From: Dirofilaria immitis
Taxonomy: Eukaryota; Nematoda; Chromadorea; Rhabditida; Onchocercidae
Assembly: GCA_024305405.1 (NCBI GenBank)
Contig: JAKNDB010000070.1
Span: 490,001-554,000, forward strand
DNA length: 64,000 nucleotides
Direction: 5' to 3'
Shown: piece by piece, positions 1 to 64,000 of the stretch
Layout: each line of letters opens with the position of its first letter
How positions within the stretch are numbered: the first letter of the stretch is position 1
Notes under the pieces: model-generated
Seen by the model: the letters and a program-made list of their open reading frames with translations, nothing else
Databases searched by the model: none
What the model was told of the DNA's origin: nothing
Made by a program: the position numbers and the translations under genes

Positions 1-260
1 TACACCGATATCTTTCAATATAACATATAACATTAATCGGTCAATTGATATCCATTCGAGAATCTCTTTTCCAATACTAATAAGTCATCATTCTTTTGAA
101 AGAGTAAAGGTCAACAATTGTAGTATTTAGACATCAGTCCTTCAAATTTGAATTATTAGAAGAAATAAATGTTTCATCATGTTTGAACTCATGTTTTTTT
201 CTTTCCAATTTTTTTACAATTTTCATATATATAGTTATATTCAAATATTTAAAAATCTGA

Positions 261-360
261 ATATTTACTAAAGATGATGATGATGATGATCTCATTAAAA
301 ATATGATAATGATGATGATGATTTACTAAAGATGATGACGATGATGATGATGATGATGTT
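261..360. repeat. GAT/ATG trinucleotide repeat, two blocks
   Basis: Two GAT-type runs (about 272-290 and 309-358) each follow the phrase ATTTACTAAAGATGATGA, so the repeat and its left flank were duplicated together. A further (GAT)7 run lies at 2371-2391. Confidence 0.85.
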
Positions 361-1395
361 GATTTCGTTGAAAATAATCATTCATTTTAGTAAGATGATA
401 AGAAATGTAAGAACAAACAATTGCAATGTAATTCAATGACTATTATAATGTTAGAATTTTACAACTTCTGCTTGTTGAACTAGATGAGACAACAAAATTC
501 ATCATTCATTCATATATATATATATATCGATCATTCTACGGAGATAGTTTTAGTCTAAATCATTGAAGATGAAATAAATGTTTCAACATATTTGAACATA
601 CATATACATATATCAACGAATGGATAGACAGAGATTGCACTGCAAATATGTGAAATAGAGATGATATAATTGCAATTGCTTTTTCTTCCTTATTTCAAAT
701 TTTAACATTTACACCCACTCATGTTGATAAGATAAATTTCCAATTTGCATAATATGAAATCATTTATTCAATTTCTCTCTATATGATATGATAAGAATAA
801 GAATTTTGAAATATATTACTGCTCTTCAAAAGATAATAATCTATTAATAACGTTTGTTAAACTTTTCCAATCTGATCATATCAGTTGCAAAAGAACATAT
901 GCATAAATTGTAAACTAACAGCTTCAAAATAGAATCCTTCTGAAACTAATTGAGAAATAAGATGATACTTGTTTATATAAAATAAATCAGATGAGAAAAT
1001 TTCAAATTAAATTCTCGAGAAGAACCATCGAATACAGTAATTATTATTATTATCATTACTATTACTGCTATATATTGATAAATACAAGATAAAGATATTA
1101 GCAAAAATACTACTTATTCATTGAAGATATATATGTATGAATAATCCCAATAAATATCTCGATCTTAGTAAGAAATGATATATTTTGGCTTAATGCATAT
1201 ATTTAGAAAAAAAAATACTACAGAAATCTAAGTAAAAATTATTTCAAATTATCCTGAAATATCAAAATTGAAATTAAAAAAATCGAGATACTTTTAAAAT
1301 TTGCCAAAGACGCTAATAAAATTTTTTATCATCAGTATAAAAATCTATCACTACTGCAATACAATCAACATTGCACGATTCATACATATCCAATC

Positions 1396-1481
1396 TTCAA
1401 ATGATCTTTGAACGAATGATAAAATAATGTGATATCATTAAAGATCTTTGAATGAATGATAAAAATAATGTGATATCATTA
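1396..1481. repeat. Two-copy tandem duplication of about 40 bp
   Basis: The phrase GATCTTTGAAYGAATGATAA followed by AATAATGTGATATCATTA occurs twice in direct succession with minor differences, ending near 1440 and 1481. Confidence 0.75.
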
Positions 1482-2610
1482 GAAAAAGAAATAAAACTTT
1501 GCTAAAATTTTATAAAATATTGAAAAATTTAACTATTTTCTAATATAATGTAGAAATTAATTGTTAATTTCATCAAGTTCATTAAAATACTACTATAAAT
1601 GTCGGTACAATTAAGTTTATCATAATTTAATGAATCATTTAATCATCTTTCAATCAAAAGCTAAATTCATCTCTGATATTATCATTCTATATCAGATAAT
1701 AGAATTAAACATACATCGATGATAAGAACAAAACATCCTAAACTATCAAATAGTAGTAATAACTATCGATATAATATGGATAACAAAGCATATTAACGAT
1801 TGTAAAGACCGGTGTATCGCGGAATAAAAAATATTATATAAATATACATCCTCTGCAATTTATTTTGAGAGAGAAGCGACTAATCAATAATTCATATTTC
1901 AATTGAAAATATTGTAAACTATACTGGAATAAAATAGTTAAAAGATATGAAGATCGGATGAATCATATTCGACAAGCTAAGTTTATCTGCTTATTTATTC
2001 GCCATTGTATGAGTCATATTTGTTACAATATTATACTGTTATCAATGAATTGCAATCGTAGTCAATATTAATTAAGATTCACAGCTACTATCTATCTATC
2101 TATCTATTCATACTTTTACGTATACTATACTACACATACATTCCATTGATACAAATATCCTATCTATTCAAAATATGTACATGCGTGTATTACACGTACG
2201 TGCTTTAATTATATATGACGTAATATATTGCATTATATATAAATTCTAACTGCATGATAAATAATTAATTAGGATAATTTCATCAATTAATTAAAAAATT
2301 GATTATCCAAATAAGAGGAAAATCTGATTGATAATATCTTTTAAGAAATTATATATTGACTAAAGAATTTGATGATGATGATGATGATGATAGATGATAA
2401 TAATAATGAAATGAGGACAAAAGAATTTTTCTTATTTTCTTATTTCAAAATCGAATATTTGACCTTCCCGCGCAAACTGATGATAATAATAATCACCTAA
2501 AACATTATCCACCCACTCATCCATTTCCACAACCTTAAATCAACAACAAACGACAACAATATTATCTATTCATTATTCATTTGTTGCATATTTATTGATC
2601 GATAAATAAC

Positions 2611-2652
2611 ATTACATACCTGGAATGTATGTATACATTCCAGGTATGTAAT
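2611..2652. repeat. Perfect palindrome, 20-bp arms, 2-nt spacer
   Basis: The left arm (2611-2630, beginning ATTACATACC) is the exact reverse complement of the right arm (2633-2652, ending GGTATGTAAT), with only GT between. All 20 pairs match. It could extrude as a cruciform or be transcribed into a tight hairpin. No target-site duplication or transposase is visible beside it. Confidence 0.9.
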
Positions 2653-3223
2653 ACATTCATTCTATCCATCTATATGGATGTTTGGGAGTATATATTAAAA
2701 ATTATAATAAATAATACTTTTAAAGAGTTCACTCTTGAAATAGTTTCGAGAGAATTGAAACAAACTATTGGTATAGAAATAATAACGAAAATTGATGGAT
2801 TTGAAATGTTTTATAATAATGAGATGAAAGGTGAAAGGTCATGTAAAAATCACTCAAAAAAAAGAAAAGTAACTTTAAATAATAAATAGAAATATGTATT
2901 AATGAAAAGAATAAATCGATTAAATTTATTCATATGCTTTATGAATAATAAATATTTAAATTCGATAAATGGTCACAAATTCATCAGTGACATATATTTT
3001 TATCATTTTAATCGTAAAATCAATTTGATAAATGCAAATTAATTTCGATAAATGGAAATAATGTGATGAAATTTTATGATAATAATTTAATTGATTGAAT
3101 ATTTAAATTTTATTTTATTTTTCCATATATATTTAATCATATAATTGCATATAAAGTAAAATGAATAATCCAATCGATTATTTATCGATTTTTTTTCAAA
3201 AATAACAATTAACATTTGAAAAA

Positions 3224-3420
3224 AGAGGGAAAGAGAGAGAGGAAGAGAGAGAGAGAGAGAGAGAAGAGAGAAAGAGAAGTAATTTTGTGATATGAAATTA
3301 ATTTAAAAAATCGATAATACAAAAAAGAGGAAAAAAGAAAAGAAAGGAATGAAGAGAATAAATTAGAAAAGAAGTTTTTTAAATCACTTTTTTCCCTCTC
3401 TCTCTCTCTCTCTCTCTCTT
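3224..3420. repeat. Facing (GA)n and (CT)n tracts
   Basis: A GA-rich tract (3224-3278) is followed about 110 bp later by a CT tract (about 3395-3419). They are complementary, so the transcript of either strand could form a long stem. The same arrangement recurs with CT at 62221-62257 and GA at 62668-62703. Confidence 0.85.
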
Positions 3421-5069
3421 TTAATATATTGGAATGTAAAGAGAAGGAAAGTATAAATGATTATAATAATATGATGGTGACACATTCCCTACTTTCACAC
3501 TTAAGCATTACCATTCAACAATACGCATTATTCATCATCTAATATCCTCATACTATCTCCTAACTTATAACTTATCATTATTTTTCATATATCAATATTT
3601 TCAATTCCTTCATTATCAATTTCAATTTCATAAAATCATTTTCATTCTAAAATTTATATCAAATAGAATTTTCAAGAAGGAAAAAAATTGATAAAAATGA
3701 TAAGCATAATGATTGCAAACAATATGTTTCATATAAAAATTAAAACTAAAATTTTAAAATACACTAACTTTTGAAACTATTTAGATTCTTAAAATTTTTC
3801 AAATATGAAAAAATTAAAAATGCAATGATTGATTAAACATTAATAAATGCATTTAGATATAATGTACCAGATGGCCGGAAGGAAGGAGAAAATAATAATT
3901 ATAAAAAAAGAGTGGGAAATAATTTATTGCATAAAATTTGAAATTTTAATATCAAATTATATCAAGTATACTAAAATATTATCATGCATGGTTTAAAAAA
4001 TAAAATTAGCGTTTAATTTTATTTTTAAAAAAAGCATAAAATATGTAAATGCAAGGAAGGTATACTTTAGTGATAAATTCTAAACAATATTTTTTTCATA
4101 TGTCATTTATCATCAAAAAAAAATCAATTACAATTATCAATCAGTTAATTGAATTAAATTTTATTGAAAAGTTTAAAACTTTTGAAATTAACCAAAAAGA
4201 AAGAGAAAATAATCAAAACATTATTTTTTTTTAAAAAAAGTGAATTTTATAAAATCATTTTGAGCTTATCAAAAAAAAATGTATGATATTTTATTATTAA
4301 TTTATGATAAATTTTGATTAGAAAATAAAATATCACAAAAATTTAATTCGGCATAATTTTAGGTTGCAATTTTTTTTTGATTGAAAAGAAAAGCTAATAC
4401 ATTAATAGGAAATATTTGTAACATATCGAAATATCTCAAATTCATTAATGATAAATAAAAATTAAATATTGTCAGATTTTACAAGTACAAAAATCAAATC
4501 AATAACTATGCATTTTTTTGATAAGATCAAAGTTTGTTTAAGATTATTGTTTGATATATCCATAAAAAACATTGCAAATATTAGTCATGAAAAAGACATA
4601 GGCAGCAAAAATAGTTTCATCTCAAAGAAAAAACTTTAAAAAGTTTTCGTTATTTTTAAAACAAACTGTTAACAATAATTTGAAAATGAATTTTGTTAAA
4701 TCTATGCAACACTTACTATGATATTTATCATTGATATTATCATTGATAATATTTAATTGAGTGTTAATCACTTTAAAAAAATATACAAAATATTAAAAAG
4801 ATAGAAAAAATATATATTATAAGAAGATGGAGAATTTTTCTCGAGAATTTATTGCAGAATCATTTGAAACTTTCAAAACATGACTTCTCGAATAAATATG
4901 AAGCATTCAATATAAGCTTCAAAATTTGATTGAAAAGCTAACAAAATGGTATGTTATGAATCATATATCACAAAAAGAAAAAAGAAAGAAAAAAAAAGAA
5001 AGTTCAATTGAAGTACAAAAGAAAAAGAAAGAAAATTCAAATCTATTCATTCATTTTATACATTATTTA

Positions 5070-5210
5070 TTATCATCATCATAATGCTTCATTAACCATC
5101 TGTTCATACTTCCCGCCTGTTCATCATCATTATCATCATCAACAACCATCATCAACAATCATCATCATCAATCATTATCTTCTGGCTATTTCTTTCATCA
5201 TTCATTTCAT
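5070..5210. repeat. ATC/CAT-rich simple sequence
   Basis: Interrupted (CAT)n/(ATC)n microsatellite sequence. The open frame running through it encodes only a low-complexity His/Ser/Ile string and is not taken as a gene. Confidence 0.7.
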
Positions 5211-7174
5211 TGTTATTTAAATGTATTATTACATTTGGCGGTGAAATTTAAAATTAAACTTTCAATTAATAAAATGGCGGCAATTCAAGAAATAGAAGTG
5301 TTGTTGAATGTATAAAGCAAATTTTTGTGTATTTTATGCCCAATAAATTATCATAGCAATATTTGTTGGCTCAATATTAGGCAAATTACAATTGATTCAA
5401 AATATTTCATAAAACTTTAAGTTAAATTCAGCATCCAATGTTTCTCTTTGAAAATTTAAATTCTTTGAATTTCATTCTTTTTCGAACCAATTTAAGAAAA
5501 AAATCATGCGCATTCAGTAATTAAGCATAATCCAAAAACTCTATGCAATACTTTGATTGCTTCTATTTTGGAAGTTTAAATTTGAAAGAAAAATTGAAAA
5601 ATGTAAATTTTGAGAAAATTGAGGCTAATCTATTTATTTCAGCATCATTTTTATTTGTTTTTTTTAAAACTTATTTTCTATGATTTTCCATATTTTTTTA
5701 AGTATTAAAATTATTCTATTTTGAAAATTCACCAATTGTTCAATTAATTTTAAGACGAAGATCAGAATCGTTTAAATATCTATCGATTGGTATTGTAACA
5801 ATTAGATATTATCTATTTTTATCTGTCTTTTCGGCATCTTATAATAATCAAAAAACATTGGTAAGTTAAAAATTTCTTTTTAAATTTAAGGATTTGTCAT
5901 AAAAAATGATACCATATATGTTATAATTTTAGTTCTTTGAGATTTTTGAACTTTAACAGAGCATCGAGACGTAGCAAAAAGTACGACAGTATCGTAATGA
6001 TCTATAATTTACAAATTAATAAAAGTTCAAGGGTTGAAAATAAATAGTGCAAATATCTGAAGATAAGAAAAAATAAAGAGCTTCTAAATGAAATACAAAA
6101 TTAAATGACCTTGAATTCTTTGAACAAAAATGGGAAAAATGAAAGGAGGAAGTGGTTGTGTCGGAAATGTGCACAGAATATTTTATGAATAAACATATGT
6201 GCGAAACCGTTTCGGCTGCGACTTTTTATGGCGAGAAAGAACAAATAAACAATGAGAAAGAGTCGAGAGCGAAAAAAGAAGAAAAAACCTTATCATATAT
6301 ATTCATTTATCAATTCCAATTCAATTCCAATACAATTTTTGATATTTATATATATGTAGGTACGCAAAATGATCAAAATGAATACCTAAATTATTGGATT
6401 TTTGATGAGAATTACGATTCTAAATGAATTTCATTGAAAAGATTATTGTTCATTGAAAAGAATGGATCGATTATTCCCTTTTGTCACAAAAAAAAGATTA
6501 ACTTAACAATGTAGATCAAAAGTCAACGATATTTCAAACTTTAAAATGTGAACGTTAAAAGAAAAAAAAACATCAATTAAAACATCGTCGAGACTATCAG
6601 AAATGATAAAATTTCAAGTTTTAGAAGTTATGAAATATTTTCTCGAAGAAAAAAAACAACGAAGACATAAAAGAAAAAGGAATAAGATTCATGGTCAAAG
6701 AAAGAAGAACTAATTTTGTTGCATTATTCTCAAAATATTTAATTTAAATTAAAAGAAATCAAAGTAATAACTTAGAGATTAATTCGACAATAGACGATTA
6801 CGGAATTAGAAGTTTTACGATGTGGATATGATTGTTCAAAATTTATGACAAGTTTCTTTAACATAATAAAAATTTAGAACGGGAATTTCAGATTCTTTAT
6901 GCATTGAGTATAATGAAGAATCAGTAATATAATAACTATAATTTTGTAATTGCTATATTCTCACAATTTTCAAATGCTCGATTATTTCCATCAAATCACA
7001 GATAGTAATAATATTCTCTTCAATTAATTGCTAGAAAGTTTTGATAATCGTTTACAATTGCTGACAAACTCGAAATTTTCGAAAAAAATAATAAATTATA
7101 TTTTATGGATTGGATAAAAATACCTTTTATTGAATGATTATCAGTTGCTTCTTTACTGAAAATCATAACAAAGA

Positions 7175-7425
7175 ATGATAAGAAAAAGGAAAACTAAATG
7201 ACAACATAATCAGATGAATTCAATGGAAGCAAAAAAAACAAAAAATGATAGGAAAACCAAATAATAACATAACAGAAGAATTTAATGGAAGCAAAAAACA
7301 AAGAATGATAAGGAAACTAAATGATAACATAGTCAGAAGAATTCAATAGAAGCAAAAAAAACAAAAAATGATAAGAAAACCAAATAATAACATAACAGAA
7401 GAGTTCAATGAAATCAAACAAGAAA
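7175..7425. repeat. Four tandem units of about 60 bp, alternating types
   Basis: Units built on AAACTAAATGANAACATA...GAATTCAATGGAAGCAAAAAA...AATGATAA recur four times. Units 1 and 3 (ACTAAATGA) resemble each other, as do units 2 and 4 (CCAAATAATAACATAACAG). The simplest history is a two-unit block that was then duplicated. Confidence 0.75.
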
Positions 7426-7965
7426 TAAAGAAGTTTCTCGATTGAATGAAAAAAGTACATGTTGATTTGCATATAAAAAAATGAATTATCATAAATAATA
7501 ATCATTATCAATAACAACAACATCAAATATACAATTTTTATTCGTATTTAATAAAAATTTTAAAAATTCATGAAACATTTCTGATTATATCTTTCCTATT
7601 TCGATCATTTCGTTTCTTAAAATGAAAAGGAAAAAAAAAGAAAAAAGATAACAATCTATTATCATCTTTAAATCAATTATCATCAATATAAAAGAATTCC
7701 TGAAGGTCGTGTAATATTTCAAACAAACTTTTTGATAATATATTATCAAAAAAAAGTAAAAATATCGATTTCATAGTGATAAAAAAAAAGATTCTGTTAT
7801 ATAAAAATAGAGAAAATGACTAAAGCAATTCATTTAAGGACAATGCACTTTTATTATCGATTATATCATCATTGGGGAACTTTTTATTTTTCAAGTATTG
7901 ATTTTCATTTCAATTAATTTCCAATTCTATCAAGTATTGAAACTATAAGATATTCAAATGATGAA

Positions 7966-8235
7966 TATCTCAGAGATCCCGAAGGAACGGGATGATAAAT
8001 TTTCCAGAGATCCCGAAGAAACGTGATGATAAATTTCACGTAAATTTTATTAATTAGCTTTTTCATTCATCTAAAATAATAATTATTTCCATGTATGTAA
8101 TGATAATAAAATTGAATAAATAAAACTTACAAATATATAATGATCGCTACAAAATATGAAAGGTCAAACGATGACGTGTTACGTACTACGTGAAAAAGTT
8201 AAACAATGACGTGTTACGCACTACGTGAATACAAC
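7966..8235. repeat. Two short direct duplications
   Basis: At 7972-8036 the phrase CAGAGATCCCGAAGRAACG followed by GGATGATAAATTT-like sequence appears twice. At 8164-8229 the phrase ATGACGTGTTACGYACTACG appears twice. The second contains ACGT cores (TGACGT, TACGTA, TACGTG), which resemble bZIP/bHLH target half-sites; function is not shown by sequence alone. Confidence 0.7.
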
Positions 8236-8348
8236 TTACTATTATTATTCGTAGCATAGAAACAAATTTATTTAAAGCGAAAAATTAGCATAACATAGAG
8301 AATTGCACGTACAATCAAAATGATTCGATGTTTGTTTCCATTTTTGTG

Positions 8349-8411
8349 ACACACACACACACCCACACTCACACACACACACACACACACACATACAGAT
8401 ACACACACACA

Positions 8412-8449
<38 letters not shown>

Positions 8450-8493
8450 GATGCACATACACCCACACCCACCCACACACACACATACACAGA
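8349..8493. repeat. (CA)n microsatellite
   Basis: About 145 bp of interrupted CA dinucleotides with CCA and ATA variants. Open frames on both strands (Thr-His or Cys-Val strings) are products of the repeat and are not annotated as genes. Confidence 0.95.
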
Positions 8494-8833
8494 CATGCAC
8501 AGACATATGTATATGTATTATATACAATAGAGAGACGAATATAGACAGAGAATAAGAGAGATATATTTAAATATAGTCAAATGGTAGGAGGAAATGAATG
8601 ATACGATGACATCATATGGTAATGGCAATGAAAGTAGAAGAAGTAGTTGTAGGCGCGATGACTACTTGTCGCAACACATCAAAAGATATCGGTAATGTCG
8701 AGACAGACGGGAATGGGATTTATTGATTGAAATAAAGATTGTGAAAGAAACGAGAGTGAAGGAGAAATTTAACAGAGAGAAAAGAAAAGGGAAAGGGATT
8801 TATGAAAGAGAATTAAATGAATCTGAATAATTT

Positions 8834-9237
8834 GACCATAGGTCATCAATTTAGGATTAACAATCCATAGGTCATCGATGTAGTATTGAGAATTCATAGG
8901 TCATCAGTTTAGCATTGCTAATCCATAGGTCATCAATTTAGTATTGACAATCCATAGGTCATCAATTTAGTAATGACAATCCATAGGTCATCAATGTAGT
9001 ATTGACAATCCATAGGTCATCGATGTAGTATTGAGAATTCATAGGTCATCAGTTTAGCATTGCTAATCCATAGGTCATCAATTTAGTATTGACAATCCAT
9101 AGGTCATCGATGTAGTATTGATAATCCATAGGTCATCAATTTAGTATTGAGAATTCACAGGTCACTAATTTAGAATTGACAATCCATAGGTTGGTTATCA
9201 ATTTAATATTGACAATCTATAGGTTGGTCATTAATTT
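8834..9237. repeat. 29-bp minisatellite, about 14 units, each with AGGTCA
   Basis: Direct repeat of a 29-bp unit with consensus CCATAGGTCATCAATTTAGT plus ATTGACAAT. Successive AGGTCA motifs are 29 bp apart (first at about 8840, next at 8869). The last few units are more diverged and some carry a GGTTGGTCA or GGTTGGTTATCA variant. Unit differences (GATTAAC, GATGTAGT, CAGTTTAGCATTGCT) recur in distant copies, pointing to duplication of multi-unit blocks. Confidence 0.9.
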
Positions 9238-10805
9238 AGCACTGATAATGAAGAAAAAGAGAAAGGTCGAGAAAAGAGAATAAGATAAGATAAGCAAAGC
9301 TCATTATCATTTCAAAAGACTAGGATAATTAGGCTATAAAGTTAAAATATAAAAATTTGGCTCTTTAATGGAATTAATTTTTACTAATTACTTATTATTA
9401 ATTAATTAAATTTGCCAATATTTATTGTCATTAACAGTTAAAATTTTTATTATTAAAAAATCAATTATTTAAATTTGAATGAATTTATAATTTTAATTTT
9501 AGCAATAAAATATTTAAATTTAAATTTTCATTTTTTTATCAAAAAAAAGAAAAAAAAAATTGTTATAATCGTGTAAAATGCTTGTCGAGAGAAACAAAGA
9601 TAAATAATGTCATAGGTCAAAGATATGTGATTTCATTTTTATATCATTCATAATTTAATTTCCTTATAAATTTAGTGCCCCATTTTTTTATTATTAATAT
9701 TATTATTGTTATCATTGTTATCATTATTTATTCACCCGCTTATTATCATTAATTAATTAATCACTTATTTGTTCGCATTATCAATCATTATTATTGGCAT
9801 TTCGTATTGTTATATCTTATGCATTGTAATACCTTATTCTTCGAACTTTGACCCGAATGATTGAATTCGTTGATGAGATAAAATTTGGAAAAAAATTAAT
9901 AATAATTCAACAAAATATAAAAAATAACTGTATTTTCTAAGATTATTCTTATCATTTTTTTCTTCGAACAAACATATGGCAGCAATATATTAATAATCAG
10001 TGCTGCTTATCAGTTGCTATTTCTATTTGTTTATCATTCATTTGAAATCAATATTGGGATGAAGAAGTTTTGTTAATGTTTCGAAGCATAAAAAATTAAG
10101 CATAATTGAATTCCAGCCTTATACAACAAATTTTTATCAACTTTTGATAAGTTAATTTTAAATGTGAAATAATCTTTGATAAAATTAAAATAATGTGAAA
10201 TACTATACATAAATGATTTATCATATCAAATTATAACAATAAAATCATAATTGATTTTTTTTTCGAATATTATCATAAATTTTGATAAATATGATATGAC
10301 AACTCTTAAAGAATACAATAATCCAAAGGTAAACAAATGATTTTGATCTTTAACTATTCTCTCTCTTTCTTGAATAGACCAATGCGATTATTGGTGAAAA
10401 TTATGAATTATGATAAGACATTCGAGAATATATTTGTATTGAGATAGATTCTTGAAAGATGTTTTAAACATATTTCATTTTGCTAATATCAATGTTCGAG
10501 AATAAAAATCTGCGATAGATACTTAACATGATTGTATATTTGATGAGCATACGATAAGCTATCAGTAAATTCCCTTACATTATCATTCTCGAATGTCATA
10601 ATGATAATCTTTTCATGGTAAACAAAATTGCTGGTTATCAACCAATTGAAAGCAATCATATCATTCATTAACATAAATTCAACAAATTAAATTGCTAAAA
10701 TAAATAAGGCATAAAAAGATTTTTCATTTCACTTATTATTACAAGTTTTATATGATTAACAGTTGTGGCGCTTTTATCATATTCCATTCACCGCCATTTC
10801 AAATA

Positions 10806-11000
<195 letters not shown>

Positions 11001-11900
11001 TTTGAAACGTATTATTTACGAGATATAATGTTGATTAATCGTTGTATAATACAAAAATATGTTTCTACCATTGTCAATGAATTTTGATAAACTCAGTAGG
11101 ACGTAAACTTTTTAATATTCTCGAGCTACATCATATTCTAAGTCAAGATATGATTACTAGTAATACCAATTACTTTAGTGATACTTTTATCAATAATCCG
11201 AAACATTTGAAGCATAATATTAGCACATTTATTAATTATAATTAATTAAAATGCTTTCTAATCTTTCCGCTAAAATACGGTAAATTGCATTTGTATATTA
11301 TTTTTAATTGTACCTGATTTTATAATACAAAATTAGACCAGGTGTGTGCATAATTAATATGCAAATTAATTGACGAAATAACAAAGAAATTTTTACAACC
11401 ATAATTTCAAATAAAAACTTAACTATAAAACTCTATGAACGTTATTAATAATGGTGATCATAAAATAAATATTTTTATCTTGAATAGATAAGATTGGTAG
11501 GGTCAATTTTACGATGACTATTTTGGCGGTCGAATGGTAAATTTTTATAATCTTTCTTTATTCTGCCGTATCTATAAATTCTCGAAAAGAATATTGGTTA
11601 GAAAGGTGCGAAGAAGTTTGTCTCTAGGAAGTTAATACTTAAATTATAGGTAGTAAAGTATATCAGAATTTGTTGCATCATTTTTTATTTTCTTTTTTGT
11701 TTAAATTTAAATTATTGAAACATTTTCATTACTAATATATATTTGTTTTTCGTTAAATCCAATTTATATTTGAATTAAAATAATTAGTATTTGATTTCTT
11801 ATCATTTCAAATGATTTCCTTTTTTCTGTTTTGTTTAATAAAATAATTTGATACTAATTAATTAAAAGGTAAGCTTAATAATTATGATTGTTTATTTTGT

Positions 11901-11928
11901 TTTAGGTTATTAAAAGAAGAAAGTGAAA
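11901..11928 (+). promoter_or_regulatory. Probable trans-splice acceptor and short 5' UTR of the ADAL-like gene
   Basis: A T-rich tract ending in TTTTAG lies about 24 nt before the ATG. In nematodes this arrangement commonly receives a spliced leader; an ordinary upstream non-coding exon is the alternative. No spliced-leader sequence can be seen in genomic DNA. Confidence 0.5.
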
Positions 11929-14900
11929 ATGCTTGATTATAAAGTATTCTGCAAAAGAATGCCCAAATGTGTAAGTATTTTTCGGCTGCTCATTATAAAA
12001 AAATTTCAAGATTTTACGGCTTATCATCATAGCAAAGTTTTAGAATTTTACATCCAATATGAAAAAAAGATGGGAAATGTTAGTTGATAAAAAAATTAGT
12101 TCAAAGGTTAAAAAAGAAAAAGAAAAATTGATAAATAACTTTCTTGAATCTATTGAAGTTTGAATAAGTATCAAATTTTTGACGATGATAAATGAAAGAT
12201 ATAAATTTTTTTTCGCATATTATCATAACAAAATATTGATTGATATGATCTTAAAATGTTTTACATAAAAATTTCATCATTTATTCCTTATCATTTTATC
12301 ATCTTATTTCTTCTGATAAACAATCATTGTTATATTTTATTAAATAATATATACAGAAAAATAGAAATATTAGACCATAAATTAGCTATATATTCAAAAT
12401 TAATCAATTGCAGGAATTGAACGTACGTTGGGAATCTTGCATTAGAAAATCAATGTTTCGGATACTTGAAGAACATCGATTACTTACAGGTGAACCTGAT
12501 TTAACAGTTGAACAGCGAAAATTACTTTGGGCATATGGTGAGCCAAGAAATATGAAAGAGTAGGTGTTTATCTATTATTGAAATTCAAATAAATTCAGGT
12601 TTAAATATTTCTACCACATTATTTAACATAACATTCTTGTAAGAAGCTTGGCCAATAAGCAACGAAATCAGCCATAATATGAAAATATGGCTAATAATGA
12701 CAATCAATATTTGAAAGGAAAGAAATGGCCAGGATACGTAATTTAGAAAAGGCAGACTTGAAATGATTTTTATTCGAGATTGGGGGACAACATTCTTCAG
12801 CTTACTTTTCTTTTTTTTCAAGGATTCAAAAAATGAGCCTTAAGGCGCTTTTGCATTAATGCAGCATAAATCATCATTTCAAGCATTGTTTACTCTGTTA
12901 ATTATTTGTTTAGTTCTAATTAACAAATTATCATATCACTGATTGTAAATTTAATTTTTAATCAGGGCATTACGAACAATGTCGGTAGTACGTGACCTGG
13001 TTCGATTTCAGGAGGATGTATTTATGGTATACAACTTATTTTTATTCTCGTGATTTCCTCGCTTCATCACAAATTAATATCATTAATTAAAATAAAATTT
13101 GAAAGAAAGGAGAGAGAGGAGAGAGAGAGAGAGAGAAATCTAGTAAATTTTAATTAAATTAAGTAAGACTGACATCTTCAAAAAGACAAAAATATTTTAT
13201 TTTAAAATTTGTAAATTTTTAGATAACAAAAGATATCATTGATCGTTATCATGCTGATAATGTTGTCTATTTGGAATTACGTGTGAAGCCATGTGAAAGC
13301 AAAGAATTATCACCAGAAACATTTTTGAGAAAAGTTATCCAAGCGATTATATCATCAAAAGAATTATATCCAAATATGATTATTAAAGTATTAATAACTG
13401 TCGAATTGCAACAGGATATAGAAGAAGTTAGACGAGTATTTGATTTAGTTATGATACTTGGTAAGAAATTTATCAAATATCTTTTTTTTTTCCTTTTTGT
13501 TATCACTTTATTATCAACTAAATTAATAATTTTTTAAATTCTTTCATAATTTAATAAGATTTCTTACTTCTTTTTTTGCTTAATTTACATAATTTTAGTA
13601 TATTGAAAAATTTTTATCATTTAATCTTATCATTAAGAAAATATAAAAAAGATAAATTATTTTAAAAATTTGTTATCATATTTTTTTCCTAAAATAATTC
13701 ATTCAATATTATTTCATATCGAGATTATAATCATTACATTATATAGAAGTTTTAATTAAGCCAAGAAGACAATAAACTTTAAGGCTGGATGATCCAAAAA
13801 AACTTTTTAAATGATAATTGATAAGCTAAATGAAATATTTCTGATCTTTTAAAAAGCTTAAAATAGCTAGAATTTGATCCAATTAAGATAAAAAGCATTT
13901 TAATAAGTGATCGATCGATCGATCGATTATATCTAATGGCATTGTTATCATTACTCCGTTGATAAATATCGATCAATACCCAAGATATCGATCAATTAAA
14001 CTTTCCTTTTCTATTTCGATTATTTTTCAGTAATCTCTTCTAAATTGCATTACAGGAAAGACACGGAAATCTAAAAATTTACCTGATGGTGATATAATAG
14101 ATGGTATTGAAATAGTTGGTAATCTAAATGAAGTTAATGTTCCGCAATTACAAAAAATGATTGATGAAGTTCGAGAGGAATCTGAATTAAGAATAGTTTT
14201 TAATCTAGCTCAGGTTATTCATATCATATTATTTAAAATATTTTTTCATACATAATCAAAATTTAATATTAATAATTAATTACATTGATGATTTTATTAA
14301 ATATAAAAATTTCATAAACAATTTATCTTTCCTTCATTATTCAATGAAATGAAATGAAGAAGTGAATGGGAAATTAATTATCAATACGAATAATATTTTC
14401 AATTTAAATATTTGTATTTAAATTCCAATAAAATATATTAATGCTATCCTTTTCCGATATTATAACTTTTTTTTTGATTTTTAAATTGAATTTTCCAAAT
14501 AGAAAATTATAAAATTTTTAATTTCTAATTCTTAATGTTATAAGCATTACTGATTTTATGTAAATTTTTAAAAATATATTAAAGTATTTTAATACATCGA
14601 ATAATCGGATGATGATGATGATCATCATGATCATGTCTTTTTTTATATCGACGAATCGGATCAACATATCTTTCGATATATCGAAAAATCGGATGATCAT
14701 ATATTAAATCTTAATGATTAATTGATATTCTTATATCAATGATAAGGAAAAATTTGAATTTCTTTCTTCTACTCAAAAATCGCATCATATCTTTCGATAT
14801 ATCGAAAAATCGAATGATCATATATTTCATACCTCAATGATTAATTGATATTCTTATATCAGTGATAAGGAAAAATTTGAATTTTTTTCTTCTATTCAAT

Positions 14901-15839
14901 GATCTTATATAAATAATTGAAATTCTTTTAATCAAAATATATGAAAATATCATATCAAATAAATGAATTATTTTAGGTTAACGATGTTCATCAACTACAC
15001 GACATTTTACTATTTCATCCCGATCGATTAAGTAATGCAGAAATTTTGAGTAATTTGAATCAAGATCAAAATGAAATACATAAACATGTATTTACCGATC
15101 GTTTATTATCAACAAAATTACCCATTGGTATGTAATTCGAGAAAAATTATTCTCGAAAGATTTTTGATAATTAAAAATCCTCTACAATTAGCCTTTAAAA
15201 ATATTTAAAGGAAGAAATGATTAAACAAATGATTAGTATAAATTTTAAATGTATCAAATTTTTTTTTAAACGATTGATAATAAATTTATTTTTGTTATAG
15301 AATTTTGTTATACCGCTAATCGTTTGAATTGTCCTCGAGGTGTGAAACCAACTTGGTTAAATCATTTTTATCATTTCTTTTCAATGAAATATCCAATAAT
15401 TATTTCTGTAAGTTTTTTTTTAACTTTATTTACAACTTACAACTTTTTGTTTTTTCAATATTGATTATTGTTAAAATAAACTGATAAAGGGTCAAATTAT
15501 TTTATATTTTATTATCAAAATATGAGCTAAATTTAATGATTTAATAAATGAGATAGTTATCTGGTATTATAAAAGTTTTTGCAGACAGGATATGGTGAAT
15601 TATTGGGTTGTAGCTTATCAGATGAATATTATCATTTAGCACTTGGGATGAATTTAAATCCAAACGATGTCTTCAAATTATCATTAATTGCGTCATTTAT
15701 AACTGAAAAAACGCCACGTAATGATAGACGTCAATTTTTCCCATTTGCTCAACAATATAATGCATTTGCGAGTTGGTATAAATTAGAGAATTCAAATGAA
15801 TGGAAATTTCAAATTCTTCATAATTGTCAATATTTTTAA
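11929..15839 (+). CDS. ADAL: Adenosine deaminase-like protein (ADAL family), catalytic residues replaced
   Basis: Eight exons: 11929-11970, 12414-12559, 12966-13026, 13223-13460, 14056-14213, 14977-15127, 15301-15407, 15585-15839. All junctions are GT-AG and all phases agree, giving 385 residues, close to the usual ADAL length (about 355). Active ADAL removes the 6-substituent from N6-methyl-AMP and related nucleotides in a zinc TIM barrel. Family landmarks align end to end: KCELNVRWESCI (family KVELHAHLNGSI), ITKDIID then VYLELR, IEIVGN, HPDRLSNAEIL (family LPDRIGHGTFL), LPIEFCYTANR, and IISTGYGELLG then SLSDEY (family VICTDDKGVF then HLSQEY). The zinc and catalytic positions are all changed: HxH to N17/R19, H to N212, E to Q215, GHG His to N235, DD to G303/Y304. 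The frame is fully open, so this reads as a pseudoenzyme and not a decaying gene. Its retained role is unknown; nucleotide binding or scaffolding are guesses. Confidence 0.9.
14660..14905. repeat. Intronic two-copy duplication of about 120 bp
   Basis: Inside ADAL intron 5, CATATCTTTCGATATATCGA and its flank, through ATGATTAATTGATATTCTTA to AAGGAAAAATTTGAATTT, occur twice about 120 bp apart with a few differences. TCGATATATCGA is itself a palindrome. Confidence 0.75.
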
Positions 15840-15992
15840 GTCGACCTTTGATCCTCGTCGCAAACAACGTCGTCGTCGTATCATTGATCGTTTATATCAT
15901 TGAAATTATAATATATTAATTTTTTTAATTTTCAAAACTTTTTTCTTTTTGAATTTTCTTTATTTTTGTTTTGTAAACTTATTAAAAATATG

Positions 15993-16037
<45 letters not shown>

Positions 16038-18565
16038 CATCATAATTATTATTGAAAAGATTATTTAAAAACTTTTTTTATCAGAAGTACAGAGTTAGTG
16101 ATAGCAAAAATTCGTAAACAAATTATAATTTTCGGAAAATGAAACACTCTCCCTCTTTTAGATTGTTATACTATGCGATAAGCATTTAAGAGTTATATGC
16201 TCAACAATAAATGATATATTGATAAAACTAAATGTATCGATTGATAAGATATTTAAATTATCATACTATGCGATAAGCGTTTAGATATATTGATAAAATT
16301 ATATGTGTCGATTGATAAGAATTATATATGTATGTATGTACATTCATATTGAAATAAGCTTAAGTGGAAAAGAAGCTTCATTTTGATTATATTTGTATTT
16401 ATATTTTTCATTTCAATTTTTGTGTATTTATAATCATTCATATATTTGCTACATATACATAGTATTGTTTTATTTGTTACTTACAATATATCAGATATCG
16501 AGAAAAAATTTTTTTTCTCAGATATCGAGAATTTTTCTTTTTTTTTTTAACACTCTTATCATTTACTACAATGAGAATTAATAATTTTTATTTATTAAAT
16601 AAAAAAGTTTTAACATAATCTCGATGTATTTTAATCACTTATTTAAATTAATTACAAAGAAAACAAACAAAGTAAAACCGTTAAATATTAACATACAATA
16701 AATATCAGATCATATTATGTCCCTTATAAAAAAGGAATCTGTTCGAATTATTAACGTTAAAAATTATATTTACAAGAAATGAAAAAAATAAAAAAAAATG
16801 ATATGATAGGAAAAATATGATAAGGAATAACAATAAATATTTGTGGCATAATGAAAAAAATATTTTTCAAACTTTTACATTTCGAGATTTTGTAATTTGA
16901 CAAACTTTATGATATATTACTAAATTCAATAAATAGAATAATAAATATTTCAGTATCGTTAAGTTAAAAATATTTCAACCTGAAATTGATGAATATGATT
17001 TGTTGATTTGATATTGATTTTTGTTGTTCAAAAACTTTTGAAATATCATAAACATTAGTTGTATCTTTCAAATATATAAATTTGATCATTGTCAACTTAC
17101 TGAAAGAAGATATAAATAATCATTATATATTATATTCTTCGGCCGAACGTTAATGCTTACAATTCATTCAGATGTATCTCGCTGATATTGCGAATTGATT
17201 CTGCTATCACTTCAATGAACTAATCTGAATTTACATCAAAAAAAAAATCAAATCGATCGAATTAACTTCATATATTTCATCAATTTAATATAGCAATTAA
17301 TAAATCAATAATACCAAAAGATCCGATAAGAAAATCAGAATTAAATATTATACTAATCGATTAGAAGCCAAATTAATCAATATCTTCGTTTTCTCGAAGT
17401 TTAAGATGATCAATTAAAATTTCAGATATCATTTCCAATATAGATACTTACTTCAAATATAATAATGTATCTCTTTTAATTCTAAAATTATCGACGGTTT
17501 AAATAAACGAAAAAAGCATAGTTTTGTAATAATTTCTTATTAATATAAATTTATGATAATTTAAATTAACAAAATAATTTATTTTATGGAATATTTGCTA
17601 TAGCTAAAAAGTTTCGAATGTTAAAATCTTTCTTTCTAGCAATTGAATACAGATTCTGAAACAAAAATTTCACAATGAAACAGATTCTGAAAGAAAAATT
17701 AATTTATGATTCAGATCAATCCAAGTTTGAAATTTATCGAATTTCATCCTTAGATATTCTTTGTTGAAATAATTATCATGTACTTTTTATTCGATGATTA
17801 ATCATTCTTATCTGAACATAATTTCAGTATTATGTTAAATTATCATATCTACATTCGCTTATCATATATTCAGTTATCATAGTTCAATTAATAAGTTTTC
17901 AGAAAATAAATGATAGGATGTTAAATTATGGAGCCAGATATCATTAAAAAAATAGACTAGACTAATATCAGTAACAGAGATGTAATTTTATTTACGATCG
18001 AGTAGTCATATTTTGAATACGTCTGTGAAACTTGTATTATCATTTTGTTTTACGTAAGAGGAGGCTGACATGAATAATTAATAATATCCACGAATTACTG
18101 CCAAATGTCGGTCACCCCGTCATTTCTCGACCTATTTCAGTAAGCTGTGTCAAGAAACATCTATGACACAATAATCTCGTTGATATCCGTAAATCGCAAT
18201 ATGACATCGAACCGCTCCCGTTGCAATGATCGGGTGCACATCTTTACTTTTACTGGTCTACGTAAACTATTAAGGAAATTATTATGATAAGTAGAATTCT
18301 GGAAATGAGGCTAGAAATATTGCTGGTATTTCTTTCTCCTAATTTTACTTATCACTAATATTAATGAACGTGACGGTTAATGTTATCAACTTTATCGCCA
18401 TATCTAAGTTTTAATTTGTAAGTGTTGTTCCTTAGTTTAATTTTTCAGCTTTCAATTCTGTTGTTGATTTGTCACGATTTGTGCATATAGCTTTATGTTT
18501 TAACAAATCATACATTAGATTTTAGATTTTATTTTAATGGAATGGTTGATTGAGTGTTATTTTGA
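15840..18565. other. Intergenic region between the ADAL-like gene and ccz-1
   Basis: No gene recognised. It contains a (TTA)n tract at about 15992-16037 just after the ADAL stop. A duplicated phrase, ACTATGCGATAAGC plus flank, lies near 16171 and 16265. A stretch at about 18050-18270 has clearly more G+C than its surroundings and could be the ccz-1 promoter or a remnant of something older. Confidence 0.65.
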
Positions 18566-21500
18566 ATGAATCCATCAGCATTTTCCGGAAATTTTCTATT
18601 CAGTAGTCCGACAAGTACAAAAAACAAAAGCAGTACTTGTCATTTCATTGATATATTCGACTTTATCTTCGTTGCACATCCTGATTCTGGACGTATCGAA
18701 GGCAAAGAAAATGATCGAGTTTTTATTTCAACAGTCCTCAAAATGAATCAGTGGAAAAGCAGGTGCACAATTTATTATTGCTTGAAAATTTCTCAAGAAA
18801 TTTTTTTAAGTTTCTTTTTATTTGATTCTTATCAGTAGTACTGAGAAACTCCGTTCTTGAAATTAAATATGCGCATTTTCAAACTAATTCATACTAAGTG
18901 ATCAGAGATATAACGATAATTATGTACCGTGATTTTATAGACGCAGATAACAGGTTTTGCCGAAGCAGTTTTTAATTTCACTGAAAATTTCACAGATAAA
19001 AAGGATGAGTCAGAATTTCAATATCGTTATGTGAATACTTCCAAACAATTGCATGTTTATATTCAGATGGAACAAAGAAAATTTATTATGGGCACCGGTA
19101 TAAACATGTATGTATTAATTATTTTCTATTTTAATTTATCATTCCAATTATTTCGATGTTCAATTTTTATGCTTTATTAGAACTATCGTTTTTATTAAAT
19201 ATTGAAAGTTTTGAATTTTTGTTTCCATTATGTTTCTGATAGATGTTGGAATGTGGTTTTATTCAGTTTTTAATTATAAAAGTCATTACTTTCAAATCAA
19301 ATGTTTCTTTTCTCATATTATTTGTTCATTTTATGATATTGACTGAGTGACAGACAGTTTTGAATTTCTTTGAGCATATAGTCTTATTTAATATAATATT
19401 GACATTCAAACTTATTTCAAAAATAGTTTAATCATTTTCTTCTGCAAATATTTTTATTAAACTATTGAATTAGTATTAACTCGCTAAAGTAAACTTCTTT
19501 TTCAAATATCCTCAAATGGAAAAAATTTTATATGACTAAATCAGGAATTATTGTGGTTTTTGATGTGAACAATTTGGCTGAAATTATTAGTCATGTATTT
19601 TTTTGAAAACAAAACTTTTCAGAATCCGTTTAGTAAATTTTTATTTTCCCGTCAAAATACTTGTAGAATCTTTTTGTTCATTATCTATATTGAGAAGCGA
19701 AGGAACTTCAGGCTTTGCATTTCATAAAATTATTTAAACTGTTATATAATAGAAAAAAGCCAGTTTTAACAATGGCTTGTTAAAATTATCCCATGTTAAG
19801 TATATGAACATTTGACTGGCAATCATTTGCTGTTTTATTTTAAAGACAAGTTTTAGAGATCAAAACAAAAAATAATATATAAAAATCGATTAAAAATAGT
19901 CTATAAAAGTTAAAAAAGACTGTCAAAATTATATTCTTATTGTAAGTTAATGTTTCAGCTTTTAATTAAAGGAAAATTGAATTTGAATTGTTATTTTTGC
20001 AATTGTCTTTTTTAATGGAGTGGCGTTTTAGAGAGCTTTGCACCAATGAGGATTATATTCTACGAGGATCGGCCATCAAAGCAGTGTTAATAATGGCTTA
20101 CAAAATGTTTCGTCTATTTTTGGTCCTTTCTCTCGACTTGTGACCAATAATTCTGCACAATTGAAGGATCGTTTAGAGTACTTTTTTCACGCTACCTCCC
20201 ACAACTTCGTCTTCATCGCGTAAGTTAAATCCTGAAATATATTGCTGTTAGAATCAGTTAACCGATTGTAGATTAGTTGAACTATATTATATGGAAAGAT
20301 AAAAGGAAAGAATTAGTATTAAAAAGAAAATTTGATGATTTTTTTGTACTCTTTGAAGCATGATGTCATTTAATAATTTTGAATTCCACTTATATCTTTC
20401 AAAATATTATGTATCAGTTTGCAGATGCCTTTACTGGATGTATTTTGTGGTGTAGATTATCTGTCATTAGATAGTGTAAATTACTTGCGAATTGAGAATC
20501 TTTTGGATGATTTGGTGGAATCTTTTCCTCAAATTTCGAGAACTATATTCTTTTATCAGGAACACCTGATAACCTATAATGTTTCCAAAACCGATTTACC
20601 TGTGCTTTGTCGGTATCTCACTCAGCATCTTCTTAGCAGATCAATGAAAGAAGAACTGCAACCTGAGAAATATAGCAGGTTTGGTTTTACCTTTTATCAT
20701 TCGTCTTTCAGTTGAGGTATCAATTTTTTCTTATCTGATAGGAAGGGAAAATTATCTTCGAATATTGGATTTTTGTTAACCATCTTTCTTGCCAAGTCAC
20801 TGTCAAGGATAATTTTGAGTATGCTAATCATTTTTTAGATTTGAAAACTTTCCACACTTCAAGCTTAGAATTGGGTAGATTCATTGAATAGATTCGTTAT
20901 AACTATTTAATCAGTATCGCTATTATACAAACATTAAAGTCAGTCTTATTAAAATGATTTTCAGCTTAGTGTCTTATCTTACTGTTCGTATACATCTCGT
21001 ATTTCCAGAAAGGACACAGTACATCGGGGAAATTTTTGACGGGTTTAGCGATATCGGCTAAAAATTCTTCAATCAACGAAAAATATGATGTAAAGTTGCC
21101 AGTTGTTTATTTATGTGATGAAAATAGTGCAGAAAAGCTTGTACCTTATGAAATGGTAATTTTTATTATTGTAGAAGGGATGATAATTTGACTTTTCGCT
21201 GAGAATTTCGCTGACACTCTTTCTATCTTTTCTGTATTCTATCATTGTTGAACGACATGAAGCATCAAATTTTATGTTAACTTTTATTCAGCAAATTTCT
21301 TTTATCAATTATTTTGTCCAGCTTTATCTTTTATACTTCTTTATATTTGTCTGTACGCATCTACTATATTTTACTATTATATTTACATCATTAATTGAAC
21401 ATTATACTAAACAAAAGAGATCTTGTGCTTTCATTCACTTTTCCATGGCTATAGCTCAGTAACTTCAATTTTTTTTTTTTTAAATTCAGATCGTTTATCG

Positions 21501-22192
21501 TGCTTTGAACGCTACAGTTTGTATGTTCGTCCAGAAAAGTATTGATGCTCAGTTTTGCAACAATTAGATGAATATCTTGATCCAGAATTAACTGCGCTAG
21601 CGTCTCTGATTGCTGAATCATATGGTGTTTTGAACGATATACCGAGAAAGGAAAGCGAATTCCACTTTGTGTATTTCAATCCGGAAAGTATGAGTCTTAA
21701 GACGAGTCTGACCGAAAATATTGATTCTAGTCGCAACTCAAATCTTCCTTCTCTACCATCTTCAGTGTACAAGTAAGTTGAATATTTTTTGAAAAAATAG
21801 AGTAAAACTGGAAAGAAAAGAATACTACGACATTTTTATCATTGTTTCTTATTTCAAAAGACAAAACAAAGATTACTCCGTATCTTAAAGCTATTATTCT
21901 TTTCTTAGTGAGTTTTCAAGATTTTTAAATTTATAAAATTGTATTTACGGTTCCGATAACTGTTTTTATTTTCTAGATCAGCTTGTGACATATTTGATGA
22001 ATTCTTAGAAAACAATGATTTTTGCGAAACATCAATTAAGTTAGATACCGATTGGTGGCTTACCATAAAAAAGTAAACAAGCGATTTTTAATGCTCATAT
22101 TACGAAGTACTACACTTACTGCACCAGCTGAAGTGCACCAGTACACTAATGATATTATCAAAATCAACTTCGATAGTGTATTTCTATTTTAA
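18566..22192 (+). CDS. ccz-1: Vacuolar fusion protein CCZ1 homologue (frame interrupted at homopolymers)
   Basis: CCZ1 pairs with MON1 to form the guanine-nucleotide exchange factor that activates Rab7 on late endosomes and lysosomes. Exons: 18566-18762, 18941-19107, 20032-20219, 20418-20678, 21009-21155, 21490-21772, 21977-22192. Conserved stretches are recognisable throughout: ITGFAEAVFNFT, YKMFRLF then SRLVTNNSAQLKDRLEYFFH, LLDVFCGVDYLSLDSVNYL, KFLTG, YRALNATVCMFV, DPELTALAS, FHFVYFNPESMSL, and the C-terminal block reaching FDSVFLF. The frame needs one additional base at five places: T5 at 18720-18724, T5 at 20117-20121, the G4A3T5 run at 21026-21037, T4 at 21553-21556 and A6 at 22067-22072. 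Allowing these, the protein is about 487 residues, matching the family (human about 480). All lesions sit in homopolymers and splice sites are intact, so assembly error is likelier than a pseudogene. Confidence 0.88.
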
Positions 22193-23213
22193 TAATGACA
22201 AGTTCTGTTCTGCTTTATATTGCCCGTTCATGTGCCAATTTCTCACTTTTATATTGTTCTCATCTCATTTAAAAAAATGAAATCAAATTTTAAATTTCTA
22301 AATGTTGTTAGTTGCATGTCACTTTTTCGGCTTAGCCCTCTGCTCGTGAAGTGCACACCACTCCCGACAACTTTCTAGAAAATCAAATATTATGCATTAA
22401 ATAAGTTTGCCTTCCCAACTAATTGATTGTTCTTAAGAAATGTTCAGCAATATCGTTATCACCTTCAACCGTCTCCTTCCTATAAAGCGAAGCTGAAGTC
22501 AGCTAGGCAATTCGGTCGAGAATGTAACCCGGATTATAAGGCCATACACCGACAGTATTTCAAACGCAAAGGTATAAAGATATACAACCTACTTAAACCT
22601 AGTTTAAAAAGTACCGTGATTATAACAACCGCTGTTATTGATGGGTAAGTATAAAATAAAATCCATATGATTAGAAATATTAAGCAAACTCCAAATGCGA
22701 AGTTATAGGGGACTGAATTTTTCCTGTGATTGATGGTGATATTAAATACGAATCACTTTCAAAAAACGTATAATATGTGCCGTATGTGACATATTTTGCT
22801 GCGTCCAATGATTGCAATAATCATGGAATATTCATTCCATAAACATTGCGATTTGAAGAAATAAATTTTATCGAGGGTAATACCAATTATAAGATAGCAA
22901 AACAAAATGAAAGTCATTTATCATAGAAAAATAAACAAAAGAAAAAGAATGATGTCAGGAACATGAAGCGAAAAGAATGCGGAAGTATGCCGTTCAATTT
23001 GTATCAACTACGTCAACTAACACATAATCTGAATTTAATCTTTTCAGAAAACCATCGCATATTAATGCCTAGTAACTTTAGTTTAATATTAAATGTTTCG
23101 CTCAACATTTATGAAACACAAACCACAACAATTTTCTAGAGATCCAACGAAGATGGAAGAACCTCTCCAACTGGAGCAGATATTTACTGCGTAGAAACAA
23201 ATACAAATTAGTC
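22193..23213. other. Convergent intergenic region between ccz-1 and sti-1
   Basis: Holds the 3' UTRs of two convergent genes. It also contains one open, relatively GC-rich stretch (22427-22648), listed separately, whose nature is unclear. Confidence 0.6.
22427..22648 (+). CDS. Unidentified coding-like stretch, possible exon
   Basis: I do not recognise this. The stretch is open on the + strand and has balanced, non-repetitive composition: many Lys/Arg/Tyr, one Cys, and the segment ARQFGRECNPDYKAIHRQYF. A splice acceptor-like TTCTTAAG precedes it at about 22430-22437. Donor-like GTATAAAG and GTAAGTAT follow at about 22572 and 22646. It lies downstream of the ccz-1 stop and does not continue the CCZ1 alignment. 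It could be an exon of a small unrecognised gene, a fragment of a decayed gene, or chance. Confidence 0.3.
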   Translation: MFLRNVQQYRYHLQPSPSYKAKLKSARQFGRECNPDYKAIHRQYFKRKGIKIYNLLKPSLKSTVIITTAVIDG

Positions 23214-25672
23214 TTATCGTAATTTTATAATTCCGGCTTCTCGTAGTTTCATAAGTTTTCTTAAAATATCTGGATTTTGGAGATGCTCACGTACTGCTCC
23301 AGGATCCTGACTCATTTGTTCTAATAGCAGCCGCATACCCGGATCCCTGTAAGATCGATATGGTTTGAACGGAATTTTAGAAATATAACCAATAGCTAAA
23401 AATCAAATAACAGTACAATCTTTTATCTTTTAAGAAAAATTTGAAGGAAACAAACTTCAGAATTTCCTGTACTTCTGGATCCCGTAATGCACGCTCTCGT
23501 GCAGCATCTGGATCTTCATTATTGTTGCTCATTGCATTCATCAAACCATCACGAGCTTCCTGATTATTATTATCTAGTGCAAGAGCTGCTTCATATGCGC
23601 TCTGCGCCTTACCAAATTCTTTAAGTGCGATTAATGCAGCACCTTTCCTGATATAGGCTTTTACTGAAAAAAGAAAAACATTACATAAAAGTTCTCATAT
23701 AATAAAAATTATGCTCAGAAATTTTTATGAGTAGGTTAATGGACTCGCATAATAAACTCACTAAAGGTAGGATCTTTTTGATGCATGTGTCGCAGTCTTC
23801 AAGTGCTCGCTGAAATTCCATCAATTTTGTGTAACAAGCTGCTCTGTTTGAATAAAGGACAGGATTTTCAGGATCTCGCTTCACGGCTTCGTTATAATGT
23901 TTCATAGCTTCTGGATATTTACCTTAAAAAACTTTTGAAGTATAAGGTAAAAAGCATCTGAAATATTTATTCTATACTTATTTTCGTAATCGACTTCTTA
24001 TATTATCACCAAGATGCATGTCACAATGAATCTTACCGATAAGAAAAGTCATAATTAAATAATAAAATTTAAAACAAAATACAGCATTTCAAGATACTTA
24101 TTAAAGAATGACTGGAACAGTTAACAGAATTGAATTTAATCTATTTACAAATGATGCAATAATGCTGTAAAACCCAGAGAAATCTAACCTCGCTTGAAAA
24201 GTTCATTGCCCTTAATTTTCTCTTTTTCTGCTATTTCTGGATCTATGTAAGCTAATCTTTCTTTCTCAGCTAATTCTTTCTCCAGCACTTTCTTTTTCTT
24301 CACCAATTCCTGAAATTTACGTAATCATAAATTGTGTCTCCTTCGTTATGAAATTCTCGTTATTAAAAATTAATCACAAAATTTTCAAGGCAAATATCAT
24401 TAATTTAATTCGATGTCTGGTCAAACAATTTTAGAAATATACTGCATTAATTAATTGGGTAATTATAAAATAAAGGATAATAGTAAAATAAAAAACCAAG
24501 TAAAGAGGTACGGAAATAATTCTTACCGGATCTCTATGTTCGGATAAAGACTTATCGAAAATGTAAGTGCTTCCTTCAACTGATCCAATTTCAGATAAGC
24601 ATTTCCTATCCGAGAGAAAGCCCTATAAAATCGCTTTAATATGCTTGTTAAAAATGAATACTAGGAACACTTTTATATTTATAAATGCCTTGATGAAAGG
24701 AAGAGGATCTCGGTTTACCGTAATCAAATTCTTTTTTAAGACAATTTACTTTGCAATATGCGTATAATCCGCTCGCTGTTCACGTCCAATGTCAACTGCT
24801 TTCTTGCACAATTCGATGCATTCATCATACTTTTTCTGCTCGAAAAGCACCGCTACAACGGATGCTTTTAATAGATTATCATCGAATAAATTACAAAAAA
24901 ATGTAGGCAATTAAATAATAGGGAAAGAGGTATTTATCACACTTTCAACGGAGTTTATTCCTTTTACCTTTGGATCAATGGTTTACCATGGTTTCTAAAT
25001 GTTGGAGATAATTACTCACCGCACTGCCATGTTCTACCATTAAGCTTTAAGCATTTTTTTATAACGTAGCAAATTTAAATAACATCACATCAATACAAGA
25101 TGACTGAGCGTTAATCATGTAAGGTGTTTCTACACTATATGGCACCACTCCACCAAAAATTTTCACAAAACCATCACTCCTATTAATTGAATCGAAATCA
25201 CTTTAGTTAAATTAACTTTAATATCTATTATTTATATAAAACAGATTCAAACTAAGAGAAAAACCGCAATCTGAAAATTTCACAGATGTAAATGGACAGG
25301 CAAAGCTATATATGTTCTGATCGATATACTAGTAAGTCATCAAGCAAATAATGGAACAATCAAACGTAAAATTTGAGAGATTATTTTTGAAAAAGTTGTG
25401 AACAAAAATCCCTACCAGCTTTATTGTTATAGAAAACAATATTCGTTGGATCAAGCTCGATAGCTTTCTCGTAATGCTTTACTGCTTCGTCAAAATTTCG
25501 TTGTTTATAGGCTTCATTTCCGAGCTCTTTTTCTTTCAAAGCCTACAATATACGTCTAAACAGAAGAAATCCATTTTTTCCTTTTCTCCTTCTCTTTTAT
25601 CAAACAAAGAAAAATTTATTTCAAAATTACTACCATAATATAATAAATAGAAAGGAGATATACCTCTGCCAT
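23214..25672 (-). CDS. sti-1: STI-1 (Hsp70/Hsp90 co-chaperone, STIP1/Hop homologue)
   Basis: Eight exons in transcription order: 25672-25664, 25542-25416, 24852-24750, 24622-24527, 24309-24189, 23922-23762, 23663-23456, 23346-23214. The protein starts [16 protein letters not shown] and ends with the DP2/STI1 domain ([27 protein letters not shown]). Between them lie two three-TPR blocks: TPR2A at about residues 4-115, with [15 protein letters not shown] and AFSRIGNAY, and TPR2B at about 135-255, with [18 protein letters not shown] and [10 protein letters not shown]. These carry the Lys/Asn/Arg positions typical of the EEVD-binding clamp. Length is about 319 residues; the N-terminal TPR1-DP1 half of vertebrate Hop is absent, as in Caenorhabditis elegans STI-1. 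Two exons each lack one base: the + strand T5 at 23775-23779 and A4 at 24558-24561. With these restored, every splice phase agrees, which argues for sequence error. Confidence 0.93.
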
Positions 25673-27467
25673 TACTATTCACTGAATTCCACTTATAACC
25701 ACCTTTCCGTATTTTATCACCTGAAAATTTAAAAAAAAATGAATAAAACTAGAAGAAACCATATATGTTTGAAGAGAAAGATTAAAAATTACGAAATGAT
25801 GTCAGAGAAACAACAGAGAAATCATAATTTCTGCTTATTATAAGCTATAAAGATGACCAATTATCTAAATAAACGTTGTTAATTAGAAGAGAAAATTTGT
25901 TCAGTGGATGCTATCTTTTAAAAAATATGTATATTTTATAGTGCCTAAAATTAAAAATTATGTAAAACTGAAATAAAACTTTAATGAGAATACTATGGAT
26001 TTTATTTATGATAATCTAATAAATAAAAGAACATTTGAGAAATTTATATCTTTTAATTATTTTTACAGGAAGATCTAATCAATGAATTTTCAGGTATAAC
26101 GAGATGCATATTATTCATTAAATCCATACATTATTATTGATTATTCGGAAGAATTCTTTATAAAATAAACATAATGATTATCTCTTATATATTTATGATA
26201 ATAAATGATATATCTACATATACAAATAAAACTTCAGAAAGAGTATTAATTGTAGGAATATTTTAATATAATGCCGGGATAGGATCAATCAACGAAAAAC
26301 TTAAATAAGTGTATGGTACGTGGATTTCAGTATGAATTCGAAATTTCATGTATTGGCCACATTCGGTATTTGTTTCTAAGTAAGCGGGTGTTTCGGGAAA
26401 GACAACAACCCCAGACTCCCTTATCGTTCCCTTCATCTTGAAAACCACAGAATCCGCCACACTAATTCAACAGAACACCCTCCAAAAATCAAACCCCAGT
26501 TATAAACGTCTATGACTGCTTCCATCTTCATCATTCCAGAACAATCTAGAAGTAACTACAGTAATCCGTAAGTGAATGATAAGACTCTCACACGACTGTT
26601 GCAGCTGATGTAAAAGTTGACCACCATTCAGAGTGGTTTTGATGGGTTGTAATATGTGATCCTGGGGTCAAAGGTCAGGGGTTGCTGTGTTATGTTTTCT
26701 GTTAGAAAGAAATCAATTAGCGAGAAAAGAGAAGGTTACAAAGCGCCATCATACCAGAGAGTGTTGGAAAAGAAATAATTTTGAAGAGGGATTATAGAAA
26801 TGTCGGAGAATATGAGAACTTGTCAGAGAAGAAAAGAAGAGATTTCTTAGATATTAATATGAAGAAATAGGATTTGCAGTAATATAAGAAAGAAAAAATC
26901 TTTCAGTTCAAAGGTCAACAGAAGAAGAGCATCATTCATTATGCTTTTCTAGATGATGCAAAATTATTGAAATTAATTATCAGAAATAAAGAGTAAAATT
27001 ATTGAAACATATGATAATTGTGATATCTCTTTAATACGTCGAATTAATTAGATTATTTTCATAGATTATTTAGTTGGAATTTCAAATTGAACGAATGATT
27101 TAGTTAGATTATATGATTGAAATGTTTGGACAAAGTTTTATAATATATTTGTTGCAATATGCAATAAGAATTTTAATAATCATCTCTTATTAATATTTTA
27201 GCAAACTTTTTTCTTCTTCTCTTACTTCAAGAATATTTAAAGCTATTTGGCTTTGCTTTTATTAATGTCATTCGCTCATTGTAATGATATTATCACATGC
27301 TGAGGAGAATCTTATCAGGGAGAAGGATGTTTTTTTTCCCCACGAAAAAACTTGTACATTGGATTCTGTACAATAAATGTCATATCAGTGATAATTATTG
27401 ATTAATATTTTACTACGAAGTTCTTCCGACAACTTTGAAACAAATCTTTAAATTAATCGAATTTCAG
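25673..27467. other. Divergent upstream region between sti-1 and the BMP gene
   Basis: About 1.8 kb separates two divergently transcribed genes and so probably carries both promoters. A relatively GC-rich block at about 26270-26700 contrasts with the AT-rich surroundings and includes an open frame on the - strand. An AG-ended T-tract (TTTCAG, 27462-27467) directly abuts the BMP-gene ATG and may be a spliced-leader acceptor. Confidence 0.55.
26263..26460 (-). CDS. Unidentified open stretch, possible exon
   Basis: About 65 codons open on the - strand, with varied composition including VVFPETPAYLETNTECGQY and ending LIDPIPALY before a stop. The only in-frame start is GTG, so if real it is a 3'-terminal exon and not a whole gene. 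The upstream sequence shows no clear acceptor. No family recognised. Chance in a GC-richer island is a fair alternative. Confidence 0.2.
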   Translation of the reverse strand: MADSVVFKMKGTIRESGVVVFPETPAYLETNTECGQYMKFRIHTEIHVPYTYLSFSLIDPIPALY

Positions 27468-30400
27468 ATGGATTGCGATAGTCGATTGCTTCTATCAGTG
27501 CTATTGCGAGCAATTTGCTGTTTCAGTGTAGCGCAAGCATCAACAGGTTTTTATGTGGATAACGACAATGCGCAATCGATACCACTTGCTGTTGGCAGGT
27601 CTTCCAATTTTTCATTTTTTTATTTCAGGAAAAAATAAAGAAATTACAGATTAGTACTTAAAAGAAATTACAGATTAGTACTTACTTAAATGAGGGAATT
27701 CTCGATTTCATATTCAAAATTTTGATCATTTCTCAATACTATGTCAAATGCTCGTCATACTATGAAAGAAATGATTTTTCATATAAAACTGACAAATATA
27801 AAATAATAAAAAAATATTTTCTTCCTCTTATTTGTTTAAATTATGGTCTCTTCTGTTTTGTTACAATATCAAAAAATAATTGTTTAACTTTTTATGTAAA
27901 TCTGGCATAAAATACAATCATAATTGTGTGGAAATATTAACTTAAAAAAATGAAATTTATAGAATATGGCATGATTGGATGGCGAAGTTTATTACACTAG
28001 TTGTGATAAAAAGTTCTTTTCATTCTTTAGACTAGTTTTTTCTGCACTTTTTCATGCTGTTAGATTTCTGATGTTTCCATATTATACCTAGATTGTGGGT
28101 TCTTGTCACATTATATTGTTCATATCATATAGCTGTACTTCAAATCTGTTAACTCTTTCAAATATAAATATGTGTATCTAAAATGGAAACATTATTTTTC
28201 AAAGCTCTTCAGTTCAGCAAGTACTTTTGCACTTATCAGATTTTTATGCTTACTAACGGCTTTCCAGGCATGGAAGTGCGAAGTTGGAGTCGAAAATATT
28301 AGAACTACTAGGAATTGAATATCCACGACCACTAGCTGTTGGTATAAAGGATGACATAGCATCGCGTTTTATGGCGGATTTATATCGAAAATTGGAGCAT
28401 GATGTTGAATTGAATCCTGCTTACAAGTATTAACACTTTTTTTAGTTACTTCGGGAATTAAAAATTGACTTCGGAAAAGGCGGCTAGGTGAGACTTAAAT
28501 GTTACTGAAAGAAGATGGATGGCTCCTGAAAAAAGTATGGATACTACGCTTATGAAAAGATACATCGTTTGATTTAATTGTATAGATAAGGGAATCATCA
28601 AGCATTATCTTCATCAGTTTCATTGCAAAAAATTTTTCTCCCATTTTGTGTCAAAAATTTTTAATTGAATTAGAAAATATTTGGTTTGCATTTCAGATAT
28701 CTGGCTAGTGGGCAATTATTGTCAGCGGACGAAAAAGAAGCTATTGTATTGGGCGAAGCCGACACCATTGTTTCATTTTTGCCTCGAGGTTATGATATAC
28801 AGATATATACTCGTCTCTTTCATCAAACTAATTTCTAAAATTAAGTACCTTATAATGCTTTCGAAGTATGCAAGCTAAAATCTTATACGCTAATTCATTT
28901 ATCTTTAATTTTTATTTTTCAAGAATGACCATCATTTATTCATATGTAATTATTGTTATTCATTCATGTGTAATAGTTTTGTGCTGCATATATTCATCAT
29001 TACTAATATCTTTTAGTATTATCGTGATTAAATCACTTGAAGTGAACTCGTAATATATTGAATTTGCAAAATATTACAGTAAAAGTATTTTCAGAACAGA
29101 AAACAGTACCGAATTACGGGACAAGTTTGCAGTTCGATCTTGCAAATATACCAACAGGAGGTCAACTTGTACATGCTGAACTTCGTATATTATTTAATGG
29201 TTCGATGAAACCACGACGTGTCTTCGCGAGTATCCCATATTCGAGGTGATAAAAATTTTTAAATGATAAGTATCATTTGTTCTTTCCAAGACTTTTTAAT
29301 ATAAGCCTCTCCCAATTTTAATACTCTATACCACGGATTTAATTTCCGAATAATCATTAATCTGAATCATATGACATATTATGGAAAAATATTTCATACA
29401 AAATTTTCATATAAGAAAACCTGACGACAGCTTTTTCATGTAGTACTAGAATGGAAACTGGTTTAAATAAGCTTAGTGATTATAAAAAAATCTCTGCCAG
29501 TTTAAAGTATTTCTTTTAAATCGATATTTTTAATTACATGTTTAGGGACCTGAGTTATACAACAACGATAGAATCACGTATATCAAGTAGCGGACATTTT
29601 ATTATAAATATTACGGAAACGCTTTTACGCTGGATTCATAACCGATCAATTCTTAGCATCGTAACTCTGTATGCAGTTTCAGCGCATGGTGCGTCTGTTC
29701 AATTTGAAGATTTCTGTTTAATCTTCAGTATGACACGTATTTGCTGGATCTAAATGCAAGCAATTTCGTCCTATTTCTGAAATATAATTCTGGGTGCTTT
29801 GTTATTAGATTAAAAATAAGGTAAGTGTAATGATGACTATTTTAATAGATTTAAATCTATGGGTGATCAATTATAAAAATCTTTTATATTTTCTACGATT
29901 ACTTCAGGAGAGAAAGCTTTTGGAAAATTTTGGTGAATGGCGTGGGTTTGGAATAGCTTCATTTGTGGACGGCGTAAATCATATTCATCAACGCATTAAA
30001 CGTGAGGCACCTGATGACACTAATGCGTTTGATGATTACGGATATGGCTTTTCGGCAAGGCCTGATCCATTACGACATTCAGGCAGATTAAAAAATCTTT
30101 CCGTGTTTTTTATTTTTTTTTTTTGATATTAAATATATTTGTTCGTTTTATCTCATGTAGTTACTCTCATATTTGGTTTTTGTTTCAGTTTCTAATAAAG
30201 GTTGCCGGAGACGAACACTATATGTGGACTTCAAAGATCTTGGTTGGCAGGTGAATGCTAAATTTCTGCTTGTTTGATAAAACAGTTTGATTATAATTAG
30301 GGAAAATTTCTGGACAGTATTGATCAACTGTTTTACATAATATGGGCTATATAATAAATGATGAATTTGGCCGATTCTTTTTGATACAAATTTCTTTGAA

Positions 30401-31400
30401 TTCAATTCTCTGAGTTGCAATCTATAATGACACTTTTGAGAATATCTGTCTGTAGGATTGGGTTATTGCACCAGATGGCTATCATGCTTATTATTGTGAC
30501 GGCTTCTGTTCGTTTCCTCTGAATAATCATATGAATGCAACCAACCATGCTATTGTTCAAACACTTGTTCATCTTATTGATCCAACAAGGTTTGTTCACT
30601 AATTAATGTCAGAAGTAACTACTTTAGTTTTTATGTTTTTTGTGTTTTGATGTACTTTAGTTTTTTGTTACTGGCTGTTTATGTCACTCCTTTTTCATAT
30701 TATCGAATAGCCATATGATAAAAAAATTGCATGTGGCTCTCATATGTGTGATTATCTTTATTTTTATGTTGATGATGCAGAATTAGATATATAATATTTA
30801 ACAAAATGCGGCAAATATAATGCATGAAAATATATATTTCTTATCACATATCTGCTTTTGCAAGTAGGATTGAAAATGATTAAAATTTTTGAAAATATTT
30901 ATAAGATGCAAAAAATAATTTTGCACGCAGTTGTCTAAAGCGGTGTAATAAAAAGTGTCGTCTGAATAACTGTAAAACTGCCTAAATTTATACGTGAATA
31001 TGTGTTAAATCTATGGTATAAAAATATTTTGATAAAATATATCGTGGCTTACATATCTGAAATTACTTTCCATCCATATAATGTAGGAATTTTTGTTTTC
31101 ATGTTCTTTATATATTCTTGGTAATTCATGCCTTGAGAACGTGCCTTCATTTCTCGAATACATTTTTTCATTTTTTTTGTGAAGAAATATCTCTCGTACA
31201 GACAGGTTATCATGTTTTGAATTTTGATAGTTAATAAAAATATTTTTGTACTGTCTAACCTTCATATTTGCAGAACATCAGAAGCGAAATGTGCGCCTTC
31301 ATCATTACGCTCAATGAAAATATTATTCATCGATAATGCTCAAAATGTGGTACTGAAGCGCTACAAGGATATGCAAGTACGTGATTGTGGTTGTCAGTAG
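27468..31400 (+). CDS. tig-2: BMP5-8/60A-like TGF-beta ligand (tig-2-like) lacking the dimer cysteine
   Basis: Secreted BMP ligand. Supported exons: 27468-27598, 28268-28426, 28697-28788, 29080 (or 29095)-29245, 29546 to about 29725, 29908-30102, 30189-30250, 30456-30589, 31274-31400. Residues 1-25 form a signal peptide ([18 protein letters not shown]). The prodomain contains [38 protein letters not shown], a glycosylation sequon (NIT), and LRWIHNR. A furin site, RIKR, precedes the mature region. The mature domain has [35 protein letters not shown], the strongly conserved [14 protein letters not shown], and DCGCQ before the stop. Where BMPs have CCAP this protein has KCAP, leaving six knot cysteines without the interchain one. 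One base appears missing in A6 at 30090-30095. The junction between 29546 and 29908 is also out of phase and could not be resolved. Confidence 0.9.
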
Positions 31401-32743
31401 CCAAAATAATTCAGTTCGTAATCTATAGCGTATTTTCATCTATACATAATACACATTATATTTGGTCTCTCTTTCGTACAGATAATTTTCTTCATTGTTA
31501 TTTTCGAACGATTTATTATTTTTCTGGATATCATTCAATGTTATTTGAATCAAGCTGAATACTCGCGAGGTTGTGCTTTCTGTCGAGAAATCATGTCATT
31601 CCATAATATTTACACAATGCTTGAATTAACCATACATTCTAATTAAATATTTAAGATCATATTGGGGTATGAGCTTTAAAATATACTTGGAATGTGGAAT
31701 CTTAAATTAAATATTATGTCTAAGTTATTTTCTGGAAGTCTGACAAAAAATTAATTCCAGTACATTAGTTCCTGTTTAATCCAAGATTAAAGCTATAGAT
31801 CGGAATTATTTTCATGTTGCTTTATTAAACAGCAAAGGGTTTTGTAAATTTGCATTTTTTTAAGTGAGTTTTTTTGTGTAATTCTGTGCATTATGTTTCC
31901 TTATTGCTCACACGAATTTAATACTAGCATTTGCATTCCTATTTATAATAATTATTTGCATGCAATGTCTCTTCTTATTACGGTTATTGCTAATCTTTTA
32001 TTAGCTTATGCTGAATCCCGTGATCAACTCTTTCATGCTTCTTTCATTACAGATTGGATACGTTCATCACTTATTATTACATTTTTTAAAACAATGATAT
32101 TTCCCAGTACTGTGCATTTCTCATTTTATTACCATATTTTAATTGTTTTTGTTGAATTTTATGTTTTTTTATTTAATCAGTTTGCGATACGTTGAGGAAA
32201 TGACTATATTTTAAAATGCATTGTTTACGTTACAGTTCTATTTATGAATATTCTTTATCAATTAAGACTAACCCATAGCGTTTTTATATAGGTCGGAAGA
32301 AAATCCCATGTAAAATGAAATTGTTCATACTGTAGCAATCTATGGCATATATTGTTGTTTGTTAAATGAAATATTTTATTCATGATTTAAAATCATTTTA
32401 CATTTTTATATTGCAACATATGTTATTCTGAAAAATAAAACATCATATTCATATACATAGCGTAAACTTGGGTGATATAATCAGAGTGATATATCATCAG
32501 AATTGATATATATACATATACATATGTATATCACCAGAACTGCCTGAACTCTCCATGTTATTAAGATAGTTCTTATTCATATCTAGTTTTGAATCAATTT
32601 CGTTATCTTTTGCATGGAATTTATGATTACCTGCATATTAATAGAAATGAAAGAGCCTTCATAATATTGGAGATTTTTGATTGCTTGATTTATTGACTTG
32701 CAGAATTTTTTAAATCTTAAAACTATCAACAATTTGAAACATC
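31401..32743. other. Intergenic region between the BMP gene and prx-6
   Basis: No gene seen. It contains an open frame of about 100 codons (31893-32195) that is hydrophobic, T-rich and lacks any family motif, best read as chance within the 3' UTR or spacer. A TATACATATACATATGTATA-type palindromic stretch lies at about 32507-32530. Confidence 0.6.
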
Positions 32744-35700
32744 ATGAAGCGATATAAGCGAGTTTTGCTATGCTATGGTTTTGTACAGTTTATGGTGGCA
32801 TTATACATGAGATGGTTACGGAAAAATCCAAGTCAATACATTTGGATACATCGAAGAGGTCAACAAATTTCTCTCAGAGGAAAACGCTGTCGTTATGGCA
32901 GTCATAGGTTTCTATCTTTTCTCCTGTAAATGCAACTAAAAGTTTCTCTCTTTATTGTTTCTCTTCTTACCAGTGAAAGGAATCAAGGGCTTTTGTCATT
33001 CCGTCATTTGAAAAAATTTTTAAGTTGGTTCTTCATAAATAGGTTGGAAACTAATGCTCTTCCTTCTTAGGACAAAATCCATATTTACGTTCGAATTATT
33101 AAATTCTGATATAAGCTTAGAATTTCAGATTTACTAATGGCCTCTGAAATTGTATTAATTGTATTCCTCAAGAATATTTTGTAATTCGTTGTATCACTGC
33201 GTATTTTATTGATAGTATAACTTCCATGTTGAATATAATTGCATAGAAATTTTCCAACTTATAAATTTCTAATCATGATCAAATTAGCAATTAATGATTA
33301 TATAATTCCAATTATAAGTTTTATCTCTAGTTCCAAATCTTAGAAGTAATTTCTCTGTTTTCATTTAAACCTGATATGGAATGTTCATATCTGATTTAGT
33401 CCAGAATATTAACATTTTTAAATGACAATATTTTCAGTTATGGGACAACAATATGGATTAGTTGTCGCTTTCTAATTATAAATGATATCCAGAATGTGAA
33501 AAACTGGTTGTAAAGGATCGTAACAGCCATGCTCGAAAAGTAACTTTATATCCTGTCAAAATTTATCGTATATTATGCGACGAACCTGTTGTATTTATTG
33601 ATGAGCTTGATACATTCAATCTTACCAACAGAGGACTTCATCTTGAGGATGCATTAATTGAAGTATTTTTTTCCGATATTTATATACACATTTTAATTAT
33701 TTAATTCCGAGTATCATTAAGACACGGCCAGTTAGCACAGCACTTCTGGAGTCATATGTTTCTGGAAAAAGTTTTTCATCTCATCAATTTTGTTTAATTT
33801 GACCTTTCAACTTTGTAATCATTTTATACATTTTTGTTTGATAGTATGAATTATGTGACCTTATTCGATTTTGACAATTATATTCGTAAGTGTTGAGTAA
33901 TTTTATTAATTATGAAATTCATTTTTGATTGCATTTCTGCTACATTTGTAACAGTTTGGACTATTATTTGATGAAGATTGATAAGAGTTCCAATTGTTCT
34001 TAGAATTATTTCGTATAAGACCGTACTGTGTTATAAATAAGTTTGCCAAATAGAATATATTCTTTCCACTTATTTCTATAATTATAAAAAAACTTTCCTC
34101 AATCTTTCAAAACAGTCATTGTAAATATTAAATAAGCTAAACATAGCTGGCATTGGATTATTTTATATATCGTGAAAGTACAAATAGAATTTTTCATTTT
34201 CATAGCAGAACATTGTTTCGCTCTTCATATTTTTTACAAGCCAGTGAGAAATTTATTTTTAGAGTTTTTGTTCTTTTGATATTACTGATGAGGGAGAAGC
34301 ATGTATTTCATGTGGTGTTCATATTGCCCTTATTATTACATCTTTTACGATCGATTATCTGATTATTCTGACGAACTTCGAGAATATTTTCGAATACCAA
34401 GGTCTATATTTTTGGTTATTTTTTATCTTTTTCCTCATTGGTTACATGTTATCAATTCCCATAAATAAAATACTATAGTATAGTTATTGTATCATGAATC
34501 TATTCAAGATTTAAATTCTCAGATTACAAGATCTCATTGAACAACTGTTATTATTTCCAAAGTTTTTTTATTTATAGCTGCAATGACTTTTCTGTTTTGA
34601 GCTTTTAATTTGTTGTATGCTAGATGGACATATATCTCTCCATCATATAAACATATAATCTCATGAAAATTATACATTATTAATACAGACAGTTTTGATA
34701 AGATTTAGATTTCATAAGTTTGTAAATTCTACGGTTGGTATAACTTTTATGAAAATATATTTTTTTAGACTGGTTTCGGTGGGAGATATCGTAGCTATTC
34801 CTTGGCATAAACCATGGAACAGAAAAGTGAAAGAAATATTTTTCAAGGTAATGAATAATACTTTCTAGAATAGACTTTGAATCAGTTTTTTGAGAACGAT
34901 CAATGAATATTGCTTCAGTGAATAAATTATACTGCCTATCTGTTTCAAGTTGACTCTCTTTAAGATTTTTATGATATCTTTATGAAAATATTATATTTTT
35001 AGATACTTCGTTTTGAAGATTCAGAGGGATTATTAGAAGCGATTGTTGACTCACAAAATACAACATTATATCAGGTTTTTTGATATTCAGTTTGTTATGC
35101 ATGAAGAAGAAAATAATTTCATCTTATTCATTTTTAATTATATTCTTAAGGTATCTTTTCTGCTTAATTATTGCGATTTAGTTTTCTTTTAGCAAAATAT
35201 TAGTCGCAACTTTATATATATGTGGCTTTAATTTTTCCTTTCTGATTTTGCTATTCTTTGTTACTGTAAATTTTTTAAATTTATTTTTAAGATTCTCTTT
35301 TTAAAAACGAACTTGACATTTTATTTTCAATCATTTCCCACTGAACGAAAGAAGTTGGCTTCGTTTTAAATTACTTTGGATAACACTATTTTTATTTTGT
35401 AGGATGGAGAGATTTACGACAAAATCCCTTACAGTGATATCACGTGTTACGTCCCCGAAAAATTCGTACAAATAGCGCAACGAATTTCTTCTTTGGTCAC
35501 AGCTAATTGTGGGATGGAAACATCCTTGTCAACTCTGGTTATACTTCTCAGCGGTTCACCAGGTTCTGGAAAAAAGTTATTCTTAAAGCACTTATCTTCT
35601 TTGACACATCTCGATATTCACTTTTCCAACTGCTTTGATATTTGGAGTGATGCATCTGGAACTTACGAAACTAATATTCGCAGTGCTTTTGAAAAGGTTT

Positions 35701-38700
35701 TTTTCTGGTTATGTTATAGAAGATATTCCATCTCCTACTTTTTTATTTAGTACGATTTTAAATTTGAACTGACAATAAGAATATTAATTTACTTAATTTT
35801 CAATTTTTTGTGTTTTGAAATATCAATTATTATAGCTTCAACGAATACTTTTTCATTGTTGGCTCTTCTGAATGCAGATTTACTTGGCTACAATTCAGAT
35901 GGTGCTAAGCAAGGTGCTTTATTTATTTTTAATAACAAATTTTACTAATTTTCTCTAATTTTTAATTGTATTAAGTATTATATAAAATGAAATATTCTAA
36001 GCAGCGTGCTTCTTGATTGCGACAATTTAATTCGAAACAACAATGAGATGATAGAAGATAATATATGCTATATTTAATTTGAGGAAATAAGTCAACGCTA
36101 GATCATTATTGCTCACCACAAAATTTTAAGTACATTATTATCTATTGGGTTAATTCTAAAATTCAATACATCATTATCTATTGGACTAATTCTAAAATTC
36201 AAGAAATAAATGGTTTTATTTTTCAAATGAAAATTGTTGAGCTTCAGACTTAAATATTCAAATCGTTGAATTAAAAGAAATGTTGCGAAAGTCGTGCTAT
36301 GAACTTTTTTCAAAAATTTTAAATTTCATTATATCAGTTTTGTGTTAATGTTTTAGTCATTTTATCCGAGTAACTAAATGATTTTCTTTTTCTTTTTGTG
36401 ATAGATAAAATTTTCAAATTGATGATTACTGAGTTTTGCAAAGCGTTTTTTACGAATATTGATGACTTTAATAATAGGCCCTATTGGTCTTGATTTTAAC
36501 ATTCATTTTTTCGAAGTTTTCAAACAGAAATCTTTTTGCAGATAGTCGAGGATTGGTATGTTTGACGAAACTTCTGAAATCTCGCATCATACCTATTATA
36601 TTTTTGGTCTGTAATTCTAACAAATTATCAACTTTACCAATATCACTACGTTCTCTAGTTCTTTATCATTTCCAAATTCCGACACTTACCGAAGATGATC
36701 GAAAATCCATAATTATGCATGAACTTGTTGAATCAAATCTTATTGATATCGCTGCTATCGGTTATCAGACAAGCGTAAGTTGTTCTCGATTCTTTTCTTC
36801 TTTGGAATTTATCATTTTGTTTGAATTTATAATTATATTATTTTAGTGTATTTCGAGTTATGTCAGTTCAAAAAATCTGAATATCAATAAATTACATGAA
36901 AATTGAAAGCTGAAAATTTTGAAACATTTAGGGATTTACTTTATCTGATTTGCATATTCTGTTATCGGATGCATCATTTCGAAAAGACGCTACAAATTCG
37001 TGAGTTTCTTTTTGTTACCATTCAAGTAACAAAGTTAATATAATCAGGATGCATACTGTTTTCGAGTATTTGAAATTTTTATAGACCGATGCTGAAAACT
37101 GAACACTTCATGTGGGCAATTGATGAGCGTAACAAGAGATTGGCTGATAAAATTGGAGCACCCACTGTAAGTTATATCAATCAATAATTTTTGTATTTGA
37201 TTGAAAAGGCTGTGGATAAATCATTTTGTGTGTAATATAATCATAACTATAATAATCTTACTGAAATTCAATTTGTTTTTTAGAAAACCGTAATGATATT
37301 CGAATCATTGATATTTAGAAGTTATTAAAAATTATGGACTGGGGTTAAGGTATTAATATCCTAATTTGCTTTCCCTAGTTTGCATTTCTTATTCCATCCA
37401 TCTTCTTCATTTCTGTACATGTTAGTCAGTGATACGTAACACTAATCATTTGTGGACAGGAATTTGAAAAGATCAATTAATACAGAAAAATTTTTGAAAA
37501 ATAAATCTCTAATTTTGAATTCTTCAAGATTTTATGATATGATGTTTTTATTTATGAGTTTAGAGCTTATTATTTTAAAATATACGATTTTTCCGTTTCA
37601 TACTTAGACAAAATTGTAGATACCAAAAGTGACATGGGACGATATTGGAGGTTTAGATGATGTTAAGCAAATTGTTATTGAAAGTCTAATTCTGAATTTG
37701 CAAGCGAAGAAGAATATGAAACGTAGTGGTGTTTTGTTATATGGTCCTCCTGGTTGTGGTAAAACACTTATTGCTAAAGGTTCTAATTTGGTTGATATGC
37801 CATTGATAGCTGTGTTATTGAGACTTGATTAAACATCATGTTACATTAGAAACTAGAACTTTTTCATGACGGAGAGCTATGAGATTAATAGTGTATTTTT
37901 ATTAGTATTGAATTGCAAAAGCTTAAATGAAAAGACAAAACAGTTTCTTTATAAATTTTTTGATGCTAGAACACTGAAGATATATATCCTTGACTGTTAT
38001 TTTGCAGCTGTCGCAAATCAATTTAAAATTACTTTTTGAGCGTGAAAGGGCCTGAACTTCTCAACAAATATGTTGGTCAGAGCGAAGCAAATGTTCGCAG
38101 AGGTAATATGTGTTTTAGTAATTTGGATTATACATACTGATGATAATATATTTGAACTGTATTATGCATTATTTTAAATACATGTTTCTGTAGTGATACA
38201 GTACTGTAGATATTTGACATTTGCTCTATCAATTTTTTTAGTTTTTGATAAAGCTCGAATGGCTGAGCCCTGTGTATTATTCTTCGATGAACTCGATTCT
38301 CTCGCTTCTAGACAGGGTCGCTGCGGTGATTCCAGTCGTGTAGTTGATAAGTATGTTTATTAATTATAATTTAAAATATCAGTCCAAATATTTAGGGTCT
38401 GTGCTCTATCTAATTTTTTCTGGCAATGTGGATGTTTTCGTTATTTGCATTATTCAATTCATACTTACTTTCAGCATTGTATCACAATTGACTACAGAAT
38501 TAGATTGCCTAGAAGACTCAAAAATCTTTATTTTGGGTGCTACAAATCGGCTTGATTTGTTGGATTCATCGCTACTGAGATCGGGAAGGTAGTCTAAAAG
38601 ACTTATATATGTTCTCTCATTATTTAGAAACTTTTCTATTTAATCATTCATTTTAGCTGCTTATTTAATTGACTCATTCTTATTATTTCTTTTTTATTCA

Positions 38701-39335
38701 TTCTTTGCTTAATTTAAGGTTTGACAAAGTCATTGAAGTCAGCGGAACAAGAGATGTTGTAACACGAGAATGTATACTCCGTGCAGCTAGCCGAAATATA
38801 ACATTTGCTGATGGCGTTAATTTGAAAGAAATTGTGTGTCATGAATGAATTTATCTACAAACAGAAGCTGACAGCTTAGTTTATTTCTGGAGTACCACCG
38901 ATGCATCATTGGAAGTTATTGAGAAAATTGTTAGGAGTATAATATAATTCGTGAAATTTTTGATGTGGGATTGAATGTAATAGTGGTCCTTTAAAATAAT
39001 GTTCAAAATAAGTATGAACTTTGTTAATAGAATTTCGTAATTTGTTGGTTAAAATGTAATTTTGTATAAATCAGCTTTTATTTGCAGCACATTTTTCATG
39101 TAATGAAAATTTCAGATAAAGCGTTTCTTATTTTATTTTTATTTATTTTCTAAAAATTTTCTCTTTAGGCAGAGTTATGTGGTCATCTATCATCAGGAGC
39201 AGATTTGCATGCAATAATTTCTCGTGCACAAATGGATGCAATACGAAAGCGGATCGAAGCGATAGAAGCTGGATTAGCATTACCTGAGGAACAGCTATTA
39301 ATCACGCAAGATAATTTAAAAATGCAGTAGAAGAG
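32744..39335 (+). CDS. prx-6: Peroxisome biogenesis AAA ATPase PEX6 (3' end unresolved)
   Basis: PEX6 joins PEX1 in the hexamer that extracts ubiquitinated PEX5 from the peroxisome membrane. Well-supported exons: 32744-32907, 33438-33662, about 34292-34401, 34769-34847, 35003-35074, 35403-35696, 35836-35913, 36405-36486, 36542-36774, 36932-36999, 37085-37166, 37620-37779, 38008-38102, 38242-38350, 38475-38588, 38719-38833, 39169-39335. D1 has a Walker A ending in Lys (GSPGSGKK) and a degenerate Walker B ([11 protein letters not shown]). D2 is intact: [63 protein letters not shown]. One base is missing at each of A5 32822-32826, T3 33469-33471, A5 33499-33503, T5 35849-35853, T5 38033-38037 and A5 39318-39322. 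The junctions at 33662-34401 and 36486-36542 remain out of phase. The last exon ends in a donor (AGAGGTCAGT), so a further short 3' exon is expected but was not found. Start is either ATG 32744 or ATG 32770. Confidence 0.85.
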
Positions 39336-42300
39336 GTCAGTTTTTCTTTGATTTCGTTTTTAGAATAAGGATGAATTTGGTGAAGTTAAAAATTTAATCT
39401 AACTATTTGAAGTTGCCTTTCGGCTTGTTTTTCTAAACTACTGTAGAAAAATCATTAGTTGTTGAAACGACTCCTTTAAAAATTTGGACCCGAAAAATTA
39501 ATGATTAAACAATTGCAACAACCGATCTTGTGGAAAACGATGTTTCAGATGATTCCATCATCTGGCGCAAATTGCAGACAGTTACATGGTCTCTAACTTC
39601 TAAATATTGATACATTAAGATCTAGATTTTTCGATTGCCTAGAAATAATATTTTATCATGTTATTTTTCACAAAAACTCGTTAAAATACTTGAGTTGTGT
39701 AATTTTTTCTACATTCATATTTATTTTGTCTCATTCTTGTTTTTTTCTTTTTTAAAATTGTGCTTGCCAAAATTCATTTACTCTTTGATCCTGCTCACAT
39801 TACACTGTATCTATTTGCTTGTACCTTGACTTTTCTTTTGCGATGAATTTGCAGTGAAATGCATTTTTTAATATTTTATATTGATGTTTAAATTATGTTT
39901 TATTTGTTGGAAATTTCTTTATTTTTTGGCCTTTTAAAATTCACTGTTAACACAATTCTCGTTATCGTCTTTCATATATCTTATATGAGAAAAAAAAATT
40001 TGGATGCTGCGTATCGATGTCTGCTGTAATGATTCATCGCCGAAACTTTTCATTGTATCGTTCATATCGGATAGAATAAATCAACCGGAATTACTTTTTT
40101 TTCATTTTTGATTATTATTAAGATGTTTATCCATAAGTAATCCACCAATTTATATTATCTCTACTGGAATAATGAATGTTATGGTGTTAAATATCTCAGT
40201 GATGTTGGAATCATAAATTCGATAAAACTTTCATAGAAGAAAAGTCCTATTTGCCCTATGCTTTGTAATCTATCAGTGAATAGAATTATCAGGTCGATCA
40301 ATTAAGGAATACTATTAAAAATCGAATATAAGCATCAAGCATTTGAATCTATCAGATGAATCTGTCCTTAATGGTATTTTCATCATCAATTTCAAGCTTT
40401 TCTTAAACTTTTACCAGTTTTTTTTTGTTAGGAGAAGAGAATGAAGTTTGTAAATAGTAAATTTGATTAGCTTCAATATTTTAGATAAGGTAAAATGAAA
40501 ATGCGGATGAACATTGTTTATTTATTTATAATACTCATTTTATATTTTTTCAATTCTTTATTTGCTTAAAAAGACAAAATGTTTATTAATCTTTTTAGTG
40601 GAATCAAAATTTTTATAATTTTTTTATCTGCCTGGAGATAAATTTTTAGATGAGTTCTCATCATAAAATGACATAAAAATCAAAAAAATAAAAGCTCATT
40701 TATAACTTTCGATGAGTAGTTTTATCTGAACATTTTAATTGCATTCCTTTAAATTTGCAATAAATTTTTGTAGCAATAATTTCAACTACTTATATTTTCC
40801 GATCTCTTCTTCATTCTAAATTCGATTTTTCTTTTGAATTTTTAAATAATACAAATAATTGACTTTGTCCTGTTCTATTTCTGATTTGTTGTTGTTGAAT
40901 GGAAATCATTTTATCACATGTAAGATCATTTATCATTCTTAATTAAAAGAAAAAAATCAACGAACTATGAAAAGGTCATACATAATCTATCGATTCTTTT
41001 ATACATATTGCTTCGTCATAAATATTTGTTACAAATTCTCGATGATTAGGAATGATAAGACTTAAAATATTCCATTCGCTAAACTTTTGATTGCTATATA
41101 TATTAACGTATTTTATATATTTTTTACACAGTGAAAACAGCGATATTTGGCAAATTATAAAAGTGTAAATAACTCAGAGAAATATCATTGGAATCTTTTT
41201 CCCTTTTTCGTGTGGCCAAAAATTTTTAAGATAAAGTTTATACTAATTTTAATTGACACTGTTACGGTTTTATTGCCTAAGAATTATTTCTAAAAAACGA
41301 TTCTTTAATAGGTACATTTTACTGAATTATTTTCTAAGTGATGAAGTAAAATGTCGGACAGATTGTTGAATTATCTAAATTTAAAGAATAAAATTTTAAT
41401 CATTTCATAAAACGATTATTTGCATTTCTCGATTTGATTTTCCCATATCTTAAATTGTCCTTGAAGAAGGGTTATGATAATAGATTTTAAATGTTCTTTC
41501 ACTTTTGTTACTATTGAAGAATGGGAGAAAAGAGAACACTATTTATTGAACTGGAAACTTTTCTAGACACGTTGTTTTTCAAACTAACTTTGATAATTTT
41601 TTAAGAAATAATATTTTAAGTTCAAATATAATCAAATGATAACATCAGATTCCACGATTTTCAATGGTTCAAAGTTAGCAATAGTTTTGATGGAAGCACA
41701 TTTTTTCGCTTTAGAAGATAAAACTGATTTTAGCAATTTAATAAAATTTAGAAATTAACAATTTTGGAAGCGTCAAATTTTTAAAATATAAAAAATTGTT
41801 ATAAAAACTTTTTCAATTTCTTATTTATAATTCAATTTTGCTATGAAAAATAAAGAAAACTGTACAGTTAAGAAGAAAAAATTTGCATTTATGTATGTAA
41901 ATTTTACATTGAATTGAGCAAATAAATTTGCATTAAATTAAAGAATATAATAAAATGAAAAAAAGTGAGGCAAATTTATCAAATATCATTCATTTATTTA
42001 TATTTATTGTGGTAAAATTGATAATGAATTTTAAAATTATGCAAAACATTTCATTGGTGATAATCATTTCGATGGTAAGTATGATAGTCATTTTGATGAT
42101 GAATATATGATGATAATAATTTTGATGATGAATATATGATGATAATCATTTTGGTGATGAATATATGATGATAATCGTTTTGGTGATAATCATTTTGATG
42201 AAAAGAAAAATGGGAAAAGAATTTTCCTTTTTTTCCTTCTTTTAATTTTATTTTTATCAAAATCTTTAATTAATTTTAATTGGATATGAAGAAATGAACA

Positions 42301-42584
42301 AATAATTTAATAATTATATATATGTCATTTGCAAACATTGATATTTTTTCCGTTCTGTCAATCATGAAAAATCTCATAGAGCATACATTTCTTTATCATT
42401 AAAATCCATTATCACTATCTGATTATTATAGTTGAAATTAATATAATGCAATATTTAACTTATCCATCTGTATATTACAGTGTCATTTTAATTTATGAAA
42501 AAATGAGCCATTCGAAATGATATATTTAATTTTTACGCTTCGTTATTTTAAATCATTTACTGAAAGTTTGAAAATAAGCTCCAC
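39336..42584. other. Intergenic region downstream of prx-6
   Basis: No gene recognised apart from a possible missing last exon of prx-6 in its first kilobase. AT-rich throughout. It ends in a tandem repeat (42058-42201) next to the 18S rRNA relic. Confidence 0.6.
42058..42201. repeat. Short tandem repeat, about 33-bp units, 4-5 copies
   Basis: Units of the form TTTTGATGATGAATATATGA followed by TGATAATCA repeat with variants (TTTTGGTGATGA, ATAATAATTTTG). The array lies about 380 bp upstream of the rRNA relic. Confidence 0.8.
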
Positions 42585-43492
42585 TCCTCATTATAACAGC
42601 TATAATGTACTTGATGTTGATTATCCAACTTGGATAACTGTGGCAATTCTAGAGCTAATACATGCACCAAAGCTCTGACTTTTTGAACGAGCGCATCTAT
42701 TAGATTAAAACCAATCGGAACAAATTTGATTTGATCCGTTAATTTGGTGACTCTAAATAGCTATAGCTGATCGCATGGTCTTGTACCGGCGACATATCTA
42801 TCAAGTGTCTGCCTTATCAACTTTCGATGGTAGTTTATGTGCCTACCATGGTTGTAACGGGTAACGGAGAATAAGGGTTCGACTCCGGAGAGGGAGCCTG
42901 AGAAACGGCTACCACATCCAAGGAAGGCAGCAGGCGCGCAAATTACCCAATCTCAGAATGAGGAGGTAGTGACGAAAAATAACGAGACCGTTCTCTATGA
43001 GGCCGGTTATCGGAATGGGTACAATTTAAACCTGTTAACGAGGATCTATGAGAGGGCAAGTCTGGTGCCAGCAGCCGCGGTAATTCCAGCTCTCAAAGTG
43101 TATATCGTCATTGCTGCGGTTAAAAAGCTCGTAGTTGGATCTGCGTCTTAGGACTTGGTCCATCCAAATGGATGTGAACTAAAATCCTAGACTAATATTA
43201 CAAGTTTTCTAATGTTACCTTAATTGGATGCATATAGTAGCTAGTAAGCACCACCAGGAGTGTAGCCTGCGGCTTAATTTGACTCAACACAGGAAAACTC
43301 ACTTGGTCTGGACACCGTGAGGATTGACAGATTGAGAGCTCTTTCATGATTCGGTGGTTGGTGGTGCATGGCCGTTCTTAGTGGCGCATGGTCGTTCTTA
43401 GTTAGTGAAGTGATTTATCTGGTTTATTCCGTAACAAGCGAGATTCTAGCCTATTAAATAGTTACTGGATAATTTTGTCCATACAACTTCTC
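42585..43492 (+). rRNA. Degenerate, internally deleted 18S rRNA copy (relic)
   Basis: Runs of small-subunit rRNA are unmistakable: CTGTGGCAATTCTAGAGCTA, GGAGAGGGAGCCTGAGAAAC, AAGGAAGGCAGCAGGCGCGC, GGTGCCAGCAGCCGCGGTAA, then CACCACCAGGAGTGTAGCCT and CTAGCCTATTAAATAGTTAC. The 5' end and roughly the last fifth are missing. A central part (from the V4 region to just before the CACCACCAGGAGT helix, several hundred bases) is deleted, with the join at about 43205-43245. A 20-bp segment is duplicated in tandem (43362-43381 and 43382-43401). Many point changes hit conserved positions, such as GGAGTGTAGCC for GGAGTGGAGCC. No 5.8S or 28S follows. This is a dead nuclear copy, not a working rRNA gene. The sequence resembles nematode, particularly spirurid, 18S. 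Confidence 0.93.
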
Positions 43493-46354
43493 GTATTTGT
43501 AGCAAGTTTTAAAATAAACTATCGCATTATTCAAGTAATCTTAAAATCAGATTAAAATTCTCGTGCTATCGTTACTTATCATAATGCTACATCAAAATCT
43601 AATCTGATATTATTGAACGAATCAATAATATTACATTAACCTTACGATATTTATTTTTTCCATTGATCAACTTGGGGATTGAATATGAAGTAAAATTATG
43701 CTTCAAGATGCCTTATCGCCTAATTCAAATTAATTTGAATGATTTGATTATATTTTAAAATATCGACAAAAATACTAATAACCTTATTATAACGAGAAAA
43801 TACATGCTATTTATTTATTTATTTTTCGCACATTTTAGGTTACTGTTTCGAGAATCTTCTCCACTTTCGAGAATTTTTTTTCACACATTGTCGTAATATT
43901 TCAAAACTGGAAAAATTTTATTTCATTAAATTGAAGAGTACTTGATATCTTGAAATTAATGGACGAACTTTTTATTATCATCGAATTGAAATAAATTTTG
44001 ATGATCAAAAAGATTGCATTCAGTTATAAAATAAGTAATTTATCAAGAAAAAAAGATACTAAAAATGAAAATTAAGCGATTTTCTTAAATTACTTCATGT
44101 AATCCTTCAAATTCTTTCTTTTGCCTTTCATAATTATCATTATTATTCTTATCAAATGGTCAAGAATTTCTTTAATTTCCGAATGAAATTTCAAATATTT
44201 GATTTTAGAGCAAATAATAATATTGTATATGCCATTATTTTTTTTAGAATTTTATTGATAATTCAATATAAAATATAATTTTTTTAATTTCCCAACAAAT
44301 AATATTATGCCCTGATAATCTTTTCTTTTGACCTAAATTTTATAGTCAATAATATTTTTGCATCTCTCAAAATTTTGAAGAATTTTTCTTTCATCCTATT
44401 GCTTTTTCGCATAAATTATTAGGTCATAATTTTGACCTTTCAATATCAATTCCAATAAATACGATGCTGACAAATTTTCGATTCATATTAAGATCCATTT
44501 TTCATTATTATATTTTAAAATTTATCATTTGTAGTCCTATTAGCACTGATAGTTGTTAGCTCAAATTTTCATTTTTTTGTTTGAATGATCTGTTAATAAT
44601 TTATTCTCATTTGATATTTGATTTTTCAATATAATGAAGTTTTTGAGGACAGATTAGTCTCTTCCGTTAATCTTATCATCGTTCATATCATTATGTCAAG
44701 AAGTTAAAATATTGATAAGAAACAAAGAATATTTTATTATTCAAGGCATTGTTAGAACATCAGTTTTTTTCTGTGATATAGAAAATTATGAGAAGATATT
44801 CTTATCATTGTCGTTCTTTTTTTATTTTCTATTATCTTATATATTTATAGCTTAATATTTTTCTATTTCTCGAATTAAAATTTATTCTTCTTCTTCTATT
44901 AAAAAAATTTTGATTTAATTTCCCTCGAGAATACCTATAATCTTATTCCTCTCGAAAAGTAAGATATAACTGAAAGTCGACTTCATTAAAGAGTTTATTA
45001 AAATAGAAAGATTGTGTGATATCAGCTACTATTCTTCATTGCTATATTTAATATAAGAAGGAAGAATAATTTTAATTCGAGAATTAGGAAAATATTAAAC
45101 TATAAATATATAAAATAAAAAAAACGATAATGACAAGTTTGATTTTTTAATTATTTCTATTTTTTTTATCAAAGAATTGATAATTATTTATTATTTTAAA
45201 TTTTTATTATTCAAAATTCTTTTTGTAATAACAAAATTCTATGCTTTCAATTTTCTTATCAAACAATTCTGTTTGATATATCAGTGTAATATCTTTCAAA
45301 TGTTATTAATTTTATTTGGTAATTTAAAATTAAATAATTATTTGGAATTTTAAATAGGAATTCTTTTCTAAAGAATATATCAACAAATTTGTTTATTATT
45401 GTTTTTCTATTGTTTTTGTTTTTTTTCTTTTAAACTAAAACGTTTATTAAAATTTATTAAATAATGAAACGAATATTTAATGCTTGAAATTTATTCATTT
45501 ATTTTATTATCACAAAGAATCATACAATGTATCGTTTAATTTTTAATGCAAAATTATTTTCTTTTAAAATTCGAACTGTTTAAATTATTCAGAATTATCA
45601 GTATTCTGTACCCACAACTGTAATTATTTTCGTTTAAAATTCGAACTGTTTAGATTTAGACGATTCAGAATCATCGTTATTCTGTATTCATAATTATTGA
45701 AAATATTTTTAAAAATATACAACAAAATTATTTTACAATATTTAATGAAAATAATGAATGGAATGGTTTATATTCAAACCTTTATTTGTTACTTTTGTTT
45801 GCGATTATAATATTTTAGAATTCTTCCGAGATGATAATTTTTAAACATTGAAATTATCTGCATGATATAAAAATAGATTAGCAAGATTATTCATTCGATT
45901 ATCATTCTTTTATCCACCTATCGTATATTCTATTTTCTTTTTTCTTAACATCTGATCTGATAAACTATTGCTGATCGGATTGGCAGCTATTAATCCATCA
46001 TTAATACGAGAAATTTTTGTCGTTCATTTTGAAAGTCTCTGCAAAGCAATGATTAATTATGATTAATATTAGATACTATCATACTAAATTATCTGAATAA
46101 ACAAATTATATGAGATAAAAAAAAAAAAAGCGGCCCATTGTTTTCCTCAAATAATAAAGGAAAATATATTCGTTCCCCGTTGAAAACAATTTTAATCAAT
46201 TTTGGCAACGGATGAAGATTCCTTCATGGTCATTTTTCTATGTATGTAAATATACATGCCATATCATGCTGAAATATATTTATTAAAACGAGTTTTCTTT
46301 TTTTTATTGTTTTTCTTTCGTCTATATTTAACTGCTACAGCATTGATATTATTT

Positions 46355-46603
46355 TGTTGATAATTTGTTTTCTTGATAATTTGATTTATTGATAAATTGT
46401 TTTCTTGATATGAATTGATTTCTTGATGAATTGATTTCTTGGTAAATTGATTTCTTGATTATTTGATTTCTTGATGATTTGATTTTTGGATAAATTGATT
46501 TCTTGATGATTAGCATTAACGGACACATCCATCCGGATTTCTTGATGATTAGATTTCTCGATTATTTGATTTCTTGATGATTATCATTAACGGCCACATC
46601 CAT
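46355..46603. repeat. Degenerate tandem repeat of TTGATTTCTTGATGAA type
   Basis: About a dozen units of 16-19 bp, varying as TTGATAATTTGATTT, TTGATGAATTGATTTC or TTGATGATTTGATTT. A longer element, CATTAACGGMCACATCCATC, occurs twice in it (near 46513 and 46584), so part of the array was duplicated as a block. Confidence 0.75.
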
Positions 46604-47078
46604 CTAATCATATTTGAAACACTAATGCTGATTTAGGATTATTAATAAATCTGTTTATGTCGATTTTCAATAATTCGTCCTTCTGAAGAAGAAGAAGAAA
46701 AAAAAGAAAGCAAGAAAATGAAATGAAGCAAGAACGAATAAGAGAGGCGTAAAAAAGTAGAAAAAGAAGTCTCAGATAAAAAGTATTGAAAAAAAAAGTT
46801 GAGCGGGAAGAGTTGGAAAAACGTTTATAAAAAAAAAAAAATTGAAACAATTATTTTCATTGAAAAGGACATCATTCTTTTACTTTATTTTCTGAAATTT
46901 AGAATTTTTTTCTTAAAATTTACTTTTTTTTAAATACTATTCTGCTATTGTTTACTTTTCCTTCTTTTAGACTTTCTCATTCAAAATTTATTTATTTATT
47001 TATTTGTAAACAATCGATTATTTTATTCATTAGAAAATAAAATGAACGATGATAAATGCATGCAATTGCATACATATT

Positions 47079-47295
47079 ATTATTATTATTATCAGTATTA
47101 TTGATATCATTATTATCATGAATATTATTGATATCACTATTACTATCAATATTGTTAATAACATTATTAGCAGTATTATCATTATTATTAATAATTATCT
47201 TTATTAATTGTTATTAATACTATTATTGTTATTAATCACTATTATTTATTATTGTTATTATTATTACTATTATTATTGTTATTATTATTGTCGTA
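47079..47295. repeat. TTA/ATT/ATC microsatellite
   Basis: Interrupted trinucleotide sequence, mostly TTA and ATT with ATC variants. A comparable tract occurs at 58857-58967. Confidence 0.85.
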
Positions 47296-50110
47296 TCATT
47301 ATCAGTGAAAATTTTTGATAATTTTTATCATTTAATTCCATTTATTATTTAATATTAATAATTTTCATAACTAAGTGATACTATTAAACTTAACATTTTG
47401 CATGTCAAAGTTCAATCATCAAATTTTCAATTCTTCATTTTTTTTTCTATTCTAAAATTTTAAATGAAACTAAAATTCACCGTATCAATATTATGGTAAC
47501 ATTATTGTTTATTTATATATATATATATATATATGTTATTATAATATCCTATCAATTTCTACTGTCATATTTAATAATAACACATATTTTTGTTTACTTT
47601 TATAATCATTAAAAGTAAACATTTATGCATAATATAATAATAATTTAAAATTTACCTCAAATTTTCACACCTTTTTAATCGTTAACAATTTTAATTCTTT
47701 TTCTCTTCTCTTTCTATTACAATTATTTATCAATGAATTAAAATTGATAGCTTTAAAAATCTATCAATTTTTATTTCTAATTTTAATTAAACTTTCGTTT
47801 AATTATTATCATTGTTTCCATACTTCCTTACTTAACCATTGATTAATTGATAATTGATTAAGCAGAAAAGGAAGTAAAGCATATTTTTAATTGTTGCTGA
47901 AAAAATTTAATTATTTTCATCTATTTGACTTTTATTGTTATGCTTCTATTCTTTTAATTATAATTTCTTCGTATACAATTTATAACATTGAAAATAGGAT
48001 AATCGAAAATTCGAATAATTAATGAGCAGATTTCTCGAAACAAATATTTGATCAATTGTAATCTGATGTTTCATTGATATATCAGAAATCATTTACTAAA
48101 ATATAATTAGTGTTAAAAGATGCCCTCTATCATAAAGCTTTTCATATCAAATCTTCGAAAAAATAATTAGGGATTTGTTCGGTTTTTTCTTTGATATCGA
48201 TTTAACAGTTAAATTTATTTATTTTTAATTATTTTTCTTTCAATACTTTAAACTCCTATCAGTAGAGAAATATTATTATTAATTTGATTAAAATTGATTT
48301 CTTTCATATATGTATTAATATTTTTGAATTTATTGATAATATTTGCTCACTGATAATATATCGTTTTACTAATTTCATTCATATATGCACTGATAATATT
48401 TTTTTACTGATAATATTTGCAAATGAAAAGAAAAGAGAGACGATGAAAAAAATTAGAAATTCAAGAATGAAAATAATGAATGAATTAGATTACAACACAT
48501 TAATCATTAAATTATTCGTTTGGTCATTTTACGAGATGTATTTTTCAAATTTCTCATTTAAATAAGAATAAATGATTTTAATTTTGTTTATTGTTAAATC
48601 ATTCCATTAGTTTTTATATTTATTGTTAAAAATAATCAATTGATTATTATCACAGTTCAATAAATTTATCACTTTTCAATCATTATCAATTCATGATACT
48701 GTAATTTTCAAGTTCATATATTTCATCAAATTTTACACTATAAATCATTTCATCTCGTAACCCCTTTTATCGAGAATGAAATATTTAGTGTGAAAATTTG
48801 AAGAAAGGGAAAGATTAAAAGAATGAGAGGAAATGGAGAAGAAAGCATCGAAGCGGAAAAAGCAAGAAAATATGTTTAAAGGAAAAGTATAAAAGAAATT
48901 GATAAAATTTGTTATAAATTTTATGCAATTCTTCGTTTCATTTCATACTGCAACTATTGACAAATTATCATTATTCTGATTATTCTTATCATTCAATGAT
49001 AAGAATATTATCATTTTCTATTTCATCCTTTATATTGTATCTTAATCTCGAGATAATACATTTCTATACATAAATTTTTATCTTTAAAAAATTTAAATAT
49101 TTATAAATAACAAATCATTGTAAATGATAATAATTAAAGAATACAAAATAGATAATCTTATTTTTTTATCTTTTAAGTGATACATAGTGATAAGATGAAG
49201 TAATGTATAAAATTGCACTATTAAAAAAATAATCAATATTAAATTTAAGTTTGAAGTTAACAACTGTTATTACTCAATCTTCAATTAAGTTATTTGTTAA
49301 AAGAAGTCTCAATTAAGTTGTCTGCTAAAGCAATTCTCGTAAATCTCGTGATATAGATTAGATGGGAGTATCTCGGCGTAGAAATGCAATTATGGTTGAT
49401 AGCTCATTATTTGTAATCGTGATGGGTAATGAAAGTGGGAACTTACTATCAAAACATTATCAATGTCACTGTTATTATTATTGTTATTGTTGTTGCTGAT
49501 GATGATGATGATGATGATGATAATGATGCTAGAGGAAAGTGATAACATCAATGAAATTAGAGGAGTGACTTCGGGCTGTCCTTGAAATCATCTTGGCCTC
49601 AATCTGCATATGCATGCTGATATTTCGAATTCTAACGACAGTATATATGCCGTATGTATGTATTTCTTCAGCCTTTCCAACTATAAAACTCAATTTACTG
49701 ACAACACGGCGCCAACGATAGATTATCATTGACATCGTTCCATTATTATCAGTTAACAACTACCGCCGATAAATACTACTACTATTACTATCTCGACTAT
49801 TATTCCTTATCTATTTTTAACAATTGGGAAAATTATTAAAACTGATAGTAATAACTGCTTGTCTAAGTTTTTCAAATTACTGTTATTATTATTTTCTGTC
49901 TTTGCTCTAAGGCAATTTTAATTCTATTTCATCATAGCGAAAATAAACAAATAAATAAACAAACAAACAAACAAAGCATTCAATAATCATTGAATTATTT
50001 AAAAAAAAAAACGATCCTATTTGAACGATCTTGTAATTAATAAAAATTGATAAACAATTTTATTTTATGAATTGTGATAATTTAATAGCTAAACTCTAAT
50101 CTCGACTATC

Positions 50111-53100
50111 ATGTTGGGTAGAAGAAAAAGCAACAAGATTAAATCATATTCCATAATACTATCAATTTTCTTGGCTATTGGACCAGATGTTGTTTTTGCG
50201 GAACATAATTGCTTTACAGCAAGTCAAATTGCTGGTATTATATTTGTTACATCATTTACAACATTCTTTGCTGTTATCGTTATCGCGATATTATTGTGGT
50301 ATTTCTATCGAAGTCGAGCAACTGATAAAAGTGAGATATTAAATTATAATTTAATCTAGTTTTGTTATTTTAAAATTACACATTCAGTTAGAAGTATTTT
50401 TTAATTTTCTAACTTTATAGAATCCTAAAAAAAAAAAAATAAATAAAAATATCAGGGGATGTATAATATCTAAAAACTAAATATTTTCATTTTTCATGTT
50501 CTTTTTTTTTTTTTGAAAAGACATTTTTAGAAATTTTTCGGATGAAATAATATTTAAATTAAAACTATCAATTATACAATTAAAAAATTATTTAAATTTT
50601 AAATTAAAAATAATGCTATATAAGCGAACACTTTCATTTTCTAATTTATAATATAATTTTTTATTTAAATTAAAATTTTGAAGCGAAAAAAAAATTTGAC
50701 AAAAAACAATTTCCTAAACTTCAAGAATTGACTAAATTATTGGAATAAAATTAAATATGTAAAGTAAATAATATCGCAATAAAAAATTTTTGCTTTTTTG
50801 TTTTATTTATTTCGCAAATTAAAATTTAATTTTAAAATTTTGAATTAAAATGAAATTCAGAAATAATATTTATTGAAGAAATCTATGAAATATTTCAAAA
50901 AAGTTAAAAAAGGAAAAAAATTTAGCATAAAAACTTTGTCATTGTTATTATCGAAATTATAAACATCTAATACACTTATTCTTTTGATAATTTTGTTATC
51001 AGTTTTTTGATAAAAATTTTATCAAAATTTATTTAAAAAAAATAAGATACATAAATATTTTAAACATTTTCGGAAGCTTTTTGAATTTTCGAAATAAAAG
51101 CGAAAGAGAAAGAAAAATGATAAAAATTTTAATCAAATTTTTATCAGAAATTAAATTATACCATATGCATTATGTAAATTCCATAACTTTCTATTCAAAA
51201 ACTTTTGTACATATCAAATATAAATGTATCATAGAGAGTTAAAAGATTCTCATAATTTTAAGTAATATTTTAAATATGAATTTGAATATGAGTTCCAGTA
51301 AATACGAATTCGAGTATGAATTTCGAATAAAAACGAATTTTATTTTGTCTGAGGAACTAGTAGAACAGTGTAGTATGCATGTTTGCGATCATTATCAGTA
51401 TCATTGGAAGACATTCCATTCAACCGCATTTCTTATGAAGAAAATAAATTGTAAAATCGGAGAATTGATTTTATTTGAAATTAAAAATAAATAATTTTAC
51501 TAAGATTAATTAGCAAAATTATCCTAAATTATTGTTGTATTTTATCATTTATAATCTTATCATTTCATTCATTGAGATTTTCGATATTTTTGTAAACAAC
51601 TAAAATTTAAAGTTCATCCGTCTCATAGGTCAATTAAATGGGACTTGAAATTTAAATTTCAATTATCTTAGATGGGCTAAATTGAGTTCGTTTAATTTAA
51701 TTGCTTATTTGCATAAATATTAAATATGAAAATTTTGATAATTAAGGAGAGATTTACATGCATAAAAATGATCGATTAAAAGTTTAAATTCGAGAAATGT
51801 AAATTTAAATTTTGAAATTTAAAATTATTTAATAGCTAAAATGCATATAATTCAAAAACAAAAATCGAAATCAAAAAATCGAAAATTCATTTTCTTAAAA
51901 AGTCGCATACATTACGTTAATTAAAATTATTCATTTAGAATTTGAATATCTCTGCACTTCCATAAATGAAATGAAAGTAAAAAGAAAATTTTTAATTTGG
52001 AAAAAAATTTTATTCTATTGAATTTAATAAAAATCACAAATAATTCTTCGTTTATTTAATACTAACTTCCTCAGAAATAATAGAAAGATAGATAGATGAA
52101 ATGATGATAATAATGATAATGATAATATGATCGAATAATTTATATAAATAAACGGTGATATATTCGTTGGCGTCTATATTTTATCTAAGTTATCACCTAA
52201 CCGTCGATAACAATGAAGATAAAATGATAGCTTAATTAATTTTTTCGAACTTAAAACTTACATTGTTTTTAGTCAAAATTTTATAATACATTAATAGCGT
52301 AATTTAAAAAATAAGATATTATGTAGGCAAATAAGCAATGTTATATTACCTAGGTAAATAAGCAATGTTAATGTTATCGCATTTTAAGTTATCATAAGAG
52401 ATGAGAATTTTAAAATATTGTTACTTCAAAATGAAGTAATTCATGACCTTAGAATGAATATTCCGTATATTCTCGTCTGTTTTTAACAATTCTCGACATG
52501 AAATATTTACGACGATGTTAATTCATTTAGCTGAAGATGATGCTTTTACTTTCATGAAATTTGATCATCTTTCCATACGAAAGAAATCATAGTATTGGAT
52601 TTAAATAAAATTGTATACTAAATTTTTCTATGATTTTTCCATTCTTCCATTCTTATTTATAATTATTGTTTGTTTTATCATTAACTATCATTGGTTTATC
52701 ATTTTAAATCAAAATTTCCCTTCACTTTTTACTAACTTCTCCTTAATGATTAAATTAAAGAAAATATGATAATTTGATAATGGATATTGATAAATCATCG
52801 TTATAATGATCGGATTAAGAAATTATGATTTATAATGAATACCAACCTTAACTTAATGAAACAAAATATAAAATAAGATGGGAAAAAACTTTTCAAAAAT
52901 AAGCATGAAGAAGTTTTTTTTTATAAAAATAGAAGATGAAGTAATAAATTTTGAAAATTTATTAGCAATTTTTCAATTTTATTAGATAATCAAAAATATA
53001 TTTAAAGTTCTGCGATCAATTTTATGCTTAATTGCTTTGCTTTGTTATAAATATTAATTTGAAATTTAAAATTAAATAACTCATTTATTATATTACAATA

Positions 53101-56100
53101 TGTCTTTTCTAAAATTTATTTTTTTATCCATTTTAATAACATTTTATGATTAATTATAGTAATATGGTCATAAATTTTATTTATCTATTTTCTATTCTTA
53201 TTCTTTTCCTGCTTCATATCTCGAAAAATTATCGAGAATATGAAGAAAATTATCGAGAATATAAGCGAAAATTGAAGCATTTTCGCTTATATTTTTCAAC
53301 AAAATAAATGTAATATTTGGTGTAGTATTAAATTGTTGAAAAGTTCTCGAGAAATATTTAATGATGAGAAATGAAACATTTTATCCAATCAAAAATAAGG
53401 CCAATGAACTTTGTCAACCATTTTACTATGATTAAAATCAATGAAATGTGTAATAATTGTACGAATAATTTAACAGTTATTTAAATATCTATTACAAACG
53501 AAAAAAATTATATATTTTTTTTGTGTAGTATATAATATAGAAATATTTTATAAAAACTTTTTATAACACTTATAAATATTATCAATATGTTATCAAAAAC
53601 TTATAACTGTTATCAATATGTCATCATAATGATTTTATACTTTTAACTGATAGATATTTCCATGAAAATATATGATTTTATGAATATAAAATATAATAAT
53701 TTGCATATAATGATATATTTTAGTTATAAAGAAAAAGAAAATTTTAATAAACTTATAATTAAGAAAAGTTGAATTTCAGATTTTATAGCCAAAGTTGAAA
53801 GTAATGTGACAAAATCGGGAAGGGTCATTTATGATGAACGAACGAATGAAATGGAAAATAAAACAGTTGATGGCATCATATCATCATCATTTACGGATAA
53901 GGTCAAAAATAGCTAACTTTTGACCTTTAGTGAATGAATAATTTTTATCGTTGAAATAGAATTATAAAATATAGAAAAGAAAGTATTTAAAGAATTTATA
54001 AAATGGCTTTTATATATCAAATAATTTTGTTATCATATCCGTTTAATTTCTAGCTATCTTCTTTCTTCGAAAATTTCAATTTATATTTAGATGACATCAT
54101 GCACTTCGTTAACAGGAAAATATGATGATAATGATGATACGGATGATATTCATGTTAAAAATCAAAAAGTTCAACTAAAACAACAACGACAATGTATCGG
54201 ATCTCAGCCTATGACTAATGATCTCTCAACCAATAATCCAATGAATATCGTAATAAAATTACTTTGAATTTTATCAAATTTATTTTAAAAGATAAGTATC
54301 TTAATTTTGATAAAATGTTTAACTTTATCATATCAATCTTTCGTATTCTGTAAAATAGTTTTTAGTTGGAAAATGCAGTTCGTTGTTTGTTGGATAAAGA
54401 TACTAGCGCATTAGGCTTCCAAATATCTCAACGATCGGATGATATATGTATTAGCTATGTTGAGCCTAATGGTCCAGCTGATCGTTCCGGAAATATTTTC
54501 GTTGGTAAGTCTTTGAAAATAAAACGATACAACGAAGAAATATAAATTCTCGATTGATTTTTTTTGAATTTCTTACAATATATTATCTGATATAGTGATA
54601 ATTGTTTGTTATTTTTTCAGGTGATAAAATAAAAGAATTAACGATAACTTTTGAGAATATGTCAATCAGTGATGCATTAACAATTCTTAGCTGTGCATCT
54701 ACCTATAAAGTATATTCTATTATCTATCGTTAAACAATTCAAAAATATACAATTAAAACTATCTATAAAGAATAAATAATCAAAATATGAAAATAAAATT
54801 TAAAAAAATTTAATTCTTAGACTTAAGCTTAGTTTAACAAAATTGCCAATTGTTAAAATTTCGATTTATTTTTTTTCGAAAATTCCCTCAATTTTAGAGA
54901 AAATTTTTTAATTTACAGATTCGATTAGAATTAGAAAGAGCTATAATTAATGATACTATCCAACCAGATTGTTGTATGGAAACAACAAAATATCTCGATG
55001 ATACATCTTCAAATCAAATTCAACAATTCTCTCTTCCTTATAAAAGTTATTCAACCTCAGATTTAGCTCAACAGGTGCAAAAAGGGCAAATGTTAGCTCT
55101 TTAAAAATTCATTTTATTTAAATTAAAATTTAGCATTGGAAAAAATTTACCGATTTAATGACTTAAAAATGTAACATTTCTTTTATTAAGATCGGATAAG
55201 ACTTCAAATGGTGGAAGTTTCATGTCAAAGCAGAAATATCAACTACCACGGCAAACAGCTATAAATACTATTAAAGAAGAGGTATTATCGACAACTCACG
55301 AGAATTTATCAACATCTAGTCCATCTCCAGATTTTACAGAAAATGCTGAAGTTGTACCAATTATGACAGAATCGATTATCAGTGAAGAAACAATAATAAT
55401 TAGCGATGAATCTTCGGAGCCCCCAGTACCAGTTGTGAGAAGTTTTCAAATTTCATCGAATGAAGTATCCTCTGAGTCACAAAATTCATCTTGCGTTGTA
55501 TCTTCTAAAATTAAATCAAAATCAAATTGTACGTCAAATTCTACGCCAACAAAAGATGCAATATCGCGACAACAGCTAACATCACAGATTTCATCACCAT
55601 GTAATGAGCATCCGATACTTACATTGATACCGGAAAGAAGTCATAAAATAGATGAAATTAAATGCAATGGATTTTCAGAATTTGTCGAAGTATGTTTCAA
55701 TTCTTCTCTTTTCTTTTTCAAATGATAAATTAAGTAGATGTCCTAAAAAATTTAAGCTGAGATAAATTTAAAATTGTTATTGAAGAGATATCAGAATATG
55801 CAAGAATACTTCTTATCAGTCATGAAAGTTAAGTATAGGAATAGATGATGTAAGTGACAATATCATCTTTGATATCAAATAAAAATTGTAAATTTGTATC
55901 GCTTACTAAATTCTACTCACACTGATTAAATCTTTAGTACCGCAATTTGTTTATCAGTTCGATGAGTTGAATAAATTTATCAAATTTTAAGAATAGTAAA
56001 AGAGATAAGATTGGATACTTCGGTCATTTTCCTATTTTTGACTACATACTTTTCAGCGATCACATTTCATGTATTCTAATGCAAATATCAAAGATGATGT

Positions 56101-58657
56101 CGAGAAAAATTGCGCTGAATTTTGTGAATTAATTGAGCCAAAGCGTGAATCGATTGTGATCAAATTTGAAGAAGATCAAGAAGATGATGATTATCAGCAA
56201 GAAATTGAAAAAGAAATGACTAACATGTCGAATTGTAATGGTACATTTGCTGAAGCAAAAAATGATTTACATCAAATTAATTCTAATATTATTAATGGCA
56301 CACAAATGGAAACGTCTCTAAATCCTGAAATCATTGATGTAGTTCATACTGAAAAAGATACTATATCAGGAAATATATCGAATATAACTGATATAAACTG
56401 CAACACTTCATATCATCCCGTTATCACCGCTGAAGTATTAACCGATCTGCCTAGAAGAACAGATGTTATTGAAAACAATTTCAATGATTTCAACATAGAA
56501 ATTCTATCTTCAAATAATGCTGAGCAAATTGAAGATAGAGTAACTTCAGAAATATCGAATCATTTAGAGATAAATGATTTTAACATCAAACATGCGATAG
56601 AAGATCAAACATCGAATGTCGAAACACCGCCGATTGTTCCTCGAAAGATAAACAACAATGATAAATCTCCAAATGAAATCAGTCAAAGGTCACCAAAACG
56701 AAGTCAATTAAGGAAATTATCTGGTAATTGTGGAATTAATGAAGCGGGTAAAGAAGTTAAGAAATTGAATGGAATTGCTAATGATTTAAAAGATGAAGGA
56801 AATAATAGGAGTAATATACCACAAAGGTAATCTTTTCAGATTTATCATTTTGAATATTTTAAATATTCATTTTTTTAATTGAGCTTATGATTTTTAAAAT
56901 TTTTGTTGTATATTAAAGATTACTCAAAAATTTCATGTCTCAATTTTGATAACTTAATTTTAAGTGTTCTTATCAGTTGCAGAAGTCCAAAATGGAGTCC
57001 AAAACTTCAATCACACATCCCAATTGTTACCCGAACACCATCAACAAAATCCAAAAGTAAAATGATAAAAATTGAAGGCAATAAAGTTACGAGCAATTCA
57101 ACGTATCTAACACGTAGCAAAACGTCTGATGATATGACGAAGGTAGTAATTTCTATCTAACTTTATTCGTATGATTAATAATATTTCAATCTCTCTCGTT
57201 TCATACCATCTATTCACAATGAATTTTTTCTTTTTTTTTACATTTATCTCTCAATTTGCCATGCTATTACATCATATTAAGATTTTCAGATGAATCATAA
57301 TCCAATAAGGGAAATGGAAATTTTGAAAATTGTTGAAAGATAATAGTTGAGATAATTTAAGCATGAATATTTCATTAATTTATAAAATTTTGATAAGAGA
57401 TAAGATAATAAAACATGAATATTTCATTAATTTATAAAATAGGAGATAAGATAATAAAACATGAATATTTCATTAATTTATAAAATTTTGATAAGAGATA
57501 AGATAATTACGCGTGAATATTTCATTAATTTATAAAATTTTGATAAGAGATAAGATAATTACGCGTGAATATTTCATTAATCTATAAAATTTTGATAAGA
57601 GATAAGATAATTACGCGTGAATATTTCATTAATCTATAAAATTTTGATAAGAGATAAGATAATTACGCGTGAATATTTCATTAATTTATAAAATTTTGAT
57701 AAGAGATAAGATAATTACGCGTGAATATTTCATTAATCTATAAAATTTTGATAAGAGATAAGATAATTACGCGTGAATATTTCATTAATCTATAAAATTT
57801 TGATAAGAGATAGGATAACTAGGGGTGAATATTTCATTAATCTATAAAATTTTGATAAGAGATAGGATAACTAGGGGTGAATATTTCATTAATTTATAAA
57901 ATTTCCTTATGGGTTTAATATCATATCAAAATTGTTATTTTATTTTTCTATGGAAAAATAAGCGAAAAAAAAATGATTTCTTTTTGTTCAAATTAAAAAA
58001 TAAAAATTAGTTAAAAGATAAATTATCACTGAAGTAAAAATATTCAACTTTATAGAATGATATCAATGGTGCATCACTTTACATTGCGAAAAAGGAATCT
58101 TTACGAAAAACTCATCTTCCATTTTCGAAATTAAATAAAGGTAATCATATAAGTTTACATAATTCCTATAATTCATTCATTATTTATGATCAATAAAGGT
58201 CATGTAATATATCAATTAATACTTGATCTACTTGATCTAACTATCTTAAAATAATAACACAATTATGATTTATTATTTTCGCTTGTGCAGTATTATCAGT
58301 TTAATTAATTTTTAAAACGATCAGTCATTTATTTTGAATTACCTCTTTTTATTCTCGAGATAATTGATTTCAAAATTTAAAGTTTTTCGAGAATTAAAAT
58401 GAAAAATAACATAGCAATAATTAAGTTTGCTCCAAGAGATTTATGATATTAACTTAACAAAAAAATTGAGCAAATCTTTCCTATTCAATGCTTAATTAAA
58501 AGAAATTTATGATATTTTCATTATTTTCCTTTCTTTTTTCTTTTGCAGCGATGAAGGGACAGACTTGGCCAAAGAGCGTAAGGCTCGTTTAGAAGCCAAT
58601 CAAGCATTGCTACAACGACAACAGGATGAACTAAGAACTTTGGGCATTTTGCCTTGA
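50111..58657 (+). CDS. Single-pass membrane protein with one cytoplasmic PDZ domain
   Basis: Eleven exons: 50111-50330, 53780-53901, 54091-54249, 54366-54504, 54621-54709, 54919-55074, 55201-55689, 56057-56826, 56983-57142, 58056-58140, 58549-58657, about 832 residues. An N-terminal hydrophobic segment (residues 14-31) is a likely signal peptide. A very short outside part (EHNCFTASQIAG) is followed by a transmembrane helix (about residues 44-68) and a basic stop-transfer YRSRATDK. The PDZ domain at about residues 165-255 has LGFQISQ as its carboxylate-binding loop region, VEPNGPADRSGNIFVGDKI, and ALTILSCASTYKVR-type helix sequence (I in place of V). A long acidic Ser/Thr-rich tail follows, with polybasic and SPK motifs. 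The end is a predicted helix (ERKARLEANQALLQ) closing in LRTLGILP. The last junction is one base short (AAATAAAG at 58133-58140); in the other phase the tail is a short MKGQTWPKSVRLV. The first intron is 3.4 kb. PDZ proteins organise membrane complexes; I cannot name this one. Confidence 0.8.
53258..53293. repeat. Perfect hairpin, 15-bp arms, 6-nt loop
   Basis: AATATAAGCGAAAAT (53258-53272), loop TGAAGC, then the exact reverse complement (53279-53293). It lies in the first intron of the PDZ gene. A near-repeat of AATTATCGAGAATAT occurs just upstream, twice. Confidence 0.9.
57355..57903. repeat. 52-bp intronic minisatellite, about 10 units
   Basis: Unit: GTGAATATTTCATTAATYTA followed by TAAAATTTTGATAAGAGATA and AGATAATTACGC. 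The central units are almost identical; differences are chiefly AATTTATA against AATCTATA. The first two units carry AATAAAACAT in place of AATTACGCGT, and the last two AACTAGGGGT. It lies wholly within the PDZ-gene intron 57143-58055. Confidence 0.93.
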
Positions 58658-58856
58658 ATTATTTAAAATCTATTCGTATAGTTTTAAATAGTCTAAAATA
58701 CCTCCAAATTATGCCCAATACTATCTTCTTCTTCTTCGTCATTTTAATATAAATGAAACGATAGATTGAATAGAATAATTTTGACAAAATATCATTTTAT
58801 TAATTTCATATCTTTCAAAATATTTATTACTATTAATTATCGTTGTTTTATTATTT

Positions 58857-58967
58857 ATTATTATTACTATCATCATTATTATCACTATTGTCATTGTTAT
58901 TATTATTTATTCGTCTATTATTATTATTGTGATTATTATTATTATCATTATTGCTGTTATTATTATT
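58857..58967. repeat. ATT microsatellite
   Basis: Interrupted (ATT)n with ATC, GTT and GTC variants, about 200 bp beyond the PDZ-gene stop. Confidence 0.85.
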
Positions 58968-60976
58968 GATATTTGCACCAAAATGTTGTGACATTAAAAT
59001 ATATTTTCATTTTTTTTCTTCAAAAATCTTCTAAGCCTAATTATACAATATATAATAAACATTTATTGACATATAAATTTGCTAAATTATCATTTTATTT
59101 GTATATATACAAAAAGAAGAAATTAATTATGCAAAAATAATGTCACATGGTATTTGTTTACAATCTTTATTGTTTAACAAATTTTGTTTATTGTTTTCCT
59201 TCAAATATATTTGTTTTTGAAATTGCCAATTAAATAATTTATATACATATCATATATGATTGAATAAAAAAAAAAAAAAAAATTCCTCTCTTCATTTCAA
59301 ATAATATAAATCAACGAAAAAAAATAATCAAAAAATTTTTAACTTAATTCTTAATGATAATAAAATGATTACAATTTATCAATCATTCTTTATCTGTTTC
59401 ATTTTTAAATGTAAAATTGAAATGAAAAAAGAATAGATAATTATTATACGAGAAAAAGTTTTATATTTTAAAATTCATTAGCAAAAGCTAATAATAATAG
59501 TAATTTAAGGTACTGATAATTTGATATAATTATTTTCGTATCATAAGTTTACATCTATCTCTTATCACTCGAAGATGTTAATTATGCAAATTCTGTTATA
59601 TCCTTTCTTATAATTATTTTTTTATCATAAGAAACGATTGATCGATACTGATTACATCCATTTGTTCATTCATCGATATTCGATAATTCATTAACGATTA
59701 TTTGATCTTTGAGGAGCATGAAAATATAGATATTAGTAAGATATTGTTTATGCAGACATTGATAAGAGATAAATTTATCAGAATAACACAAGCAATTTGT
59801 TGTGCTGTGTAATATGCTGGCATGTATGTTTCATATTTCATTTAGCTATGCGTATGCTATTGAAATAAGTAAATAAAATAAGTTGGAATATAAAGGAAAA
59901 AATTTATTTCATCTATAAATATTATCAATTATCAGCAAAAATTTTGCTGATAACATTATCAGTTATTAATAAAAATTAATGCAAATTATGACTTATCCTT
60001 TTTAGCTTAAATAAAATTTTTATTCATAAAATCAGTAATTTGTTATCTTATTCGATTTTGCAGTTATATCAATTTATTATTAACGCTCACTCTCGATAAT
60101 TTTAAAACAATTATTACAACTTTAGCATTATTCAATTTAAAACTTATTTAAATGTAAATTAAAAAAAAAAACTGATATTTCTAATTTATCAGTTGAAGTT
60201 GGATCATGACTTATCAATCAAATTAATTTTGTGTTCTTTGTCTGATAAATTAAATTATGATTTTTACAAGATTGATAATATACTATCCATATACGAGAAA
60301 TGTTAAAAGCAGCATTATGGAATTTCGATTTTTAATTCTCGAGTAATTTGATATCGCATAATATAAGTATAACTTTAATCTTAGATAAATATCTATTATA
60401 CACCTAATTAAAGTTTGAAAATCATCAAAAAAAAATTACATCGATAAAGATAGCATTATCATTTATTTGTTCATTTTAAAATGATATGCTATTTTGATAC
60501 GCAAATAAAGTAAAACTATTGATATGTTAATTATGATTTATTTTTTTAAATAATCATTGTTGTTTAGTATTTTGAAAATGGAAAGAAATTATTTCAATTG
60601 AAAAAAATCCAAAAATTCATAAAGTGTTTGAATTTGTTTGAAATTTGATATTGACATGAGAAATTTGATGATAAGTTCTAATCAATAATAATTGTCATTG
60701 AGATAGCTTTCTGCAACCTTTGAAAAGCAAATACTCTCGAGGAGATCAGAATTTCGATCATAATAATTTTCAGATATTTAAATTACTTAAAGGCTTTTTG
60801 TTAACTAAAAGTTGCGCAACAAGTTGCATTAAAATTTCTAAGTTTATATTTACCTATATCATTTTTCAGTTAGTTTACAATGATTTTCAATTTTTTCGAT
60901 AAATAATGAAATGACAATTCAATATTTTTTACAAATACACAATCCGCTAACAAATCTAAAAATACAAATAAAACTA

Positions 60977-61047
60977 CCACACACACATACAAATACATAC
61001 ATACATACATACACAGACAGGCATACACATACACATACATATATACA
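60977..61047. repeat. CA / CATA microsatellite
   Basis: CACACACATACAAATACATA-type sequence with a (CATA)n core. The open frames on both strands through it are repeat products. Confidence 0.85.
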
Positions 61048-61349
61048 CCTTTCAATATACCTGGAAAAGAGAAAAGTTGTATCAAATCATTTGGTACTTT
61101 TGAAAGGTACGAAATTTGTAAAATTTTTAAAATTAAGTGCAAATTGTTATTCGTTATTTTCTTCCTTCTCTTTTTTTCCTATTTTTATTTTTATTAATAT
61201 AGTAGGTATGCATCTCGAAAAAAGTTTTTTCTTTTTTCTTTTAAAAAATCAATTATACAACTTTGTTTCGTACAAACTTTACTATTCATTTTACGCTGAT
61301 TCATCAAAATCATTAATGCTAGTTTTGTTGAATGGATGAAAAAAAAATT

Positions 61350-61834
61350 ATAGCATAGAATTAATTTTAATATATTTGAAATTCTAAATGAAATAGTAAC
61401 TTTGCAAATAACTTTTGAATATATTATTTCATTACTGATAATAGTTGTCTGATAAATATATCGCCCCGAACTTTCTTAACATTTTCAAATTTTGATATAA
61501 GAGAGATGAAGAAATTAGCATAGAATTAATTTTAATATATTTGAAATTCTAAATGAAATAGTAACATTGCAAATAACTTTTGAATATATTATTTCATTAC
61601 TGATAATAGTTGTTTGATAAATATATCGCCCTGAACTTTCTTAACATTTTCAAATTTTGATATAAGAGAGATGAAGAAATTAGCATAGAATTAATTTTAA
61701 TATATTTGAAATTCTAAATGAAATAGTAACATTGCAAATAACTTTTGAATATATTATTTCATTACTGATAATAGTTGTCTGATAAATATATCGCCCTGAA
61801 CTTTCTTAACACTTTCAAATTTTGATATAAAAGA
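61350..61834. repeat. 165-bp tandem repeat, nearly three copies
   Basis: Copies begin with AGCATAGAATTAATTTTAAT at about 61352, 61517 and 61682, so the period is 165 bp. Copies differ at only a few positions (TAACTTTGC or TAACATTGC; GTCTGATAA or GTTTGATAA; CGCCCCGAA or CGCCCTGAA), so the duplication is recent. Confidence 0.92.
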
Positions 61835-62220
61835 AATTTTTCATTAAAAAAACAAAATTTTCAGCCTTTTATGGTTATTTTACTCGATTATTTTATTATG
61901 CTACTACTATATACAATCTATTTGATCTTATCAACAGGTTTGTTTGTTTTTCTTAACAATTTGTAAAAAAAAATTGTTAAAAAATGGTTATATATATATC
62001 AGAAATGCTCAAATAAGTTGAAATAAATTAACAAGAATAGGAGTAACAGAAAGTTTTGAGAATCAAGGATTATGACTTTTTGTTTTTATGTTATCAATCA
62101 GATCAATCAATCATTATCATCTATGAACTATTTATAGATTTATAGCATAGATGCTAATAATATGATAATCATTTCCAAACAAAAAGTCTCGATCTACAAT
62201 TTTGTTTATTTCATATTTTT

Positions 62221-62257
62221 CTCTCTCTCTTTCTCTTTCTCTCTCTCTCTCTCTGTC
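62221..62257. repeat. (CT)n microsatellite
   Basis: CT dinucleotides with short TTT interruptions. It faces a complementary (GA)n tract at 62668-62703. Confidence 0.9.
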
Positions 62258-63304
62258 TTTCCAAGAACAAATAAGAGATGAGGGATGGAAGAAAGTAATG
62301 GAAATAAACAACATTTGATAAATTTCATAGTTCAAACGATGTAGGTTTTAATAAGAAGAACAAAATCATATAAGAAGGATTGATTTCATTTCGCGTTTTC
62401 TCTAAACTAATTAATACTTTATAATATTCTCGAATCTCATCTCTCTCAAATCTCATTTTCTTATCTCTTCGTTACATCTATCCCACTTGAAAAATTTCGA
62501 AAAAAATGAAGCAAATTCATGTGGTGGTGGTATCTGATGATGATAATGATTCGACGATAAGTGGTTTTCTTTCATCTTAGTTCATAGCAGAAATTTATTA
62601 ACTAATTTTGAAAAAAAAACGATTTAATTTCAGACATATGTTAAGATATGCATTATATGTAGAATGCGAGGGAGAGAGAGAGAGAAAGAGAGGGAGGGAG
62701 AAGAAAGTTGAAATGGAACGGATATTTGAAAGATTTATTTAAACGAAAAGTAAGAAGCAACTGAATCATCCCACTTCTATCTGTTATTTTTCAGCTTTCA
62801 CTATTTCTTCTAAACTATCCTAGCTTTTCAATCAGTTTCAATTTTAGATTGTTTAATCATTCATTTTTTTTTTATTTCAATCACTTAATCTTTATCTATG
62901 CCTAACTCTGTATCTATACTCTTTTAAATATTTAACAACTTTTCTTTTTTTTTTTTTTCGCTTTTCTCGAGATTCTATTTATTCTTTTATATTTACAAGA
63001 TAATCGAAAGGTTTAAACCAATCATATTCTAACTTTATTTTTATCCAATAATTATGATACATTAATTGATCCATCCATACATTCATTTATTTGATTCTTA
63101 AATTTGCTTATGTTTATTCAAATGAGATCGAATTGAAAATGTTCATTTTGAAATATTTCATTGAAATTGTTGAAAATGTCGAGAATATTAAAATAAATCG
63201 AGAATATTTACATAATTTCTGTTTATACAATATGTTGATCTATCGATGTAATTTTGAAATATTTATTTTTCTTTTCATTTTTGAAATTAAAATTTTATAT
63301 TTTG

Positions 63305-63546
63305 TAATATTATTGTTATTATTTATTTATTTATTCATTCATTTACTATTATTATTGTTGGTATTATCACTATTAATTATTATTATCATCGTTATTATTA
63401 ATATTATTCATACCATTATTATTATTTACACTATTGTAAATATGATTGTTATTATTGGTATTATTTATTATTGTTATTTATTATTAATTATTATTATTTA
63501 CTATTATTATTATTAATTAGCATTGTTATTATTTATTATTATTATT
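63305..63546. repeat. ATT/TTA microsatellite
   Basis: Long interrupted trinucleotide tract with ATTT, ATTC and GTT variants. The 141-codon open frame through it is a poly-Ile/Tyr/Leu artefact. Confidence 0.9.
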
Positions 63547-64000
63547 GTGTATATATATTTGTTTTAAACAAATGAAAGTTCGCTTTTTCGCCAAAAAGTA
63601 AACAAATTATTCAACGTCTTTTGAAGAAAATAGCAAAAGTACTTTTCAAAAATAAACAATGAGGAATCATAAAATCGCTGTAATTTTTGCGACGAAATAA
63701 TATGCATATCGCGCAATATTAAAAATTTATATTGTACACTTCACGTCATATTTCACGTCATCATTAACGTTTTAGTCTACGTTTTACGTCAAGAATGAAT
63801 ATGTTTATTTAGATCAATTAGTTTAACAGTGCTATCAATTATAGTTTAGTAATGAAAGAATAGTTTATCAGAAATTATTTCAATTGAAATTATTAATTTG
63901 TTTTGAAGACTTCGAACTAGAAGCTTATCTAAATTTTTTCATTTCTTAAGGATTCTCAAAATTTTTTCCAAAAAATTATTTCTCACTTAAACAACTTATT

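What the first reader, a model, noticed from the sequence alone, without database searches (positions are those of the whole stretch)
11929..15839. Intact ADAL-family protein with every catalytic and zinc-binding residue replaced
The eight-exon model is free of frameshifts and aligns with ADAL from end to end, yet the HxH pair is N17/R19, the LHLSE histidine and glutamate are N212/Q215, the GHG histidine is N235 and the DD pair is G303/Y304. Several are single-base changes (His to Asn, Glu to Gln, Asp to Tyr). Losing all active-site residues while keeping the fold, length and splice structure suggests selection for a non-catalytic function, such as nucleotide sensing, partner regulation or RNA/ribosome association. 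Such a dead ADAL is, to my knowledge, undescribed in nematodes.
Basis: partly seen in the sequence, partly recalled or inferred. Interest (0 to 1): 0.82.

Follow-up and report, generated by a model that had tools for sequence, protein, structure and literature searches.

The report
Dead deaminase paralogue conserved in filariae
Heartworm and related worms carry a second copy of a nucleotide-clearing enzyme (ADAL) that has lost its active-site residues but has been kept, with new conserved features, so it probably does a different, non-enzymatic job.

Summary
A Dirofilaria immitis contig carries an eight-exon, stop-free ADAL-like gene with N17/R19, N212/Q215, N235 and G303/Y304 in place of the zinc and catalytic residues. 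It is a family: 12 protein records from ten species, filariae plus Thelazia, share the replacements wherever they cover the sites. The same genome has an ADAL with intact motifs on another contig; seven of seven introns match in place and phase, so the dead gene arose by DNA-level duplication. The tree puts the duplication within Spiruromorpha, after the ascarid split, with a long stem (2.26 changes per column) and short filarial tips. Of 144 columns invariant in six dead sequences, 84 differ from all three filarial active ones. Orthologues carry a conserved basic C-terminal tail that filarial active ADAL lacks; in this assembly the frame leaves it. AlphaFold keeps the ADAL barrel. Two phosphate contacts kept in every active row examined (Ser106, Thr107) are replaced, which weakens nucleotide sensing. 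I favour a non-catalytic binding or scaffold protein; the partner is unknown. No dN/dS or expression data were available.

The parts
11929..11970 (+). Exon 1 (MLDYKVFCKRMPKC); resembles orthologue N-termini
12414..12559 (+). Exon 2: N17 and R19 in place of the HxH zinc pair; family-conserved RKLLWAYGEPR segment
12966..13026 (+). Exon 3
13223..13460 (+). Exon 4; VKP in place of the ADAL STP phosphate contacts
14056..14213 (+). Exon 5; ends in FNLAQ (N212, Q215) in place of HLAE
14977..15127 (+). Exon 6; DRLSNAE (N235) in place of the GH(G/A) catalytic histidine
15301..15407 (+). Exon 7; skipped in several public gene models of orthologues
15585..15839 (+). Exon 8; TGY (G303, Y304) in place of TDD, and stop of the present frame
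15840..15903 (+). Remnant of, or mis-assembled, conserved basic C-terminal tail of the family, lying in two other frames past the stop
   Evidence: translation of three frames; orthologue tails

Best explanation
The gene is a non-deaminase paralogue of ADAL (N6-methyl-AMP deaminase) kept in filariae and Thelazia. SHOWN by sequence: an ADAL gene was duplicated with its introns in an ancestor within Spiruromorpha; one copy kept the active site; the other replaced the zinc and catalytic residues and two phosphate contacts, passed through a fast phase, has a basic C-terminal tail in the orthologues that cover that end, and then settled into a constrained form. PREDICTED: it still folds as the ADAL barrel. 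INFERRED: it works as a binding or scaffold protein. The rebuilt barrel, especially the RKLLWAYGEPR lid-like segment and the residues around the old active site, binds a protein or RNA partner, and the arginine-rich tail brings it to nucleic acid or the nucleus, while the intact paralogue keeps the metabolic job.
Against: No partner, localisation, expression or activity is shown. The tail that suggests nucleic-acid or nuclear targeting is out of frame in this very assembly. Constraint is measured on proteins only, and orthologue models come from gene prediction, which can hide stops. The dead copy changes faster than the active one (Dirofilaria-Brugia 247 of 385 identical against 271 of 352). 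The pocket mouth is not more conserved than the rest (0.657 against 0.637, permutation P 0.34). The AlphaFold alignment contained active ADALs, which pulls the model towards that fold.
Confidence: 0.53

Rival explanations
1. Regulatory partner (prozyme type): the dead copy pairs with active ADAL or another purine enzyme and changes its activity.
For: The active paralogue is present in the same genome; both kinds are also recorded for Loa loa (P0014 or P0015 and P0132) and for the genus Brugia (active in B. malayi, dead in a cluster named after B. pahangi). Prozyme-type pairs are known in parasites (recalled).
Against: Human ADAL was purified as a monomer (PMC11349198, passages and section 10 seen). 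The two D. immitis copies are only 30% identical, and the tail is an addition not explained by pairing.
Confidence: 0.15
2. Ligand sensor: the barrel binds a nucleotide or another small molecule without turning it over.
For: Six of seven old active-site positions stay fixed as N, R, N, N, G, Y in six filarial sequences, as a rebuilt pocket might. The loss of two of the four listed phosphate contacts (Asn28, His74) is shared with active filarial ADAL, so it does not count against binding.
Against: Ser106 is Val in 8 of 8 dead rows and Thr107 is Lys in 6 of 8 (Asn and Ile in the others), while both are kept in 10 of 10 active rows (contacts). Pocket mouth not conserved above average.
Confidence: 0.17
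3. New catalytic activity with a different, metal-free or otherwise rebuilt active site.
For: Fixed residues at the old active site, fast stem then constraint.
Against: I recognised no new catalytic-looking site; no search for one was made and nothing was tested.
Confidence: 0.08
4. Slowly decaying gene without function; the intact frame in other species is partly an effect of gene prediction.
For: The D. immitis frame leaves the conserved tail. Public models of Thelazia, Litomosoides, Loa and O. ochengi lack parts. Roughly twice the branch length of the active copy for Dirofilaria-Brugia, about 0.56 against 0.27 (my sums, open forks neglected, Brugia species differ).
Against: 0 of 90 simulated neutral sequences at matched identity were stop-free; 149 of 372 columns are invariant in six species against 119 (s.d. 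8) of 385 in the simulation. Dead clade shared from Thelazia to Dirofilaria. With Loa the two copies change at more similar rates: Dirofilaria-Loa 112 of 175 dead, 180 of 249 active; Brugia-Loa 140 of 199 and 190 of 249.
Confidence: 0.07

Closest known systems
ADAL / MAPDA, N6-methyl-AMP deaminase (human 8qch, Arabidopsis 6ijm and 6ijn; D. immitis paralogue on C26)
   Different: Zinc and catalytic residues and the Ser106/Thr107 phosphate contacts replaced; extra conserved basic C-terminal tail in orthologues
ADA1-type adenosine deaminase (D. immitis C59 gene)
   Same: Pfam A_deaminase
   Different: Separate gene with VELHLHLDGAIR, AERIGHG and LSTDD motifs; the ADA1 label is mine from these motifs
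Pseudoenzyme regulators of parasites such as trypanosomatid prozymes (recalled, not tested)
   Same: Dead paralogue kept beside an active one
   Different: No sign of pairing was looked for or seen; human ADAL is a monomer

Membership tests
ADAL / MAPDA enzyme | A_deaminase domain homology | tested here: met
   29.7 bits over a cut-off of 27; 9 of 9 members of A2 match at E up to 0.01
ADAL / MAPDA enzyme | HxH, third His and Asp zinc ligands | tested here: not met
   N17, R19, N212, G303
ADAL / MAPDA enzyme | Catalytic Glu, His and second Asp | tested here: not met
   Q/K215, N235, Y304
ADAL / MAPDA enzyme | Phosphate contacts Ser106 and Thr107 (human numbering, PMC11349198) | tested here: not met
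   Val in 8 of 8 and Lys/Asn/Ile in 8 of 8 covered dead rows; Ser and Thr in 10 of 10 active rows
ADAL / MAPDA enzyme | Phosphate contacts Asn28 and His74 (human numbering) | tested here: inconclusive
   Glu and Arg in the window protein, but active filarial ADAL also lacks them (Ser/Thr, Gln) and two dead rows have His at the His74 column
ADAL / MAPDA enzyme | Deamination of N6-methyl-AMP | not testable with these tools
   needs purified protein
Pseudoenzyme derived from ADAL | Common origin with an active enzyme | tested here: met
   shared introns, tree 99/98 with spirurid active ADAL; activity of the C26 copy is inferred from its motifs
Pseudoenzyme derived from ADAL | Fold retained | tested here: met
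Pseudoenzyme derived from ADAL | Kept by selection after loss of activity | tested here: inconclusive
   protein-level constraint and no stops; dN/dS not possible without orthologue DNA
Prozyme-type regulator | Physical pairing with the active paralogue | not testable with these tools
   no interaction data

The most novel reading that the evidence does not exclude
A spirurid-specific nuclear or RNA-bound factor built from an ADAL barrel: the dead enzyme gained an arginine-rich tail and a new binding face and has become a conserved, perhaps essential, filarial protein.
Probability: 0.25. Interest if true: 0.72.

Novelty: new variant of a known kind. Interest (0 to 1): 0.52.

Why it matters
ADAL clears N6-methyl-AMP, so a retained dead copy is a clean case of an enzyme fold taken over for another task. 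Its burst-then-constraint history, the intact paralogue in the same genome and the new tail make the change directly testable. It is a lineage-specific protein of important parasites; the public records seen are called hypothetical, unnamed or, as in P0003, 'Adenosine/AMP deaminase family protein', a name that suggests an activity it probably lacks.

Tried and rejected
Alternative exon with canonical motifs: a whole-genome search with PF00962 gave no match at this locus, and one with active Brugia ADAL gave two, both dead exons of this gene. Retrocopy: rejected, all seven introns kept. Tandem duplicate: rejected, the active copy is on C26 and the dead one on C11. A second dead copy: none found with P0003 (six of seven matches in this gene, the seventh in the active gene; only the best candidates are scored). 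Independent second assembly: the NCBI protein P0001 lies on a contig of the same length as C11 (1,611,725), so I take it as the same assembly; its different ends look like gene-prediction choices around the same DNA (my reading). Assembly error at the tail: suggestive only; the active gene's exon 1 in the same assembly also shows a frame change just upstream of MPKC. Timing relative to Gongylonema: sisterhood of the dead clade to filarial active ADAL without Gongylonema was not rejected (p-AU 0.118). The profile search listed no active ADAL although a single-sequence search did, so absence from that list is not evidence.

My first columns for His208 and Glu211 were one off; one search gives the right ones. 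A first count of 88 dead-specific columns included 4 with a gap in an active row; 84 stand. I had treated all four phosphate contacts as lost in the dead family only; two are also missing in active filarial ADAL, and two dead rows keep His at one, so I use two contacts, and moved the sensor rival from 0.15 to 0.17 and the main reading from 0.55 to 0.53. In the Thelazia row the letter E at column 215 comes from a model that lacks the FNLAQ exon; not counted. In the Litomosoides row the His74 column falls in a stretch of its model that does not match the family.

Rows left out: from the tree CAN_LoaC2 and PSE_Lsig (partial models) after alignment, and P0001, P0008 and P0009 before it (alternative models of species already present). 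Conservation counts used six full-length rows of the ten species. Literature: ten searches seen as listings with abstract starts; one search showed 20 of 477 hits and one search showed 12 of 520. One paper opened (PMC11349198: passages and section 10). The Arabidopsis structures are known here from titles only.

Full report
What is there. The window lies in contig C11 (490001-554000) of an 86.7 Mb assembly. The best protein match, 99% identical over 91% of the query, is Dirofilaria immitis DINM_002987, on a contig of the same length as C11. The gene has eight exons with GT-AG introns and reads 385 residues without a stop. It matches Pfam A_deaminase just above the cut-off and human ADAL over residues 7-336.

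It is a family, not a single odd gene. Two searches of the protein collection returned 12 dead records: D. immitis, two of Onchocerca flexuosa, one of O. ochengi, a Brugia cluster of 12 member sequences, Setaria digitata, two of Acanthocheilonema viteae, Cercopithifilaria johnstoni, Litomosoides sigmodontis, Thelazia callipaeda and Loa loa. In ten aligned rows, one per species, the replacement is kept wherever the row covers the site: N17 and R19 8 of 8, N212 9 of 9, N235 10 of 10, G303 9 of 9, position 304 Tyr in 8 of 9 and Phe in Thelazia, position 215 Gln in four and Lys in five. Thelazia and Gongylonema are Spiruromorpha outside Filarioidea.

The active copy is elsewhere in the same genome. 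A search with Brugia malayi ADAL (P0012) found an eight-exon gene on C26 with HAH, HLAE, GHA and TDD. All seven introns have the same position and phase as in the window gene, so the dead copy came from a DNA-level duplication and not from a reverse-transcribed copy. The copies are 30% identical in D. immitis. An ADA1-type gene lies on C59.

History. In a 26-row tree (LG+C20 mixture, IQ-TREE) the dead rows form one clade at 100/100, joined to spirurid active ADALs at 99/98 and away from Ascaris, Toxocara and Syphacia. The dead stem is 2.26 changes per column. Dead filarial tips run from 0.02 to 0.25 and Thelazia is 1.05; filarial active tips are 0.11-0.16. The order relative to Gongylonema is not settled (active clade 82/76; AU p 0.118 for the alternative). 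Identities of dead and active copies: Dirofilaria-Brugia 247 of 385 and 271 of 352; Dirofilaria-Loa 112 of 175 and 180 of 249; Brugia-Loa 140 of 199 and 190 of 249. The dead copy changes faster, by a modest factor in the crown.

Constraint. No dN/dS was possible, as no DNA of other filariae was at hand. Indirect evidence: neutral simulation of the D. immitis coding sequence with intron base composition, scaled to the observed identity, gave about 7-12 stops per sequence and no stop-free sequence in 90, and about 119 (s.d. 8) invariant columns of 385 against 149 of 372 observed. Among 347 columns with letters in nine rows, 144 are fixed in six dead sequences and 84 of these differ from all three filarial active ones. 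Six of seven old active-site columns are fixed, P 0.018. Caution: orthologue sequences are annotated models, several lack exons, and only the D. immitis DNA was seen.

Mechanism. Loss of the zinc and catalytic residues makes turnover of N6-methyl-AMP unlikely, and loss of two phosphate contacts weakens sensing of it. A kept barrel, a new conserved surface-like segment and a basic tail fit a binding or scaffold role, perhaps with nucleic acid or in the nucleus. This last step is inference. Pairing with active ADAL is possible, but human ADAL is a monomer.

Novelty. In the listings of ten full-text searches of an open-access library I saw no description of a dead ADAL in nematodes; subscription papers were not searched and two listings were capped. 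Pseudoenzymes as a class are well known (general knowledge), so this is a new variant of a known kind.

Noticed in passing
window 42468-43606 (+): Two pieces of eukaryotic 18S rRNA (RF01960). A DNA search of the own genome gave 46 matches (the window itself included) of 72-100% identity over many contigs: dispersed 18S fragments.
   Followed up: partly
window 20383-21773 (+): Open frames matching Intu longin-like domain 2 (above cut-off) and 3 (below cut-off).
   Followed up: no
window 23380-23923 (-): Open frames with TPR repeats.
   Followed up: no
window 35403-37829 (+): Open frames matching AAA ATPase, one below and one above the cut-off.
   Followed up: no
L014 1792-1848 (active ADAL, C26): The reading frame changes just upstream of MPKC relative to the Brugia N-terminus, which may be an assembly error like that suspected at the dead gene's tail.
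   Followed up: partly
orthologue records P0005, P0008, P0009, P0011, P0132: Public gene models skip exon 7; P0011 (Thelazia) also lacks the FNLAQ exon and one source names it CULLIN_2 domain-containing.
   Followed up: no
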